The notes beneath the pieces are model-generated. The model had not been told where the DNA came from, made no database searches, and saw only the letters and a program-made list of their open reading frames with translations. Source: Mesorhizobium intechi (GTDB lineage: Bacteria; Pseudomonadota; Alphaproteobacteria; Rhizobiales; Rhizobiaceae). Taken from it: a stretch of 64,000 nt of DNA. Shown here one piece after another: positions 1 through 64,000 of this stretch. Numbering within the stretch: position 1 is the stretch's first letter; every line of letters starts with the position of its first letter. Where the stretch lies: positions 1 through 64,000 of the forward strand of contig NZ_PNOT02000243.1 of NCBI RefSeq assembly GCF_002879535.1, given 5' to 3'. Position numbers and translations under genes: made by a program.

Positions 1-93
1 CCCCTATCTGGGCTCTCGCCGACGCGTCGGACTGCCTCGGTGGCTGGTGCCATGGGGTCGTGAGGGCGCTTGTCTTGCCGGTATCCTGGCTGC

Positions 94-111
94 ATCGGCC
101 TGGCGGCCGAT
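94..111 (-). terminator. possible terminator hairpin after the giant surface protein gene
   Basis: A perfect 7-bp stem (ATCGGCC/GGCCGAT) with a 4-nt loop lies 8 nt past the stop codon of the minus-strand gene. No T-run follows it, so Rho-independent termination is uncertain. The rest of bases 1-119 shows no gene. Confidence 0.3.
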
Positions 112-119
112 CCAGTCGA

Positions 120-3100
120 TCAAGGCGGCGTCGCAGGCAATGTGTTGACCAGCGTGATTGTTCCGTTGCCGCCCGAGGTGTTCACGTTCGACGGCGTGAA
201 GGGATTGTTGTCGTCGGTAACGACCAGCGCCGCGGTGCCACCGGCCGAACCGTTGCGCGACAGGTTGAAGATCGTCGAGGCGTTGAAATTGCTCAGGCTG
301 ATGCCGGCGGCGCCGCCGGGCGCGGTGAAGGTATTCTTCTGCGCGGCCGAGGTGCCGCCGAGCACGAGGTTCATGATGCTGGTATCGCCGGCCGTCGCGC
401 CATTGTCGGCGAAGAACCCGGAGAACGGAGAGGCCACGCCCGGAGCAGTCACGCTGTTGCCGAAGACGGACGCATTCATCGTCACGCCACCGTCATTGTT
501 CTGCAGATGGATACCCACATTGCCCCAGCCGGTGATGGTGTTGTTCTGGATCAGCGTGGTCAGCGTGCCGGAAGCGCCGGCCGCGCGAACGAAGATGCCA
601 TCCGAGTTCTTGCCGGTCTGGCCGACCAACTGGTTGCCGGTGATCTTGCCGACCATCGTGCCGAGATCCTGACCCTTGGCGACGAAGATGCCGACGGTAT
701 CGAAGGCATTGGCGCCGCCGTCGGTATCGATGTTGTTGGCGATGTTGAAGGTGGTGGTTGCCGCCGACGTGTTGCCGCCGGAGCCGCTACGGACCGAGAT
801 CGCGGTGCCGCCGCCGGGAACGATAGCCTGGCCGTTGTGGAATGTGTTGTTAGTGGCGACCACGTCCATGGTCGCATTGTTGTTGGCGATCGCCTCGAAG
901 AAGTCGGAGCGGGTGCCGGAGAAGGTGTTGCTGTCGAGCGTCACATTCGCGGTCGCGCTGTTGTAGACGGTGAAGTCGATATTGTCGTTGCCGATCGACG
1001 CATTGATCAGGCCAAACGTATTGCCGCTCATCGTCAGCCGGTTCAGCGTGCCGCTGGTGTTCCAGACGGCGATGTTGCTGTAAGCGCCGCCGCTGATGCT
1101 GGAACCGGTGATCGAAGCGGTGCCGAGCAGATTGTCGAAGCGGATGGCGCTCTCTTCCACATTGCCGGCATTGTTGTTGCCGTTGACGCCATTGATGGTC
1201 GTGCCGGTCATCGTGAAGCCGGTGACCGTCTTGCCGTAGACTGCGAAGTTCGAGAAGTCGTTGAGCTGCATGCTGGCCAGCGAGACGTTCGCCGTGTTGC
1301 GCAGGAAGATGCCAGTGCCGCCGGTGCCCGACGTCGTGTTCCCGCCAGGGGTAGTGCCGTTGAGGATGTCGGCGCCGGTCTTGTTGGAGATCGTGCCGCC
1401 AGTCCCCGCACCCCCGGTGCCGGTTACGCTCAGGCCGCCGCTCGAGCCGGTGTTGTCGACGACGATGCCGGCATTGCCGCTCGACCCCGTTGACGTAATG
1501 CTCTGGAATACCAGATTACTCGCGCCGATCGTCGTGTTGACGACATTGAGCGCCGTGCCGGTTGACGAATTGATCGTGTTGCCGGTGCCCGTAACGTTGA
1601 TCGTTCCGCCGGTGGTGGCTGCCGGACCGGCGCCGGTCGCATTAAAGCCGTTGCCGGAGGTGGTGGTGATGACCAGTCCGCCGCCGGTGAAGTTGATCGT
1701 CGCGCCGGCATTGTCGGTCAGGTTGACACCGATTGCCGTTCCCGACGTGATCGCCTTCGAGGCGCCGGAGAAGGTGATGGTGCCGGCCGCGTTGTCGTCC
1801 AGCCGGATGCCGTTCACGCCGGCGACATTGTGGGTGATGGTGCCCGAAAGCGTGATGTTCTGCGCGCCCGCCGCGCGGTCCTCGATGTCGATCGCCTGGC
1901 CGGTGCCGCTGGTGATGGTGCCCGAATAGGTAAGCCCCGCCGTGCCGCCGGTGTTGGCGCCGCCGGCGCCGTCGCCGATGCGGATCACGGCCGCATTGCC
2001 GCCGACCAGCGAACCGCTGCCGAGGGCGACCGTGCCGGTACCGGTCACCGTATCCATGATGACGGCGCTGCCGCCGCCGGCGCCCTTGGTGGTGGTGGCG
2101 AAATTCACGCCGGCCGGGGCAACCACGACCGTGTCGAGATTGACGGCGGTGCCGCTCGTCGTGGTGATGGAATTGCCAGCACCCGTCACCGAGACCGTGC
2201 CGCCGCCGGTGGCGCTGAAGCCGGTGCCCGACGTGGTGTTGCTGGCCAGCCCGCCGCCGGTGAAGTTGATGGTGGCGCCGCCGTTGGTTGCCAGATCGAC
2301 CGCCGTAAAGGCGCCGGTGGTCAGCGACTTGGTGCCGCCGCTGAAGGTGAAGGTGCCGCCAGTGTTGCCGTGGACGTAGATGCCGTTGTCTACGGCGCCG
2401 CTGGCGGTAAGATTGCCGGCCAGCGCGATCGCGCCGCCGGTGACGCCGGAAATGTCGACGATCTTGCCGGTCGAGGATTTGCTGACCGTGCCGTTGTAGG
2501 TGACGGTCGACGTCCCGCCGGAGACGAGGAAGCCGACGCCGCTGGGGTTGGCGATCGTCGTGCCGCTGCCGAAGGTGAAGGTGCCGCCCGAGCCGTTGGT
2601 GATGTCGACGCCGGCATCGCCGCCGTTCAGCGTCGTGGTGCCGTTGAAATTATAGATGCCGTCGGCATTGCTGAACTGCAGGCCGGTGCCGTTGGTCGCC
2701 GACAGCGTGCCGGTCTGGAAGGTGATGGTGCCGCCGGAATGCGCGGTGACGGCGACCGTGGCCGCGTTGTTGGCCTGGGTGATATTGCCGCTGTAGGTGA
2801 CGCTGGCGGTGCCGCCAACGACATTGAACGCGGTGCCGCTCGGGCTGGTGATCGACGTGCCGGCGGCGAAGCTGAACGTGCCGCCCGACCCGTTGATGAT
2901 GTCGACGCCGGCGTCGCCGCCATTCAGCGTCGTGATGCCGTTGAAATTGTAGGTGCCGTCGGCATTGTCGAACTGCAGGCCGGTGCCATTGGTCGCCGAC
3001 AGCGTGCCGGTGCTGAAGGTCAGCGTACCCGCGTTGCCGCCCGAAACGTTGACCAAAGCGGCGTTGTTCGCCTGCGTGATGTTGCCGCCATAGGTGACGA

Positions 3101-6100
3101 CGGCCGTGCCGCCGAAGACCACGAACGAATCGCCCGAAGCGCCGCCCAGCGCGCCGGTACCGAGGCCGACGGTCCCAGATACGCCGCTCAGGACGACGTT
3201 GTCGGAACCGCCGCCGGACGAGGTCGAGTCCAGCGCGATGGTGGCGGCGACGCCGGAGAGATTGATCGCCTGGCCGCCGGTCGCGTTGATCGTCTCGGCG
3301 GCCGCGGAAGCGGTGATGCCCATCGTGCCGCCGGTGCCGACGATGCCGGTGCCGGAGGTGGTGTCGATGGTCAGGCCTCCGGTGAAGCTGGTGGCGCCGC
3401 CGGCCTGCAAGAGACCAATGCCGCTCGCCGTGTCGATATTGGCGAGTCCGGTGACGTTGAGCGTGCCAGTCTGGACATGGATGCCGCCACCGGTTGTCGA
3501 GGTATTGTTCACCGTCAGCGTGTTGAAATTGAACGTGCCGGTGTTGGCGTTGGTGGCATCGATGCCGAAGCCCGACGTGTTGGAAACGCTTGTCGCGCCG
3601 GTCACGGTGAAGGTGCCGGCAACGCCATCGAAGGTGATGCCGCTGGCGACGCTGTTGACGACGGCGCTGACGCTGGAGAACGTCATGTTGACGGTCAGCG
3701 GATCGAGATAGAAGGCCGGGCCGTTGGTGGTGGTGACCACGCCGCCGCTGCTGTTCAGCGCGAAGATCGTGCCGGCGCCCTTGGTGTTGACCAGGACGCC
3801 CGTGCCGCCGTTGTTGGCCAGGCTGAGCGTGCCCAAGTCGAGGGTGCCGCTGGTGTTGGTGAAGCTCAGGCCATTGCCCTGGACCCGCGCGCCGGCAGTG
3901 CCGATGCCGAGCGTGCCGGCGCTGACGGTGCCGCCGGCACCGTTGGAATCGAAACGGACATTGTTGAAGGCGATGCCGCTGCCGGTCCCGCCGGTCACTT
4001 TATTGTCGGCAAACGACCTGATCGCGATCGAGTTGTCCGTCGTACTGATGTTCTGGCCGGAGAAGGATGCCGCCAAGGCGGATCCGGTCGATGTCAGCGT
4101 GTTGCCGTCGATCGAAAGCAGAAGCGTGTTGGCCGACGCGCCTGACGTGGAGAAGTCGAGCGCCCGGCCCCCGGCGGCGATGTCGTTGTTCCTGATCACG
4201 AAATTGGATGCGGTCCCGGCATTGGCGACGATGCCGGCGCCGCTGCCATAGTTGCTGACGGTAACGTTCTGCACGCCGGCGGTGATGACGCCGGTGCCGC
4301 TCGTCGGCAAGGTGATCGTGGCGGTGCCGTTGCCGGCCAGGATAGGCGTCGAAGCGTCGAGGCCGCCCGGGTTCGCAACAAGCGTCGAAGACGGGATGGT
4401 GGTGAAGTGGAACGCCGGCGAGGCACCGCCGGCGGTATCGACGCCGAGCTGGGAAACATCGATCGCCGCGTCGCCATTCTTGAACGAGATCAGCGCCTGC
4501 CCGTCCTTGAGATCGAACGAATTGTTGCCGATGTCGATGGTCTCGACACCGCCGCTGGTCTTGTCGACCAGAACGAAGACGTTGGCCGAGGACAATTCCG
4601 CCTGGGCGACGCTGCCTGGATTGAGGAAGCTGCCATTGCCGAGGCCCGACGAATTGCCGGCGGCGTCGATGTAGAAGACACGGATCGCCGACAGGTTCGA
4701 CGTATCGCCCAGGAAATTGACGTCGTTGAAGTTGTAGTCGCCCGATGTCGGCAAGGTGTCGACGGCGTCGATGACCCGGCCGCCGCCGAAGGTCGCGATC
4801 GACGATGCCGCCGGGCCGGCACCGTCGCCGAACACCAGCTTGGCGTTGGTGGCGCTGGAGAACAGCACGCCGCGCGCGACGTTGCTGATGGTCGAGGCCT
4901 GGTCTCCCGGATTGTCGCTGTTGTCGGTGTTGCCGAGCTGGATCGTGCCGGTGCCGGTGGTGCCGGCCATGTCGATGCCAAGCGTACCGGCAAAGCCGCC
5001 GCCGGCAACGTCGAAATCGCCAGCCGTTATGCCGGCGTTGACGATGGCACCGTTAAGGTCGAGACCGACGGCGTTCGCCGCGCCCAGCCCGATATTGAGG
5101 CTGGTGAAGCCGACCGTCGCGGCGAGCGTGCCGGTAATGTCGACGCCGCGCGAAGTGATGCCAAGCAGGTTGAGCGTGCCGAGATTGATGGCGCCGCCGC
5201 TGACATTGTTGAGCAGGATGCCGGTCCCGGCGCCGTTGACGGAGATCGAGCTGAAGTTGACGCCATCCGCGCCGACCGTCGCACCGTCGAGCCTGAGCGC
5301 GCTTCCGGTCGTCGTGGTGATGGTGTTGTTGAGGCCGGCCACGCTGAACCTGCCGGCACCGGTGGTGCTGGCGTTGATGCCGTAGCCGAAGCCGGTGGTG
5401 ATGCCGAGGCCGCCATTGGTGAAGGCGAGCGTGCCCGTGCCGGCGGACCTGACGATGGCGTCGTTGGCACCGGTGCTGAAGGTCTTCGATGTACCGGAGA
5501 AGGTGGCGGTTCCCTGTGACGTCCCGTTGAATGCGACGCCGGTGCCACCGGTATGAGCGATGGTGCTGGAAATATTGTACACGCCGTTGGCGCCAAAGAA
5601 GGCGAAAGCCGTCGACGAGGTGGTCGAGGCGATCGAGCCGCTGAGGTTGAGCGTCGCCAGGTCGGCGCCACCGGCGCTCACCACGCCACCCGTACCGACC
5701 TTGACCGAGCCGTTGTAGTTCAGCGTGCCGCCGGTATTGCCGCCGACATCGATGGCCACTGTGGTGGTGCTGGTCGTCGCGCCGATGCTGGCGGTGCCGC
5801 TATTGCCACCGATGTTGGCAGAGCCACCAAAGACGCCGTCGAAGGCAATGCCGGTCGTGCCGCCGTCCACGGTCAGGCTGGATCCGGCGACATTGGCGAT
5901 GTTCACCGTACCGATCTGGCCGCCGAACTGGATACCATTCCCGGCAACGTCGATATTGGTCGTTCCGGTGAAGTTGACCACACCGGTGCCGGTTATGCCA
6001 AACAACGTGACGCCGATCGCGCCCGTATTGGTCAGGCCGCCAATGTTGACATTGCCGGCGAGGTCGACGCCATTCAGCACCACACCGCCGCCCAAAGCGC

Positions 6101-9100
6101 TGGCGTTCGACGTGATGCTGTCGAAGGTAACGCCGCCACCGCCAACCTTGGTCGCCGCCAGCACAAGCCCGTCGCCGCCGGCGATCTTGTTCGCGTTGAC
6201 TCCGCCGGTCACCGTGACGGTGCCGCTGTCGATCGCAACGAAACCCATCCCGGTCGTGGTCGTAATGTCAAGGCCACCGTTGGTGAAGTTGATCGTGGCG
6301 TCCGGATTGGGGGCCGACGTGCCACCCGGGAAGCCGCCGGGGAAGCCGAGATTGACGCCGTCCGTTGTGCCCGAATCGATCTGCTTGCTGGCGCCCGAGA
6401 AGGTGACCGTCGCCGGCGTGCCATTGTCGATCCCGGCAACGATGATGTTGCCGCCGGCGCCCGCAAGCCCGTCTTTCAGATCGCCCGACAGCGTCACCGA
6501 GCCGCCGGTGAGGCCTTGGATCGAGGCCGCGGCACCGGTGCCGTTGCTGTTGATGGTACCGGCATAGGAAATGATCGCGCTGCCGCCCCCGACATTGAAG
6601 GCTGTGTTCGCACCGGTATTGGTCAGCGTGCCGTCGCCAATGGTCACCGAGCCGGTCAGGTTCTGCAGGTTGACGCCGCCGCCGGTCAGCGTGCCGGCGG
6701 CGCCGCCGTTGGGCAGGTTGCCGCGCGTGACCGTGATGTTGCCGGCGCCACCATTGGCGTCGAGCAGCGTGCCGGCGACATTGACGTTGTTGTCGAGAAT
6801 GGACAGGTTCGAGTCGAGGCCGGCAACCTTGAAGGCCGTGCTGCCGGTGGCGACATTGCTGACCGTCACACCCTGGATGGTGATGCCGCCGACATTGTTG
6901 AAGCCGCCCGCGCTCTGGTCGATGGTGAAGGCCGAGCCGCTGGCGCCGTTGAAGTTGAAAGCGGTGTCGCGGACCTGGTTGCTGCCGAGCAGATGCAGGA
7001 AATCGCCCGTGCCGGTGACCACGCCTTCATTGCCGGTGACGGTGCCGCCGCTGGCGCCGAGATTACCCTGGACATTGATCGGCTGGACCGTGCCGGAGGT
7101 GGTGATGGCGTTGTTGTTGCCGAAGCCGATGATCGACTGGCCCGAATCGAGCGTGAACGGCGTGCCGCTGAGATCGACGGTGCCGACAAAGGCGAAGGTC
7201 TGGGTGCCGAGCATGGCATCGGCGGCGGCGACCGAGATCGTGGTCACGGACTTGCTGAGCCCGTCCGTGCCGGCGGCGATGACGCCACCGGACTGCGAGA
7301 CCATGATGGTCCCGCCAACCGCACTGGCCAGGTTGGCGTTGCCGGTGAAGGCGACGTCGTCGAAATCGTAATTGCCGAGCGTCGGATCGAGGCCGATCGT
7401 GTTCACGGTGTAGCCGCCGCTGGCGGCGATGATGGAGGACTGCAGCCCATCGGCCGAAGTGCCGTCGCCGAAGGTGAAGTTGGCATTGGCCGAGGTCGCG
7501 GTGCTGAAGTCGCGCGCCAGGTCGACGCCGGTGCCGACATTGGAAATGCTGGAGCCGCGCTGGAAGGTGATGGTCTTGTTGCCCGTCGTCGACGACAGGT
7601 CGATGCCGCGCGAGGTGAGGTCGCCGGTGCCGGTAATCGTCGTCACACCGAAATCGGCCGTGGTCGATGAGCCACTGAAGTCGATGCCGGTCTGGTTGGC
7701 GCCGGCGCCCAGCGTCACATTGGTGGTGCCGAAACTGACATTGGCATTGGTGCCGGCGAAGTTGATGCCCGCCAGGCCGAGGGTCGAACCCATCGTTACG
7801 CTGGTGGTGCCGAAGGTGACGGCGCCGGCATCGTTGACGATGTCGATGCCATTGCCGCCCGCGCCCGACACGGTCACCGCCCCGAAGGTCGCCGACGCCG
7901 TGCTGGCGACACCGGAGACGGACAGGCCGGTGGCCACGGAATTGGTGATCGACAGCGGAGCTGTGACGTTCAGCGTCGCGGTGCCGGCAAGGCCGGTGAC
8001 GACGGCGCCACCGCCGCCCGTCGCGGACAGTGTCGGGCCGGTGAAGCTGATCGCACCGCCGACCGGTACCAGTGTCGAGCCGATCGAGAAAAGATTGCCG
8101 GTGCCGGTCGACGTGACCGCGCCGCTGAAGGCCGCCGAGCCGCCTGTGGTGCCGTCGACCTTGACCGCCGCGCCCGGCGTGCCCGCCGAACTGGATATGC
8201 CGGCCGAAACCGTGATCGCCGCGCTGCCGCCGGAGACGACCACGCCGTCACCGGCGCCGCTGTTGGTGATGGTGCCGCCAATGCCGATCGTACCGGTATT
8301 GTTGGCCAGGCGGACATCGGTGCCGGCGATATTCGTGGTGACGAGATTGCTGACGCTGACGGTGGCGGCGCTGTTCTGAACCAGGAAGCCGGAGCCTCCG
8401 CCCACCACGGTGTCGACCTTGGTCGTGCCATTGAAGCTGTAGATGCCGCTGGCGATGTTGTCGAGGCTGATGGCGACGCCGCTGATGCGATACAGGTCGA
8501 CGTCAGCAAAATTGACGTTGCCGCCGCTGGTGTTGGTGATGACGATGCCGGTCGAAACGCCGCCGCCCGAGCCATCCACGGTGACGCTGGAGAAGTTCAC
8601 ACCGGACAGGCCGATCGTCATGCCGGCGATCTGGATGCCCTTCTCATCGGGCCCGAGACCGGTCGCCACGGTATTGTTCGGCCCGTACACCGACAGAGTG
8701 CCGCCATTGACGGCACTGAAGGCGAAGCCGCCATCGGCTGTCAGATCGAGGCCGCCGGTGAAACGAAACGCGCCGCCGGCATTGCCGGTCAGGTCGATGG
8801 CGTTGGCCGCACCCGTGCTGGCGGTGATCTTGCCGCCGAAGGTGGCGATGCCGCCGGTCATGTTGGAGATCTTCACCGCGCTTGCAGCGGCGGTCTGGCT
8901 GATGGTGCCGTCGTAGGTGACGTTGGGCGTGGAGTTGGTGATCGAGAAGGCGTTGCTGCTCGTCCCGGCAATGGAACTCCCGTTTCCGAAGGTCAGGGTT
9001 CCGCTCGAGCCCCCCACGATACCGACGCCTATGCCGCCGCCGGTTATGTCGAGGTCGTCGAAGGTGGCGGTGCCATCGAAATTGTTGGCGAACAGCGCGA

Positions 9101-12068
9101 CATTGGTGGCGTTGGCGATCGTCGTGTTGCCGGTGAAATCGACGGCGGCGCTTGAATGAACAAGCGCGATGCCGGTCTGGCTCGCGCTCTGGACATTGAG
9201 ATCGTTGACCGTGACCGTGCCGGTCACGCCGTCGAGGACGAGACCTGTCGCGACATTTCCGACCGTCACGCCCTGGATCGTCAGGCCGTTGATCCCGGTT
9301 GCACTGATGCCCACGGCGCCGCCGCCCGAAATATTGAAGTCGAGCAGCGAATTGCCGTTGGCCGCCGTGACGACATCGCCGGCGCCGGAATTGGTCAGCG
9401 TCGCCGCGCCGCCGGGATCCGAAACGACCTGGTCGTGCTGGACGTTGTCGCCGGTGACGTTGACCGGAATGCCGCCGAGCGAGAAGGAGCGGCCATTGCC
9501 GAACGAGGCCAGCGTCTGCCCGTCGCTGAGCGAGAAGCCGCCGGCGGCATCGATCGGAGACCCCTTGTTGACCAGCACGAAGATCGCATTGTTCTGGGTG
9601 TTGAGGTCGGCCTGGTTGATCGCGAGCAGGCTCGATGTCGAAGAACCGTCACCGGACGATCCGACGCCGCCGACGAAGATCACGTTCTGCTGGTCGAACA
9701 GTTGCGGGCCGCTGAAGGTGGTCGAGCCGAACGCATAATGGCCAAGCGTCTGGTTGAGGCCGCGCGTGTCGAGCGACGCGGTGATGCCGGCAATGGAACC
9801 GCCGCCGAAGTTGAACTCGGCATTGGCCGAATTGGCCAGCGAGCCGGCAACGCCGAAGCGCACGCCGGTGTCGACCCCGGCGATGGCGCCGCCATCGGTG
9901 ATGCCGATCGTTGCCCCGCCCGAGGTCGGCGAGGACAGATCGATGCCGATCGAGCCGGCGGCGCCGGTGCCGGTGATGTTGAGTGACTGCGCGGTGAAGT
10001 TCGTGTGGCTGCCGGAGAAGTCGAGGCCGGTGCCGATGCCGAGGCCGGAGATGACGACGTTGCCGGCGACCACCGCCGCATTGACGCCGGCAAACGAAAT
10101 GCCGTCGCCGCCCGGTGCCGAGATGGCGACATCGCCAAAACGGATCGCCGCCGGCGAATCCGAAATGGCGATCGCGGGTCCGGTCGTGTTCGAGATCGTC
10201 GTCGCGCCGTTGACGGTGAAGCTGCCCGAGACATGATCGAGCACGACACCCGACGTGCCGCCGGTCTGACTGATCGAGTCCAGCACCACATGCGCGGTGA
10301 TCGGGTCGATGAAGACGGCCATGCCGCCATTGCCCGACACGGTTCCGCCGGTTGTGGTGAAGCTGCCGGCGATCGACGTGCCCTGCACGGTCATGCCGCG
10401 ATCGGTGTTGTCAAGCGCATTGACGGTGGCGAAGGTGTAGGTGCCCTTGCCTGATATATCGAGGCCGTCGTCGTGGTTGCCCTGCAGCAGCGTCGTGCCG
10501 GTGAAATTGTAGGTGCCGCTGTCTTCGATATGCAGGCCGTCGAGCCCGTTGCCGGTCGACGTGAAATTGGATGCGCTGACGGTGGTCGAATTGCCGGTGA
10601 ACGCGGCGCCGTTGCCGCCGGCGCCCGTCACGGTCACGTTGGTCAGCGTCGTGCCCGCGGCGTTGTTGCCGAAGATGCCGTTGGCGCCGCCGGTGATGGT
10701 GATGCCGTTCAGCGTGTTGCCGGTGCCGAGCGTGATGACGTTGTTGGCGACATTGGTGCCCTGGATCGTGCCGTCGCTGCCACCGAGGTTGAAGGTGGCG
10801 GTGCCGCCGCCGGACAGTCTCGCGGTGACGCTTTCGCCGCCGCCGATCACGGTCTGGCCGTTGGCAAGTGTCACGCCGGCGGTGGTCAGATTGCCATTGC
10901 CGCCCAGCGCAACGACAAAACCGCCGCTGCCGGCCTTGGTGACCGCGTCGTCCAGCGTCGTCGGGTCAGCCTGCGTGCCGGCGCCCGCCAGCCCGCCATC
11001 GGCGAAATAGAACTTGCCGAACGCCGCATTGGTGGCGGCGTTGATGGCGACGCGCGTCGTCGAGCCGCCATTGATCTCCTGCGACTGGATCCTGACGCCG
11101 ATATCGCCGCGCACGCGTTCGTTGACGCGCTTGCGCAGGCCTTCGCTGACCGGATAGACCGGGTCCGTGCCGATGGCCGCGGTCTTGTCCGAGCGGCGGC
11201 TGGGATTGAACGGGATGTTCAGCCGCACGCTGCCGGCGAACTGTGTGTCGTCGCGATTGTCGTTGCGGACCTCGCCGGCGAAGACCAGTTCGGTGCCGCT
11301 GCCGAAGGCATCGCCGATCGTGTATTCGAACCCGGCCTTGGCGCCGGTGACGCTGCCGTCGTCGCCGTGCGGATCCTCGAAATGGTAGCCGCCAATGTCG
11401 AGCCGCAGCGAGTGTTTGTCGGGCAGGTTGACCGGAACCTGGGCGCCGATCTCGCCTTCGATGCCCCAGGCCGCGTAGTCGCGGTGGTCGAGCACCGATA
11501 TCTGTTCGATCAGCTGGTTGCTGACCATCGACAGGGTCGAGCCCGTCGAATGATCGGTCGAGTCGCCCTTGATCGGCACGAAGACGTTCACATGCGCGTC
11601 GAAGTTGGGCATGATCGCCTCGACGCCCAGTGTGGCCGCGGTGAACTGCGTGCTGTTGTAGTTCTCGAGGTTTATATAGGCGTAGCCGCCGAGCATCAGG
11701 TCGGGATTGACGATGCGGCGAATGCCGAGGCCGATGTCCTGGCCGGAAGCATCCTTGAAATCATGCTTGGCCCGGACATCGAGGAACAGCACCGACTCGG
11801 CCGTCTGCTTGATCGGGATGAAGCCTTCGAGCGCGGCGTTGCCGCCATTGTTGTCGGCACCGACGATGGCGCGGATCTGCGGCTGCCAAAGCCTGTCGGG
11901 GTCGCCATGGGCAACGACGCCGGAAAGGCCAAGCGCCAGCGTCGTCAGCGCCGTCGTCTTCAAAAGATGGCTTACAATGCGCGAACGGCGATAGTCAGCG
12001 CGCACGCGGACAGCCTCCCCGCGCGCCACCATCCCACCAACCGGCCGAGAGCTCTCGGTAGTTTCCAT
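120..12068 (-). CDS. giant inverse-autotransporter-like surface protein with beta-helical passenger
   Basis: A protein of about 3,982 residues, by far the largest in the window. A long basic N-region and a hydrophobic signal segment (LLKTTALTTLALGLSGVVA) end near residue 55. A segment of about 240 residues follows that looks like the N-terminal outer-membrane barrel of intimin/invasin-type (type Ve) proteins, with alternating aromatic/hydrophobic strands such as LMLGGYAYINLENY. Everything after about residue 330 is a Gly/Thr/Ser/Asn-rich repeat passenger typical of right-handed parallel beta-helices. It falls into four large modules, each opening with a segment like FVLVNKG...GFSLSDGQTLASFGNG (near nt 10,900, 9,500, 7,150 and 4,550). 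There is no C-terminal barrel, so the barrel-first order suggests an inverse autotransporter, probably an adhesin exposed at the cell surface. I chose the ATG at 12068 because GGAGG lies 12 nt before it; an upstream TTG at 12110 is possible. A TATACAAT-like -10 lies at 12127-12134. The ligand is unknown. Confidence 0.8.
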   Translation of the reverse strand: METTESSRPVGGMVARGEAVRVRADYRRSRIVSHLLKTTALTTLALGLSGVVAHGDPDRLWQPQIRAIVGADNNGGNAALEGFIPIKQTAESVLFLDVRAKHDFKDASGQDIGLGIRRIVNPDLMLGGYAYINLENYNSTQFTAATLGVEAIMPNFDAHVNVFVPIKGDSTDHSTGSTLSMVSNQLIEQISVLDHRDYAAWGIEGEIGAQVPVNLPDKHSLRLDIGGYHFEDPHGDDGSVTGAKAGFEYTIGDAFGSGTELVFAGEVRNDNRDDTQFAGSVRLNIPFNPSRRSDKTAAIGTDPVYPVSEGLRKRVNERVRGDIGVRIQSQEINGGSTTRVAINAATNAAFGKFYFADGGLAGAGTQADPTTLDDAVTKAGSGGFVVALGGNGNLTTAGVTLANGQTVIGGGESVTARLSGGGTATFNLGGSDGTIQGTNVANNVITLGTGNTLNGITITGGANGIFGNNAAGTTLTNVTVTGAGGNGAAFTGNSTTVSASNFTSTGNGLDGLHIEDSGTYNFTGTTLLQGNHDDGLDISGKGTYTFATVNALDNTDRGMTVQGTSIAGSFTTTGGTVSGNGGMAVFIDPITAHVVLDSISQTGGTSGVVLDHVSGSFTVNGATTISNTTGPAIAISDSPAAIRFGDVAISAPGGDGISFAGVNAAVVAGNVVISGLGIGTGLDFSGSHTNFTAQSLNITGTGAAGSIGIDLSSPTSGGATIGITDGGAIAGVDTGVRFGVAGSLANSANAEFNFGGGSIAGITASLDTRGLNQTLGHYAFGSTTFSGPQLFDQQNVIFVGGVGSSGDGSSTSSLLAINQADLNTQNNAIFVLVNKGSPIDAAGGFSLSDGQTLASFGNGRSFSLGGIPVNVTGDNVQHDQVVSDPGGAATLTNSGAGDVVTAANGNSLLDFNISGGGAVGISATGINGLTIQGVTVGNVATGLVLDGVTGTVTVNDLNVQSASQTGIALVHSSAAVDFTGNTTIANATNVALFANNFDGTATFDDLDITGGGIGVGIVGGSSGTLTFGNGSSIAGTSSNAFSITNSTPNVTYDGTISQTAAASAVKISNMTGGIATFGGKITASTGAANAIDLTGNAGGAFRFTGGLDLTADGGFAFSAVNGGTLSVYGPNNTVATGLGPDEKGIQIAGMTIGLSGVNFSSVTVDGSGGGVSTGIVITNTSGGNVNFADVDLYRISGVAISLDNIASGIYSFNGTTKVDTVVGGGSGFLVQNSAATVSVSNLVTTNIAGTDVRLANNTGTIGIGGTITNSGAGDGVVVSGGSAAITVSAGISSSAGTPGAAVKVDGTTGGSAAFSGAVTSTGTGNLFSIGSTLVPVGGAISFTGPTLSATGGGGAVVTGLAGTATLNVTAPLSITNSVATGLSVSGVASTASATFGAVTVSGAGGNGIDIVNDAGAVTFGTTSVTMGSTLGLAGINFAGTNANVSFGTTNVTLGAGANQTGIDFSGSSTTADFGVTTITGTGDLTSRGIDLSSTTGNKTITFQRGSSISNVGTGVDLARDFSTATSANANFTFGDGTSADGLQSSIIAASGGYTVNTIGLDPTLGNYDFDDVAFTGNANLASAVGGTIMVSQSGGVIAAGTDGLSKSVTTISVAAADAMLGTQTFAFVGTVDLSGTPFTLDSGQSIIGFGNNNAITTSGTVQPINVQGNLGASGGTVTGNEGVVTGTGDFLHLLGSNQVRDTAFNFNGASGSAFTIDQSAGGFNNVGGITIQGVTVSNVATGSTAFKVAGLDSNLSILDNNVNVAGTLLDANGGAGNITVTRGNLPNGGAAGTLTGGGVNLQNLTGSVTIGDGTLTNTGANTAFNVGGGSAIISYAGTINSNGTGAAASIQGLTGGSVTLSGDLKDGLAGAGGNIIVAGIDNGTPATVTFSGASKQIDSGTTDGVNLGFPGGFPGGTSAPNPDATINFTNGGLDITTTTGMGFVAIDSGTVTVTGGVNANKIAGGDGLVLAATKVGGGGVTFDSITSNASALGGGVVLNGVDLAGNVNIGGLTNTGAIGVTLFGITGTGVVNFTGTTNIDVAGNGIQFGGQIGTVNIANVAGSSLTVDGGTTGIAFDGVFGGSANIGGNSGTASIGATTSTTTVAIDVGGNTGGTLNYNGSVKVGTGGVVSAGGADLATLNLSGSIASTTSSTAFAFFGANGVYNISSTIAHTGGTGVAFNGTSQGTATFSGTSKTFSTGANDAIVRSAGTGTLAFTNGGLGITTGFGYGINASTTGAGRFSVAGLNNTITTTTGSALRLDGATVGADGVNFSSISVNGAGTGILLNNVSGGAINLGTLNLLGITSRGVDITGTLAATVGFTSLNIGLGAANAVGLDLNGAIVNAGITAGDFDVAGGGFAGTLGIDMAGTTGTGTIQLGNTDNSDNPGDQASTISNVARGVLFSSATNAKLVFGDGAGPAASSIATFGGGRVIDAVDTLPTSGDYNFNDVNFLGDTSNLSAIRVFYIDAAGNSSGLGNGSFLNPGSVAQAELSSANVFVLVDKTSGGVETIDIGNNSFDLKDGQALISFKNGDAAIDVSQLGVDTAGGASPAFHFTTIPSSTLVANPGGLDASTPILAGNGTATITLPTSGTGVITAGVQNVTVSNYGSGAGIVANAGTASNFVIRNNDIAAGGRALDFSTSGASANTLLLSIDGNTLTSTGSALAASFSGQNISTTDNSIAIRSFADNKVTGGTGSGIAFNNVRFDSNGAGGTVSAGTLGIGTAGARVQGNGLSFTNTSGTLDLGTLSLANNGGTGVLVNTKGAGTIFALNSSGGVVTTTNGPAFYLDPLTVNMTFSSVSAVVNSVASGITFDGVAGTFTVTGATSVSNTSGFGIDATNANTGTFNFNTLTVNNTSTTGGGIHVQTGTLNVTGLANIDTASGIGLLQAGGATSFTGGLTIDTTSGTGIVGTGGTMGITASAAAETINATGGQAINLSGVAATIALDSTSSGGGSDNVVLSGVSGTVGLGTGALGGASGDSFVVFGGTAVVTYGGNITQANNAALVNVSGGNAGTLTFSTGTLSATNGTGLQFDNADGTYNFNGITTLNGGDAGVDIINGSGGTFSFAAGTSITSPSGTAFNVVGGTASVTYSGNITQANNAATVAVTAHSGGTITFQTGTLSATNGTGLQFSNADGIYNFNGTTTLNGGDAGVDITNGSGGTFTFGSGTTIANPSGVGFLVSGGTSTVTYNGTVSKSSTGKIVDISGVTGGAIALAGNLTASGAVDNGIYVHGNTGGTFTFSGGTKSLTTGAFTAVDLATNGGATINFTGGGLASNTTSGTGFSATGGGTVSVTGAGNSITTTSGTAVNLDTVVVAPAGVNFATTTKGAGGGSAVIMDTVTGTGTVALGSGSLVGGNAAVIRIGDGAGGANTGGTAGLTYSGTITSGTGQAIDIEDRAAGAQNITLSGTITHNVAGVNGIRLDDNAAGTITFSGASKAITSGTAIGVNLTDNAGATINFTGGGLVITTTSGNGFNATGAGPAATTGGTINVTGTGNTINSSTGTALNVVNTTIGASNLVFQSITSTGSSGNAGIVVDNTGSSGGLSVTGTGGAGTGGTISNKTGADILNGTTPGGNTTSGTGGTGIFLRNTANVSLASMQLNDFSNFAVYGKTVTGFTMTGTTINGVNGNNNAGNVEESAIRFDNLLGTASITGSSISGGAYSNIAVWNTSGTLNRLTMSGNTFGLINASIGNDNIDFTVYNSATANVTLDSNTFSGTRSDFFEAIANNNATMDVVATNNTFHNGQAIVPGGGTAISVRSGSGGNTSAATTTFNIANNIDTDGGANAFDTVGIFVAKGQDLGTMVGKITGNQLVGQTGKNSDGIFVRAAGASGTLTTLIQNNTITGWGNVGIHLQNNDGGVTMNASVFGNSVTAPGVASPFSGFFADNGATAGDTSIMNLVLGGTSAAQKNTFTAPGGAAGISLSNFNASTIFNLSRNGSAGGTAALVVTDDNNPFTPSNVNTSGGNGTITLVNTLPATPP
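2530..3117 (-). repeat. 294-bp tandem repeat inside the surface protein gene
   Basis: Two adjacent units of 294 bp (98 codons), 2530-2823 and 2824-3117, align along their whole length at both DNA and protein level. For example, the coding of TGLQF(D/S)NADG(T/I)YNFNG occurs in both. They are recently duplicated beta-helix coils and could expand or contract by recombination. Confidence 0.65.
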
Positions 12069-12321
12069 CCCCGGCGAGTTCCTCCAGGGACTACACGTCC
12101 CGCGTGTCAATTGTTACGCGAATTCTATTGTATAGCGAGTCCGGAAGGTTGTGAGTGTTGTTGTCGGACCTCAAAGTTCTGTCCTGTGACCATATTGCCA
12201 CAGTAGATTTGGTGGCTTGCTTGACCCGGGACTCGGCTTTCGGAGCAGTCGCCATTGTTGTATCAAGCTTTTTCCGAGAGAATACCTGCCGTGGCAAGGA
12301 AAATTATAGGGCGTCAAGAAC

Positions 12322-12900
12322 ATGGCAAGTATTTTAGTGAAAGCTAATCTATATGGCGTCGCGGCATTGGCTGCCCTGTCGCTGTTGTCGGCTTCTGTTG
12401 GCCCGGCGCTTGCCGAAGACGCCGCCGGGGAGCCCCAGACCAGACAGGCTCAACCCAAGGAACTCGGACCCAGACCGGCCGACGCCAATGCATGGGCGGT
12501 GAACTGCTCCAGCGGCTCTGCGACCGGCGAGCTTCAGTGCCAGGTGTCGCAGAACCTCACCGAGGCCAAGACCGGGCAGCGCGTGCTGACCGTCACCGTG
12601 CGTCGCGACAACGGCAATGGCGGCTTCGCCATGTTGCTCGCTTTGCCGCACGGCCTGTTCCTGCCGTCCGGCGTCGGCTATCAGGTCGACAAGGGGCAAA
12701 AGGTCGTCATCGCCATCCAGACCAGCGACCAGAACGGCGCCTATGCCGCCACGCCGCTGTCGCCGGAACTGGTCAAGGCGATGAAGGCGGGAACCAATCT
12801 GAACATCGGCATGGAATCGGTCACCCGCAAGCCGGTCACCATCCCGGTATCGCTCGCCGGCTTCACCACGGCCATCGCCAAGCTGGAATCGATCAAGTAG
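12322..12900 (+). CDS. invasion associated locus B (IalB) family protein
   Basis: A protein of 192 residues with a signal peptide (hydrophobic stretch 8-31, cleavage probably after ALA at 29-31). It has the small all-beta IalB domain seen in Bartonella IalB and in many rhizobial secreted proteins. Two cysteines, C62 and C73, could form a disulfide in the periplasm. Features fitting the family are the AVNCSS start of the domain, the VTVRRDNG strand and the closing IPVSLAGFTTA. The molecular function of the family is not known. It is divergently transcribed from the giant surface protein gene across about 250 bp, so the two may share regulation; this is inference. Confidence 0.8.
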   Translation: MASILVKANLYGVAALAALSLLSASVGPALAEDAAGEPQTRQAQPKELGPRPADANAWAVNCSSGSATGELQCQVSQNLTEAKTGQRVLTVTVRRDNGNGGFAMLLALPHGLFLPSGVGYQVDKGQKVVIAIQTSDQNGAYAATPLSPELVKAMKAGTNLNIGMESVTRKPVTIPVSLAGFTTAIAKLESIK

Positions 12901-13070
12901 CGGCGCATCCGTGGATTGGCCGAAGCCATCCCAAACTCGTCATCCCAGGGCGAAGCGATGGACATCTCCGCCGACCGTGAAGGCATGCGGCGCACCGGCA
13001 TGGCGAGCAACCCACTTGATCGTCGCTGTCCGCAATGCTCCGTTGTCGCTTCGGACATCCGGAGAAACCC

Positions 13071-14312
13071 ATGACAGGCTTTGTCGATCGCCAGCGCGCC
13101 GCGCAGTTAATGGAAGGCGCCGGCATCGGCGCGCTGGTGCTCTGCGCCCCCGAGGCCTTCCACTATGCGACCGGTGCGTGGATCGGCCCGGCGGGGCTGT
13201 TCCGCCGGGCCGGTGGCGGGTTCGTGATCATCCCGGCCGAACAAGGCCTGCCGATCGGTGTTGTCGTCGCCGACTTCAACGCCGCGCAGCTGCGGCTCGC
13301 CGCTCCGGAAGCAATCGTGCGGTCGCACCCGATCTGGATCGAATCCGCGCCGGTCGAGACAGTGCATGGGCTGCCCCTGGCCGAACGCGTCGAGGCCGGC
13401 CTTGCCTCGCTTGGCCGCGCGCCGGATTTCTCCCGTCCCGCCACCTTCGATCTCGCCGGCGCGGTGCGCCAGCTGCAGGCCTCGCTCAGGGAATTCGGAC
13501 TGGAGCGCGCAACGCTCGGCATCGACCTCGACTTTGTCCCGGCCGCCGATTTCGCCGCCATCCAGGCGCTGCTGCCGCATTGCCCGATGGTCGATGGCTC
13601 GCCGGTGCTGGACAGGCTGCGGGCCGTCAAGTCCCAGCGCGAGATCGATCTCCTTCAGCAAGGCATCTTTCTCTCGGAAGCCGGGCTGGAGCGCTTGCAG
13701 GTGGACGCGATGGCCGGCATGCGCCAGGCCGATCTCGTCGCGCTCTACCGCAAGGGCGTCGCCGAAGCGGCAGCCGGCCTGTCGCATCCGGTCGTAACAG
13801 CGGAATATGTAACGCTGGGCGCCCACCCCAAGGGCGCCGACGCCAGGGCCGTGGCCGGCGATCCCCTGAAGTGCGACATGGTCTGCACGGTCGGTGGCTA
13901 CGCCTCCGACATGTCGCGCAATTTCACCTTCGGGCCGCCTTCCGCCGACCAGGCCGAGCTGCATGCCATCGCCGAGCGCGCCTTCGAGGACGGGCTGGCG
14001 GCGCTGCTCCCCGGAAACACGCTCGCCCATGTGCATCGCGTCACCAGCGAGAGCCTCGCGCGGCAAGGCCTGCGCTCTTACCGCCGTGGCCATTTTGGCC
14101 ACAGCGTCGGCCAGTCGGTGTTTTCCGAGCAATGGCCGTTCATCGCGGCCGACAGCGATGTCGTCATCGAGGCCGGCATGGTGCTGGCCTTCGAAATCCC
14201 GCTCTACATTGACGGCCTCGCCAGCTTCAATCTCGAGGACCAGTTCCTGATCACGGCGGATGGGCCGAGGCCGATGAACCGGCTGCCGAGGCGACTGGAG
14301 ATGGTTGGGTAG
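13071..14312 (+). CDS. M24 family metallopeptidase (Xaa-Pro dipeptidase-like)
   Basis: A protein of 413 residues with the N-terminal creatinase-like domain (about 1-180) and the C-terminal pita-bread metallopeptidase domain. The five metal ligands are visible: D269 and D280 (11 apart, in CDMVCTVGGYASD), H344 in GHSVG, E375 in LAFEIPLY and E389 in LEDQF. It probably hydrolyses a small proline-containing or amide compound in the cytoplasm; the true substrate cannot be told. The start at 13071 is preceded by GGAG with a 6-nt gap; an in-frame start 36 nt upstream is less likely. The gene stands ahead of a RpiR regulator, monooxygenase and amidohydrolase genes, suggesting a shared catabolic role. 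Confidence 0.8.
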   Translation: MTGFVDRQRAAQLMEGAGIGALVLCAPEAFHYATGAWIGPAGLFRRAGGGFVIIPAEQGLPIGVVVADFNAAQLRLAAPEAIVRSHPIWIESAPVETVHGLPLAERVEAGLASLGRAPDFSRPATFDLAGAVRQLQASLREFGLERATLGIDLDFVPAADFAAIQALLPHCPMVDGSPVLDRLRAVKSQREIDLLQQGIFLSEAGLERLQVDAMAGMRQADLVALYRKGVAEAAAGLSHPVVTAEYVTLGAHPKGADARAVAGDPLKCDMVCTVGGYASDMSRNFTFGPPSADQAELHAIAERAFEDGLAALLPGNTLAHVHRVTSESLARQGLRSYRRGHFGHSVGQSVFSEQWPFIAADSDVVIEAGMVLAFEIPLYIDGLASFNLEDQFLITADGPRPMNRLPRRLEMVG

Positions 14313-14348
14313 CGCGGCCGCGCTGCGCAGATTGGCCGTGCTCCTCCA

Positions 14349-14410
14349 CCTTCGTCATCCCGGGCGGAGCAGCTGCGCAGCGGCGCAGACCCGAGGATCC
14401 ATGCCGGGAC
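14349..14410. repeat. interspersed palindromic element (GGGCGGAGCAG type)
   Basis: This sits in the 322-bp gap before the RpiR gene. It starts TCGTCATCCCGGGCGGAGCAG and ends with CCCGAGGATCC, so the CCCGGG and CCCGAGG ends can fold back. Related sequences occur at 42088-42225 and 62851-62931. This is one of the interspersed element types expected in Mesorhizobium intergenic DNA (recognised by eye). The rest of 14313-14634 shows no gene. Confidence 0.5.
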
Positions 14411-14634
14411 TGGTTGCGGGTGCGGCGGAGCGGATTTTGCGCCGCGGCGCGGCTTTAAAGGCGCGGCCGCCGATCCCTCCAGGGCATCTCCTGCTCAAGC
14501 TGCGCCGAAGCGGCGGAACGGTCGATATCCGTCTCCGACATGTCGTGGTAGCCGAATGGACGCGGCAGGTGGTTCAGCGTCGGCGTGCAAACATGGTAAG
14601 AGGTCAGGTCGAAAAGGCAGGGAAGACCGACTTC

Positions 14635-15576
14635 ATGACCGAAGCTGACAGCCAGCAAGAGCCCGTGGCAAGTCACCAGCCGGAGGGACGCGACATCAGG
14701 CGCATCCCCGACATCATCTCGCTGGTCAAGGATTCCTACGCGCAGTTGAGCCCGGCGGAGCGCCGCGTCGCCGATGTCGTGCTCGACAATGTCAAATACG
14801 CCGTCGACGCCTCCAATGCGGCGATTGCCGAGCGCGCCGGGGTCAGCGAGCCGACGGTGACCCGCTTCTGCCGCGCCATCGGCTGCGAGGGCGTGCGCGA
14901 TTTCAAGCTGAAGCTGGCGCAGAGCCTCGTCGTCGGCGCGCTCTATCTTGCCAAGCCGCCGGCCATCGGCAACGACAATGGCATGCCGTTCTGGAACGCC
15001 GTCTTCGGCGAGGCCCGCCGGGCATTGCAGGAAGCCGAACGCCAGCTTGACCCGGGCCAGCTGCGGAAGGCAGCCGAACTCATCGCCAAGGCACGCCAGG
15101 TCACCGTCTTCGGCCTCGGCGGCAGTTCCTCGGCGCTGGCGCAGGAAACGCAGTACCGGCTGTTTCGTTACGGCATCACGGTCAACGCCCAGTGCGATCC
15201 CTATCTGATGCGCATGAGCGCCTCAACGCTGAAGCCAGGCGACCTGGTGATCGCCATTTCCGCGACCGGGCGCACGCGCGAGGTGATCGAGGCCGTCGAG
15301 CTCGCCAAGCACTACCGCGCCGACGCCATCGCCGTGACCGCGCCCGACACCGATCTGGCCCGCGCCTGCGATGTCCGGCTGACGGTGGCGGTACCCGAAT
15401 ATCCCGACACGCTGAAGCCGACCGCTTCGCGCTTCGCCTTCCTGGCGGCGATCGACCTGTTGGCCGTGGCCTCCGCCTACAAGCTCGACGGCTCGGCGCG
15501 CGAGACGGTCCGCCGCATCAAATACAACGCCCAGATCCACCGGACCGGCAAGGAGATGGAGCCGCTCGGGGATTAG
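14635..15576 (+). CDS. RpiR family transcriptional regulator (HTH + SIS)
   Basis: A protein of 313 residues with an N-terminal RpiR-type helix-turn-helix (about 27-100, including AAIAERAGVSEPTVTRFCRA) and a C-terminal SIS domain (about 140-275, VFGLGGSSSALAQE). SIS domains bind phosphosugars or similar ligands. The regulator probably controls the surrounding catabolic genes, either the M24 gene upstream or the monooxygenase 64 nt downstream. An in-frame ATG at 14593 also exists; 14635 was preferred because AGGGA lies 11 nt upstream of it and the conserved region begins soon after. Confidence 0.85.
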   Translation: MTEADSQQEPVASHQPEGRDIRRIPDIISLVKDSYAQLSPAERRVADVVLDNVKYAVDASNAAIAERAGVSEPTVTRFCRAIGCEGVRDFKLKLAQSLVVGALYLAKPPAIGNDNGMPFWNAVFGEARRALQEAERQLDPGQLRKAAELIAKARQVTVFGLGGSSSALAQETQYRLFRYGITVNAQCDPYLMRMSASTLKPGDLVIAISATGRTREVIEAVELAKHYRADAIAVTAPDTDLARACDVRLTVAVPEYPDTLKPTASRFAFLAAIDLLAVASAYKLDGSARETVRRIKYNAQIHRTGKEMEPLGD

Positions 15577-15590
15577 GGCACAGCTTTTTT

Positions 15591-15613
15591 CCTTCTCCCC
15601 TTGCGGGAGAAGG
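15591..15613. repeat. short palindrome between rpiR-like and monooxygenase genes
   Basis: A perfect 9-bp inverted repeat, CCTTCTCCC/GGGAGAAGG, with a 5-nt loop. A T6 run lies on its left side, not after the hairpin on the plus strand, so it looks like a half-copy of an interspersed palindrome rather than a canonical terminator. Confidence 0.5.
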
Positions 15614-15640
15614 AAAGCCGTCAACGTGAGAGGGAAAGAC

Positions 15641-17431
15641 ATGCTCGAAATGGCACCGACGAAACAGGCAGCCGCATGGCTGGAATCCCTGGCGCAGGCG
15701 CTCGCGGCCGGCGATGCGACGGCGGCAAGCAATTTGTTCGTCGACGACTGCTACTGGCGCGATCTTCTGACTTTCACCTGGAACGTCACGACCATGGAAG
15801 GCCGCGAGGCCATCGCCGCCATGCTCGAGGCAACGCTGGCGACGACGAAACCCACCGCATGGCAGCTCACCGGCGAGGCGACCTCGGACGAGGGCACGAT
15901 CGAAGCCTGGTTCACCTTCGAGACCGCTGTGGCTTCCGGCCAAGGCATCATGCGCCTGCGCGACGGCCGCTGCCGCACCCTGTTCACGGCGATGACCGAC
16001 CTCAAGGGGTTCGAGGAGCGCAAGGGCTTGGCGCGGCCGCTCGGCGTGCGCCACAAGGCCGACCCCGAACGCGAGACCTGGGCGGAGGCGCGGGCGCGCG
16101 AGACGCGCGAGCTCGGCGTCACCGAGCAGCCCTATTGCCTGGTCATTGGCGGCGGGCAGGGCGGCATCATGCTGGGCGCGCGGCTGCGGCAGCTCGGCGT
16201 GCCGACGATCATCATCGAGAAGAATGCGCGCGCGGGCGATTCCTGGCGCAACCGCTACCGCACGCTCGTGCTGCACGATCCGGTCTGGTACGACCATCTG
16301 CCCTACATTCCGTTCCCGGAAAACTGGCCGGTCTTCACGCCCAAGGACAAGATGGGCGACTGGCTGGAAATGTACACGCGCGTCATGGAGCTCAATTACT
16401 GGGTCGCCACAAAGTGCCTCAGCGCCTCCTATGACGAGGCGCGGAGGGAGTGGACCGTGGTGGTCGACCGCGTCGGCCGGCAGATCACGCTGAAGCCGAA
16501 GCATGTCGTCTTCGCCACCGGCGCCTACGGCCCGCCGCGAAAGATCGACCTGCCCGGCGCCAGCGCATTCAAGGGCGAATTGGTGCATTCCAGCCAGTAT
16601 GCCAGCGGCGACAGATACCGCGGCAAGAAGGTCGCCGTCATCGGCGCGGCCAGTTCCGCGCATGACGTCTGCGTCGATCTCTGGGAAAGCGGCGCCGACG
16701 TCACCATGATCCAGCGCTCGCCGACCACAGTGGTCAAGTCGGACACGCTGATGGAGGTCGGCTTCGAGATCTTCTCGGAGAACGCTCTGGCGCGCGGCAT
16801 CACCACCGAAAAGGCCGACATGATCGTCGCCTCGACGCCCTTCGCGCTGGTGCCCAACGGCCAGCGCGCGCTCTACGAGGTGATCAAGGCCCGCGACGCC
16901 GCCTTCTACGACCGCTTGCGCGCCTCGGGCTTCGCCATCGATTTCGGCGACGACGAGACCGGCCTCTTGATGAAGGCATATCGCACCGGCTCGGGCTACT
17001 ACATCGATGTCGGCGCCTGCGACCTGATCATCGACGGCAAGATCGGCATCCGCAGCGGCGTCGCCATCAAGGCGCTGACGGCAAAGGGCATCCTGTTCGA
17101 GGACGGCAGCGAACTCGAGGCCGACGCCATCATCGCCTGCACCGGGTACCAGTCGATGAACGAGAATGTCGCCGCGCTCGTTTCGCGCGAAGTCGCCGAC
17201 AAGGTCGGCCCCTGCTGGGGCCTCGGGTCGGGCGTCAAGGGCGACCCCGGCCCCTGGCAAGGCGAATTGCGCAACATGTGGAAGCCGACGGCGCAGGAAG
17301 GGCTGTGGTTCCACGGCGGCAATCTGGCGCTGTCACGGTTTTACTCGAAATACGTGGCGCTGCAGATCAAGGCGCGGATGGAAGGCATCGCCACGCCGGT
17401 TTACGGAAAGCCGAGCAACGCTGGGCGTTAG
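15641..17431 (+). CDS. flavin-containing monooxygenase with N-terminal NTF2-like domain
   Basis: A protein of 596 residues. Residues 1-130 look like an NTF2/SnoaL-like domain (WRDLLTFTWNV). The rest is a class B FAD/NADPH monooxygenase or oxidoreductase with the FAD-binding GGGQGG at 170-175, an ATG-like FATGAYGPPRK segment, a second nucleotide fold VAVIGAASSAHDVC and a C-terminal CTGYQSMNE. The family oxygenates soft nucleophiles or ketones using FAD and NADPH; the substrate is unknown. The ATG at 15641 has AGGG 7 nt upstream. It follows the RpiR gene by 64 nt and is convergent with an amidohydrolase gene. The fused N-terminal domain is less usual for classical FMOs but is known in some bacterial relatives. 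Confidence 0.8.
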   Translation: MLEMAPTKQAAAWLESLAQALAAGDATAASNLFVDDCYWRDLLTFTWNVTTMEGREAIAAMLEATLATTKPTAWQLTGEATSDEGTIEAWFTFETAVASGQGIMRLRDGRCRTLFTAMTDLKGFEERKGLARPLGVRHKADPERETWAEARARETRELGVTEQPYCLVIGGGQGGIMLGARLRQLGVPTIIIEKNARAGDSWRNRYRTLVLHDPVWYDHLPYIPFPENWPVFTPKDKMGDWLEMYTRVMELNYWVATKCLSASYDEARREWTVVVDRVGRQITLKPKHVVFATGAYGPPRKIDLPGASAFKGELVHSSQYASGDRYRGKKVAVIGAASSAHDVCVDLWESGADVTMIQRSPTTVVKSDTLMEVGFEIFSENALARGITTEKADMIVASTPFALVPNGQRALYEVIKARDAAFYDRLRASGFAIDFGDDETGLLMKAYRTGSGYYIDVGACDLIIDGKIGIRSGVAIKALTAKGILFEDGSELEADAIIACTGYQSMNENVAALVSREVADKVGPCWGLGSGVKGDPGPWQGELRNMWKPTAQEGLWFHGGNLALSRFYSKYVALQIKARMEGIATPVYGKPSNAGR

Positions 17432-17435
17432 CTCT

Positions 17436-17582
17436 TTCCTCCCGCCTTGTGGCGGAAGGTGGATCGGCGCGCGGCGCCCTGGCGGATGCGGGGTGGGTGA
17501 CGGAGTGCCGTCGGCGCCGAGCTGGAACCCCCTCATCCGACCTCGCGTCGCGAGGCCACCTTCTCCCACGAGGGGAGAGGGG
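17436..17582. repeat. intergenic mosaic palindrome (RIME-like) between convergent genes
   Basis: About 147 bp fills the gap between the monooxygenase and amidohydrolase stops. It opens with CCTTGTGGCGGAAGGTGGATC and closes with CCACCTTCTCCCACGAGGGG, and the inner arms (GGCGCCCTGGCGGATG and CCCCTCATCCGACC) also pair imperfectly. It looks like a rhizobial mosaic element and may act as a bidirectional terminator. Confidence 0.6.
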
Positions 17583-17594
17583 AAGGCCACGCCC

Positions 17595-18830
17595 TCACTC
17601 GTGCCGGTGCCCGAAATGCCGGGCCGCCACCTCGACATGCGTATGCGCCGTGTGCGCCTCGAAACGCTCGGTCTCGCTGACATCGTTCACCGCCTCGTTC
17701 GGCCACCAGGTGCCGCCGATGACGATGCCTTCCGACACCAGCCGCTGGTCGGCGACCAGCGAGGCGCCCACCGCGTCGACGAAGGTGAACCGGCCGGACC
17801 GCTGGCGAAGGACGGTGACATCGCCGACGGTGCCGACGGCCAGCGTGCCAAGGTCCGGCCTGGCGATCGCCCGCGCCGGCGCTTGCGTCGCGGCGCGCAG
17901 CACCTCGACCAGCGGCATGCCGAGCGCCATCAGCTTCGACATGCAGACCAGTATGTCGAAAGCCGGCCCGTCGACGCAGTAGAGATGCACGTCGCTCGAA
18001 ATGACGTCCGGCGCCAGCCCCTCGGCAAGCATGGCGCGCGCCACTTCGAAATCGAACGAACCCATGCCATGGCCGAGATCGAAGATGACGCCGCGCTCGC
18101 GCGCCAGCCGCATGTCGGGCCGCACCGCGCCGGAAGCGAAGACCGGCGCGTTGGGGAACGGCCGGAAGCAATGGGTGAGGATATCGCCGCGGCGCAGGCG
18201 CGGCAGCACTTCCGAGCGGCCGGGCGGCGGCTCGTCGATATGCGCCATCAGCGGCAGGCCGGCCTTGTCGGCGGCCTCAAGCGCCAAATCGACCGGCGCG
18301 ATGCCGCTGGTGCCGCCGGCATGCTTGCCCGAGCGGACTTTCACGCCGACGACGACATCGGCGTGCTCGCGCGCGGCGGCGACCACCTCGCGCGGCTCGC
18401 AGAGCCGAAGATCGCCGCACTCGCCGACCGACACCGACTGCGAGAAGCCGAAGATGCCGGCAAAGGAAATGTTGACATAGGCCAGGATGCGCACCCTGGA
18501 GCGCTCCATGACATGGCGGCGGAAGCCAAGGAAATTGCCGGCGCCCGCGCTGCCAGCATCGATGAAGGTGGTGGTGCCGCTGTTGGCGGCGAGCCGGTCG
18601 GCATCGACGCCGAGCGAGGTGCCGCCCCAATAGACGTGGCTGTGCAGGTCGACCAGGCCAGGCGCGACGATGCAGCCGGCCGCGTCGACCACCTCGTTGG
18701 CGCGATCCACCGGGATATCGGCGTCCACCGCCGCGACCCGCCCACTGGCGATGGCGACATCGCGCGGCGCATCGATGCCGGACGCCGGATCGATGAGCCG
18801 TCCGCCCTTCAGCAGGAGGTCGAATTGCAT
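17595..18830 (-). CDS. amidohydrolase/deacetylase family metallohydrolase
   Basis: A protein of 411 residues of the amidohydrolase superfamily (dihydroorotase-like branch). Metal ligands can be placed: HSH at 63-65 in GLVDLHSHVYWGG, the carbamylated-lysine candidate K164 in VVGVKVRSG, H197 in LMAHIDEP, H220 in ILTHCF and D280 in ISSDVH. It resembles the Atu3266/EF0837 group of deacetylase-like enzymes that cleave N-acyl or O-acyl groups from small acids; the substrate here is not predictable. It reads toward the monooxygenase gene and shares a strand with the RidA gene upstream, from which it is separated by a repeat element. Confidence 0.75.
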   Translation of the reverse strand: MQFDLLLKGGRLIDPASGIDAPRDVAIASGRVAAVDADIPVDRANEVVDAAGCIVAPGLVDLHSHVYWGGTSLGVDADRLAANSGTTTFIDAGSAGAGNFLGFRRHVMERSRVRILAYVNISFAGIFGFSQSVSVGECGDLRLCEPREVVAAAREHADVVVGVKVRSGKHAGGTSGIAPVDLALEAADKAGLPLMAHIDEPPPGRSEVLPRLRRGDILTHCFRPFPNAPVFASGAVRPDMRLARERGVIFDLGHGMGSFDFEVARAMLAEGLAPDVISSDVHLYCVDGPAFDILVCMSKLMALGMPLVEVLRAATQAPARAIARPDLGTLAVGTVGDVTVLRQRSGRFTFVDAVGASLVADQRLVSEGIVIGGTWWPNEAVNDVSETERFEAHTAHTHVEVAARHFGHRHE

Positions 18831-18862
18831 GAGGGGTACCTCCGGTTTGCGCGTTGCCGCTT

Positions 18863-18965
18863 TAGAGCAAATCCAGGAAGAGCGTCAGCGGTTTCCCGTC
18901 CGGAATTGCGTCAAAACAATGAGTTGGAGTGGTTCGCCGTTTCCGCGAAACGGTGAAATGCTCTA
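18863..18965. repeat. TAGAGCA-ended interspersed palindrome
   Basis: A 103-bp element bounded by TAGAGCA and TGCTCTA inverted ends, with the internal motifs AATCCAGGAAGAGCG, CCGTCCGGAATTGCG and GTTTCCGCGAAACGG. Its right end supplies the TAG stop codon of the RidA gene (minus strand). Relatives lie at 37228, 53322 and, more weakly, 25370 and 29516. Confidence 0.65.
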
Positions 18966-19328
18966 GACGGGCCTGTAGGCGACCGCCTCGACCTCGATCT
19001 TGATGTCGATCATCAGCCGCGATTCGACCGTGGTGCGGGCCGGCGGGTTCTTCGGGAAATGCCTCGCGTAGACCGCGTTGAAGGCGCTGAAATCGCGCGC
19101 GTCTTCCAGCCAGACGGTGGTCTTCACCACGTCGTCCAGGGTGCAGCCCGCCAAGGCCAGCGCTGCCTTCACATTGGCGAGCACCTGCTCGGTCTGTTCG
19201 GTGATGCCGCCCTTGACCACGATGCCGTCGCCGCCGACCGGAACCTGGCCCGAGACATAGACGAAGTCACCGGCCCGCACGGCGGGCGACAGCGGCACAT
19301 GGGATGTTCCAAAAGTCTGCTTGGGCAA
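18963..19328 (-). CDS. RidA family (reactive enamine/imine deaminase) protein
   Basis: A protein of 121 residues covering the whole RidA/YjgF fold: PAVRAGDFVYVSGQVP, then the ITEQTEQVLANVKAAL helix, VVKTTVWL, and the C-terminal RTTVESRLM with the substrate-binding Arg of the family, followed by KIEVEAVAY. RidA proteins hydrolyse enamine/imine intermediates released by PLP enzymes or amine oxidases; members in catabolic clusters may act on pathway-specific imines. I chose the TTG at 19328 because GGAGG lies 9 nt upstream and the family fold starts right there. The longer upstream frame is not family-like. Confidence 0.85.
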   Translation of the reverse strand: MPKQTFGTSHVPLSPAVRAGDFVYVSGQVPVGGDGIVVKGGITEQTEQVLANVKAALALAGCTLDDVVKTTVWLEDARDFSAFNAVYARHFPKNPPARTTVESRLMIDIKIEVEAVAYRPV

Positions 19329-19420
19329 GGTATCGCTCCTCCAATCGCGGCAAGGGGCACCAGGGCGGCGCCCGCTTCCGCGCAGATTTACCGCGATCGG
19401 GGCGCTCCCGATAGGGCCCT

Positions 19421-19435
19421 TGTTGGAAAGCAACA
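19421..19435. promoter_or_regulatory. inverted repeat in divergent promoter region
   Basis: TGTTG-N5-CAACA is a perfect inverted repeat in the 218-bp divergent region between the RidA gene and the NTF2-like gene. It could be an operator, for instance for the RpiR-type regulator nearby; this is a guess from position alone. Confidence 0.3.
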
Positions 19436-19546
19436 TTCTTCGAAATCCGTGTTGCTTTATTACAGAAGCGCTTGCATCGTGCGCACCGGCCGGCGGCCTG
19501 CGGGCCGCAGCGGACACATGCCTGCGCGAGACCGGAGAAACCGAGA

Positions 19547-20032
19547 ATGACCTTCGACAAGAACCCGTTTCCTTCAGGCGATGCAGACCGCCATGCGTTG
19601 TGGGAGATGCTGGTGCGGCGCGACATCGACGCCTTCATCGGCCAGGACTGGTCCATGGTCGAGCACGATTTCATCGCCGAAAGCTTCTTCGGCATGCATG
19701 CGCATTTCCTCGCCAATGCCGATGCCTGGCGGCTGCAGTTCCCGCGGCTTGAGATCTATCGCGACGAGTGGCTGCGGCAGGCCAGGGAGACGGCGGCGAC
19801 CAAGTTCGCCGAGCCGCTGCGCGAGGCACTGTTTCGCGTCACCAATTTGCGCGACATCGACGTCGATGGCGACCGCGCCGTGCTGCACAAGAAGTTCGAC
19901 GGCTCCGTCGCCAAGGCGGATGGCAGCTTCGACCGGCTGAAATGGCAGACCCTGTATTTCTGCCGCAAGGTCGAAGGCATCTGGAAGATCGCCGGCTTCG
20001 TCGGCTACATCCCGTATCCGCTGGGAGCCTAG
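19547..20032 (+). CDS. conserved hypothetical protein, probably NTF2-like fold
   Basis: A protein of 161 residues without signal peptide or membrane segment. An N-terminal helical part (ALWEMLVRRDIDAFIGQDW) precedes alternating strands (VLHKKFDGSV, WQTLYFCRKVEGIWKIAGFVGYIPY), which is the pattern of SnoaL/NTF2-like proteins; the closing WKIAGFVGYI is typical. No catalytic function can be assigned. The ATG at 19547 has GGAG 12 nt upstream. It is divergent from the RidA gene and convergent with the peptidase gene; the two stop codons overlap in the palindrome CTAG (20029-20032). Confidence 0.6.
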   Translation: MTFDKNPFPSGDADRHALWEMLVRRDIDAFIGQDWSMVEHDFIAESFFGMHAHFLANADAWRLQFPRLEIYRDEWLRQARETAATKFAEPLREALFRVTNLRDIDVDGDRAVLHKKFDGSVAKADGSFDRLKWQTLYFCRKVEGIWKIAGFVGYIPYPLGA

Positions 20033-21123
20033 CCCTTCCGGGTCGCTGGACCCGGCCCGACAAGAACGGCGGCGCGACAGGCCGGATTGCCGTACCAAGC
20101 CATCCGGTCGAGCTCCGCCGCCCTGACCGGGAGATCCACGACGTCCATCTTCTGTTCGAGCCGGTCTGGCTCGATCCAGGGATCGTTGAGGAAATAGACG
20201 CCGTCGCCATGGCCATGGACGAGCACCCAATGCGGGCAGGTGTGGCCCATCATCGGCGCCTGGTCGATCAGCACCAGCGCCGACAGGCCGCGATCGAGCG
20301 CCTGGCCGATTTCTTCGACGGCAAAGGGGCGCGTCTCGATCGGCAATGACGCGGCTTCGGCCTCGCGCTTGAAGCCGGCCTGCACGAAACTCATCAGCCC
20401 GCGCCTTTCTTCCGAGCTGGCCCGGTCGAGGAAAACCGGTTCTGCGCTGCTCATGAATATTTCGACACGCAGGCCGCGCCGGCGCGCTGCCAGCGCCAGG
20501 CCGTAGGGATCGCAGCCGCCCGGACCGTTCGGGCCGATGATGGTGGTCGCCTCACGCCAGAGTTCGAGCTCCAGCGCCCGGTCGGGCAGCAAGGCCGGAT
20601 CGATCGCGGCCATTGCCATGGCCAACGCCGAAGGCCCGCACGTAAACCCCGCCGTCTGCGGCCAGGATGGCGGAACCTGTCCTTGTCGGCGGGCCGGTTC
20701 ATTGCCGATCCAGCGTTGCAGGAACCCGTCGCGGCGCTGCCACTGGCCGCCGATGCGGGGCGCCGTATCCTCGTCGGCACGCAGGCAGGGCACGTCTTGC
20801 GCAAGCGCCTCCTTCTCCAGCCCCTCCAGCACGCGCGCAACGTCACCGGCGATGAAGGTCGGAGCAGACCAGAACAAGGCGATGCGCATCATGGCTGCCG
20901 CCGGCCGGCGCTGGCCGACCACGATTGCCTCCGGGCGGCCCTCGCTGTAGTGCGCCACGCCGGTGACCCCGGCGATCTGCCGCAGCGCTGCCAGGCGATC
21001 GCCGGCCTCGGCCGGCACCGCCGCAATCAGGTCGGCCCAGACGGGCCCGTGTTCGGCCGTGAAGACCGTCACCCTGGCGCCTTCGCCTTCAGCCGATACC
21101 ACAGGCTCATTGAAGTGCCGCAT
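20029..21123 (-). CDS. C39-like cysteine peptidase family protein (DUF3335 type)
   Basis: A protein of 364 residues. The C-terminal 210 residues look like a papain-like C39 peptidase: Cys162 in GFTCGPSAL, His298 in CPHWVLVHG and Asp314 in FLNDPW form the expected triad in the right order. The N-terminal 145 residues (MRHFNEPVV..., then RRPAAAMMRIALFWSAPTFIAGDVARVL) match the arrangement of DUF3335 proteins, where the peptidase-like part often sits beside RimK/GNAT-type peptide-modifying genes; none is seen here. There is no signal peptide, so action in the cytoplasm is likely. The substrate is unknown. Confidence 0.65.
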   Translation of the reverse strand: MRHFNEPVVSAEGEGARVTVFTAEHGPVWADLIAAVPAEAGDRLAALRQIAGVTGVAHYSEGRPEAIVVGQRRPAAAMMRIALFWSAPTFIAGDVARVLEGLEKEALAQDVPCLRADEDTAPRIGGQWQRRDGFLQRWIGNEPARRQGQVPPSWPQTAGFTCGPSALAMAMAAIDPALLPDRALELELWREATTIIGPNGPGGCDPYGLALAARRRGLRVEIFMSSAEPVFLDRASSEERRGLMSFVQAGFKREAEAASLPIETRPFAVEEIGQALDRGLSALVLIDQAPMMGHTCPHWVLVHGHGDGVYFLNDPWIEPDRLEQKMDVVDLPVRAAELDRMAWYGNPACRAAVLVGPGPATRKG

Positions 21124-21151
21124 CCCCGCAAATTAGCCGGACAATGGCCGG

Positions 21152-21787
21152 TCAGTACAGCGTGATGAAGGCCGGGAACAGCAGGCCCGCCTGCCGCAGA
21201 TACTCGATCAGCTCGATTGCAGGGAAGATCGCGAGGAAATAGAGCCCGTCATGGAAGGTGCGCTTGAGTGCGCGGGTCGAGAACTGCAGCTGGTCGTCGT
21301 CGCGGTAGAGCAGCGGGTTCGGCCAGAAGCGCGGCGTCCTCTTGATATAGGCGGAATAGGCCGGGCCGAACTTGCCCAGCAGATATTCGGCCTCTTTGCG
21401 CGCCGTGACGCGGAAGATGAGAAAGCTGGCCACGCCAAGCACGGCTGCCGCCACCAGCGAACCGTAGGCCAGACCGATGCCGACGGCTCCCACGGTCGAG
21501 AAGAAATAGAGCGGGTTCTGGCTCATCGAGAACGGCCCCGTCGAAACCAGCTCCTCGTTCTTCTTTCCGCCGACATAGAGGATGCTCCACAGCCGGCCGG
21601 CAACGCAGGCCAGCACCAGCCAGAAGCCGACGAATTCGAGCATTTCGTGGCCGTTGGAACCTTCGCTGAGCGCAGGCTTGGTGAGGAACAGCAGCAGCAC
21701 CGCCAGCGCCGCCGCCACGCGCACGAAGACCAGCCGCTTGCGCTGGACGAAAGCCTTTGAAGCCGGCTTGAGGGACGCGTAGGTCAT
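21152..21787 (-). CDS. isoprenylcysteine/phospholipid methyltransferase-like membrane protein
   Basis: A protein of 211 residues with about five hydrophobic segments. The segment from GPFSMSQNPLYFFSTVGAVGIGLAYGS to RVTARKEAEYLLGKFGPAYSAYIKRTPRFWP carries the ICMT/PEMT signature (R/QNPLY, then E...L...G..Y..Y....PRF.P). These integral membrane enzymes use S-adenosylmethionine to methylate prenylcysteine, phospholipids or other lipidic acceptors. The acceptor here is unknown. The ATG at 21787 is preferred over a GTG 18 nt upstream; the SD is weak (GGAAA). It is divergent from the envelope two-component locus. Confidence 0.7.
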   Translation of the reverse strand: MTYASLKPASKAFVQRKRLVFVRVAAALAVLLLFLTKPALSEGSNGHEMLEFVGFWLVLACVAGRLWSILYVGGKKNEELVSTGPFSMSQNPLYFFSTVGAVGIGLAYGSLVAAAVLGVASFLIFRVTARKEAEYLLGKFGPAYSAYIKRTPRFWPNPLLYRDDDQLQFSTRALKRTFHDGLYFLAIFPAIELIEYLRQAGLLFPAFITLY

Positions 21788-21919
21788 TCGTGTTTTCCGG
21801 GCCACGGATTACGGGTTCAGCCACTGGGGCGCGCCATTGATGGCGGATACAAGGCCGTCGCTTTCTATCAGCGCAGCTTGCGGCATTCGTAAAGGCCTTT
21901 TGCGCCAATCACGGCCATC

Positions 21920-21948
21920 CTTACGAATTTGTATGCCTCGGGACAGGC
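21920..21948 (+). promoter_or_regulatory. 29-bp box C: putative response-regulator site
   Basis: CTTACGAATTTGTATG followed by CCTCGGGACAGGC. The same 29-bp layout (CTTAC, N6, GTAAG, then C/G-rich and a CAAGGC-like end) occurs at 25687-25715 and 28913-28941, each time in the direction of transcription and 60-105 nt before a start. It lies 103 nt upstream of the small secreted protein gene at 22052. Confidence 0.5.
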
Positions 21949-22051
21949 TGGAGCGAAGTCGCTTCCTTATCGTTCCGATGCCGGTCCGCCAATTAGGGGT
22001 CGGCTTCAATTACGGCAGCCGGTCCACCGGCATCAGATAGGGAATGGTTTC

Positions 22052-22309
22052 ATGAGACGATTTTCAGTTGCCATCGCAGTGGGGACCCTCGCTGTCTCGG
22101 CAGCGATTTCCACCGCTTATGCGGCACCCGCGCCTTGTGAGGAAAGTCTGAAAGCCCTTCGTGCCGCTGAAGCGACAGCCAAGCTCAACGACGCCGACAA
22201 GAACAAGGTCTCGGAGCTGGAGACCAAGGGCATCGAACGCTGCAATGCCGACGACGACAAGCGCGCCGACGACTTCTTCGCCCAGGCCATGAAAGTCATG
22301 GGCAAGTAA
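22052..22309 (+). CDS. small secreted protein, unknown function
   Basis: A protein of 85 residues. A signal peptide (MRRFSVAIAV..., cleavage near AYA at 22-24) leaves a mature part of about 60 residues rich in Ala, Lys, Asp and Glu. It has two cysteines, C29 and C64, that could pair in the periplasm. The mature part is predicted to be helical (SLKALRAAEATAKLND, NKVSELETKGIERC). It is first in a likely operon with a COG4705 membrane protein and the two-component system, and carries box C upstream. I do not recognise the family. Confidence 0.6.
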   Translation: MRRFSVAIAVGTLAVSAAISTAYAAPAPCEESLKALRAAEATAKLNDADKNKVSELETKGIERCNADDDKRADDFFAQAMKVMGK

Positions 22310-22433
22310 TCCATGTCGTCCAGGCACCGTCGGGCCTCATCCGAGGTGTGCCGCGACTGAGACATGACATGCATGCAAATCCCCCGCGCTGCGCTTTCAT
22401 CCCGCCGTAACCGTCAACCTCAGGACCTCAGCC

Positions 22434-23228
22434 ATGCTCCCAACCAACAAGCAGCCTGCCGGCCCGAACCAAAACAGGGTTCCGGAGGTCACGCTCGATT
22501 TCTGGCTGGTCAAGCTGATGGCGGTCACCATGGGCGAGACGGCGGCCGACTATCTCGCCGTCAATCTCGGGCTCGGTCTGACCGTGACCTCGGTGATCAT
22601 GACCGGCGTGCTGATCGTCGCCCTTGTCCTGCAGTTCGCGCAGAAACGCTACGTGCCCTGGGCCTACTGGCTGGCCGTGGTGCTGATCAGCGTCGTCGGC
22701 ACGCTGATCACGGACAACCTCGTCGATAATTTCGGCGTGCGCCTGCAGACGACGACGATTGCCTTCTCGGTCGCGCTCGTGGCGACCTTCGCGGTCTGGC
22801 ACGCCAGCGAGCGGACGCTGTCGATCCACACCATCTTCACCACGAGGCGCGAGATCTTCTACTGGCTGGCGATCCTGCTCACCTTCTCGCTCGGCACCGC
22901 CGCAGGCGATCTCGTCGCGGAAACTTTCGAGATGGGCTATCTCCAGTCGGGCCTCATGTTCGGCGGCGTCATCGCGCTGATCGCGCTTGGCTATTATGTC
23001 AGCCACCTCGACGCCATCCTCGCCTTCTGGCTGGCCTATATCCTGACGCGCCCGCTTGGCGCCTCCTTCGGCGATCTCCTGTCGCAGCCGGTCGAATATG
23101 GCGGCCTCGGCTTCGGCACCACCTTTACCAGCCTGATCTTCCTGGGCTGCATCGCAGCACTGGTTCTCTACATGACGCTGAAGAAAATCGCCGACGATGC
23201 CGACGAGATCCTGCTGGAACATGATTAG
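22434..23228 (+). CDS. COG4705-type membrane protein with fourfold internal repeat
   Basis: A protein of 264 residues with about eight membrane segments. The same unit of roughly 55-60 residues recurs four times: FWLVKLMAVTMGETAADYL, YWLAVVLISVVGTLITDNL, YWLAILLTFSLGTAAGDLV and FWLAYILTRPLGASFGDLL. Each has aromatic-W-L, a Gly and then an Asp followed by Leu. This matches the COG4705 group of uncharacterised inner-membrane proteins. The periodic acidic residues inside membrane helices hint at ion or metal handling, but this is inference. It sits just upstream of the two-component genes (90 nt) and may be co-transcribed. Confidence 0.75.
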   Translation: MLPTNKQPAGPNQNRVPEVTLDFWLVKLMAVTMGETAADYLAVNLGLGLTVTSVIMTGVLIVALVLQFAQKRYVPWAYWLAVVLISVVGTLITDNLVDNFGVRLQTTTIAFSVALVATFAVWHASERTLSIHTIFTTRREIFYWLAILLTFSLGTAAGDLVAETFEMGYLQSGLMFGGVIALIALGYYVSHLDAILAFWLAYILTRPLGASFGDLLSQPVEYGGLGFGTTFTSLIFLGCIAALVLYMTLKKIADDADEILLEHD

Positions 23229-23318
23229 GCTTCGACGTTTGGCCGCTTGTGCCATTCTATGATCGGGGCCATGCCGGTGATAGCCTGTGCCCGATATCGG
23301 CTCTCAACCGGAACAGCG

Positions 23319-24002
23319 ATGCGACTTCTTCTTGTCGAGGACGACCACAAGACGGCGGACTATATCGTCAGGGGACTGGCCGAGGCCGGCCATGTCTGCG
23401 ACCTCCTGCGCAACGGCCATGACGCGCTTTTCGCCGCCACCAGCGGCAACTATGACGTGATCGTCGCCGACCGGATGATCCCGGGCCTGGACGGCCTGTC
23501 GATGATCAAGGCGGTGCGCGCGGCCGGCGTGCGCACGCCGGCGATCTTCCTCACCTCTATCGGCGGCATCGACGACCGCGTCGAAGGCCTGGAGGCCGGC
23601 GGCGACGACTATCTGGTCAAGCCCTTCGCCTTTTCCGAACTGCTTGCCCGCATCAATGCGCTCGGGCGCAGGCCGGCGGCGCAGGAGCAAAAGACGATGC
23701 TGCGGGTCGGCGACCTCGAAATGGACCTCATCATGCGGCGTGTCACGCGCCAGGGTCGGCCGATCGACCTGCAGCCACGCGAATTCAGCCTGCTGGAGGT
23801 GCTGATGCGCGGCGAGGGCCGCGTGATCACCCGCACCATGCTTCTGGAGCGCGTCTGGGACTTTCATTTCGATCCCAAGACCAGCGTTGTCGAGACCCAT
23901 ATCAGCCGGCTGCGGGCCAAGGTCGACAAGCCGTTCGAGACCCAGCTCATCCACACCATCCGCAACACCGGCTACAGCCTGCACGCGCCGCTTGCGCCAT
24001 GA
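23319..24002 (+). CDS. OmpR/PhoB family response regulator
   Basis: A protein of 227 residues. The receiver domain has the acidic pair in LVEDD, phospho-acceptor D51 in VIVADRMIPG, switch T/S in FLTSIGG and K101 in VKPF. The C-terminal winged helix (about 130-225) includes LQPREFSLLEVLMRGEGRVITR and the recognition helix SVVETHISRLRAKVD. It is translated together with the sensor kinase: the stop and the next start overlap in ATGA. The ATG at 23319 is the one that starts directly at the receiver fold. Its likely targets are the three units preceded by the 29-bp box. Confidence 0.9.
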   Translation: MRLLLVEDDHKTADYIVRGLAEAGHVCDLLRNGHDALFAATSGNYDVIVADRMIPGLDGLSMIKAVRAAGVRTPAIFLTSIGGIDDRVEGLEAGGDDYLVKPFAFSELLARINALGRRPAAQEQKTMLRVGDLEMDLIMRRVTRQGRPIDLQPREFSLLEVLMRGEGRVITRTMLLERVWDFHFDPKTSVVETHISRLRAKVDKPFETQLIHTIRNTGYSLHAPLAP

Positions 24003-25372
24003 CCGCAAGCTGGTCTCGCCTGCTGCGCAGCACGCCGTTCCGGCTCGCCCTCACATTCGCCTTCCTGTTCATGCTGGCCTTCATCCTCGCGGGCGCCATC
24101 GTCTACCAGATGATGAGCGCCGATCTTGCGGAGCAACTCGACGACACCATCAAGGACACCTACGCCGTCATCGCCGCGAGCAATGCCGACAATGATTCCA
24201 AGGAACTGGTCGAGACCATCGAGAGCCACTCCACGCGCAGCCCGAGGAAGGAGCAGCTGTTTTCGCTGACCGACGCTGCCGGCAACCGGCTGGCCGGCAA
24301 CTTCACCGCAGCGGGGCTTCCCGACGGCTTTTCGATGTTCGGCGCCGAAATGCCCGGCCTGCCCCAAGGTACTCAGTACCGCGCCTATTCGGGCGCGGTC
24401 GGCGGCAACACCCTGACGGTCGCCATCAGCCTGTCCGAGACGGAGGAACTGGAGACGATCATGCTGATGAGCTTCGGCTGGGCGACCCTGATCATCACCG
24501 GGCTGGCGGTCGCCGGCGGCGCGCTGCTTGCCTCGCGTGTCCAGCTCCGCCTCGACGGCATTGCCGCCACCATGGTCGACGTCTCGCACGGCCGGCTCGA
24601 TACGCGCATTCCGCTGACCGGCAACGGCGACGACATCGACGTCGTCTCCAGCCAGGTCAACGCGGCGCTCGATCGCCTGTCGGGCCTGGTGGACGGCATG
24701 AAGCAGGTCAGCACCAACATCGCGCATGACCTGAAGACGCCGCTCAACCGGCTGCAGATGATCCTCGACAGCGCGTCGGAAAAGAACCTGTCGGGCCAGA
24801 AAGTCGGCAGTGAACTGGCCGAGGCGTATGCCGAGAGCCTGCAGATCAACGAGACGTTCGACGCGCTGCTGCGCATTGCCCAGATCGAGGCCGGCGCGCG
24901 CAAGGCGCGGTTCACCGATGTCAACCTCGGCGAGATTCTGCAAACCATCGCCGAGATCTACACCGACGTGGCCGAGGATGACGGCAAGTCGCTGTCGTCG
25001 GTCGAGCTGCACCGGCCCGCCGGCCGCATCCATGGCGACCCCGAACTGCTGACGCAGATGTTCGCTAATCTGGTGGAGAACGCGCTGCGCCATTGCCCGC
25101 CGGGCACGACCATCAAGCTGTCGGTGGCGCGCGACGGCGACCATGTCCTCGCCGCGGTCGCCGACAATGGACCCGGCATTCCCCCGGACGAACGCGAAAA
25201 AGTCTTCCAGCGGCTCTACCGGCTCGACCACAGCCGCTCGACGCCGGGCAGCGGCCTTGGGCTGAGCCTCGTCAGGGCCATCGCCGAGCTGCACGGCGCA
25301 TCGATTGCGCTCGAGGATTGCCGGCCCGGCCTTGCCGTGGTGGTGAGCTTCCCTCTGCTCACCGCTTCTTAG
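23999..25372 (+). CDS. membrane sensor histidine kinase
   Basis: A protein of 457 residues: TM1 about 16-38, a periplasmic sensor part of about 110 residues (39-152), TM2 about 155-178, HAMP about 180-233, phospho-acceptor H243 in NIAHDLKTPLNRL, and an ATPase domain with N-box LVENALRH, G1 DNGPGIP and G2 GSGLGLSLV. It partners with the response regulator whose gene overlaps it by 4 bp. The arrangement is like PmrB/QseC-type sensors; the signal is unknown, but the context of glycosyltransferases suggests envelope stress or cations. The stop TAG belongs to a degenerate TAGAGCA-type repeat (TAGGGCAATTCC). Confidence 0.9.
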   Translation: MTASWSRLLRSTPFRLALTFAFLFMLAFILAGAIVYQMMSADLAEQLDDTIKDTYAVIAASNADNDSKELVETIESHSTRSPRKEQLFSLTDAAGNRLAGNFTAAGLPDGFSMFGAEMPGLPQGTQYRAYSGAVGGNTLTVAISLSETEELETIMLMSFGWATLIITGLAVAGGALLASRVQLRLDGIAATMVDVSHGRLDTRIPLTGNGDDIDVVSSQVNAALDRLSGLVDGMKQVSTNIAHDLKTPLNRLQMILDSASEKNLSGQKVGSELAEAYAESLQINETFDALLRIAQIEAGARKARFTDVNLGEILQTIAEIYTDVAEDDGKSLSSVELHRPAGRIHGDPELLTQMFANLVENALRHCPPGTTIKLSVARDGDHVLAAVADNGPGIPPDEREKVFQRLYRLDHSRSTPGSGLGLSLVRAIAELHGASIALEDCRPGLAVVVSFPLLTAS

Positions 25373-25475
25373 GGCAATTCCGCGAAAACGCGCGAGACGA
25401 TCTTCCGCCCGTAACTAGCCAGAAAGGAAGTGAGAACCGGTCGGGTTTCCAGACCTCGCCCACGTCCCGGCTCCA

Positions 25476-25622
25476 TCACCACATCCAAGGCAGGTATGGG
25501 TGCTCGTCGAACCCCGTCGGATGTCCGGGCATGACCAGAAGACAGATCATGGCCACCAGCGCCATCGATGTGGCAAAGCAGATCGAGTTGCCCCAACGAG
25601 GGGAATGGCCGCGACCCCGCAT
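25476..25622 (-). CDS. small one-helix membrane protein (copy A)
   Basis: A protein of 48 residues with an excellent SD, GGGAGG, 6 nt before the ATG. A basic N-terminus (MRGRGHSPRW) is followed by one membrane helix (ICFATSMALVAMICLLVM) and a short tail ending PYLPWMW. The layout matches the small ORF at 28674-28826 (basic start, one helix, VM, a G..P tail, W-x-W end). It is preceded at 64 nt by box A and reads toward the sensor kinase gene. It is too short for homology assignment by eye. A role as a regulator or stabiliser of membrane enzymes is a guess. Confidence 0.5.
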   Translation of the reverse strand: MRGRGHSPRWGNSICFATSMALVAMICLLVMPGHPTGFDEHPYLPWMW

Positions 25623-25686
25623 GATGATCCTCCCAACGCGACCGGCCTGCAGAGCCGGAAATCCAGCCTGCCGTGGCAATACTGCC

Positions 25687-25715
25687 GCCTTGCCGGGTTC
25701 TTACAAATCGGTAGA
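25687..25715 (-). promoter_or_regulatory. 29-bp box A: putative response-regulator site
   Basis: On the minus strand this reads TCTACCGATTTGTAAG then AACCCGGCAAGGC, nearly identical to box B at 28913-28941. TAAG and CAAG are 11 bp apart, one helical turn, as in tandem OmpR-family sites. It lies 64 nt before the small membrane protein gene (copy A). Confidence 0.5.
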
Positions 25716-25725
25716 AGCCCCGCTT

Positions 25726-25812
25726 TCGTCGGTCGATATGCGTCGACGGGATGGTCGACGACAAGCCCCGCTCGGACCCTCCATGGCGTCGATCCGGTCG
25801 GGCGCCGCGCGT
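25726..25812 (-). pseudogene. remnant of the 3' end of an lrp gene (duplicate)
   Basis: This segment aligns with the last 80-90 bp of the Lrp gene at 28992-29420. The codons for SSTIPSTHIDR (compare SSSIILSTRIDR) and, in another frame, RIDAMEG (compare QIGAMDG) are visible. A 1-nt deletion breaks the frame (30 nt against 31 nt between GACGAC and CCATGG) and the stop codon is lost. No 5' part is present, so it is a non-functional duplication footprint. Confidence 0.65.
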
Positions 25813-25888
25813 GTGAGCGCCGTCAAGCGGGCCAGCTGCCGGCCGGCGCCGCGATCCGCATCGGGTATCCGTGCACCGGCGAACAGCT

Positions 25889-27049
25889 CTACTGCCGGCG
25901 CCAGGTGATGGCGGAATTGGTGATGTAGTTCCACGCCGCGCCGACGACGGCGCCGGCAAGGCCGGCAACCCACCAGCGTGAGTGGCCACTATAAAGAAGC
26001 GTCGATACGCCGACACCTGCCACGACGCCGAAGCTGCAAAGCCCGGCGAACATGACGAGGCCCGTCAGGAATCGCCAGCCGCGCCGGCGCTGGTCGCGAT
26101 AGGTGAAGGCGTTGTTCAGCGTGTAGTTGAAGGCCATCGCGGTGAACATGGCGGCTGTCTGAGCGACGGCAAACGACAGCCCGTGCGGCAGCAATGCATG
26201 CAGGACCGCGAGATGGACGACAACACCGGCGGATCCGACCAGGCCAAAGGCAAGGAAGCGCGTCGAGATCAGGTCTCCCGACATTTTCGCGACCAGCAGA
26301 CCGGCATATTCAAGCGCGACAAGGGAATCGAGCTTGCTCTCCCCGTGCAGGCGCGGGCCAAAGACGTAAGGGATTTCCTTGATCCTGATGGCATTTGTCG
26401 AAGAGGCGACAATGTCGAGCAGGATCTTGAAACCTTGCCGCGACAGCCGGGGCGCCACCGCGTCGACGATTTCCCTGCGCAGCATGAAGAACCCGCTCAT
26501 CGGATCGTTGATCGGTGTTTTCAGAAGCTGGCGCGCAAGCCGCGTCGCCAGCCGGCTGGCGCCGGAGCGCAGCCTGGTGAACCCGCCGCTTGCACTGCCG
26601 TCGCTCTGGTAACGGCTGGCAATCACCAGCTCCGCCTCGCCGCCTTGCAGGATCGCCAACATGGCGGGCAGGCATTTTTCGTCGTGCTGCAGATCACCGT
26701 CCATGACCGCGACGATCGGCGCCGAGCTCGACAGGATGCCCTCGAGGCAGGCACCGGCAAGGCCGCGCCTGGCAATGCGCCTGATGCCACGAACACGGTG
26801 ATCGCCGGCGGCAATGTCGCGGACCGCCAGGATCGTGCCATCCTTCGAATCGTCATCGACAAAGACCACTTCCCAGTCGATGGGTCCCAGCGATTGCCGC
26901 AGCCGGGCCACCAGCAGGCCGATGTTGGCGCGCTCGTTCAGCGTCGGAACCACGATCGTCAATTCCGGGCCGCCATGCCGGGCCGCGACGGGGAATGCGC
27001 TGTCGGTCGCCAATGCCACGGCGCCGTGCCTGGGGGCCGCCTGGTTCAT
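25889..27049 (-). CDS. GT2 glycosyltransferase with C-terminal GtrA-like domain
   Basis: A protein of 386 residues. Residues 30-245 form a family 2 glycosyltransferase of the dolichyl/undecaprenyl-phosphate mannose synthase type: VVPTLNERANI, FVDDDSKDGT and the DXD-like DGDLQHDEK at 117-125. From about 250 a GtrA-like domain with four membrane helices follows (FLAFGLVGSAGVVVHLAV to AAWNYITNSAITW). It probably transfers a sugar from a nucleotide donor to undecaprenyl phosphate and helps present it across the membrane. The start overlaps the stop of the GT39-type gene (ATGA), so the two are coupled. Together they resemble the ArnC/ArnT logic of lipid A or polysaccharide decoration; the sugar is unknown. 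Confidence 0.85.
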   Translation of the reverse strand: MNQAAPRHGAVALATDSAFPVAARHGGPELTIVVPTLNERANIGLLVARLRQSLGPIDWEVVFVDDDSKDGTILAVRDIAAGDHRVRGIRRIARRGLAGACLEGILSSSAPIVAVMDGDLQHDEKCLPAMLAILQGGEAELVIASRYQSDGSASGGFTRLRSGASRLATRLARQLLKTPINDPMSGFFMLRREIVDAVAPRLSRQGFKILLDIVASSTNAIRIKEIPYVFGPRLHGESKLDSLVALEYAGLLVAKMSGDLISTRFLAFGLVGSAGVVVHLAVLHALLPHGLSFAVAQTAAMFTAMAFNYTLNNAFTYRDQRRRGWRFLTGLVMFAGLCSFGVVAGVGVSTLLYSGHSRWWVAGLAGAVVGAAWNYITNSAITWRRQ

Positions 27050-28665
27050 GGCTGTCCCCCAGGCGGCTGGACATTGGCTGCCGGGAGCGGCGGCACCGAC
27101 CGCGTCACGGGCAGAATCAGCATGTCGAAGACCGGAAAGCCGGAAAGCCGCTGCGTCATGCGCCGGGCGTCGCCGTCGACGACGAACAGGCCGCCGACAC
27201 TGTCGCGATAGTCTTTCTCCTGAGCGGCCTCGTCGTCGCGGAAATTCATGGCGCCGATGAAAAAGCCCTGGGTTTGACTGGCGAGGCGCCTGTCGTCCAT
27301 GAACTGGAAGTGGCGCGGATCTCCGGGAAGCACCTCGATCGGAGTGTCCGGACCAAGTTCGTAGGCCAGCTTGGCGGCCTGCATCCAGTTCGCGGCGACG
27401 ACATATCCGTTGGCGCGCCTGATCTCGTCGGCGACCTTGCTGTCCGTCAGCGCGGACCAATCGACGAGCTGCCAGTTGACGTCGAACTTCGACGCCCTTT
27501 GGAAAAAGGGCCTGGTCAATGCCGCGGTCGTCGCCTGCACCGCGAACCCGGTGGCCAGAAGCGGAACGACGGCGGCGGCGACGACGATGGACACCACGAG
27601 CAGTCTTGGCCTGCGCAACGAGAATGCGCCGCACCAGTGACCGACGAGCGGAAAGGCAAACAGGAAGCCGCTCATCGACCAGTGCGGCAGCGAGTGCGCG
27701 CTGACCAGGGCGATCAGGTCGAAGAACACGACAGGTGGCGCCGCGAGCAGCACGAAGAGGCGATCGGCCGCCGTGCCGCCCCAGGCGCCTCGCCACAGGC
27801 ACGCCATGGCGACCGCCCAGATCGGCGGCCAGACATACAGCGCCTGTCCGAGCAACGTGACGGCGAGGTTGCCGGGATGCAGCAGATGGCCGTCGTTGGC
27901 AGTACCCCGTCCGGACTGGAATGCCAGGGAAATCCAGCCATGGTCCATGTTCCATATCACGACCGGCAGCAGGCCAAGTGCCGCGATGGCGCCTGCAACC
28001 CATGGCCCTGCAGTCCGGAGCTGGGCTTGGCCGGGTTTCGTCGAAAGCAGGACCAGCAGCGCCGAGATGCAGAACAGACCGGCCTGATATTTCGACATCA
28101 GCGCCAGCCCGAGCGCCACGCCGGCCGCGCACCAGCGCAGAAACGCAAAACGCGGATCAGCGCCGAGAAGCATCGGCGCGGCCAGGCAGGCGGCGGCCAG
28201 CAGAAAGAAATCAAGCGGCCCGTCGGGAACGACGAAATGGCCGGCGGAGATGAGAAAGAACGGGGCGACCGTATACCAGGCCACGGCCCAGAATGCGGCG
28301 ACGGCACCATAGGCATATCGGGTCAGTGCAAACAGCAGCAGCGCCGACAGCGAGCCGAGCACGACATAGGGAAGCCTCACCACAAGCCGGCATTCGCAGC
28401 CGAAGACATCCGCCATGAACCGGGCAATCGCGAAGCCGATCGGCGGATGATCGAAATAGGAAAGCGAATGGCTGCGCGACACCACGACCGCGTAGGCCTC
28501 GTCGATCGACAATGGAATGACCGATGCAAGCCCGATCCTGAAGACCAGGAACACGGCGACGAGAAGTGCCATCTGGGAGGCCGGGTGCAACGGAAGAGCG
28601 CGCGCCTCGCCGGAAGCGGGCCACGTGGCTACGCCGGCGCCTTGCAAGGTCTCTTCGATCTGCAT
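27046..28665 (-). CDS. ArnT-like membrane glycosyltransferase (PMT/GT39-GT83 family)
   Basis: A protein of 539 residues with about 11 membrane helices and a C-terminal periplasmic part. The PMT-type signature is present in the first loops: LSIDEAYAVVVSRS with the catalytic-type Asp-Glu, followed by YFDHPPIGF. Such enzymes take a sugar from a polyprenyl phosphate carrier and add it to lipid A, glycans or proteins on the periplasmic side. The ATG at 28665 is preceded by TAGGA with good spacing and lies 8 nt after the stop of the small membrane protein gene. The longer upstream frame lacks family character and overlaps that small gene. It forms an operon with the GT2-GtrA gene downstream. Confidence 0.85.
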   Translation of the reverse strand: MQIEETLQGAGVATWPASGEARALPLHPASQMALLVAVFLVFRIGLASVIPLSIDEAYAVVVSRSHSLSYFDHPPIGFAIARFMADVFGCECRLVVRLPYVVLGSLSALLLFALTRYAYGAVAAFWAVAWYTVAPFFLISAGHFVVPDGPLDFFLLAAACLAAPMLLGADPRFAFLRWCAAGVALGLALMSKYQAGLFCISALLVLLSTKPGQAQLRTAGPWVAGAIAALGLLPVVIWNMDHGWISLAFQSGRGTANDGHLLHPGNLAVTLLGQALYVWPPIWAVAMACLWRGAWGGTAADRLFVLLAAPPVVFFDLIALVSAHSLPHWSMSGFLFAFPLVGHWCGAFSLRRPRLLVVSIVVAAAVVPLLATGFAVQATTAALTRPFFQRASKFDVNWQLVDWSALTDSKVADEIRRANGYVVAANWMQAAKLAYELGPDTPIEVLPGDPRHFQFMDDRRLASQTQGFFIGAMNFRDDEAAQEKDYRDSVGGLFVVDGDARRMTQRLSGFPVFDMLILPVTRSVPPLPAANVQPPGGQP

Positions 28666-28673
28666 CTGGTTTC

Positions 28674-28826
28674 CTACCAGAACCAGAACATGTGGGACTC
28701 CGGCGCCGGGCCATTTCCCACCATGACGACTGTCAGGCAGGCGACAGCCAGCAGGACGATGCCGGTCCTGATCCAGATCCGCTGGGCAGCCTGGGCGGGA
28801 ATATTGCGCGGTACGGTCAAAGCCAC
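28674..28826 (-). CDS. small one-helix membrane protein (copy B), first gene of the GT operon
   Basis: A protein of about 50 residues, started from GTG at 28826; a TTG at 28820 is an alternative with GAGAGG 5 nt upstream. A short polar N-terminus (TVPRNIPAQAAQRIWIR) precedes one membrane helix (TGIVLLAVACLTVVMV) and a tail ending SHMFWFW. It resembles copy A at 25476-25622 in size, helix and W-x-W end. Its stop codon is 8 nt before the start of the ArnT-like gene, which suggests coupled translation. Box B lies 86 nt upstream. Confidence 0.45.
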   Translation of the reverse strand: MALTVPRNIPAQAAQRIWIRTGIVLLAVACLTVVMVGNGPAPESHMFWFW

Positions 28827-28912
28827 CTCTCGGAACACGACAGGCTTTCGGCTCTGGGATGATCTTGGCCGCTGCGGTTCCGGCGAGACACTGCCTCGTC
28901 AATCATACGGCC

Positions 28913-28941
28913 GCTTTGCCGGGTTCTTACAAATCAGTAAG
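28913..28941 (-). promoter_or_regulatory. 29-bp box B: putative response-regulator site
   Basis: On the minus strand this reads CTTACTGATTTGTAAG, a perfect CTTAC/GTAAG inverted repeat, followed by AACCCGGCAAAGC. It lies between the Lrp gene and the small-protein/glycosyltransferase operon and has the same layout as boxes A and C. Confidence 0.55.
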
Positions 28942-28991
28942 AGGTTCAAATCGTTCAAGGGCGATCCGGCCCGCACGGCCGGCGCCGGCTT

Positions 28992-29420
28992 TCACCGGTC
29001 GATGCGCGTCGACAGGATGATCGACGACGAGGTCCGCTCGACCCCGTCCATGGCGCCGATCTGGTCGAGCAGCGCGTCGAGGTCGCGGATCGACGGCGCG
29101 TCGACGATGACGATCATGTCGAAATTGCCGCTGACGGAGTGCAGCGTCCTGACCGGCGGCAGCGCCTGCAGCGCGCGCACCACCTTGTCCGCGAGCTTGG
29201 GCGTCACGGTGAGCAGCACATGCGCCTTGACCAGGCCCTGCTCATAGTCCGCGGAGAGCTTGACGCCATAGCCTGATATGATGCCGCGCTGTTCCAGCCG
29301 CTCGATCCGGCTCTGCACCGTGGTGCGCGACACGCCGAGCCGCCGCGCCAGTTCGGCCGTCGAGGCACGGGCGTTGGAACGCAGCAGGGAAAGCAGCGCC
29401 TGTTCGGCTTCACTGAGCAT
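28992..29420 (-). CDS. Lrp/AsnC family transcriptional regulator
   Basis: A protein of 142 residues: helix-turn-helix at about 18-42 (TAELARRLGVSRTTVQSRIERL) and a C-terminal RAM ligand-binding domain (VKAHVLLTV, HSVSGNFDMIVIVDA, SSSIILST). Lrp-like proteins sense amino acids and form octamers on DNA. It is divergent from the saccharopine dehydrogenase-like gene (170 bp apart), whose expression it probably controls in response to lysine or a related amino acid; this follows from position only. Its last 80-90 bp exist a second time at 25726-25812. Confidence 0.9.
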   Translation of the reverse strand: MLSEAEQALLSLLRSNARASTAELARRLGVSRTTVQSRIERLEQRGIISGYGVKLSADYEQGLVKAHVLLTVTPKLADKVVRALQALPPVRTLHSVSGNFDMIVIVDAPSIRDLDALLDQIGAMDGVERTSSSIILSTRIDR

Positions 29421-29515
29421 TTCGACGATCTCCTTCGGCGGATCGACTAAAGATAGGGTTCATTCTGCCAGATTTCACACTTCCTTTCGACAGGCAAGCT
29501 GCGATGGTTTCCGCC

Positions 29516-29575
29516 AACATTCCAGGAAAGGCGTGCAGCGGCTTTCCGGCAGGAACCGCGTGAATCAAAAACTGG
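29516..29575. repeat. degenerate copy of the TAGAGCA-type palindrome
   Basis: ATTCCAGGAAAGGCGTGCAG and GGCTTTCCGGCAGGAACC keep the core of the element found at 53322 but lack the TAGAGCA ends. It lies in the divergent promoter region of lrp and the saccharopine dehydrogenase-like gene. Confidence 0.45.
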
Positions 29576-29590
29576 CAGGGGTATTTGACC

Positions 29591-30694
29591 ATGAACAACA
29601 TCGTTATCGTCGGCGCCGGCAAGATCGGCTCGACCATCGCCGGAATGCTCGCCGCGACCGGCGACTACCGCGTCACCCTCGTCGACCGCTCGGCGGCGCA
29701 GCTCGCCGCGGCGGAAGTGCCCGCCGGCGTCGAGACGCTCGAGCTCGACATCGCGGCGGCAGGCGCGCTTGAAGCAGCGCTCGCCGGCAAGTTCGCGGTG
29801 CTGAGCGCCGCCCCCTTCCATCTCACCACGCGCATCGCCGAAGCTGCGGCAAGTGCCGGCGTGCATTATCTCGACCTCACCGAGGATGTCGTCTCGACCC
29901 GCCGCGTCAAGGAACTGGCGCGTTCGGGCAAGAGCGCCTTCATCCCGCAATGCGGGCTGGCGCCGGGCTTCATCTCGATCGTCGCCAATGATCTGGCCAG
30001 CCGTTTCGACACGCTGGAAAGCGTGCGCATGCGCGTCGGCGCGCTGCCGCAATACCCGTCCAATGCGCTGAACTACAACCTGACCTGGAGCACCGACGGC
30101 GTCATCAACGAATATTGCGAGCCCTGCGAGGCGATCGTCGAGGGCGAGCTGATCGAAGTGCCGCCGTTGGAGGAGCGTGAGGAATTCTCGCTCGACGGCG
30201 TCACCTACGAGGCGTTCAACACTTCCGGCGGGCTCGGCACCTTGGCAGAGACGCTGAGGGGCAAGGTGCGCACGCTGAACTACCGCACCATCCGCTATCC
30301 CGGCCACGCCGCCATCATGAAGGCGCTGCTCAACGACCTCGGCCTGCGCCACCGCCGCGACGTGCTGAAGGACATTTTTGAAAGCGCGCTGCCGGCGACG
30401 CTACAGGACGTGGTCATCGTCTTCGTCACCGTCTCCGGCCGCCGCAACGGTCGCCTGCTGCAGGAAACCTACGCCAACAAGATCTATTCGCAGCGCGTCG
30501 GCGGCCAGCTGCGCAGCGCCATCCAGATCACCACGGCGTCCGGCATCTGCGCCGTTCTCGATATGCTGGCCGACGGCAGCCTGCCGGCGACCGGCTTCGT
30601 CAGGCAGGAAGACATCGCGCTGGATGCCTTTCTGGCCAATCGCTTCGGCCGCGCCTATGCCCAGCACGAAATGGTGAGCCGGCTGGCGAGCTGA
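29591..30694 (+). CDS. saccharopine dehydrogenase-like NAD(P)-dependent oxidoreductase
   Basis: A protein of 367 residues. The N-terminal Rossmann fold starts at the first residues (NIVIVGAGKIGSTIAGML), and the C-terminal saccharopine dehydrogenase domain includes HYLDLTEDV, IPQCGLAPGF and YRTIRYPGHA, all typical of LYS9-like/lysine 6-dehydrogenase enzymes. It likely acts in lysine catabolism, on saccharopine or directly on lysine. The ATG at 29591 has AGGGG 9 nt upstream. The divergent Lrp gene supports regulation by an amino acid. Confidence 0.8.
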   Translation: MNNIVIVGAGKIGSTIAGMLAATGDYRVTLVDRSAAQLAAAEVPAGVETLELDIAAAGALEAALAGKFAVLSAAPFHLTTRIAEAAASAGVHYLDLTEDVVSTRRVKELARSGKSAFIPQCGLAPGFISIVANDLASRFDTLESVRMRVGALPQYPSNALNYNLTWSTDGVINEYCEPCEAIVEGELIEVPPLEEREEFSLDGVTYEAFNTSGGLGTLAETLRGKVRTLNYRTIRYPGHAAIMKALLNDLGLRHRRDVLKDIFESALPATLQDVVIVFVTVSGRRNGRLLQETYANKIYSQRVGGQLRSAIQITTASGICAVLDMLADGSLPATGFVRQEDIALDAFLANRFGRAYAQHEMVSRLAS

Positions 30695-30737
30695 GGCTGC
30701 GGCGCATCTTCCTTCTCCCCCGTTGGATTGGCCCCCG

Positions 30738-30772
30738 CTTTTCCTCTCCCCCGTCAATCGGGAGAGGAAAAG
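30738..30772. terminator. strong hairpin between convergent genes
   Basis: A perfect 13-bp stem (CTTTTCCTCTCCC/GGGAGAGGAAAAG) with a 9-nt loop between the saccharopine dehydrogenase-like gene (stop 30694) and lpdA (stop 30791). No long T-run follows on either strand, but the position suggests bidirectional termination. It may be a half-copy of an interspersed palindrome. Confidence 0.5.
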
Positions 30773-30790
30773 GGAGCCTGGGGCTTACCC

Positions 30791-32203
30791 TCAAATATGC
30801 AGCGCGTGCCCGAGCGCCTTCAGCGCCGCTTCCTCGAACCCTTCGCCTTGCGTCGGGTGCGCATGGATGGTGCCGGCGATGTCCTCCAGCCGCGCCCCCA
30901 TCTCCAGCGCCAGGCCGAACGCAGCCGACAGTTCCGACACGCCCTGCCCGACCGCCTGGATGCCGAGCACCAGATGGTTGTCGGCCCGCGCCACGACACG
31001 GACGAATCCATCCTCGCCGAGCTTCGTCATCGCCCGTCCGTTGGCGGCGAACGGGAACAGCCCGACCTTGATCTCGCCCTGGGCGGCCTTGGCTTCCTCG
31101 GGCGACAGCCCGACAGTGACCAGCTCCGGATCGGTGAAGCACACCGCGGGGATCGCGCGCTTGTCCCAGTTGCGTTTGTGGCCGGCGACGATCTCGGCGA
31201 CCATTTCGCCCTGCGCCATCGCCCGATGCGCCAGCATGGGCTCGCCGGTGACGTCGCCGATGGCGAAGATGCCCCGCATCGAGGTGCGGCATTGATCGTC
31301 GATCCGGATGAATTTGCCTGACATGTCGAGGTCGATCTGGTCGAGGCCCCAGCCTTCCGACACCGGCTTGCGGCCGACCGTCACCAGGATCCTGTCGGCG
31401 GACAGTTTTGCATTCTTGCCGTCCGCCGTCTCGACCAGCAGCGCGTCGCCCTTGCCCGCCTGTCCCTGGGTCGACAGGCCCTTGGCCTTGGCCCCGGTCA
31501 TGACGTCGATGCCGAGCGCGGCGAGCCGCTTGACGACCGGCCGGGTCAGCTCCGCGTCATATTGCGCCAGCACGCGCGGCAAGGCCTCGACCACGGTCAC
31601 TTCGGCGCCCATCTTGGCGAAGGCCATGCCGAGTTCCAGCCCGATATAGCCGCCACCGACCACCGCGAGTTTCCCGGGCACTTCGCTCAGTGCCAGTGCT
31701 TCCGTCGACGAGATGACGGGGCCGCCAAAGGGAAGAAACGGCAGCTCGACCGGCGCCGAGCCGGTGGCGATGACGATCGTCTCCGCCCGGATCACCTGGC
31801 TTCCCGTCTCGGTCTCGACCTCCACTGTCTTGCCGTCGCGGAATGTCGCCCAGCCGTGCACGGTCTTGACCCCTGCCTTCTTCAGCAGGCCGGCGACGCC
31901 GCTGTTGAGCCGGCTGACGATACTATCCTTCCAGGCAACGGTTTTGCCAAGGTCGAGCGCGGGCGCCGACACCGAAATGCCGAGCGGGCTCTTGCCGCCG
32001 GCCATGTGCGAGACCTTTTCGAACTCCTCCGCCGCATGGATCAGTGCCTTGGACGGGATGCAGCCGACATTGAGGCAGGTGCCGCCGGGCTTGCCGGCCT
32101 CGACGATGACCGTGTCGACGCCGAGCTGGCCGGCACGGATGGCGCAGACATAACCGCCCGGACCGGCACCGATGACCAGCAGCTTGCAGGAGATTTCTTT
32201 CAT
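30791..32203 (-). CDS. lpdA: dihydrolipoyl dehydrogenase (E3) of the branched-chain complex
   Basis: A protein of 470 residues. FAD-binding [10 protein letters not shown] at 12-21, redox-active C43 and C48 in [13 protein letters not shown], a second nucleotide fold [12 protein letters not shown], the ATG motif VIATGS and the catalytic C-terminal His in HAHPTQGE are all present. It reoxidises dihydrolipoyl groups of E2 with NAD+. It is last in the order E1alpha-E1beta-E2-E3. The ATG at 32203 has AGGA 9 nt upstream; the longer frame overlaps bkdB and is not family-like. Confidence 0.95.
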
Positions 32204-32265
32204 CTTTGCTGTCCTTCCGACGCCGGCGACCTTCGACGGACCGTCCTGATTGGCCTCATCAGCTC

Positions 32266-33582
32266 TCAATCCACAAAGATCAGCGCCGGCGTTTCCAGCA
32301 GCGCCTTGATGCGCTGCACGAACACCGCGGCATCCCAGCCGTCGATCACCCGATGGTCGAAGCTGGACGACAGGTTCATCATCTTGCGCGGGATGAACTG
32401 CGTGCCGTCCCACAGCGGCCGCACCATCATCTTGTTGACGCCGATGATGGCCACTTCCGGATGATTGATGACCGGCGTCGTCGCGATGCCGCCCATGGCG
32501 CCGAGCGAGGTGATGGTGATGGTCGAGCCCGACAGCTCGTCGCGCGTCGCCGTGCCGGACTTGGCAGCCTCGGCCAGCCTGTTGACCTCGGCGCCGCAAT
32601 CCCAGATGTCGCGCGCCTCGGCATGCTTGACGACAGGCACCACCAGCCCGGACGGCGTCTGCGCGGCGATGCCGATATGGATGCCGCCATGCTGGTGGAT
32701 GATGCCGGCCTCGTCGTCGAACAGCGAATTGAGCTGGGGCTGGTCGGCGATCGCCTTGACCATCGCCCGCATCAGGAACGGCAGCAGCGTCAGCTTCGGC
32801 CTGTCCGCGCGCTTTTCCTTGTTGAGGGCGGCGCGCAAGTCCTCCAGTGCGGTGACGTCGATCTCCTCGACATAGGTGATGTGCGGGATGCGCGATCTCG
32901 ACAGCGTCATCTTCTCGGCGATCTTGCGCCGCAAGCCCACCAGCTTGATGTCCTCGACGGCATCGTTGCGCGCGAGGCCCGAAGCCTTGGCGACCTGCGG
33001 CCCGCGCGCCAGGAATGCCTCGATGTCGTCATGGCCGATGCGTCCGGCCGGGCCGCTTCCCGCGACCTGCCTGAGATCGATGCCGGCCTCTTTCGCGCGC
33101 AGCCGCACGGCCGGCGACGCCAACGGCTTTTCCCCCTCCGGGCGCGGCGAGCCGGAGACTGACCCCTGCCCGGTGTTTTTCGCAATGGCCGCAGCGGGTT
33201 TCGCCACCGGGGCGCCGGCCTTTGGCGAGGTCTTCGCGGGCGGCGCGGCGGTCTCCGGCTTCGGCGTCGGGAGCTTCGCCGGCGGCGCGGCGGCCACCGC
33301 CTCGGCCTTGGCATCGCCCTGCGGCTTCACATTGCCTTCGCCCGCCACCTTCAGCCGCACGATGGGGGAGCCGATCGCCACCGTGTCGCCGATCTCCGCG
33401 CCCAGCCACAGGATCTCGCCATCGACGGGCGACGGGATCTCGACCGTCGCCTTGTCGGTCATGACGGCGGCAAGCACGGTGTCCTCGCGCACCATGTCGC
33501 CGACCTTGACGTGCCATTCGACGAGTTCGGCCTCAGCAACGCCCTCGCCGACATCGGGCAGCTTGATGATGTGTTCGCCCAT
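32266..33582 (-). CDS. bkdB: branched-chain 2-oxoacid dehydrogenase E2 (dihydrolipoyl acyltransferase)
   Basis: A protein of 438 residues: lipoyl domain 1-80 with K44 in MTDKATVEI, an Ala/Pro/Lys-rich linker (about 90-150), the E1/E3-binding domain ([15 protein letters not shown]...[12 protein letters not shown], about 155-195) and the acyltransferase domain with the catalytic [11 protein letters not shown] near the C-terminus. It carries acyl groups from branched-chain 2-oxoacids to CoA. It lies 17 nt after bkdA2, and the context with separate E1alpha and E1beta genes of BKD type supports the branched-chain rather than the pyruvate complex. Confidence 0.93.
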
Positions 33583-33599
33583 GTCAGGCCTCCCCCACT

Positions 33600-34613
33600 T
33601 TAGGCTTCCAATGTTTCAATGAGCGCGCGGCCGACCCGGGCGGGGCCGGGGAAATAGTCCCATTCCTGCGCGTGCGGATAGGGCGTGTCCCAGCCGGCGA
33701 CCCGCGCCACCGGCGCCTCCAGACGGTAGAAGCAGTTTTCCTGCACCAGCGCCGACAGCTCGGCGCCGAAGCCGGAGGTCAGCGTCGCCTCATGCACGAT
33801 GACGCAGCGCCCGGTCTTGTTCACCGAAGCGACGATGGCGTCGAGGTCGAGCGGCAAGAGCGTTCGGAGATCGATGATCTCGGCATCGATGCCGGTCTCC
33901 TCGGCCGCGGCCTGGGCGACATAGACCATGGTGCCGTAGGCGAGCACCGTGACCGCCGAGCCGGTCCTGCGGATCGCCGCCTTGCCGAGCGGCACGGTGT
34001 AGTGCCCGTCGGCGACCTCGCCGAGCTCATGCTTCGACCACGGCGTCACCGGACGGTCGTGATGGCCGTCGAAGGGGCCGTTGTAGAGCCGCTTCGGCTC
34101 GAGGAAGATCACCGGATCGGGATCCTCGATCGCAGCGATCAGCAGCCCCTTGGCGTCATGCGGGTTGGACGGCACCACCGTCTTCAGGCCGGACACATGC
34201 GTGAACAGGGCTTCCGGGGACTGGCTGTGCGTCTGGCCGCCGAAAATGCCGCCGCCGGTCGGCATGCGGACCACGATCGGGCAGGTGAAATCGCCGTTCG
34301 AACGGTAGCGCAGCCTGGCGGCTTCCTGGGTCAGCTGGTCGTAGGCCGGATACATGTAGTCGGCAAACTGAATTTCCACGCATGGCTTCAGGCCGTAGGC
34401 GGCCATGCCGATGGCCGAGCCGACAATGCCGGATTCGTTGATCGGCGCGTCGAAGCAGCGGCTCTTGCCGTATTTGGCCTGCAGGCCTTGCGTGCAGCGA
34501 AAGACGCCGCCGAAGAAGCCGACATCCTCGCCGAACACGACGACCTTGTCGTCGCGCCCCATCGACACGTCCATGGCATCACGAATGGCCTCGATCATGG
34601 TCCGTCTCGGCAT
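33600..34613 (-). CDS. bkdA2: branched-chain 2-oxoacid dehydrogenase E1 beta subunit
   Basis: A protein of 337 residues of the transketolase-type E1 beta family: GEDVGFFGGVFRCTQGL, the ADYMYPAYDQL region, RMPTGGGIFGGQTHSQSPE, and the C-terminal transketolase domain (VTVLAYGTMVYVA, ATLTSGFGAELSALVQE). It forms the thiamine diphosphate heterotetramer with the alpha subunit, whose gene ends 3 nt upstream. The complex decarboxylates the 2-oxoacids of valine, leucine and isoleucine. Confidence 0.95.
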   Translation of the reverse strand: MPRRTMIEAIRDAMDVSMGRDDKVVVFGEDVGFFGGVFRCTQGLQAKYGKSRCFDAPINESGIVGSAIGMAAYGLKPCVEIQFADYMYPAYDQLTQEAARLRYRSNGDFTCPIVVRMPTGGGIFGGQTHSQSPEALFTHVSGLKTVVPSNPHDAKGLLIAAIEDPDPVIFLEPKRLYNGPFDGHHDRPVTPWSKHELGEVADGHYTVPLGKAAIRRTGSAVTVLAYGTMVYVAQAAAEETGIDAEIIDLRTLLPLDLDAIVASVNKTGRCVIVHEATLTSGFGAELSALVQENCFYRLEAPVARVAGWDTPYPHAQEWDYFPGPARVGRALIETLEA

Positions 34614-34616
34614 GGC

Positions 34617-36186
<1,570 letters not shown>

Positions 36187-37230
36187 ATGGCACAGAAGAA
36201 AGCTTTCGAGGTCGATTCCTGGCTCGCGCGGCCCGACCCGCGCATCTCCATCGTCCTGCTCTACGGCCCCGATCGCGGCCTCGTCTCCGAGCGTGCGAAG
36301 GCCTTTGCCGAAAAGACCGGCCTGCCGCTCGACGATCCCTTCTCCGTGGTCCGGCTCGAGGGCTCGGAGGTCGACCGCGACGAGGGCCGGCTGCTCGACG
36401 AAGCCCGCACCGTGCCGATGTTTTCCGACCGGCGGCTGCTCTGGGTGCGCAATGCCACCGGCCAGAAGGCCCTGGCCGAGGACGTCAAGGCGCTGACGGC
36501 GGAACCCGCGCGCGATGCCATCATCCTCATCGAGGCCGGAGATCTCAAGAAGGGCGTCGGCCTGCGCGCCGTGGTGGAGGGCGCCGACAACGCCATGGCG
36601 CTGCCTTGCTATGCCGACGAGGCGCGCGACATCGACACGGTCATCGACGATGAATTGCGCAAGGCCGGCATGTCGATGACGCTGGAGGCGAGACAAGCGC
36701 TGCGCCGCAATCTCGGCGGCGACAGGCTGGCTTCGCGCGGCGAGATCGAGAAGCTCATCCTCTATGCCCACGGCCAGAAGGAGATCGGCCTGGAGGATAT
36801 CAGGGCGATGTCGGGCGACGTGTCCGGCTCCTCGCTCGACGATGCCGTCGACGCGCTGCTGGAGGGCAAGATCGGCGACTTCGACACCGCCTTCACCCGC
36901 CACTGCCAGTCCGGCGGCCCGCCCTTCCTGGTGCTGTCCTCGGCGATGCGCCAGTTGCAGCAGATTCAAGTCATGCGCGGCCAGATGGACTCGGGCGGGC
37001 GCAACGCCGCGTCGGTCGTCGCCGGCGCGCGCCCGCCGGTCTTCTTTTCGCGGCGCAAGCTTGTGGAGAAGGCGCTGGAACGCTGGAGCAGCGATGCGCT
37101 GGGCCGCGCGCTGACCCGGCTGCAGACCGCCGTGCTGCAGACCCGCAAACGGTCCGATCTGTCCGAGGCGCTGGCGCGCCAGGCCCTGCTCGGCATTGCA
37201 GTGGAGAGCGCGAGGCTGGGGCAGCGTTAG
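36187..37230 (+). CDS. holA: DNA polymerase III delta subunit
   Basis: A protein of 347 residues, the usual length. The AAA-like N-terminal part has the degenerate ISIVLLYGPDRGLVSERAKAF; the middle has ALRRNLGGDRLASRGEIEKLILYA and the lid, and the C-terminal collar region includes FLVLSSAMRQLQQIQ. Delta opens the beta clamp within the clamp loader. It lies convergent with parB. Its TAG stop is the start of a TAGAGCA-type repeat. Confidence 0.92.
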   Translation: MAQKKAFEVDSWLARPDPRISIVLLYGPDRGLVSERAKAFAEKTGLPLDDPFSVVRLEGSEVDRDEGRLLDEARTVPMFSDRRLLWVRNATGQKALAEDVKALTAEPARDAIILIEAGDLKKGVGLRAVVEGADNAMALPCYADEARDIDTVIDDELRKAGMSMTLEARQALRRNLGGDRLASRGEIEKLILYAHGQKEIGLEDIRAMSGDVSGSSLDDAVDALLEGKIGDFDTAFTRHCQSGGPPFLVLSSAMRQLQQIQVMRGQMDSGGRNAASVVAGARPPVFFSRRKLVEKALERWSSDALGRALTRLQTAVLQTRKRSDLSEALARQALLGIAVESARLGQR

Positions 37231-37312
37231 AGCAGGAACAGTGAGCGGTTCTCCGGAAAACCGCGTTGGCGCTTTCCCTGGGAATCGCGTCAAAACAAAG
37301 AGTTAGAGCGAT
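37228..37312. repeat. TAGAGCA-type palindrome after holA
   Basis: It begins with TAGAGCAGGAACAGTGAGCG and continues with CTCCGGAAAACCGCG, TCCCTGGGAATCGCGTC and AAAACAAAGAGTTAGAGCG, matching the elements at 18863 and 53322. The first TAG is the holA stop codon. The following stretch, 37333-37411, can fold into a long imperfect stem (GCGATCTCATCGTGGGG with CCCCACGAAGGGAGAGATCGC). Confidence 0.6.
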
Positions 37313-37443
37313 CGCCGCCTTTCCGGCGCGGGGCGATCTCATCGTGGGGAGACGGCGGGCATGCCGGAGGGGGCGCTGGCCCGCAGGCACCCCACGAAGG
37401 GAGAGATCGCACTTCGCCGATTGCGCCGGCGCCGCGAAACGAA

Positions 37444-37473
37444 AGGGCCGGCCCCACGGCCAGCCCTCTTTTT
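37444..37473. terminator. terminator between holA and parB
   Basis: A 10-bp stem with one mismatch (AGGGCCGGCC/GGCCAGCCCT), loop CCAC, followed on the plus strand by CTTTTT. On the minus strand the hairpin is followed by TTTCGTTTC, so it may serve both convergent genes. Confidence 0.75.
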
Positions 37474-37516
37474 CAGCGTTGAACCAATCTTCCGCCTGAA
37501 GTCATTTGCCGGCTAA

Positions 37517-38410
37517 TTACCGGTCCTGCTTCAGCCTCCGGCACAGCTCGTCCAGTTGTTCCAGCGAGCGGTAGGACACCCGCAGCTCGCCGCCCTTGCC
37601 CTTGTGATCGATGGCCACGATCATGCCGAGCGTGTCGGTCATCAGCTTTTCCAGCGCCTGCGTATCGGCATCCTTTTCCGGCGAGGCTTGCGGCTGCTTC
37701 GGCTTGGCCGGCGTGGGGCCGGCCGGCATCTGCGCCAGCGCTTCGGCCTGACGTACGGAAAGCCCTTCCTCGACGATGCGCTTGGCAAGGCCGGCCGGAT
37801 CCGCCGCCGTCACCAGCGTGCGGGCATGGCCGGCCGACAGCGCGCCGTCGACCAGCATGTCGCGGATCACGTCCGGCAGTTTCAGCAGCCTGAGCGTGTT
37901 GGCGACATGGCTGCGGCTCTTGCCGATGACATTGCCGAGATCGGCCTGGGTGTAGCCATGCTCGTCGATCAGCTGCTGGTAGCCCAGCGCTTCCTCGACG
38001 GCGTTGAGGTCGGTTCGCTGGACGTTCTCGATGATCGCCAGCTCGAGCGCGGTGCGGTCGTTGACCTCGCGGATGATGACCGGGATCTCGCTCAGCCCGG
38101 CGCGCTGCGCCGCGCGCCAGCGCCGCTCGCCGGCGATGATCTCGTAGCGGCCCGCCTGCGACGGCGACGGCCGCGCCACCACCGGCTGGACCACGCCATG
38201 TTCGCGGATCGACTGGGCGAGGTCGGTCAACTCGGCGTCGCCAAAGTGCCGGCGCGGATTTTTCGGGTTGGGGCTGAGAAACTCGATCGGCACCTTGCCG
38301 TCGGCGCTCATGCCTGGCTTTTCCGGGGCCGCCGGGCGATCGATCTCGCCGATCAGTGCCGCCAGGCCACGGCCCAGTCTTTTCCTCGAAAGGTCTTCGC
38401 TCATGTCCAT
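37517..38410 (-). CDS. parB: chromosome partitioning protein ParB
   Basis: A protein of 297 residues. The N-terminal SRKRLGRGLAALIGE box is for ParA contact; the ParB/Sulfiredoxin-type CTPase core has the ERRWRAAQRAG motif; the helix-turn-helix (TQADLGNVIGKSRSHVANTLRLL) reads parS; the C-terminal dimer domain includes GELRVSYRSLEQLDELCRRL. It spreads from parS and works with ParA in origin segregation. An ATG 6 nt inside (38404) is an alternative start. It follows parA by 73 nt, and parS-like sites lie within 2-12 kb. Confidence 0.95.
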   Translation of the reverse strand: MDMSEDLSRKRLGRGLAALIGEIDRPAAPEKPGMSADGKVPIEFLSPNPKNPRRHFGDAELTDLAQSIREHGVVQPVVARPSPSQAGRYEIIAGERRWRAAQRAGLSEIPVIIREVNDRTALELAIIENVQRTDLNAVEEALGYQQLIDEHGYTQADLGNVIGKSRSHVANTLRLLKLPDVIRDMLVDGALSAGHARTLVTAADPAGLAKRIVEEGLSVRQAEALAQMPAGPTPAKPKQPQASPEKDADTQALEKLMTDTLGMIVAIDHKGKGGELRVSYRSLEQLDELCRRLKQDR

Positions 38411-38483
38411 TCCAGGTCTATTTTGATTGTCGTCTTTGGATCGTTTCGGTATCGAATCGGCTTGTAATCCTGCGTCGGACCAA

Positions 38484-39302
38484 TCAAGCGGCGCGCAATT
38501 TGCGCTCGCGGCGGATCACTTCCGAGGCCAGTTGCAGATAGGCCTGGCTGCCCGAGCACTTCAAATCGTAAAGGATCGCCGGCTTGCCGTAAGAGGGCGC
38601 CTCCGACACCCGCACATTGCGCGGAATGATGGTCTCGTAGACCTTGTCGCCCATATGCTGGCGGACATCCTGCACCACCTGGTTGGCGAGATTGTTGCGG
38701 CCGTCATACATGGTCAGCACGATGCCCTGGATGGTGAGGTCGGGATTGATCGACCGGCGCACCTGTTCGACGGTTTCCAGCAATTGGCTGAGGCCTTCGA
38801 GCGCGAAGAACTCGCATTGCAGCGGCACCAGCACCGAATCGGCCGCCGCCATGGAATTCAACGTCAGAAGGTTGAGCGAGGGCGGGCAGTCGATCAGCAC
38901 ATAACCGAAACCGGCCGAACGCGCCGAGGCGGCACGCAGGGCGTTGCGCAGCCGCAGCACCCGGTCGGGCGCCGAGGCGATCTCCATCTCGATGCCGAGC
39001 AGGTCGAGCGTCGACGGCACGATCGACAGGCCGGGCACGGCGGTCGGAATGGCGGCGGCTTCCAGCTCCAGTTCGCCGGTCAGCACATCATAGGAAGAAA
39101 CGGTTCGGTCCTTGCGGTCGATGCCGAGGCCGGTGCTGGCATTGCCTTGCGGGTCGAGGTCGACGATCAGCACCTTTTCGCCGATCGCGGCCAGAGCGGT
39201 GGCCAGATTGATGGCGGTGGTGGTCTTGCCGACCCCGCCTTTCTGGTTGGCTACGGTGATGATTCGGGGGCCGTTCTTCATGGGTTTATGCCAGAAATTC
39301 AT
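38484..39302 (-). CDS. parA: chromosome partitioning ATPase ParA
   Basis: A protein of 272 residues with the deviant Walker A motif KGGVGKTTTAINL, Walker A' DLDPQGNAS, Walker B VLIDCPPSL and the DNA-binding Arg-rich C-terminal end. It drives movement of ParB-parS by an ATP-dependent gradient. An in-frame ATG 21 nt downstream (39281) would start at MKNGPRIITVA. It is part of the cell-wide conserved order parB-parA-rsmG-mnmG-mnmE. Confidence 0.95.
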   Translation of the reverse strand: MNFWHKPMKNGPRIITVANQKGGVGKTTTAINLATALAAIGEKVLIVDLDPQGNASTGLGIDRKDRTVSSYDVLTGELELEAAAIPTAVPGLSIVPSTLDLLGIEMEIASAPDRVLRLRNALRAASARSAGFGYVLIDCPPSLNLLTLNSMAAADSVLVPLQCEFFALEGLSQLLETVEQVRRSINPDLTIQGIVLTMYDGRNNLANQVVQDVRQHMGDKVYETIIPRNVRVSEAPSYGKPAILYDLKCSGSQAYLQLASEVIRRERKLRAA

Positions 39303-39335
39303 TTTGGGTCGCCAAATAGCCCGACCTGCCGAAGA

Positions 39336-39968
39336 TCAGACAGGTCGCAGGTTAGACAGTTCCAGGATGACGCCATGGGGGTCCGTCACACTGGGATGTT
39401 CTACCAGATCGAAGGCCCATCGGTTAACGCTTTCTTGCACTTCGGCGCGATAATCCCGGCCTTTGTGGAACAGCCCGCGCGCGCCCGCCCTCAGCCACGG
39501 CGCCGAGAGGTCGAGCAGGACCGACAACGAGGCCAGAGCCCGTGCCGTGACGATTTGCGGTTGCGAAACAAGTGCATGGCTATCCTCGATCCGCCGCGCG
39601 ACAACCCGCGCCGGCAGGTTGAACTGGCCGATGACTGTCTGCAGGAACGATGCCTTCTTGCGGTTGCTCTCCACCAGATCGATGCTGGCTCCGTCCCGCT
39701 CGGCGAGCAGAAAAGCCATGACCAGGCCCGGAAATCCGCCGCCCGAACCGATATCGACCCAATGCGTGGCATTGGGCTCTAGGCGCGCCAACTGCGCGCT
39801 GTCGAGGATGTGGCGCTGCCAGACATCGCCCGCCGTCGACTGCGCGACCAGGTTGATGCTGCGATTCCATTTCTGGAACATGGCTTCGAACGCCACCAGG
39901 CGATCGAATGTTTCACGTGAAACCGGGCCGGCCGCGTCCTGCAGGCTCTTCCAGGAGAAAGAGCTCAC
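39336..39968 (-). CDS. rsmG: 16S rRNA (guanine-N7) methyltransferase RsmG
   Basis: A protein of 210 residues, the usual length, with the SAM-binding [13 protein letters not shown] and the segment RHILDSAQL. It methylates G527 (E. coli numbering) of 16S rRNA. The GTG start overlaps the mnmG stop by 4 bp (39965-39968), so it is translationally coupled. The gene carries a parS site in its early coding part (39909-39924). Confidence 0.95.
39909..39924. other. parS centromere site (perfect core)
   Basis: TGTTTCACGTGAAACC contains the complete palindromic core GTTTCACGTGAAAC of the conserved ParB-binding site. It sits inside rsmG, next to parAB, as in many bacteria. Confidence 0.9.
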
Positions 39969-41836
39969 GCAACGTCCCTCTGCGCGCTCTCATGGTGGCG
40001 GACATGGGCGACAATGATCGCCAGCGCCGCCGGCGTCATGCCCTCCATGCGCTGCGCATCGGCGATGGACCGCGGCCGCCGCGCCTGCATCTTCTGCTTC
40101 AACTCGTTGGACAGGCCCGGTACACCGGCGAAATCGACCGTCTCGGGGATCAGCCGCCTCTCTTCGTGGCGGATCTGCGCGACATCGCTCTTCTGCCGGT
40201 TGAGATAGACCGAATATTTCGCCTCCGTTTCGAGACGCTCGGCGGTCTTGGCGTCGATCGCCGCGAATCTCGGCTCGATCCCGGCCAGCCACGCGACGTC
40301 GACCTCGGGATAGGCCAGCAGCTCATACCCGGACCGGCGCACGCCATCCCGATTGATCTCCAGCCCATGCCGCGCCGCCTCGTTGGGAGTCATTGCCACC
40401 GATCGGGCCAGTTCGCGCGCCGCGTCGAGCCGCCCCATGACATCGCCATAGCGCTGCATGCGTTGCGCCGAGGCGATCCCCAGCCTGTCGGCGACAGGCG
40501 TCAGCCGTTCATCGGCATTGTCGGCGCGCAACGACAGCCGGAATTCGGCGCGCGAGGTGAACATGCGGTAGGGTTCGCTGATGCCACGGCTGGTCAAATC
40601 GTCGACCATCACGCCGATATAGGCCTCGGTGCGGCTGAGCACGATCTGCTCGCCGCCCGATGCGCGCCGCGCCGCATTGAGGCCGGCGAGCAAGCCTTGC
40701 GCGGCCGCTTCCTCATACCCGGTCGTGCCGTTGATCTGCCCGGCGAGGAAGAGGCCGGCGACAATCTTCGTCTCCAGCGTCTGATTCAGCTCACGCGGAT
40801 CGACGTGATCATACTCGATGGCATAGCCGGGCTGCAGCATGATTGCATGTTCGAGTCCGGGAATTGTCTTGAGTATCTCGAGCTGCACGTCTTCGGGTAG
40901 CGAGGTCGAAATGCCATTCGGATAGATGGTGTCGTCGTCGAGCCCTTCCGGCTCGAGAAAGATCTGGTGGCCGTCGCGGTCGCCGAATTTGACGATCTTG
41001 TCCTCGATCGACGGGCAATAGCGCGGCCCAACGCCTTCGATCGAACCGGAATACATGGCGGAGCGGCCGAGATTGGCGCGGATCAGCTCGTGCGTGGCCG
41101 ATGTCGTGCGGGTGATGCCGCACTCGATCTGCGGTGCGGTGATGCGGTCGGTCATCAGCGAGAACGGCACCGGCTCCTCGTCCGCCGCCTGGCTGTCCAG
41201 CGACGCCCAGTCGATGGTTCGTCCGTCCAGCCGCGGTGGCGTGCCGGTCTTCAGCCGGCCGAGCCTGAAGCCGGCACGGTTCATCGTCGCCGACAGACCG
41301 AGGCTCGCCTGCTCGTTCATGCGGCCGGCGACGATCTTCTTCTCGCCAATATGGATGAGGCCACGCAGGAAGGTGCCGGTCGTCAGGACCACGGCGCCGC
41401 ACGCCAGCCGGCGGCCGTCGGCCAGCAGGACGGCACCGATCCGTCCTTCGTTGATTTCGAAATCCAGCACTTCGCCCTCGACCACGTCGAGATCGTTCTG
41501 CTGCCGAATCGCTTCCTGCATGGCAAGGCGGTAGAGCTTTCTGTCGGCCTGCGTGCGCGGCCCGCGCACCGCAGGACCCTTGCGGCGGTTGAGCAAACGG
41601 AACTGGATGCCGGCCGCATCCGCGACGCGGCCCATCAGCCCGTCCATGGCGTCGATTTCGCGGACCAGATGGCCCTTGCCAAGCCCGCCGATTGCGGGAT
41701 TGCACGACATCACGCCGATCGTGTCAAAGCGCAGCGTCACCAGCGCGGTCCTGGCGCCGGCGCGCGCGGCGGCGCTGGCCGCCTCGCACCCCGCATGGCC
41801 GCCGCCCACCACAACCACATCATAGTGATCGGTCAT
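39965..41836 (-). CDS. mnmG: tRNA uridine-5-carboxymethylaminomethyl modification enzyme MnmG
   Basis: A protein of 623 residues. FAD-binding [14 protein letters not shown] at the N-terminus, [43 protein letters not shown] and the C-terminal helical tRNA-binding domain are as in the family. With MnmE it installs the cmnm5 group at wobble uridine 34. The ATG at 41836 was chosen over a start 18 nt upstream because the FAD-binding strand begins five residues later. It is coupled to rsmG. Confidence 0.96.
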
Positions 41837-41912
41837 TTCAAATCCCGGACTCAAAAAGAGATGAGGGACACATGTCCCCGCAGGGCCAAGCTGTCAAGAA
41901 AACTTCGCGGCA

Positions 41913-41928
41913 AGTTTCACGTGGAACA
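41913..41928. other. parS-like site
   Basis: AGTTTCACGTGGAACA differs at two positions from the palindrome TGTTTCACGTGAAACA. It lies in the mnmE-mnmG gap, 2 kb from the rsmG site. Confidence 0.7.
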
Positions 41929-42043
41929 GAGCAGGGCCCTTACTCTCCCCCCTGGGGAGGGCCGCCGCGCGGCAGCCGGGAAGCGTGCGCTCAGACTCCA
42001 CCCGGACTTCGGGTCCAATCTCCCGCAAGGGTGAGCTATGGCG

Positions 42044-42059
42044 TGTTTCACGTGAATCA
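42044..42059. other. parS-like site
   Basis: TGTTTCACGTGAATCA differs at one position from the full palindrome and is 131 bp from the preceding site, so the gap holds a pair. Confidence 0.75.
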
Positions 42060-42087
42060 CGGCTACCAATTGCCGGCCTGTCTCCCA

Positions 42088-42225
42088 GTTCATCATCCAA
42101 GGGCGGAGCAGGAGCGGAGCTCCGTCGCCGGGGCCCAAGCCTCTGTCTCGGACCGGGGTCGAACGGCGCATGCAGCAAGGACAGTACGTTGTGGTGCGTC
42201 AGCGTCCTGGCATGGATCCGGCGGC
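42088..42225. repeat. interspersed palindromic element (GGGCGGAGCAG type)
   Basis: TTCATCATCCAAGGGCGGAG opens a stretch related to those at 14349 and 62851, with CCGGGGCCCAAGCC and CCTGGCATGGATCC further in. The element is degenerate and its limits are approximate. Confidence 0.4.
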
Positions 42226-42348
42226 CCCAGCCGCGTCGCCTCGAACCGTGCCTAGCCATAGCGATGACGAAGCGACGAGGCTTCCACTAACGCGTCACCA
42301 GCACACAAACCCCGCGTGCCCCGCGTGCAAGCACTTGTTTCACCTGAG

Positions 42349-43680
42349 TCATTTCCCGATGCAGAACTGCGAGAAGATCACGTCGAGCATATCCTCGACA
42401 TCGATCGCGCCGACGATCCGGCCCAGCCGGTCCGCCGCCAGCCGCAGCTCTTCGGCGCGCAGTTCCTGGCCCGCGGCGCCCTCGGCCGTGGCGCGAAGCA
42501 GATGGCGATTCGCCTCACCGAGCAGTTCGACATGGCGCAGGCGCGACGGCAGAACATCCCCGACATCACCCGCCGCTTCCGCCGCGCGCCGGCCGATTTC
42601 AGCGAGCACCGCCTCCACGCCAATGCCATTCACGACGGAAATGACGAAATCATACTTGCCAGCCGCATCGCCCGCTTCTTGCCCATCCACCAGGTCGAGC
42701 TTGGTGCCGACGCGCAGCAACCTCGCCGTGCCCGGGATTGGCCCGATATTGCCAGGAGCCGCAATGTCCTCCAGCAGCACCAGCAGATCGGCGCGGTCGG
42801 CCTTGGCTCGCGCTTTCTCGATGCCGATCGCCTCGACCTTGCCCGGCGCGTCGCGCAACCCGGCCGTATCCGTCAGCCTGACGCGCAGACCGCCGAGATC
42901 CAGCGTCACCTCGAGCAGGTCACGGGTCGTGCCGGGCTCATCCGTTACAATAGCTGCATCTCGCCGCGCCAAGGCGTTGAACAGACTCGACTTGCCGGCA
43001 TTCGGCGCGCCGAGAATCACCACCTCGAAACCGTCCCGGATGATCTCGGCGGCGTGAAATCCGGCAACGTGGCGCTCGATTTCGCCGATCATCGCCCTTA
43101 CATCCGACCAGACCGTATCCGAAACGGATCCCGGCACGTCCTCCTCGTCGGCAAAGTCGATCTCCGCCTCGATCATCGCCCGCGCATGGATCAGCCGGCG
43201 CCGCCAGCTCAGATAAAGCTCGCTCTGGGCACCCTCGGCATTCTGGACCGCGAAGCGTCGCTGCGCCTCGGTCTCGGCATTGACCAGATCCGCCAGCGCC
43301 TCCGTCTCGACGAGGTCGACCTTGCCGTTGAGGAACGCCCGTCGCGTGAACTCACCTGGCTCGGCATGCCTGACGCCTTCAAAACCACTGAAGATCTCCA
43401 GCATCCTGGCCACCACGGCGCGTCCGCCATGGACATGGAATTCGGCGACATCCTCCCCGGTGAAACTGGCCGGACCGGGAAAGAAGATGACCAGGCCGCT
43501 ATCCAGGACCGTTCCATCCGGCGCCCTGAACTTGCGCAGGACCGCCCTTCGGTCCTTAACCATGCCGCCGGCAATCGTTTCGACCACGAATCGAGTACGG
43601 GGGCCGGAGATGCGCAGCACGGCGACGCCGGCCGGCAGCCGGCCGCTCGACAGCGCAACGATCGAATCGCCTGAAATCAT
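42349..43680 (-). CDS. mnmE: tRNA modification GTPase MnmE
   Basis: A protein of 443 residues. The N-terminal formyl-THF-binding domain includes FTGEDVAEFHVHGG; the inserted G domain carries GAPNAGKSSL (G1), TDEPGTTRDLLEV (G2), DTAGLRD (G3) and TKLD (G4); and the protein ends with the invariant CIGK. It partners MnmG in wobble-uridine modification. It is divergent from the thioredoxin-domain gene. Confidence 0.96.
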   Translation of the reverse strand: MISGDSIVALSSGRLPAGVAVLRISGPRTRFVVETIAGGMVKDRRAVLRKFRAPDGTVLDSGLVIFFPGPASFTGEDVAEFHVHGGRAVVARMLEIFSGFEGVRHAEPGEFTRRAFLNGKVDLVETEALADLVNAETEAQRRFAVQNAEGAQSELYLSWRRRLIHARAMIEAEIDFADEEDVPGSVSDTVWSDVRAMIGEIERHVAGFHAAEIIRDGFEVVILGAPNAGKSSLFNALARRDAAIVTDEPGTTRDLLEVTLDLGGLRVRLTDTAGLRDAPGKVEAIGIEKARAKADRADLLVLLEDIAAPGNIGPIPGTARLLRVGTKLDLVDGQEAGDAAGKYDFVISVVNGIGVEAVLAEIGRRAAEAAGDVGDVLPSRLRHVELLGEANRHLLRATAEGAAGQELRAEELRLAADRLGRIVGAIDVEDMLDVIFSQFCIGK

Positions 43681-43732
43681 TTGCCCGCTCTGTTGAACCG
43701 CCCTAGCCTCGCGCCTTCAAGACAACCCGAGT

Positions 43733-45757
43733 TTGCCCATCGTGACCCTGCCCGCGCAAAACCTGCTCGCCGAAGAGGCCAGCCCCTATCTGCAGCAGCA
43801 CAGCGGCAATCCCGTCCATTGGCGGGCCTGGTCGCCGGCTTCGCTCGAGGAAGCACGGACGCTCGATCGCCCGATCCTGCTCTCCATCGGCTATGCCGCC
43901 TGCCACTGGTGCCATGTCATGGCGCATGAAAGCTTCGAGAATGACGGCGTCGCCGCCGTCATGAACCGTCTGTTCGTCAATATCAAGGTCGACCGCGAGG
44001 AGCGTCCCGACATCGACCAGATCTTCATGGCCGCGCTCTCCGCGATGGGCGAGCAGGGCGGCTGGCCGCTGACCATGTTCCTGACGCCGGACGGCAAGCC
44101 ATTCTGGGGCGGCACCTATTTTCCGCGCGAGGCCCGCTATGGCCGTCCGGGCTTCGTCCAGGTCATGGAAGCGGTCGACAAGGCCTGGCGCGAGAAACGC
44201 GACAGCCTGCACCACAGCGCCGACGGGCTGACCTCTCATGTCGAGGCGCGGCTGTCCGGCACGCACGCCAGGCAGAGCCTCGACCGCGGCGCGCTCACCG
44301 ACCTCGCCGGCGGCATAGACGGCATGATCGACCGCGACCTTGGCGGCCTGCGTGGCGCGCCGAAATTCCCCAACGCGCCATTCATGCTCACGCTATGGCT
44401 GTCCTGGCTGCGCGACGGCAACGCCGCGCATCGCGACGACGTGCTTGTCAGCCTGGAACGGATGCTGGCTGGCGGCATCTATGATCACATCGGCGGCGGG
44501 CTCAGCCGCTACTCCACCGATGCTGAATGGCTCGTGCCGCATTTCGAGAAGATGCTCTATGACAATGCCGAGTTGGTCCGCTTCTGCAACTGGGCCTTTT
44601 CGGCAAGCGGCAACGATTTGTTCCGGATACGAATCGAAGAGACCGTCGACTGGCTGCTGCGCGAGATGCGCGTCACCGGCGGCGCCCTTGCCGCCAGCCT
44701 CGACGCCGACAGCGATGGCGAGGAAGGGCTGTTCTACACCTGGAGCCGGCAAGAGATCGAAGCCGCCCTCGGTGACGATTCATCCTTGTTTTTCAGTTAC
44801 TTCACGCTATCCAGCCCACAGGGTTGGGAAGGCAAGCCGATCGTCCACCAAACCCGCGCCCAGCAAGCCCAAAGCGTGGCCGACCGCGAAAAACTCCTCC
44901 CGCTCAAAGCCAGGCTTCTCGCGGTCCGGGAAAAGCGCGTCAGGCCAGGCCTCGATGCCAAGACCCTCACCGACTGGAACGGCCTGATGATCGCGGCCCT
45001 CGCCGAGGCCGGTCGCTCGCTGGGCCGGCCCGACTGGATCGAGGCCTCTGCCAAGGCGTTTGCCCATATCTCCCGCGCCAGCCGCGACGGCCGCCTGCCG
45101 CATTCCATGCTTGGCGCCAGAAAACTGTTTCCCGCCCTGTCGAGCGACTACGCCGCCATGGCCAACGCCGCGATCTCGCTGTTCGAGGCGTCTGGCGATT
45201 GGAACTACATCGACCTGGCGAAGCAGTTCATCGAGCAGCTCGACCGTTGGCATGCCGATGCCGCCGGCACAGGCTACTATCTGACCGCTTCGGACAGCAC
45301 CGACGTGCCGATCCGCATCAGGGGCGATGTCGACGAAGCCGTTTCCTCGGCCACCAGCCAGATCATCGCGGCACTTGTGCGGCTCGCCTCCGTCACCGGC
45401 GATCTCGATCTCGGGGAACAAGCCTGGAAGATCGCCGAGCACGCGGCCGGCCGCGCGGCGCACCAGGCCCATGGCCGGGCCGGCATCGTCAATGCCTGTA
45501 CGCTCGCCATCGAGCCTTTGAAACTGGTCATCGTCGACAGCCCAAAGGATCCAAAGCTCGTTCCGGTTGCGAATCGGTGCCCCGACCCGCGTCGCGTCGA
45601 CATCATTGCCTTGATCGGTTCGGAAACGAATCGACCCTTGCTGCCCGGCGGGATCATGCCGCCGACCGACAAGCCGGGAGCCTGGCTTTGTACCGGGCAG
45701 GTGTGTCTGCCCGTGGTGACGGATGCTGGAGAACTGGAGCGGCTGTTGCGGCGATAG
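43733..45757 (+). CDS. thioredoxin-domain protein of the DUF255/YyaL (spermatogenesis-associated 20-like) family
   Basis: A protein of 674 residues. The N-terminal 160 residues are a thioredoxin-like fold with CHWC at 57-60 (GYAACHWCHVMAHESFE). An (alpha/alpha)6-barrel-like glycosidase/epimerase-like domain follows (SRYSTDAEWLVPHFEKMLYDNAEL, ASLDADSDGEEGLFYTW). The biochemical role of the family is unsettled. The TTG at 43733 is used as start; a GTG 9 nt downstream is possible, and neither has a clear SD. Confidence 0.85.
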   Translation: MPIVTLPAQNLLAEEASPYLQQHSGNPVHWRAWSPASLEEARTLDRPILLSIGYAACHWCHVMAHESFENDGVAAVMNRLFVNIKVDREERPDIDQIFMAALSAMGEQGGWPLTMFLTPDGKPFWGGTYFPREARYGRPGFVQVMEAVDKAWREKRDSLHHSADGLTSHVEARLSGTHARQSLDRGALTDLAGGIDGMIDRDLGGLRGAPKFPNAPFMLTLWLSWLRDGNAAHRDDVLVSLERMLAGGIYDHIGGGLSRYSTDAEWLVPHFEKMLYDNAELVRFCNWAFSASGNDLFRIRIEETVDWLLREMRVTGGALAASLDADSDGEEGLFYTWSRQEIEAALGDDSSLFFSYFTLSSPQGWEGKPIVHQTRAQQAQSVADREKLLPLKARLLAVREKRVRPGLDAKTLTDWNGLMIAALAEAGRSLGRPDWIEASAKAFAHISRASRDGRLPHSMLGARKLFPALSSDYAAMANAAISLFEASGDWNYIDLAKQFIEQLDRWHADAAGTGYYLTASDSTDVPIRIRGDVDEAVSSATSQIIAALVRLASVTGDLDLGEQAWKIAEHAAGRAAHQAHGRAGIVNACTLAIEPLKLVIVDSPKDPKLVPVANRCPDPRRVDIIALIGSETNRPLLPGGIMPPTDKPGAWLCTGQVCLPVVTDAGELERLLRR

Positions 45758-45960
45758 CGCCCACCGCCTTGTGGGATGAGAAGCGGTCCGCATGGCGGAC
45801 GACAAGCCAACTGCTTGGCTTTTCGAGCTTCGAACGCCTTGAGCCTGCGAAGGGCTCGGCGGCCAGGTGCCTATCGCCTGTCGGCCCCCGCTGCGTGCCG
45901 TCGTTCCGCCGGCCTTTGATCGGGCCAGTGGCACGACGACGTCGCTTCGCGAACAGACCG

Positions 45961-45982
45961 CTCACCCCCAAAAGGGGATGAG
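45961..45982. terminator. hairpin between the thioredoxin-domain gene and rho
   Basis: CTCACCCCC and GGGGATGAG pair (9 bp with one G-T) around AAAA, 7 nt past the rho stop on the minus strand. No T-run follows. The 200 bp to its left contain only palindrome-like filler (for example CCTTGAGCCTGCGAAGGG). Confidence 0.4.
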
Positions 45983-45989
45983 TAATCTC

Positions 45990-47255
45990 TTACGTGTTCA
46001 TCGAATCGAAGAAATCCGCATTGGTCTTGGTCTGCTTGAGCTTGTCGATGAGGAACTCGATTGCGTCGGTGGTTCCCATCGGCGCCAGGATGCGGCGCAG
46101 CACGAAGATCTTCTGCAGGTCCTGGCGCGGCACCAGCAGGTCTTCCTTGCGGGTGCCGGACTTGAGGATGTCCATGGCCGGATAGATGCGCTTGTCGGCG
46201 ACCTTGCGGTCGAGCACGATTTCCGAATTGCCTGTGCCCTTGAACTCTTCGAAGATGACTTCGTCCATGCGGCTGCCGGTATCGATCAGCGCGGTTGCGA
46301 TGATGGTCAGCGAACCGCCTTCCTCGATGTTGCGCGCCGCTCCGAAGAAGCGCTTCGGGCGCTGCAGCGCGTTGGCGTCGACACCGCCGGTCAGCACCTT
46401 GCCGGATGACGGCACCACGGTGTTGTAGGCGCGGCCGAGGCGGGTGATCGAATCGAGCAGGATGACGACGTCGCGGCCATGTTCGACCAGGCGCTTGGCC
46501 TTCTCGATGACCATTTCGGCGACCTGGACGTGGCGCACCGCCGGTTCGTCGAAGGTCGAGGACACGACCTCGCCCTTCACCGAGCGCTGCATGTCGGTCA
46601 CCTCTTCCGGCCGCTCGTCGATCAGAAGCACGATCAGATAGCATTCCGGGTGATTGGTGGTGATGGAGTGGGCGATGTTCTGCAGCAGAACCGTCTTGCC
46701 GGTGCGCGGCTGCGCGACGATCAGGGCGCGCTGGCCCTTGCCGAGCGGCGCCACCAGGTCGATGACGCGCGGCGAGATGTCCTTGGAGGTCGGAACCTCC
46801 ATTTCCATCTTCAGCCGCGAGGTCGGGTAAAGCGGCGTCAGATTGTCGAAATGGATCTTGTGGCGAATCTTCTCGGGGTCGTCGAAATTGATGGTGTTGA
46901 CCTTGAGCAGCGCGAAATAGCGCTCGCCCTCTTTCGGGCTGCGGATCGGCCCTTCGACCGTATCGCCGGTCTTCAGCGAAAAGCGACGGATCTGCGACGG
47001 CGAGATGTAGATGTCGTCGGGACCTGGCAGATAGTTGGCGTTGGCCGAGCGCAGGAAACCGAACCCGTCCTGAAGCACCTCGACCACGCCGTCGCCGATG
47101 ATCTCGACGTCCTGGGCGGCCAGCTTCTTCAGGATCGCGAACATCAGCTCCTGCTTGCGCATGACGCTGGCGTTCTCGACCTCGAGCGATTCGGCGTAGG
47201 CGATCAGCTCTGGCGGCTTCTTGTTCTTGAATTCGGTAAGTTTCATTTCTTGCAT
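45990..47255 (-). CDS. rho: transcription termination factor Rho
   Basis: A protein of 421 residues, exactly the usual alphaproteobacterial length. The N-terminal helical domain begins [15 protein letters not shown]. The cold-shock-like RNA-binding domain has [20 protein letters not shown], the P-loop is [15 protein letters not shown], Walker B is [16 protein letters not shown] and the Q/R-loops follow. Rho is the hexameric RNA helicase that ends transcription. The ATG at 47255 gives the family start; the longer frame adds 17 non-conserved residues. The divergence to hemJ is 164 bp on the same strand. Confidence 0.97.
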
Positions 47256-47419
47256 AGACGGACTCTGGGTGAGCTTTGGGAAAAAAATATCGGCGGGATG
47301 CGACAAATGCCGGGCGCGGCCGAAAACAATGAGGGGCGGCGCATGACGGGAAGGAAGACCCGTCTTTTATCGTCGGTCGGATGAAAGAGCAAGCCGCGTT
47401 TTAACAGGCCTGATCGGCC

Positions 47420-47956
47420 TCAGAACGGCTTGACGACAACCAGGATCACGATGGCGATCATCAGCAATGTGGGGATCTCGTTGACGATCCGCCAGTGCCT
47501 CGCCGGTTTTTCATTGCGATCCTCGGCGAATTTGCGCACCGCGCCGGCCAGATAGCCGTGAACGGCTGACAGCAGCAGCACCAGACCGATCTTGGCGTGC
47601 AGCCAGCCGCCCTGGAAGCCGAAGACTTTCCAGGCGAGCCAAAGCCCGAACACCCAGGTGACGATCATCGCCGGATTGATGATGCCGCGCAGCAGGCGCC
47701 GCTCCATCACCTTGAAGGTCTCCGACTGCACCGACCCTTTCTCGGCATCGACGTGATAGACGAACAGCCGCGGCAGATAGAGCATGCCGGCCATCCACGA
47801 GATGACGCCAAGGATATGGATCGCCTTTGCCCAGGGATAGAAACTTTCGGGCGCGACGAAAAACAGAAGCGCCGTCAGCACGATCAGCACGACGATGCTG
47901 ACGACCATGCGCATCATCGCCTGTCCGGTGCTGTTGGTGTTGTTCATCTCGCTCAT
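47420..47956 (-). CDS. hemJ: protoporphyrinogen IX oxidase HemJ
   Basis: A protein of 178 residues with four to five membrane helices. The conserved His in AKAIHILGVISWMAGMLYLPRLFVYH and the Lys-containing HWRIVNEIPTLLMI match HemJ. It oxidises protoporphyrinogen IX in heme biosynthesis. The start overlaps the hemE stop (TGATG), so the two heme genes are translationally coupled. Confidence 0.92.
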   Translation of the reverse strand: MSEMNNTNSTGQAMMRMVVSIVVLIVLTALLFFVAPESFYPWAKAIHILGVISWMAGMLYLPRLFVYHVDAEKGSVQSETFKVMERRLLRGIINPAMIVTWVFGLWLAWKVFGFQGGWLHAKIGLVLLLSAVHGYLAGAVRKFAEDRNEKPARHWRIVNEIPTLLMIAIVILVVVKPF

Positions 47957-48987
47957 CAGCGTGCCGCGCTCCTCACCTGCTTCACCATCGCCTCGACATG
48001 CGCGATCGGCGTCTCCGGCGTGATGCCGTGGCCGAGATTGAAGATCAGCGGCCCGTCTCCCAGCGCTTTCAGGATCGCCTCGACGCCGTCCGACAGCGCC
48101 TTGCCGCCGGCCACGAGCCTCAAGGGATCGAGATTGCCCTGGACCGCACCCGAACGCTGCAGATCCTTCGCCGCCGCCAGCGGCACCGTCCAGTCGATCC
48201 CCAGCCCCGTCACGCCGGTCTTCTGGCGATAGGTCCGGTAGCGCGCTCCCGCGCCCTTGGGGAAACCGATGATCGGCACATCGGGATGAACGGCGCGAAC
48301 CTGGCGGACCATCTCCGCCACCGGCCAGACACAAAACTGGTCGAACGTCGCATCGTCGAGCACGCCGGACCAGGAATCGAAAATCTGCACCACATCCGCG
48401 CCGGCTTCGATCTGCCGGATCAGATAGGCCGCCGAATGGTCGGCAAGCACCTTGAGCAGATGCTGAAACGCCGCCGGCTCGCGATAGGCGAACAGCCGCG
48501 CCGGCGCCTGGTCGGGCGTGCCATGGCCGGCGATCATATAGGTCGCCACCGTCCAGGGCGCGCCGCAGAAGCCGATCAGCGTGGTTTCATCAGGCAGCCT
48601 TGTCCGCAACCGGCGAACCGTCTCGTAGACCGGTTCGAGATTCACGTGAAACACATCGCTTTCCAGAGCCATGATCTCGGCCACGGAGATCGGCGTCAGC
48701 AGCGGCCCTCGCCCTTCCTCGAAGCGAACGTCGCGGCCAAGCGCATGCGGAACGACAAGAATGTCGGAGAACAGGATCGAGGCGTCGAAGCCGAAGCGCT
48801 CGATCGGCTGCAAGGTCACTTCCACCGCAAGGTCGGGGTCGTAGCAGAGGTCCAGGAACGAACCGGCGCGCCTGCGCGTTTCACGATATTCCGGCAGATA
48901 ACGTCCGGCCTGACGCATCATCCAGAGCGGAGGCGGAAAGTGCGCCTCGCCCTTCAGGACGTCCAGCATGATCCGGCTTCTGGGCAT
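47956..48987 (-). CDS. hemE: uroporphyrinogen decarboxylase
   Basis: A protein of 343 residues. The N-terminal [18 protein letters not shown] and the substrate-binding [12 protein letters not shown], along with [14 protein letters not shown], are diagnostic. It converts uroporphyrinogen III to coproporphyrinogen III. It is upstream of hemJ with a one-base overlap. The promoter side faces the putative oriC. A parS-like site lies within the coding part. Confidence 0.97.
48638..48653. other. parS-like site within hemE
   Basis: AGATTCACGTGAAACA differs at two positions from TGTTTCACGTGAAACA. It lies about 8.7 kb from the perfect parS and 400 bp from the putative oriC. Confidence 0.6.
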
Positions 48988-49022
48988 TGAGCGCTCGCCT
49001 CTCCGGCCTTCCTATAATCAAA

Positions 49023-49059
49023 GATTCTTATATCGAAGATTCTTCTGATTCTAAGAGTC
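49023..49059. repeat. cluster of four GANTC sites in AT-rich repeats
   Basis: GATTC at 49023, 49038 and 49047 and GAGTC at 49055 lie within 37 bp, embedded in repeated AAGATTCTT-like units. Three further sites follow (49167, 49180, 49207). This looks like the DNA-unwinding and methylation part of the origin. Confidence 0.7.
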
Positions 49060-49354
49060 TGTTGGTTGTGGTGGTTGTCACCTGTCCCGCTTCGCCAGGC
49101 AAAAAGCCAGCAAGCATATTGTCGCGCGCTTCCCTCTCCCGGCTGCAGGGCTCTGGGGATGGTCCGGAATCCGTCATCGGAGTCAAAGCCTTAGCAAGCC
49201 AAGGAAGAATCCCGCCCTGTGGATGGCTGAAAGGCAACAGGGACCGTCCCCAGATTTGTCCCCAGCCGCCCGGCCAAGCTGACAGCACAGCGAATTGTGG
49301 ACAAACTGCCATCTGATACAGTCGCCTCCGACCGGCGCCTCTTTCTGTCCCGGC

Positions 49355-49363
49355 TTATCCACA
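49355..49363 (+). promoter_or_regulatory. DnaA box (consensus)
   Basis: TTATCCACA matches the consensus DnaA box exactly. It lies 27 nt before the regulator's GTG start, within the putative origin. Confidence 0.75.
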
Positions 49364-49389
49364 TCCGCCCACAGCCCCAGGTGATCCTT

Positions 49390-50211
49390 GTGAACAAACC
49401 CCAGAGCTTCTTTCACCTGCACCTGATTTCCGACGCCACCGGCGAAACGCTGCTCGCCGCCGGGCGGGCGGCTTCGGCGCAATACAAGGACGCGCGGGCG
49501 ATCGAGCACATCTACCCGCTCATCCGCACCGAAAAGCAGGTCGCCAAGGTGTTCGAGGACATTGAGGAGGAGCCGGGCATCATTCTCTATACGGTCGTCG
49601 ACCAGAAGCTGGCGCGCGGCATCGACGAGCGTTGCGCCACCATGGGCCTGCCTTGCGTGTCGGTCCTGGAGCCGGTGCTCACCGTGTTCCAGTCCTATCT
49701 TGGCACGCCGGCCGGCCGCCGCGTCGGCGCCCAGCACGTTCTCGACGCCGAATATTTCCGCCGCATCGATGCCCTCAACTTCACCATGGACCACGATGAC
49801 GGCCAGCTGCCGGCCAATATGGACGATGCCGATGTCGTGCTGATCGGCATTTCGCGGACGTCGAAGACGCCGACCAGCATCTATCTCGCCAACCGCGGCA
49901 TCAAGACCGCCAACATCCCGATCGTGCTCGGCGTGCCGGTGCCGGAAAGCCTGGTCAGCGCCTCCAAGCCGCTGATCGTCGGGCTGATCGCCACCGCCGA
50001 GCGCATTTCGCATGTCCGCCAGAACCGCATCCTCGGCAACAGCAGCTCCTATGTGCCGACCGACTATGTCGACCGCGCCGCCATCAACGAGGAGCTCGCC
50101 TACGCCCGCCAGATCTGCACGCGCCACGGCTGGCCGATGATCGACGTCAGCCGCCGCTCGATCGAGGAAACGGCGGCTGCGATCGTTGCCCTGCGGGGGA
50201 AGAACAGATAA
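49390..50211 (+). CDS. pyruvate, phosphate (or water) dikinase regulatory protein, DUF299 family
   Basis: A protein of 273 residues, the family length. The start [15 protein letters not shown] is typical, and the C-terminal P-loop-like [18 protein letters not shown] is the signature of this bifunctional ADP-dependent kinase and Pi-dependent pyrophosphorylase. It phosphorylates and dephosphorylates a dikinase (PPDK or PEP synthase) and so switches gluconeogenic flux. The GTG at 49390 is preferred; the frame is open further 5' but runs through the DnaA boxes and lacks family sequence. Confidence 0.93.
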
Positions 50212-50253
50212 TTGAACGAGGAGTGCGTTTTCCGAGACTTCTTAGCGGAAACT

Positions 50254-50438
50254 CGGCGCCGCCCCTCACCTGCCTGCCGGCATCCTCTCCCCGTATAGTG
50301 ACGGGGAGAGGGGCGCTGTCGGAGAAGGTTTCGCCAATCACCGGCGTAGCCGAAGAAGAGCGCCCGCGCTGAAGCTGCCCCTTTCTCCCCGTCTCTATAC
50401 GGGGAGAAATGTCCGGCAGGACAATGAGGGGCGGTGCC
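50254..50438. repeat. RIME-like mosaic repeat, copy 1
   Basis: A 185-bp element with inverted ends (CGGCGCCGCCCCTCA ... TGAGGGGCGGTGCC) and two inner hairpins, CTCCCCGTATAGTGACGGGG and TCTCCCCGTCTCTATACGGGG. A second copy lies at 57514-57695. It fills most of the gap between the regulator and maf. Confidence 0.75.
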
Positions 50439-50496
50439 AACGTTGCAGATTGAAGCTCATATCCCAACCGCGCCTGTACCTGCGCCTGAGTGAAAA

Positions 50497-51096
50497 ATGA
50501 CCGAAAAAATCACCCTCGCCTCGGGCAGCCCTTTCCGTAAGGCGATGCTCCTCAATGCCGGGCTCGACATCGAGGCCGTGCCGGCCGATGTCGACGAGCG
50601 TGCGCTCGAGGCGCCGCTGCAGGACAGCGGCGTTTCACCCGAGGATGTCGCGCTGGTGCTGGCCGAGGCCAAGGCCACCGAGGTCAGCGAGCGCAGGCCG
50701 GGCGCGCTGGTGCTCGGCTGCGACCAGACTTTGTCTTTGGGTGACGAAGTGTTCCACAAGCCGGCCGACATGGAGGGCGCGCGCCGCCATCTCCTGGCGC
50801 TGTCGGGCAGGACCCATCAGCTCAACAGCGCCGCCGTGCTGGTGCGTGACGGCAAGGTGCTGTGGCGCCATGTCGGCATCACCGGCATGACCATGCGCAA
50901 GCTCGACCCCGGCTTCATAGGCCGGCATCTCGCCCGTGTCGGCGCCAAGGCGCTGGCCAGCGTCGGCGCCTACCAGATCGAAGGCGAAGGCATCCAGCTC
51001 TTCGAAAAGATCGAAGGCGATTATTTCACCATTGTCGGCCTGCCGCTTTTGCCGCTGCTGGCGGAATTGCGCATGCTGGGGGCCATCGATGGCTGA
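50497..51096 (+). CDS. maf: Maf family nucleoside triphosphate pyrophosphatase
   Basis: A protein of 199 residues: [16 protein letters not shown] at the N-terminus, the [10 protein letters not shown] segment with the catalytic Asp, the [21 protein letters not shown] region and the [28 protein letters not shown] signature. Maf proteins hydrolyse non-canonical or modified NTPs. It is first of the maf-aroE-coaE-dnaQ group; its 3' end overlaps aroE by 8 bp. Confidence 0.9.
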
Positions 51097-51931
51097 TGCA
51101 ACGAAGAAGGCTTTTGTGTCAGGCCACCCGATCAAGCATTCGCGCTCGCCAAAAATCCACGGCCACTGGCTGGCCCAGCACGGCATCGACGGCAGCTACG
51201 AGGCGATCGACGTGGCGCCGCAGGACTTCGCCGATTTCATCGGCACATTGCAGGCAAACGGGTTTCGCGGCGGCAATGTCACCATTCCGCACAAGGAAGC
51301 CGCCTTCGCTCTTGTCCACCGCCGCGACGAGGCGGCCGAAGAAATCGGCGCCGTCAACACGCTGTGGTTCGAGGACGGCGTGCTGTGGGGCGGCAACACC
51401 GACGGTCACGGCTTTGCCGCCAATCTCGATGATCACGCGCCGGGCTGGGCGAACGCAGGCCCCGCGGTCGTGCTCGGTGCCGGCGGCGCGTCCCGCGCTG
51501 TCATCCAGGCGCTGAAGCAACGCGGTCTCAGCGACATCCGCGTCGTCAACCGCACGCTCGCCCGGGCGCAGGAATTGCGCGATCGTTTCGGTGGCGGCGT
51601 TTCGGCGCATGGCACGGCCGCGACCAACGAATTGCTGGCGGATGCCGGCCTGCTGGTCAACACCACGGCACTCGGCATGGTCGGCAATGAAGGCCTCGCC
51701 GCCGATCCGGCCTTGCTGCCGGACCATGCCATCGTCACCGACCTTGTCTATGTGCCGCTCGAAACCCCCCTGCTCGCCGCCGCGCGTGCCAGGAGGCTGA
51801 AGACCGTCGACGGCCTCGGCATGCTGCTCAACCAGGCCGTGCCCGGCTTCGAACACTGGTTCGGCGTCAGGCCGCGGGTCACGGCTGAGCTGCGCGCCCT
51901 CATCGTTGCCGATCTGGCGCCGAAGCCATGA
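51089..51931 (+). CDS. aroE: shikimate 5-dehydrogenase
   Basis: A protein of 280 residues. The substrate-binding HSRSPKIH, catalytic K69 in NVTIPHKE and D105 in GGNTDGHGF, the Rossmann motif [11 protein letters not shown] and the NRTLARA dinucleotide loop are all present. It reduces 3-dehydroshikimate with NADPH in aromatic amino acid synthesis. The ATG lies within the maf end, and the stop overlaps the coaE start (ATGA). Confidence 0.95.
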
Positions 51932-52521
51932 TCGTGCTCGGTCTCACCGGCTCGATCGGCATGGGCAAGTCGACGACGGCAAAAATGTTCGCCGAGGCGG
52001 GCGTGCCCGTCCATGATTCCGACGAAACGGTGCATCGCCTCTATTCGGGCACGGCCGCGCCTTTGATCGAGGCCGCTTTTCCCGGAACGGTTGTCGACGG
52101 CGTGGTTGACCGCGCAAGACTTGGCGCGCGTGTGCTAGGCGATGCCGACGCGCTGAAGCGGCTGGAAACCATTATCCATCCGCTGGTGCGCGCCGACGCC
52201 GACGCCTTCCTGGCCAGGCATCGTACCGGGGGCGAATCGATCGCCGTGCTCGACATTCCGCTGCTGTTCGAAACCGGCGGCCGTGGCCGCGTCGACAAGG
52301 TCGTCGTCGTCACGGCGCCCGCCGAAGTCCAGCGCCAGCGCGTGCTGGTGCGGCCGGGCATGACGGAAGAAAAGCTGGCGGCGATCCTGGCCAAGCAGGT
52401 GCCGGATGCGGAGAAGCGCAGGCTGGCCGATTTCGTCATCGACACCGGCCAGGGGCTGGACGCCGCGCGCGCCGCCGTCGCCGCCATTATTGCCGAACTC
52501 CGGGGACAAAGGGGTTCCTGA
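51928..52521 (+). CDS. coaE: dephospho-CoA kinase
   Basis: A protein of 197 residues with the P-loop [14 protein letters not shown] at the N-terminus, the [10 protein letters not shown] substrate motif and the [16 protein letters not shown] segment. It performs the last step of coenzyme A synthesis. It overlaps aroE by 4 bp and is followed by dnaQ after 77 bp. Confidence 0.95.
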
Positions 52522-52598
52522 CGGCGGGCTGTCAGCATTGCCCATTGCCATTTTGTTCCGGTCTCGTGATTCTGCTCACCCAGGAGCGAACTGATTCG

Positions 52599-53324
52599 AT
52601 GCGCGAGATCATTTTCGATACGGAAACCACCGGCCTTGATTCGCGCGACGACCGTGTGATCGAGCTGGGCGGCGTCGAGCTGGTCAACCGTTTCCCGACC
52701 GGCAGGACGTTCCACCACTATATCAACCCGCAGGGCCGAGCTATCCATGAGGAGGCGCAGGCGGTGCACGGCATCAGCGCGGCGGATCTTGCGGGCAAGC
52801 CGACCTTTGCCGAAATCGCCGAAGAGTGGCTGACCTTCACCGACGGAGCCAAGCTGGTCGCGCACAACGCCACTTTCGACATCGGCTTCCTCAACGTCGA
52901 ATTCGGCCGGCTCGGCCATCCCGTCGTCGATCCAGGCCGCGTCGTCGACACGCTGGCGCTGGCGCGCCGCAAGCACCCGATGGGGCCTAACTCCCTCGAT
53001 GCGCTCTGCCGGCGCTACGGCATCGACAACACCAAGCGCACCAAGCACGGCGCGCTGCTCGATTCCGAATTGCTGGCCGAGGTCTATATCGAGCTGATCG
53101 GCGGCAAGCAGGCGGCGCTGATCCTCGACAGCGCCACCGCGCCGGCTCAGGGCGAGAATGTCCGCCACATCGAGATCATCGCCGCCGAGCGCCCGAGGCC
53201 GCTGCTGCCGCGCCTGACCGAAGCCGAGCGCGCGGCGCATGCCGCCATGGTCGCCACGCTCGGCGAAAAGGCGCTCTGGCTGAAGGCCAATGCCTCCGAA
53301 AAGAGCATCGCTGCGTCCTCGTAG
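52599..53324 (+). CDS. dnaQ: DNA polymerase III epsilon subunit (3'-5' exonuclease)
   Basis: A protein of 241 residues of the DEDDh exonuclease fold: ExoI D7 and E9 in FDTETTGLD, ExoII LVAHNATFDIGFL, ExoIII with H-D in KHGALLDSELLAEVY. The C-terminal tail (KALWLKANA) may be for polymerase contact. It proofreads newly made DNA. The ATG at 52599 starts the fold; the longer 5' frame is not conserved. Its stop TAG is the first base triplet of a TAGAGCA-type repeat. Confidence 0.93.
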   Translation: MREIIFDTETTGLDSRDDRVIELGGVELVNRFPTGRTFHHYINPQGRAIHEEAQAVHGISAADLAGKPTFAEIAEEWLTFTDGAKLVAHNATFDIGFLNVEFGRLGHPVVDPGRVVDTLALARRKHPMGPNSLDALCRRYGIDNTKRTKHGALLDSELLAEVYIELIGGKQAALILDSATAPAQGENVRHIEIIAAERPRPLLPRLTEAERAAHAAMVATLGEKALWLKANASEKSIAASS

Positions 53325-53380
53325 AGCAATTCCAGGAAAAGTGTGAAGCGGTTTTCCGTCCGGAATTGCGGCGAAACGAG
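53322..53380. repeat. TAGAGCA-type palindrome after dnaQ
   Basis: TAGAGCAATTCCAGGAAAAG, then TTTTCCGTCCGGAATTGC; GCAATTCC at 53326 pairs with GGAATTGC at 53362. The TAG at 53322-53324 is the dnaQ stop codon. It is the cleanest copy in the window. Confidence 0.7.
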
Positions 53381-53397
53381 AGGACGAACCACGGTCC

Positions 53398-54345
53398 TCA
53401 ATACGGCCAATCACCGCGGCCAAGCGCCGCAATTGCAGCAATGATCCGCGCGAACGCTTCCGCCGCGGCCGGCACCGTGGTGCGGGCGCGCAGGAAACTG
53501 TGCACCAGGCGCTTCTCTTCATGCCACCATGCCTTGCCGCCGGCCGCGACGATGCGGTCGCGGTAGGTTTCGCCATCGGAGGATAGCGGGTCGCACTCGG
53601 CCGTGATGATCACCGTTGGCGGCAGGCCGGAAAAATCGCGGTCGCGCAGGGGTGAGAAAGTCGGATCGTCGGGCGATTGACGCTTGGCCGAACGGACGTC
53701 GCGGTAGAAGGCGATATCGCCGACGGACAGCAGCGGTGCTTCGGCATGTTCGGCATAGGAGCCGGAGCGCTCGTCGCCGCCGAGGCCGGGATAGATCAGC
53801 ACCTGGCCTGCCGCGGCGCGGTCGTGCCGGCGCGTCGCTTGCGCCACGGCGGCCGCCAGATTGCCGCCGGCGCTCTCGCCGCACAGGACGAGCGGCCGAC
53901 CTGACGTCGCCGCCCATGCGAAGGCGGCCATCGCATCGTCGAAGGCGGCCGGGTGGACATGCTCCGGCGCCAGCCGGTAGTCGACCGACACCACGTCGAA
54001 GCCGGTGCCGGCGCAGATCTCGGCACAGATATCGTCATGGCTTTCGAGCCCGCCGAGGATGAAGCCGCCGCCGTGGAAATAGAGCACCATGGCTCGCGCC
54101 GCCTTGCCGGCGCACTGGTAGTGGCGGATCGGAATGCCATGGCCCGGCGCGGCGACCAGGCCGTCGCTGGCCTTGACCCCGGCCGGCCGGCCCTGACGAA
54201 AAGCCCGGCACATCCTGTCATAGACCGCGCGCTGCTTGTCGATCGGCAGGCCGATTACCTCGGGCGGGTACCAGGCATTGACGCTGTCGATATAGGCCCA
54301 CAGGGCCGGGTCGAGCCATGTTTCATATTTGCCGCGGCCGGTCAT
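53398..54345 (-). CDS. alpha/beta hydrolase of the hormone-sensitive lipase family
   Basis: A protein of 315 residues. The oxyanion-hole HGGG at 91-94 (YFHGGGFILGG), the nucleophile S158 in GESAGG, D252 in ITAECDPL and H282 in VHSFLRA form the complete HSL/type IV esterase pattern. It hydrolyses small esters or amides. It lies 12 nt downstream of the isochorismatase-like gene in an apparent operon that also includes an M24 hydrolase; the natural substrate is unknown. Confidence 0.88.
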   Translation of the reverse strand: MTGRGKYETWLDPALWAYIDSVNAWYPPEVIGLPIDKQRAVYDRMCRAFRQGRPAGVKASDGLVAAPGHGIPIRHYQCAGKAARAMVLYFHGGGFILGGLESHDDICAEICAGTGFDVVSVDYRLAPEHVHPAAFDDAMAAFAWAATSGRPLVLCGESAGGNLAAAVAQATRRHDRAAAGQVLIYPGLGGDERSGSYAEHAEAPLLSVGDIAFYRDVRSAKRQSPDDPTFSPLRDRDFSGLPPTVIITAECDPLSSDGETYRDRIVAAGGKAWWHEEKRLVHSFLRARTTVPAAAEAFARIIAAIAALGRGDWPY

Positions 54346-54357
54346 GTCGGTCTGCTG

Positions 54358-55038
54358 TCATAGCGCGGCGTAGAGCGCGGCCGCATTGTCGAAGGTGAAG
54401 CGCAGCGGAACCGACCCCTCGACCTGCCAGGCGGTGACCGTCTCGCCGGCCAGCAGCCGGCAGGCGCCGTCGGTGTCGGTGACCGCGCCGCCATAGAGCC
54501 GGTTGGCGAGGTTGAGGATGCCGGTCTGGTGCATGGCGGCGCTGCCGCTGCCGCAAGCATCCTTGACCAGCAGCACCCGAAAGCCGCGCGCCACCGCATC
54601 CTTCACCGTGGCGTCGATGCAGGCCTCGGTCCAGACGCCGGCGACCACCAGCCATTCGATGCCGGAGGCCTTCAGCCGATCGGCCGCCGGCCCGCTGCGG
54701 AAGGCGCTGGCCTCTGCCTTGATCAGGAGCGCTTCGTCCCCGGCCGGCGCCACTTCGTGGCAGATCTCGGTCAGCGGATCGCTCTTGTCGGAAAACGCCG
54801 ACTTGCCGTCGGCGCCAACGGGATGAAAGGGCCGGTCCTGCTTGTCGAGATCGACGATATAGGCCCAGTGGTACAGCGGCACATGGTTGGCGCGCGCCGC
54901 CCCCTGGAGCCGCTGGACGTTGGCCAGGATGCCGGCGAAACCCTCGACGAGATAGCGCTTGTCCTGCCGGTGCTCTTCCTGCAGGTCGATGAAGATTGCG
55001 GCCACCGTGCCTGTGCTGATGGAGATGGGAGCCTTCAC
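54358..55038 (-). CDS. isochorismatase-like cysteine hydrolase
   Basis: A protein of 226 residues. The family triad is visible as D18 (FIDLQEEH), K107 (LLIKAEASAF) and C140 (GVWTEACIDATVKDA). Relatives hydrolyse amides and carbamoyl compounds such as N-carbamoylsarcosine, ureidoacrylate or nicotinamide. The start overlaps the M24 stop by 4 bp, supporting a common pathway. Substrate not assignable. Confidence 0.88.
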   Translation of the reverse strand: MKAPISISTGTVAAIFIDLQEEHRQDKRYLVEGFAGILANVQRLQGAARANHVPLYHWAYIVDLDKQDRPFHPVGADGKSAFSDKSDPLTEICHEVAPAGDEALLIKAEASAFRSGPAADRLKASGIEWLVVAGVWTEACIDATVKDAVARGFRVLLVKDACGSGSAAMHQTGILNLANRLYGGAVTDTDGACRLLAGETVTAWQVEGSVPLRFTFDNAAALYAAL

Positions 55039-56330
55039 GCCAGAAACTCGTCCTCATAGGGAAAGCGCGACAGCAGCTCCGTGCCCGTCTCGGTGATCAG
55101 GATCTCGTCCTCCAGCTTGACGCCCTCGCGGCCGCCCTTTTCGCCGATATAGCTTTCCACGCTCACCACCATGCCTGGCACGATATGGCCGTCGCGGCCA
55201 TAGGTCTCGTAATCCATGGCATGCGCGATGAACGGTGTCTCGCCATGCATGCCGACGCCGTGCATGACCGAGGTGTAGCGCTGGTCGACGAAACGGTCGG
55301 GGATCTTCCAGGCCTTTTCGGCGATTTCGCGAAACGCCATGCCGGGCTTGACGATCGAGATGTTGTGCTGAACCTGGTCGTGCGCCATGCGGTAGAGCGA
55401 TTTCTGGTAATCGGTCGGCTTGCCCGGCCCACAGCGGAAGGTGCGGGAGAAATCGGAATAGTAGCCGTAGCAGCCGATCGTGTCGGTATCGAGCGCCAGG
55501 AGTTCGCCGGGCCTGATCTTGCGGCCGCTCGCCTCGTTGAACCACGGATTGGTGCGCTGGCCTGAGGTCAAGAGCCGCGTCTCGATGAACTCGCCGCCCT
55601 GGCGGATGACCTCGCCATACATGATGGCGAACAGCTCGTTTTCGGAAACGCCGGGTTTGATCGCCTCGCGCACGGCGTAGACGGCGGCCTCGGCACCGGC
55701 CATCGACACCTGCAGGCATTTGACCTCTTCCGGTGTCTTCACCGCGCGCACCGCGAGAATCTCGCCCTGGCAATCCTTGACCTCGCAGCCGCGCTTTTCC
55801 AGCGCCAGCGCCTGCAGATGGCTGCAGCGGTCGAGCCCGAGCTTCATCGAGCCGCCGCCATGCTTCTTCAGCAGTTCGGCGATCTCGTCGGCGAAGGGGC
55901 CGGCGGTTTCGTCGTCACGGCCGGAGACCGACGACCAGACCAGCTTGGAAGGCCGCGCCTCGTCGATCGTGTCGAGCACCATCGAGACATGGTAGCTCTG
56001 AGGGTACTCGAACAGCACGATCGGCCCTTCCGTCGGGATGAAGAAGTAGCGGGTCGAGTTGCGCAGGAAATAGCCGAACATGTTGCGCGAGCCGGTGGCG
56101 TAACGCTGGTTGTAGGGGTCGAACAGCACGACGCCGCCATAGCCGGCCTCGCGCATCCAGCCGCGCAGCTTCGCCAGCCGGCCCTTGCGCAGCGCGTCCG
56201 CGTCGATGAAGGACGGCTCGGTGTCGGACAGCCACATGCCGCCGGCCGGATCGGCCGCCGCGGGGTGACGCATGCGATCCTTGAAGTCGACGTCCTCGGT
56301 GCTGTCGGGGTCGAATACGACGATGCTCAT
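55035..56330 (-). CDS. DddP-like M24 family metallohydrolase
   Basis: A protein of 431 residues. It resembles the DMSP lyase DddP more than ordinary prolidases: GGVVLFDPYNQRYATGS, GGEFIETRLLTSGQRTNPWF and the double-Asp DTD at 281-283, then D293, H357, E392 and E407. From memory these equal the DddP metal ligands with a constant offset of 14. The position corresponding to the proposed catalytic Asp of DddP, just after HGVG, is here Gly363 in HGVGMHGET, so DMSP cleavage is doubtful. A hydrolase for a small amide or betaine-like compound is more likely. It is operonic with isochorismatase-like and esterase genes; the GlxA-type regulator gene lies 152 bp upstream. Confidence 0.75.
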   Translation of the reverse strand: MSIVVFDPDSTEDVDFKDRMRHPAAADPAGGMWLSDTEPSFIDADALRKGRLAKLRGWMREAGYGGVVLFDPYNQRYATGSRNMFGYFLRNSTRYFFIPTEGPIVLFEYPQSYHVSMVLDTIDEARPSKLVWSSVSGRDDETAGPFADEIAELLKKHGGGSMKLGLDRCSHLQALALEKRGCEVKDCQGEILAVRAVKTPEEVKCLQVSMAGAEAAVYAVREAIKPGVSENELFAIMYGEVIRQGGEFIETRLLTSGQRTNPWFNEASGRKIRPGELLALDTDTIGCYGYYSDFSRTFRCGPGKPTDYQKSLYRMAHDQVQHNISIVKPGMAFREIAEKAWKIPDRFVDQRYTSVMHGVGMHGETPFIAHAMDYETYGRDGHIVPGMVVSVESYIGEKGGREGVKLEDEILITETGTELLSRFPYEDEFLA

Positions 56331-56482
56331 GGGCCTTGCCTCAGGTCGGTTGCAAGGTCAGACCATGGCGCAGGAGGGGCGGGTCGATTGTGCGGAAAAC
56401 CGCGTCTGTTGTGCGGGATGCCGCTGGCCAATGGTTACGGCGCTGTCCCGCCCACGTCTCATCGCGCCAGCGAGCGCCGGCC

Positions 56483-57451
56483 CTAATGCCTCCGCGCCAG
56501 TTTCGGCGGATGGCCATGCTCCTCGCGAAAAGCCCGGGCAAAGCTCGACATCGAGGCAAAGCCGCAGGCCAGCGCCACGTCGCGCACGGCGAGCGTCGAA
56601 TGCGCCAGGAGATCGGCGGCCCGCTTCAGCCTGAGCCGCCGGTAATAGCCATTGGGCGAGATATCGAGTTCGGAGCGGAAGGAGCGCTCGAGCTTGTCGG
56701 ACGACACGCCGAGCCTGGCCGTCAGTTCGGCCATCCCCAGCCGCTCCTCGACCGCGTCCTCCATGATGGCGATCGCTGACAGCACCAGCTCGTTCTGCAC
56801 GCCGGTGCGCAGCCTGAGCGGCATCAGCTTGCGGTCGACGCTAGAGCGCAGCTGGCTGTGCACGAACCATTCGGCGACGCCGGCGGCAAGTTCGGCGCCG
56901 TAGTCGCGGGTGATGATCTCCAGCATCATGTCCAGACTGCCGACGCCGCCGGCCGAGGTGAAGCGCTTGCGATCGATGACGTAGAGATCGCGCCGCAGCT
57001 CGATGGTAGGAAAGGCTTCGGTGAAGGCGGCCTGGCTGGTCCAGTGCAAGGTGCAGGCATGGCCGTCGAGCAGGCCCGCGCGGGCGAGAAAAAACGCCGC
57101 GTCCGCCACGGCGCCGATATGCGCGCCATTGCGCAGGCTGCGCCGAATCCAGCCCGCCGCGTCCTCGGCGACGAGATGATCGGCGTCACCGCCCGAGCAG
57201 ACGACGATGCGGTCGACCTTCGGCGCGTCCCCGGCATGGAACCCCGGCTGGATGACGACCCCATTCGACGCCTCGACCGCGCCCTCCGTGCCGCCGACGA
57301 TGATCCAGCGATAGCACTGCCGTTTCGCCAGGATGTTGGCGGCGCGCAACGGCTCGATGACGGAACTGAACGCCATCATCGGAAAGCCGGGGAACACCAG
57401 CACCGCGAAGGTCAGGGGTTCGGTGGGTTTTTCGGGTTCGCGCGTGGCCAT
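56483..57451 (-). CDS. GlxA family transcriptional regulator (DJ-1/PfpI + AraC HTH)
   Basis: A protein of 322 residues. The N-terminal class I amidotransferase-like domain (about 15-200; FAVLVFPGFPMMAFSSVIEPL, GHACTLHWTS, TSAGGVGSLDMML) lacks the nucleophile Cys (VADAAFFLA), so it is a sensor domain. The AraC HTH is at about 230-318 (MAELTARLGVSSDKLERSFRSEL, VRDVALACGFASMSSFARAFREEHG). It probably senses a quaternary-amine-like or related metabolite and controls the M24/isochorismatase/esterase operon; that is inferred from position. Confidence 0.88.
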   Translation of the reverse strand: MATREPEKPTEPLTFAVLVFPGFPMMAFSSVIEPLRAANILAKRQCYRWIIVGGTEGAVEASNGVVIQPGFHAGDAPKVDRIVVCSGGDADHLVAEDAAGWIRRSLRNGAHIGAVADAAFFLARAGLLDGHACTLHWTSQAAFTEAFPTIELRRDLYVIDRKRFTSAGGVGSLDMMLEIITRDYGAELAAGVAEWFVHSQLRSSVDRKLMPLRLRTGVQNELVLSAIAIMEDAVEERLGMAELTARLGVSSDKLERSFRSELDISPNGYYRRLRLKRAADLLAHSTLAVRDVALACGFASMSSFARAFREEHGHPPKLARRH

Positions 57452-57513
57452 GGCCGCTACATCTCGGGCGAATGGGGTTTGGGGTCAACCTGGGTGATGC
57501 CGATCTCCAACGT

Positions 57514-57695
57514 CGGCGCCGCCCCTCATCGGCCTGTCTGCACCTTCTCCCGGTATGGAGACGGGGAGAAGGGTATGACGCAACCCTCGGCGCCTTTCTT
57601 GAAACGTTGGCAATTGGCGAAATCATCGATGCCAGCATCCTTCTCCCCGTCTCTATACGGGGAGAAATGCCCGGCAGGGCAATGAGGGGCGGCGC
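57514..57695. repeat. RIME-like mosaic repeat, copy 2
   Basis: A 182-bp element with the same inverted ends as at 50254 (CGGCGCCGCCCCTCA ... TGAGGGGCGGCGC) and inner hairpins built on TCTCCCGGTATGGAGACGGG and CTCCCCGTCTCTATACGGGG. It lies after the CGL gene end and before the GlxA-type gene start, in a tandem same-strand gap. Confidence 0.75.
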
Positions 57696-57715
57696 TGACC
57701 TTAGCGATTTGAGGT

Positions 57716-58903
57716 CTATCCCCCCAGCGCTTGCTCCAGATCCGCGATCAGGTCATCGCCATCCTCGATCCCCGCCGACAGCCGCACCAGCGAATCCGAA
57801 ATGCCGATCTCCGCCCGCTTCTCGGCGGGAATGGACCCGTGTGTCATCAGCGCCGGATGCTCGATCAGGCTTTCCACCCCGCCGAGGCTTTCGGCCAGCG
57901 TGAACAATTGCGTGCGTTCGAGGAAGCGTTTGGTTCCCGCGAGATCGCGGTCGAGCACGGCTGATATCATGCCGCCGAAGGCGTGCATCTGCTGGACGGC
58001 AATGGAATGCTGCGGATGGCTGGCGAGACCGGGATAAAGGACCCGGCGCACGTCCTTTCGCGCTTCCAGCCACTGCGCGATTTTCAGCCCATTGTCGGAA
58101 TGCCGCTCCATCCGCAGCGCCAGCGTCTTCAGGCCGCGCAGCGCCAGGAAACTGTCGAACGGGCCCGATATGGCGCCGATGGCGTTCTGCAGGAATTTCA
58201 GTTGGGCCGCCAATTCCTTGTTGTCGCCGACGACGGCCACCCCGCCGACCATGTCGGAATGGCCGTTGAGATACTTTGTCGTCGAGTGCACGACGATATC
58301 GATGCCGAGTTCCAGCGGCCGCTGGATATAGGGGCTGCAGAACGTGTTGTCGGCGACGGTGAGGATCCCCTTGCGCTTGGCCAGTGCGGCAACGCCTTCG
58401 AGGTCGACGATGCGCAGCAGCGGGTTGGTCGGCGTCTCGACCCACAGCAGCTTCGTCTCCGGCCGGATCGCGGCTTCCACCGCGGCAAGGTCGGTGAAGT
58501 CGACGAAAGAGACCTGCAGACCCGCCGAGCGCTTGCGTACCCGCTCCATCAGCCGGAAGGAACCGCCATAGATGTCGTCGGTGGCGACGATATGCGCGCC
58601 GGAATCGAGCAGTTCCAGCACGGTCGAGATCGCCGCCAGGCCGGAGGCGAAAGCGAAGGCGGCCGTTCCGCTTTCGAGATCGGCCACCGCGCGCTCGAAG
58701 GCGAAGCGCGTCGGGTTCTGGCTGCGGGCATACTCGAACCCCTTGTGCACGCCGGGCGACTGCTGGCCGTAGGTCGAGGTGGCATAGATCGGCACCATCA
58801 CCGCGCCGGTCAGCGGATCATGGCTCTGGCCGCCATGGATGGTGCGCGTCGAGAAGGCCAGGCGATTCTTGCCCGATGGTGGTGATGGTGTGTGGCTGGT
58901 CAT
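57716..58903 (-). CDS. cystathionine gamma-lyase or gamma-synthase (PLP enzyme)
   Basis: A protein of 395 residues of the Cys/Met metabolism PLP family. The Schiff-base K210 is in DIVVHSTTKYLNGHSD, the PLP-phosphate contacts are in FASGLAA and the substrate Arg region is ESLGGVESLIEHP. With cystathionine beta-synthase just upstream (overlap ATGA), reverse transsulfuration (cystathionine to cysteine) is the likely role. Gamma-synthase (metB) activity cannot be excluded by sequence alone. Confidence 0.88.
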   Translation of the reverse strand: MTSHTPSPPSGKNRLAFSTRTIHGGQSHDPLTGAVMVPIYATSTYGQQSPGVHKGFEYARSQNPTRFAFERAVADLESGTAAFAFASGLAAISTVLELLDSGAHIVATDDIYGGSFRLMERVRKRSAGLQVSFVDFTDLAAVEAAIRPETKLLWVETPTNPLLRIVDLEGVAALAKRKGILTVADNTFCSPYIQRPLELGIDIVVHSTTKYLNGHSDMVGGVAVVGDNKELAAQLKFLQNAIGAISGPFDSFLALRGLKTLALRMERHSDNGLKIAQWLEARKDVRRVLYPGLASHPQHSIAVQQMHAFGGMISAVLDRDLAGTKRFLERTQLFTLAESLGGVESLIEHPALMTHGSIPAEKRAEIGISDSLVRLSAGIEDGDDLIADLEQALGG

Positions 58904-60324
58904 CGTGCGCGCCTCAAATGGTTGATCAGGTCGATGCGGGTGATCAGGCCGACGAACTCGTCGCCGTCGAAGATGATGGCGACCTCGTTGCGGTCGAACA
59001 CCGGCAGCAGCGCATCCAGCGTCTGGCTGGCCTGCAGCGTGTGCAGATTGGAGGTCATCGCCGTGCGCACCGGGCCGTTGAAGCGTTCCCAGCGCCCGTC
59101 ATAGGGACCGTCGACCTTGGCGAGGATATCGCTTTCGTCGACGATGCCGATCAGCTTGCCGTCTTCCAGAACCGGCAGCTGCGAGACGTCGGAGCGGCGC
59201 ATGCGGCCATAGGCATTGAGCAGGCTTTCGTCCGGGCCGACATAGACCGTATCGCCGGTGCGGTGCGTGCGCATGACCAGGTCGCGCAGATCGCCATGCT
59301 GCTCGTGCTCGGCCAGGCCCTGTTCGGCCAGCCAGAAATCGTCGAACACCTTCGACAGGTACTTGTTGCCGCTGTCGCAGACGAAGGTGACGACGCGCTT
59401 CGGCGCCGTCTGCTCGCGGCAATAGCGCAGGGCGGCCGACAAGAGCGTGCCCGAGGACGAGCCGGCCAGAATGCCTTCGCGCGACAGGAGATCGCGCACC
59501 GCCAGCATGCTTTGCTTGTCCGTGATCGAATAGGCCTTCTTGACCAGCGACAGATCGGCATTGGGCGGCACGAAATCCTCGCCTATGCCTTCCACCGTCC
59601 AGCTGCCGGCCTCTTCCATCTTGCCGGTCTTGATCAAGGGCGCCAGCACCGAACCGACCGGATCGGCCAGCACCATCTCGGTCCTGGGCGACACCGCGGC
59701 GAAGTAGCGGCCAAGCCCGGTCAGCGTGCCGCCCGAGCCGACGCCGACGACCACCGCGTCGACATTGCCGTCGAGCTGCGAAAAGATCTCCGGGCCGGTG
59801 GTCGTCTCATGCGCCAGCGGGTTGGCCGGATTGGCGAACTGGTTGGCATAGAAGGCGCCGGGCACTTCGGCGGCGATCTTCTCGGCCATGTCCTGGTAAT
59901 ATTCCGGGTGACCCTTGCCGACATCGGAGCGCGTCATGCGCACCTCGGCGCCCAGCGCGCGCAGATGCTGGATCTTCTCGCGCGACATCTTGTCGGGCAC
60001 GACCAGCACGATGCGGTAGCCCTTGGGGATGCCGACCTGGGCAAGGCCGAGGCCGGTATTGCCGGCGGTCGCCTCGACGATGGTGCCGCCGCGCTTGAGC
60101 TTGCCCTCCCTCTCCGCCGCCGCGATCATCGACAGCGCGATGCGATCCTTGATCGAGCCGCCGGGGTTCTGGCTTTCGAGCTTGATGAACAGCCGGCATT
60201 TGCCGGTGTCGAACCTGGTCAGCTCGACCACCGGCGTCTGGCCGATCAGGTCGAGTACCGACGCATAGGGCGGACGCAGGCGGGAGGTTGCGCCTTCCGA
60301 GGGGGCGATCTCGTGCTCGCTCAT
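58900..60324 (-). CDS. cystathionine beta-synthase
   Basis: A protein of 474 residues. The PLP domain has K59 in NPGGSIKDRIA, TAGNTG, GVGSGGTLTG and SSSGT. Two CBS domains occupy about 345-470 (SDVSQLPVLEDGKLIGIVDESDI and VAIIFDGDEFVGLITRIDLI). It condenses serine and homocysteine to cystathionine. Length, CBS tail and its partner gene agree with CBS rather than cysteine synthase. The C-terminal domains may sense adenylated ligands. Confidence 0.92.
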   Translation of the reverse strand: MSEHEIAPSEGATSRLRPPYASVLDLIGQTPVVELTRFDTGKCRLFIKLESQNPGGSIKDRIALSMIAAAEREGKLKRGGTIVEATAGNTGLGLAQVGIPKGYRIVLVVPDKMSREKIQHLRALGAEVRMTRSDVGKGHPEYYQDMAEKIAAEVPGAFYANQFANPANPLAHETTTGPEIFSQLDGNVDAVVVGVGSGGTLTGLGRYFAAVSPRTEMVLADPVGSVLAPLIKTGKMEEAGSWTVEGIGEDFVPPNADLSLVKKAYSITDKQSMLAVRDLLSREGILAGSSSGTLLSAALRYCREQTAPKRVVTFVCDSGNKYLSKVFDDFWLAEQGLAEHEQHGDLRDLVMRTHRTGDTVYVGPDESLLNAYGRMRRSDVSQLPVLEDGKLIGIVDESDILAKVDGPYDGRWERFNGPVRTAMTSNLHTLQASQTLDALLPVFDRNEVAIIFDGDEFVGLITRIDLINHLRRAR

Positions 60325-60514
60325 TTCGATGCTCCATGGTCAAGGCGAGCAACCGCCGGGGCGTGCGGTAGCCTATCCTCTTTTCCTGCCCTTTGCAGTC
60401 GGAAAGAAGATAGACCGTGCCAATCAACCGGCCAGACGGGGAATGAAATTCCACCTCTTGGCTGGGGATGCCAGCCCAGGCGTTACTGCCGGTGTCCCGC
60501 CGGCATCAACGCCT

Positions 60515-61858
60515 TCAACCCAGCAACTGCTTGCTCAGCCGCGCGCACTGGACGCGTATGTCGGGAATGGCGTCGATCTCGAAGAAGGTGCCGCGCGTCA
60601 GCGGGCCGACGGCGAGGACATTTCGCAAGACCGTGCCGTCGCCGGCGATGATCTCGCAATTGGCCGACACGTCGAGGCCGATGCGCATCGGATCCGGTCG
60701 CGCGAGCCCGCGATCGACCAGCGAACGCACCACGCTGTTCGACGAGGTCGAAATGTCCCGCACGATGCCCGAGCAATCATAGATACGGGCGACGTCGAAA
60801 GGCTCGATAAGCTGGCTGTGGCGTGACTGGACATCGACGCTGAAAGCCTCGCCCGGCGTGATGCCGACGACGCGCCCGGCGACAAGCCGGATGCGTCCCG
60901 ATTGCACGGCTTGCGTCACCTTGGCGTAGACCTCCGGCGCCATGCGATGGCGATGGATATCCCACCAGGCCTTGGTGTGCTCGACGAAGCGACGCTTGGC
61001 GGAAGCCGGCCAGTTCTGCCAGATCTTCTGGTTGAACGGCCTGAGACCATCGACGACATCGCGCCAGTCGATGCCGGCTTTCTGGTTCTCGCGGATCAGG
61101 TCGCGGAACCAGCCGACGAAATAGGAAAGCTGGGTACCGAGCGGAATGTCGGCGACGTCGAGCTTGATCGGATTGCCCTTGCGGTGCGGCGACGGCAGCA
61201 GGCCGCGCCGCGACACGGCGACGATCTCGCCCGTGTGGCCGCGCTGTTCCAGCGCCAGGAACGCGTCGACCATGCTGAGGCCGGTGCCCAGCACCATGAC
61301 GCGGCTTTCGGGGTCGAGCGCGGTGTCGGCCTCCGAGCCCATGCGGATCGCATGGCCTTGCGCCGGCTGTTCGTCATGGCCGGTGGCAAGTATGGCCATG
61401 TGGGCGACGACGCTGGTGCCGTTGGCGAGCGCCACCTCGACGCCGGACGCGGTCGGCGTGATCGACAGGCTCTCTTCGTGGATCAGGCGCAGCCGCCCGG
61501 TCGGCTGCTCCTGCGCTTCGAGATCGTCGAGCAACTCGCCGAGATAGCGGGCATAGAGGCTGCGCGGCGCGTAGAAGGGTGTCTGCGGTGTCTGCTCTGG
61601 ATCGACCAGGCCACGCCCCTGGAGCCAGCGCCAGAAATTGCCGGGGTCGTCGGCATAGGCGCTCATGCCGGCGGCGCTGACATTCAAGACATGCGCCGAC
61701 AGCAGCGTCGAATAGGCGATGCCCTGGCCGAAATGCGGGCGCTTTTCGATCAGCGTGACGCGCAGATCCGGATTGGTCGATTTCAGGAGATGCGCGGCCA
61801 TCACGACGCCCGAGGCGCCGCCGCCGACGATGATTATGGAATTGGCGCGCGCGCTCAT
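60515..61858 (-). CDS. FAD/NAD(P)-binding protein (PF13454-like)
   Basis: A protein of 447 residues. The FAD motif IIIVGGGASGVVMAAHLL is at the N-terminus, followed by HFGQGIAYST and VLNVSAAGMSAYADDP, typical of FAD-NAD(P)-binding proteins of unknown reaction; the second fold has MVLGTGLSMVDAFL. It sits 25 nt downstream of the Rrf2 regulator gene and near the transsulfuration genes, so a role in sulfur metabolism or redox is plausible. The substrate is unknown. Confidence 0.8.
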   Translation of the reverse strand: MSARANSIIIVGGGASGVVMAAHLLKSTNPDLRVTLIEKRPHFGQGIAYSTLLSAHVLNVSAAGMSAYADDPGNFWRWLQGRGLVDPEQTPQTPFYAPRSLYARYLGELLDDLEAQEQPTGRLRLIHEESLSITPTASGVEVALANGTSVVAHMAILATGHDEQPAQGHAIRMGSEADTALDPESRVMVLGTGLSMVDAFLALEQRGHTGEIVAVSRRGLLPSPHRKGNPIKLDVADIPLGTQLSYFVGWFRDLIRENQKAGIDWRDVVDGLRPFNQKIWQNWPASAKRRFVEHTKAWWDIHRHRMAPEVYAKVTQAVQSGRIRLVAGRVVGITPGEAFSVDVQSRHSQLIEPFDVARIYDCSGIVRDISTSSNSVVRSLVDRGLARPDPMRIGLDVSANCEIIAGDGTVLRNVLAVGPLTRGTFFEIDAIPDIRVQCARLSKQLLG

Positions 61859-61883
61859 GCGCCCACCTGCGCAATGCGAGGCG

Positions 61884-62354
61884 TCAGGCCTGGACCTTCA
61901 CCGGCAGGTCGCCGATGTCCCTCGCCGACGTAAGGTCGTCGAGGCCGATGTCGCGCATTTCGGCGAGGCTGCGCTGGTCGAGCACCTCGGCGATCGCCTG
62001 CCGGACCTCGAGCATCAGATGTCGGACTTGGCATGTCGCCTCGTTGCAGTCTTCACAGCGCTGATATTGTGTGCGGCTGGCGCAGGGAATTGGCGCCAGC
62101 GGCCCGTCGAGGACGCGCACGACATGGCCGACCTTGATCTCGTCGGCCGGCCGCGCCAGGCGGTAGCCGCCATCCTTGCCCTTGCGGCTCTGGACGAAAC
62201 CGGCATTGCGCAACTCGCCCAATATGGCGTCGAGAAATTTCTTCGGGATGTTGTTGCCGGTCGCGATGTCGTTGACGAAGGCGAGCTGCCCGACCGGCAG
62301 GTGCGCGAGATGGACCAGCGCCTTGAGGCCGTACTTGCCTTTTTTGGTGAGCAT
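61884..62354 (-). CDS. Rrf2 family transcriptional regulator with four cysteines
   Basis: A protein of 156 residues. The N-terminal winged helix (MLTKKGKYGLKALVHLA, IPKKFLDAILGELRNAGFVQSRKGKDGGYRLAR) is followed by C91, C100, C103 and C108 in the IscR-like loop region, which could hold a Fe-S cluster. Rrf2 members of this type regulate cysteine, Fe-S or nitrosative stress genes. It likely controls the FAD-binding protein gene (25 nt downstream) and perhaps the CBS/CGL genes. A palindrome upstream (62439-62464) is a candidate operator. Confidence 0.88.
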   Translation of the reverse strand: MLTKKGKYGLKALVHLAHLPVGQLAFVNDIATGNNIPKKFLDAILGELRNAGFVQSRKGKDGGYRLARPADEIKVGHVVRVLDGPLAPIPCASRTQYQRCEDCNEATCQVRHLMLEVRQAIAEVLDQRSLAEMRDIGLDDLTSARDIGDLPVKVQA

Positions 62355-62438
62355 CGACCGAACGTTTCTCTGTCATGCGTGGCACGAGGCCATCCGTTGC
62401 GAAACGCCTGGCGAGCCTCCCCGCCGCGCCCAAGCATC

Positions 62439-62464
62439 CATGACACATAAATTCTAGTGACATG
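62439..62464. promoter_or_regulatory. imperfect inverted repeat upstream of the Rrf2 gene
   Basis: CATGACAC-N10-GTGACATG, one mismatch pair, in an AT-rich stretch (ATAAATTCTA) 85 nt before the Rrf2 start. It fits a self-regulatory operator or a promoter region. Confidence 0.45.
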
Positions 62465-62500
62465 ATATACAAGCCGAAAAACGTTGATTTTGCTTCGCTT

Positions 62501-62677
62501 TCAAGCCGCTGGAGCCATTTTGTCAGGCGTTTGTGTCACCAAGAGCACAGAACCGCACTTCGACGGCGCCGGCGGCAAATGGTTTCCCGCGGGCCCCGCC
62601 GTGCCGCGCGCCGATTCATGCGCCTCCGGCAGGCGACGCATGCCGTGAGCGATCATGGTGGTGGGATGCCCGCTCAT
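62501..62677 (-). CDS. small hypothetical protein with strong ribosome binding site
   Basis: A protein of 58 residues, start ATG at 62677 with GGAGG exactly 5 nt upstream. It is Pro/His/Ala-rich at the N-terminus (SGHPTTMIAHGMRRLPEAHE) and ends SVLLVTQTPDKMAPAA, with one cysteine. No membrane segment, signal peptide or family is recognised. The strong SD is the main support. A TATAGT-like -10 lies about 30 nt further upstream. Confidence 0.4.
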   Translation of the reverse strand: MSGHPTTMIAHGMRRLPEAHESARGTAGPAGNHLPPAPSKCGSVLLVTQTPDKMAPAA

Positions 62678-63229
62678 CGTCGCCTCCAATCCCTCAAGTC
62701 GATAAGGATACTATACTTAGCCTCGAACACGCGGAACGGCTTGTCAATTCCGTGGCTGTTTGAGGCATCGATTTGCGTGTCGATCGCAAAAGCAAAGACT
62801 GTCGTTCGCAGGGGACGGCGCCGGCTGTTGAATAGCCCGAGCATTCCCGACTTCGTCCACGGGCGGAGCAGATCCAGGGGTCTGTGCCGTGTCGCTTCGC
62901 TCCTTGCTTGGCCCCAGGATGGCGAAGCCTGGGCGTTCGCGGGGGCGGCATTCCTGTTCACACGGCCATTTGCCATTGTGGCGGAGAACGCCGCTGCAGC
63001 TTCCCTTCCGCCTCCGCGCCGCTCAGCTTTTTTCAACAAACCCATCTCGTTGGAAGGATTAACTCTACAAGGCCGATGGAATTGGCTGCTCGGCCGTGCA
63101 TCCGACGACAAGGCGGCGAGGCACGAGCGCTCGCCGGCGCCGGTCCGATTCCCAGCCGGCCGCGACCGCCTGCCGCCGCGCGACGAAGGCTTTTACTCGG
63201 CCTGGCAGCACTGGTCGCAGTGAGGGCGG
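62678..63229. other. intergenic region with interspersed repeat, no convincing gene
   Basis: About 550 bp with no convincing gene. The only structure is the interspersed element at 62851-62931. A long plus-strand frame spans the region but has shadow-like composition and no SD, and no start that would match a family. Confidence 0.5.
62851..62931. repeat. interspersed palindromic element (GGGCGGAGCAG type)
   Basis: CTTCGTCCACGGGCGGAGCAG and, further on, ATCCAGGGG paired with CCCCAGGAT, plus GTCGCTTCGCTCCTTGC, match the element family seen at 14349 and 42088. Confidence 0.45.
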
Positions 63230-63991
63230 TCAGTTCCGCAGCCGGTAGCCGGTCTTGAAGATCCAGGCGACGATGGCGATGCAGACGGCCAGGAAGACCA
63301 GCGTCATGCCGAGGCTGACGCCGACCGAGACGTCGGCCTTGCCGTAGAAACTCCAGCGGAAGCCGCTGATCAGATACACGACCGGGTTGAACAGCGTGAT
63401 CGTCTTCCAGATGCCCGGCAGCATGTGGATCGAATAGAAGCTGCCGCCGAGGAAGGTGAGCGGTGTGACGATCAGCAGCGGCACGAGCTGCAGCTGCTCG
63501 AAGCTCTTCGCCCAGATGCCGATGATGAAGCCGAACAGGCTGAAGGTCACCGCCGTCAGCACCAGGAAGGCGATCATCCAGAAGGGATGTTCGATCTGCA
63601 GCGGCACGAACAGCGAGGCGGTGGCCAGGATGATCAGGCCGAGGATGATCGACTTGGTCGCGGCGCCGCCGACATAGGCGATGACGATCTCCAGATAGGA
63701 GACCGGCGCCGACAGAAGCTCATAGATCGAGCCGACGAATTTCGGGAAGTAGATGGCGAAGGAGGCGTTGGAGATCGACTGCGTCAAGAGCGACAGCATG
63801 ATCAGCCCCGGCACGATGAAGGCGCCGTAGCTGATGCCGTCGATCTCGGTGATGCGCGAGCCGATGGCCGAGCCGAAGACGACGAAGTAGAGCGATGTCG
63901 AGATGACCGGCGAGATGATGCTCTGCAGCACGGTGCGGAAGGCACGCGCCATCTCGACCCGGTAGATCGCCCATACCGCGCGCAGGTTCAT
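63230..63991 (-). CDS. ABC-2 type transporter permease
   Basis: A protein of 253 residues with about six membrane helices ([106 protein letters not shown]). The ABC2-membrane architecture, with YVLISGFRW-like [13 protein letters not shown], matches YadH-like exporters. The ATP-binding partner should lie just beyond the right edge on the same strand. The cargo is unknown. Confidence 0.9.
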
Positions 63992-64000
63992 GGGTCTCTC

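Follow-up and report, generated by a model that had tools for sequence, protein, structure and literature searches.

A conserved predicted promoter element with an inverted-repeat core around a CzcR-like two-component system and envelope-type genes in Mesorhizobium

Results

Three related boxes occur around a two-component system in the window analysed here, a 64,000-nucleotide stretch of Mesorhizobium intechi DNA (contig NZ_PNOT02000243.1). Taken as a whole, the best explanation is that they are predicted operators of the OmpR-family response regulator encoded at 23319, to which we assign a probability of about 0.78. This reading draws on sequence, conservation, register, genome-wide ranking and co-occurrence with the kinase. 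It is the comparison between genomes, not the number of cores in the window, that makes the case for the boxes. In many related strains, such boxes also precede the genes of this putatively stress-sensing regulator and likely cell-envelope genes, a recurrence that points to an undescribed surface-defence circuit.

The gene cluster and its three boxes

A predicted operon on the plus strand starts with a gene for a small secreted protein of 85 aa (22052..22309) and continues with genes for a DUF347 membrane protein (PF03988, E 1e-57; 22434..23228), the response regulator (23319..24002) and a sensor histidine kinase (23999..25372). On the minus strand follow the genes for small membrane protein A (25476..25622; 48 aa, probably one-helix, ending PWMW), a GT2 glycosyltransferase with GtrA domain, by family of the polyprenyl-phosphate-sugar synthase type (25889..27049), a glycosyltransferase belonging to the PMT_2 family (27046..28665) and small membrane protein B (28674..28838; about 48-54 aa, probably one-helix, ending MFWFW, start GTG or TTG uncertain). 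The small secreted protein and small membrane proteins A and B have no Pfam/NCBIfam match. An Lrp/AsnC-family regulator gene (28992..29420, minus strand), a frequent right-hand neighbour in relatives, ends beside box 3.

The three boxes themselves are confirmed. They are read at 21920-21948 on the plus strand (box 1, CTTACGAATTTGTATGCCTCGGGACAGGC) and at 25687-25715 (box 2, TCTACCGATTTGTAAGAACCCGGCAAGGC) and 28913-28941 (box 3, CTTACTGATTTGTAAGAACCCGGCAAAGC) on the minus strand, and align over 29 bp as the preliminary description had it, with 25 identical positions between boxes 2 and 3, 19 between 1 and 3 and 18 between 1 and 2. The CTTAC start ascribed to all of them does not hold for box 2, which reads TCTAC. 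Each box is indeed aimed at the next gene within the 60-105 nt described: the gaps of boxes 1, 2 and 3 to the likely starts (ATG 22052, ATG 25622 and an uncertain GTG 28838) are 103, 64 and 74 nt.

The core TTAC-N6-GTAA with at most one mismatch occurs at exactly three places in the window, all of them the boxes. This count alone proves nothing, since at least three such cores were present in 18 of 100 shuffled windows (mean 1.51); bare-core counting, with three seen against about 1.5 expected and hence not above chance, was dropped as evidence. The exact 16-bp palindrome CTTAC-N6-GTAAG was found at three places in the whole genome, the same number as for the reversed control; without such an excess it is unusable as a genome-wide signal. 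Its place on C80 is absent from the model matches, and on C303 it scores no more than 15.4 bits (E 0.12).

An extended promoter plan

Five promoter classes (P1 to P5) have a common plan in fixed register: CTTAC-N6-GTA[AT]G comes first, a further pair of elements resembling half-sites follows at 11-bp steps, and a -10-like hexamer lies 10 bp beyond the last half-site. The classes match in columns outside the core, with similarity maximal at shift 0 among 25 shifts, and diverge outside these common columns. P1, the extended box 1 (21920..21973, plus strand), has the half-sites CTTAC (21920-21924), GTATG (21931-21935), GACAG (21942-21946) and GCGAA (21953-21957) and the -10-like hexamer TATCGT (21968-21973). 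P2, the extended box 3 (28888..28941, minus strand), combines the core at 28926-28941 with GCAAA (28915-28919), GTATG (28904-28908) and the -10-like CAGTGT (28888-28893). The box 2 region (25678..25715, minus strand) has its core at 25700-25715 with an altered first half-site and further elements at 25689-25693 and 25678-25682, and lacks a good -10 where one is expected (-10 part of the matrix score -6.9, total 13.5).

Within the 29-bp box, the C/G-rich part is read as the third half-site because this puts it at an 11-bp step. As a -35 element it would be separated by a 22-bp spacer from the -10 at position 48, and this candidate was rejected. Judged by its register, the predicted layout, in which the half-sites are spaced by 11-bp steps and the -10 follows about one turn downstream, is of the OmpR/PhoB type. 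Half-sites 11 bp apart had thus been seen correctly and run further than described, while a PmrA-type tandem reading of them was not upheld, the most conserved part being the inverted repeat CTTAC-N6-GTAAG. In all five classes, whose sites were collected by that same core, TTAC-N6-GTAA is the best conserved stretch.

Conservation across loci and co-occurrence with the kinase

The motif does precede orthologous genes in relatives: in 50 of 52 testable loci of Mesorhizobium and relatives, a core is present ahead of the two-component operon. The loci stem from 58 sources (50 with the site, two without, two cut by contig ends and four without a regulator match under a 70% filter). L091-L105 were left out of this P1 test, and L087-L089 were removed by the regulator filter; L087 and L088 nevertheless have cores near the regulator start. 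From 49 core sites behind the kinase, 37 were assigned to P2-P5 and 12, with no common plan or clear gene, were omitted; the sites were placed and oriented by eye using gene direction, and class membership is therefore non-blind. Without one site shifted by one base (L055, 14729), the 87 class sites become 86.

Beyond the genus, a site lies at most 1.4 kb from a regulator of 58-64% identity in G209, G081 and G162, and G083 has one about 2.3 kb from a regulator of 75% identity. In G064 (regulator 75% identical) the site lies upstream of the secreted-protein/DUF347 pair. Sites scoring above shuffles and above 15 were present near four of 12 regulators of 62-75% identity and two of eight of 57-61%, so that specificity becomes less sharp as distance grows. 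The threshold of 15 was chosen after the scores had been seen, and two of the four (G149, G209) were known beforehand.

Among 61 congeners the site is present in 41 of 44 genomes with the kinase versus one of 17 without (Fisher p 7.6e-11), a co-occurrence that is partly built in because P1 lies inside the kinase locus. The lone kinase-less genome with a site (G014) is a draft of about 940 contigs, and its P1-like site is 156 nt from a contig end. G008, G018 and G060 have the kinase and no site at threshold under strict filters. Distant sites only were counted in nine of 44 kinase-bearing versus none of 17 kinase-less genomes, a weak association (p 0.051) in which "distant" may mean another contig of a draft. 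G007 was omitted from this count, its site on a second contig being the P1 of a locus that contig ends interrupt. L131, from this interrupted locus, carries the methyltransferase, DUF347 and the start of the regulator.

Ranking by a held-out matrix and in the whole genome

A matrix of 56 positions was trained on other genomes only, with the window and the whole class of boxes 2 and 3 excluded, P1, P3 and P4 weighted equally and P5 omitted. Boxes 1, 3 and 2 score 49.1, 33.0 and 13.5 and take ranks 1-3 in the window, where the next best place scores 2.3. The top score in 30 shuffled windows was 10.1, and box 2 is accordingly only modestly above chance. The model R1 was built from 71 sites, 15 P1 rows judged close to others being omitted. 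Its E-values for the three sites of the window are not independent, since R1 includes these sites, whereas the held-out matrix is independent. In the strain's own genome (6.58 Mb; 150 of 3957 first-look candidates scored) R1 gave E <1e-5 only for the three boxes and a site on C303, which is outside the training set and about 64 nt upstream of a DUF535 (VirK/YbjX-type) gene. An extended-motif match at E<=1e-4 was found in nine of 199 genomes of the order.

Predicted target genes

The targets had been described as envelope-type genes forming a local regulon; the former is borne out, while strong sites elsewhere, for example before DUF535 genes, show that the regulon is not purely local. In relatives, promoters of the same plan precede a MacB/FtsX-type ABC operon, DUF1344 proteins (L053, L038, G005 and G055, as well as G209 from another family), a PAP2 phosphatase gene and, in G021, one adaptor of the RND type (HlyD/CusB). 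The DUF535 family, which we take to be the VirK/YbjX family, also matches in E. coli. The box is present before only four of 14 DUF535 genes, in one case weaker and about 0.3 kb upstream. Agrobacterium VirK belongs to PF06903, a family other than DUF535 (PMC554113). With these genes behind one promoter plan, the system looks like an envelope-stress regulon whose cargo is interchangeable.

Discussion

Comparison with known systems

The regulator consists of receiver and winged-helix domains (PF00072, PF00486), the layout of the OmpR/PhoB family. The best curated models for regulator and kinase are those of the Pseudomonas CzcRS type: cztR_silR_copR (TIGR01387), first among 96 families listed for this protein, with 257.8 bits, and cztS_silS_copS (TIGR01386) with 183.3 bits; both proteins nevertheless stay below the cut-offs (279.2 and 292.55). 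By its match to the literature motif, the inverted repeat TTAC-N6-GTAA at the locus and in relatives is a predicted operator of the CzcR/CopR type. The footprinted site of P. putida CzcR3 is aTTAC-N6-GTAAT, and the regulator's own promoter shows an extended footprint of 36 bp with three motifs, which resembles the plan found here (PMC8469834). The P. aeruginosa CzcR site is GAAAC-N6-GTAAT (PMC8025907). A search of the text of PMC8249747 for the E. coli HprR/CusR boxes did not find these terms. Unlike CzcRS, the locus has no czcCBA operon, and no RND/czcCBA or cop metal-efflux genes were found among the ten cluster proteins scanned. Across 19 homologues, the sensor region of the kinase lacks an invariant His or Cys, which is only a weak hint on metal response.

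Enterobacterial virK and ybjX are PhoP targets, with a PhoP box 12 nt (roughly one helix turn) ahead of the -10 and a second box upstream (PMC3335776). Here a DUF535 gene likewise follows a site, and the promoter plan has a 10-nt gap to the -10, but box sequence and regulator subfamily differ (PhoP model 120.2 versus a cut-off of 336). Frankia has lead-induced DUF347-UppP operons in which DUF347 is found with a membrane phosphatase (PMC4531530). DUF347 is present here as well, and PAP2 genes lie with or beside the box in relatives, whereas the cluster of the window contains no PAP2 gene.

Alternative explanations

PmrA-type boxes are tandem repeats, and the locus had been called PmrAB-like: TAAG and CAAG, 11 bp apart, would then be the true site and the system a PmrAB orthologue. 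The 11-bp steps are real, and as with PmrAB/BasRS and the arn operon, GT2 and PMT_2 glycosyltransferases adjoin the two-component regulator, recalling ArnC and ArnT. However, the core is inverted, not tandem, and this inverted repeat is what all five classes, collected by it, conserve best; by curated cut-offs the system is not orthologous (PmrA 165.4 versus 330 bits, PmrB 106.3 versus 314, ArnT equivalog 24.3 versus 567 for the PMT_2 protein), and we regard orthology as improbable. Since the inverted repeat matches the CzcR site and the regulator scores best there, "PmrAB-like" may fit the gene content, not the regulator. No better are the chances that the boxes are bound by a paralogous CzcR-like regulator (C313 of the same genome, 54% identical) or another OmpR-family factor. 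Related regulators may have common motifs, and paralogue-type kinase matches occur in nearly all congeners searched, including 16 of the 17 kinase-less ones, where the match is weaker. Yet 15 of these 16 lack the box (E<=0.001; kinase matches, not the regulator, were searched), so the kinase paralogue does not explain it.

Boxes 2 and 3 are not independent, because a complete or partial copy of one Lrp-gene end precedes both: directly upstream of box 2 lies a degraded version (25719..25809, minus strand; 74/92 nt, 80%) of the 3' terminus of the Lrp gene upstream of box 3. This apparently marks a joint left by an old duplication or recombination, and box 2 itself appears decayed. The likeness of the two boxes could thus come only from a duplicated segment, with no regulon at the locus beyond box 1. 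This is slightly less probable still, as 11 further P2-class sites occur in 10 relatives, eight before a comparable one-helix ORF, one before PMT_2 and one before PAP2 (none of these gene types was seen after the site in L055), a P2-class site of G029 precedes a PMT_2 gene at a distant locus, and the matrix blind to the P2 class gives box 3 its 33.0. Very improbable is an ordinary core promoter or mobile repeat with no operator: the motif does include a -10-like hexamer, but its four matches at E <1e-5 and the few genomes of the order that have it make it too rare, and the five classes differ outside their common columns.

Proposed mechanism and meaning

In the operator reading, the partner kinase would phosphorylate the regulator, which would bind the boxes, most likely with two dimers spread over four half-sites (CTTAC, GTAAG, G..A, G..A) that are spaced by 11-bp steps. 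Recruitment of RNA polymerase in the PhoB/PhoP manner is proposed because the last half-site ends 10 bp before the -10-like hexamer, at the normal place of a -35. From box 1 the regulator would activate the operon that encodes it (secreted protein, DUF347, regulator, kinase), and from box 3 the small-protein/glycosyltransferase operon; box 2, probably a decaying duplicate, may be weak or dead, and a fourth strong site in this strain would serve the DUF535 (VirK/YbjX-type) gene elsewhere. By conservation and co-occurrence with the kinase, the boxes look like operators of this regulator, as proposed earlier; from sequence we still infer binding itself, as well as activation, operon structure, dimer arrangement and signal.

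More tentatively, and with odds that we put below even, a CzcR-type regulator lineage in Mesorhizobium and relatives might have exchanged the control of metal efflux for that of envelope defence, through a PhoP/PmrA-like regulon comprising sugar transfer, a lipid phosphatase, a MacB/FtsX exporter, DUF535/VirK-YbjX, DUF1344 and one-helix membrane proteins, with a four-half-site promoter attachable to new cargo and kinase-to-Lrp cassettes swapped between strains by recombination. Such a regulon may shield rhizobia against host antimicrobial peptides or soil metals. To our knowledge, an operator has been defined for few response regulators of rhizobia. Judged by titles and the openings of abstracts, with most subscription journals outside the coverage, no published description of the motif or regulon was found. 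If this is confirmed, an operator type of metal regulators would serve an envelope regulon resembling the PhoPQ and PmrAB regulons, which would offer a handle on surface remodelling by nodule bacteria. The 54-bp promoter model, the named regulator and the target list are directly testable in a harmless soil and nodule bacterium. A further outcome is a family of one-helix membrane proteins that accompanies the promoter.

Promoter boxes and gene surroundings

The three 29-bp boxes lie at 21920-21948 (box 1, plus strand), 25687-25715 (box 2, minus) and 28913-28941 (box 3, minus), and reading the sequence at these places confirmed the preliminary description in both their positions and their direction toward the next gene. 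Box 1 is followed on the plus strand by genes for an 85-residue secreted protein, a DUF347 membrane protein, an OmpR-family regulator (23319) and its kinase. Box 2 precedes a gene for a 48-residue, probably one-helix protein (25476-25622, minus), and box 3 precedes a gene for a similar small protein (28674-28838, minus), followed on the same strand by genes for a PMT_2 transferase and a GT2-GtrA transferase; an Lrp-family gene forms the right end of the described cluster. At the left end, a divergent gene for a PEMT/ICMT-like methyltransferase (21152-21805, minus), a common neighbour in relatives too, may share the promoter region with box 1.

Boxes 2 and 3 are identical at 25 of 29 positions, and box 1 matches them at 18 and 19. 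The core TTAC-N6-GTAA (one mismatch allowed) occurs three times in the window, each time as one of the boxes. As shuffled windows contain it 1.51 times on average and at least three times in 18 of 100 cases, the window alone cannot support the claim of a shared box. A held-out matrix was built from sites of promoter classes P1, P3 and P4 in other genomes; the window and class P2 (the class of boxes 2 and 3; box 1 belongs to P1) were excluded from it. It gave scores of 49.1 for box 1, 33.0 for box 3 and 13.5 for box 2, with 2.3 for the fourth place in the window and a maximum of 10.1 in 30 shuffled windows. Thus, box 3 is predictable from other promoters, and box 2 only just. A changed base in the first half-site of box 2, together with the lack of a good −10 element at the expected place, suggests that this box has decayed.

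Conservation upstream of the operon

A scan with the kinase yielded 72 loci. For the upstream test, the 700 bases before the operon were searched for the core (at most one mismatch) in 58 sources, i.e. the window and loci L034-L090. The preliminary description had proposed looking for the motif before orthologues in relatives, and the core indeed precedes the operon in 50 of these 58 sources, which are related sequences and not independent draws. Two sources are cut by contig ends, four have no regulator hit under the filter, and L050 and L072 contain no core in the 700 bases at this mismatch limit. Many of the columns flanking the core vary between these related sequences, and the core does not. 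In some loci (e.g. L067 and L068) tblastn detected no gene for the secreted protein or DUF347, and the regulator gene is the first one behind the box, which points to autoregulation.

Promoter layout

An alignment of 71 sites brought the five promoter classes together without gaps, with CTTAC at position 0, GTA[AT]G at 11, G..A at 22, a G-led element (GTGAA, GTATG, GTAAG, GACAA or GAAAA types) at 33 and a −10-like (T/C)A...T at 48. When class profiles were compared without the core (positions 17-54), similarity peaked at shift 0 (−0.24), against −0.99 to −1.48 at the 24 other shifts, a purely descriptive comparison. OmpR/PhoB-type activators are expected to use such an arrangement, with half-sites every 11 bp and the last of them 10 bp upstream of the −10. 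The promoters of Salmonella virK and ybjX, which are PhoP targets, have one PhoP box at 12 nt from the −10 and another farther upstream (PMC3335776). Most likely, the phosphorylated regulator would occupy four half-sites and replace the −35 contact.

P1 sites belong to the two-component operon and P2 sites to the operon of the small ORF and the transferases. Class P3 sites in relatives precede an operon for a secreted protein and an ABC transporter (genes read in L064, L073 and L078; in L064 Pfam gives two ABC_tran and MacB_PCD/FtsX), and DUF1344 proteins are encoded behind P4 (L053) and P5 (L038), with similar ORFs in L040 and L062. This gene content refers to the loci named here, where the genes were read.

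Sites across the genome and the genus

In the 6.58-Mb genome, a profile model of the 71 sites, the window's own three included, gave four matches below E 1e-5, namely the three boxes and a site outside the training set on contig C303 (5877-5916). A DUF535 gene (PF04393, E 2e-39) begins about 64 nt behind the latter, which scored 40.0 with the held-out matrix. A second, weaker site on this contig (L115, 3130-3158; 15.4 bits) is an exact palindrome at a distance of 2.7 kb from the promoter of the DUF535 gene; its neighbours on the two sides look by eye like genes for a histidine phosphatase and a secreted phosphatase.

The kinase (E ≤ 1e-150; nearest named matches in Mesorhizobium, up to 95% identity) is present in 44 of 61 genomes of the genus and absent from 17. 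A site at E ≤ 0.001 was found in 41 of the 44 kinase-bearing but only 1 of the 17 kinase-less genomes (Fisher p 7.6e-11), an association that is partly built in because P1 belongs to the locus. The single kinase-less genome with a site is G014, a draft in about 940 contigs; its site is P1-like and lies 156 nt from the end of a contig. In three kinase-bearing genomes (G008, G018, G060) no match reached this threshold. A site on a different contig or far from the locus is present in 9 of 44 kinase-bearing versus 0 of 17 kinase-less genomes (p 0.051). Distant sites precede DUF535 genes (the present genome, G005, G050), a PMT_2 gene (G029), a small secreted protein gene (G012), genes for DUF1344 proteins (a second site in G005; G055) and a methyltransferase gene (G034); G021 has a site before an HlyD/CusB-type adaptor gene, and several sites lie among DUF347, ABC-exporter and PAP2 genes on the second contig of G027. 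DUF535 genes are found in 13 of the 61 genomes, all with the kinase (p 0.012). Of 14 such genes, 4 are preceded by a box; three of these boxes are strong, scoring 40.0 to 45.9, and the fourth is weaker (24.9) and about 0.3 kb away from its gene. Beside the DUF535 genes of G034 and G045 (L160, L171), TTTACAAAAATGTAAAG-like palindromes that do not match the promoter plan might be used by a related regulator.

In the order, 9 of 199 genomes carry a site at E ≤ 1e-4, five of them outside the genus. The site lies within 1.4 kb of a 58-64% identical regulator in G209, G081 and G162, about 2.3 kb from a 75% identical one in G083, and away from the regulator in G149. A DUF1344 protein is encoded behind one site of G209 and a secreted protein with a psiF repeat behind the other; in G083 the gene behind the site resembles a sugar transferase (by eye). 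A site scoring above 15 and higher than in 10 shuffles of the same locus accompanied 4 of 12 regulators of 62-75% identity (L187, L189, L190, L192; L189 and L190 are G149 and G209 and not new cases) and 2 of 8 of 57-61% identity (L200, L205). Specificity is partly kept and fades with distance.

Kinship of the regulator and predicted function

The top NCBIfam models are cztR_silR_copR for the regulator (257.8 bits; cut-off 279.2) and cztS_silS_copS for the kinase (183.3 bits; cut-off 292.55), both below threshold, and the PmrA and PmrB models score far under their own cut-offs. The label PmrAB-like is therefore wrong for the kinship of the regulator, even if it may fit the job, and the main operator is not of the PmrAB type but the CzcR-type TTAC-N6-GTAA. 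Footprinting placed Pseudomonas putida CzcR3 on aTTAC-N6-GTAAT, and at the regulator's own promoter the protected region is longer, with 36 bp and three half-site motifs (PMC8469834); GAAAC-N6-GTAAT is reported from ChIP-seq for P. aeruginosa CzcR (PMC8025907, which also cites ATTAC-N6-GTAAT for P. stutzeri). Among the external lines of evidence, this agreement between regulator subfamily and operator type is the strongest for the well-supported prediction that the local regulator binds the boxes. A paralogous CzcR/CzcS-like pair lies on contig C313 (3176-5325; regulator 54% identical, kinase 41% over the catalytic part), and kinase matches of its kind are present in nearly all congeners searched.

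Judged by protein families, the genes look like an envelope-defence set: sugar transfer from a polyprenyl carrier is joined by a DUF535 protein and by small proteins that are secreted or have one helix, and relatives also have a PAP2 phosphatase and an exporter of the MacB/FtsX kind. A metal role is possible in view of DUF347 and DUF1344. DUF347 was proposed to be a metal transporter, and Frankia DUF347-UppP operons are described as lead-induced (PMC4531530). The DUF1344 proteins behind a box (L053:14362-14616; L038:9547-9798; L151; L152; L180) each show a sub-threshold match to CusF, a copper-binding periplasmic protein, a possible link to metals. In the sensor region of the kinase, no His or Cys is invariant among 19 homologues, and Asp48 and Asp66 are.

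Directly behind P2 promoters, proteins of about 45-60 residues, probably with one membrane helix and ending in W-[FMIV]-W, are encoded in the window (25476-25622 and 28674-28838, minus) and in L036, L038, L051, L058, L060, L062 and L086. The window's two members have no match in Pfam or NCBIfam; such proteins are possibly small regulators of the adjoining transferases.

Duplication and probable cassette exchange

The sequence directly upstream of box 2 is an 80% identical (74/92) copy of the Lrp gene end preceding box 3, so that Lrp end, box and small ORF follow one another at two places. In L051 and L059 the small ORF adjoins Lrp without accompanying transferases, and in L060 the ORF and the transferases are both there; the window therefore appears to be a product of recombination that contains the two alternative cassettes. 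The box-bearing cassettes between the kinase and Lrp (window 25372-28992) differ by strain (nothing, small ORF, transferase operon, PAP2, or ABC exporter plus DUF1344), and this interval is likely a site of cargo exchange. The two-component system may also travel on mobile elements: a second copy of its operon (L158, G031:C2:258000-272000) adjoins conjugation-like (type IV secretion) genes, named by eye, and boxed DUF347, ABC and PAP2 genes lie on the second contig of G027 (L155, G027:C2:15000-29000).
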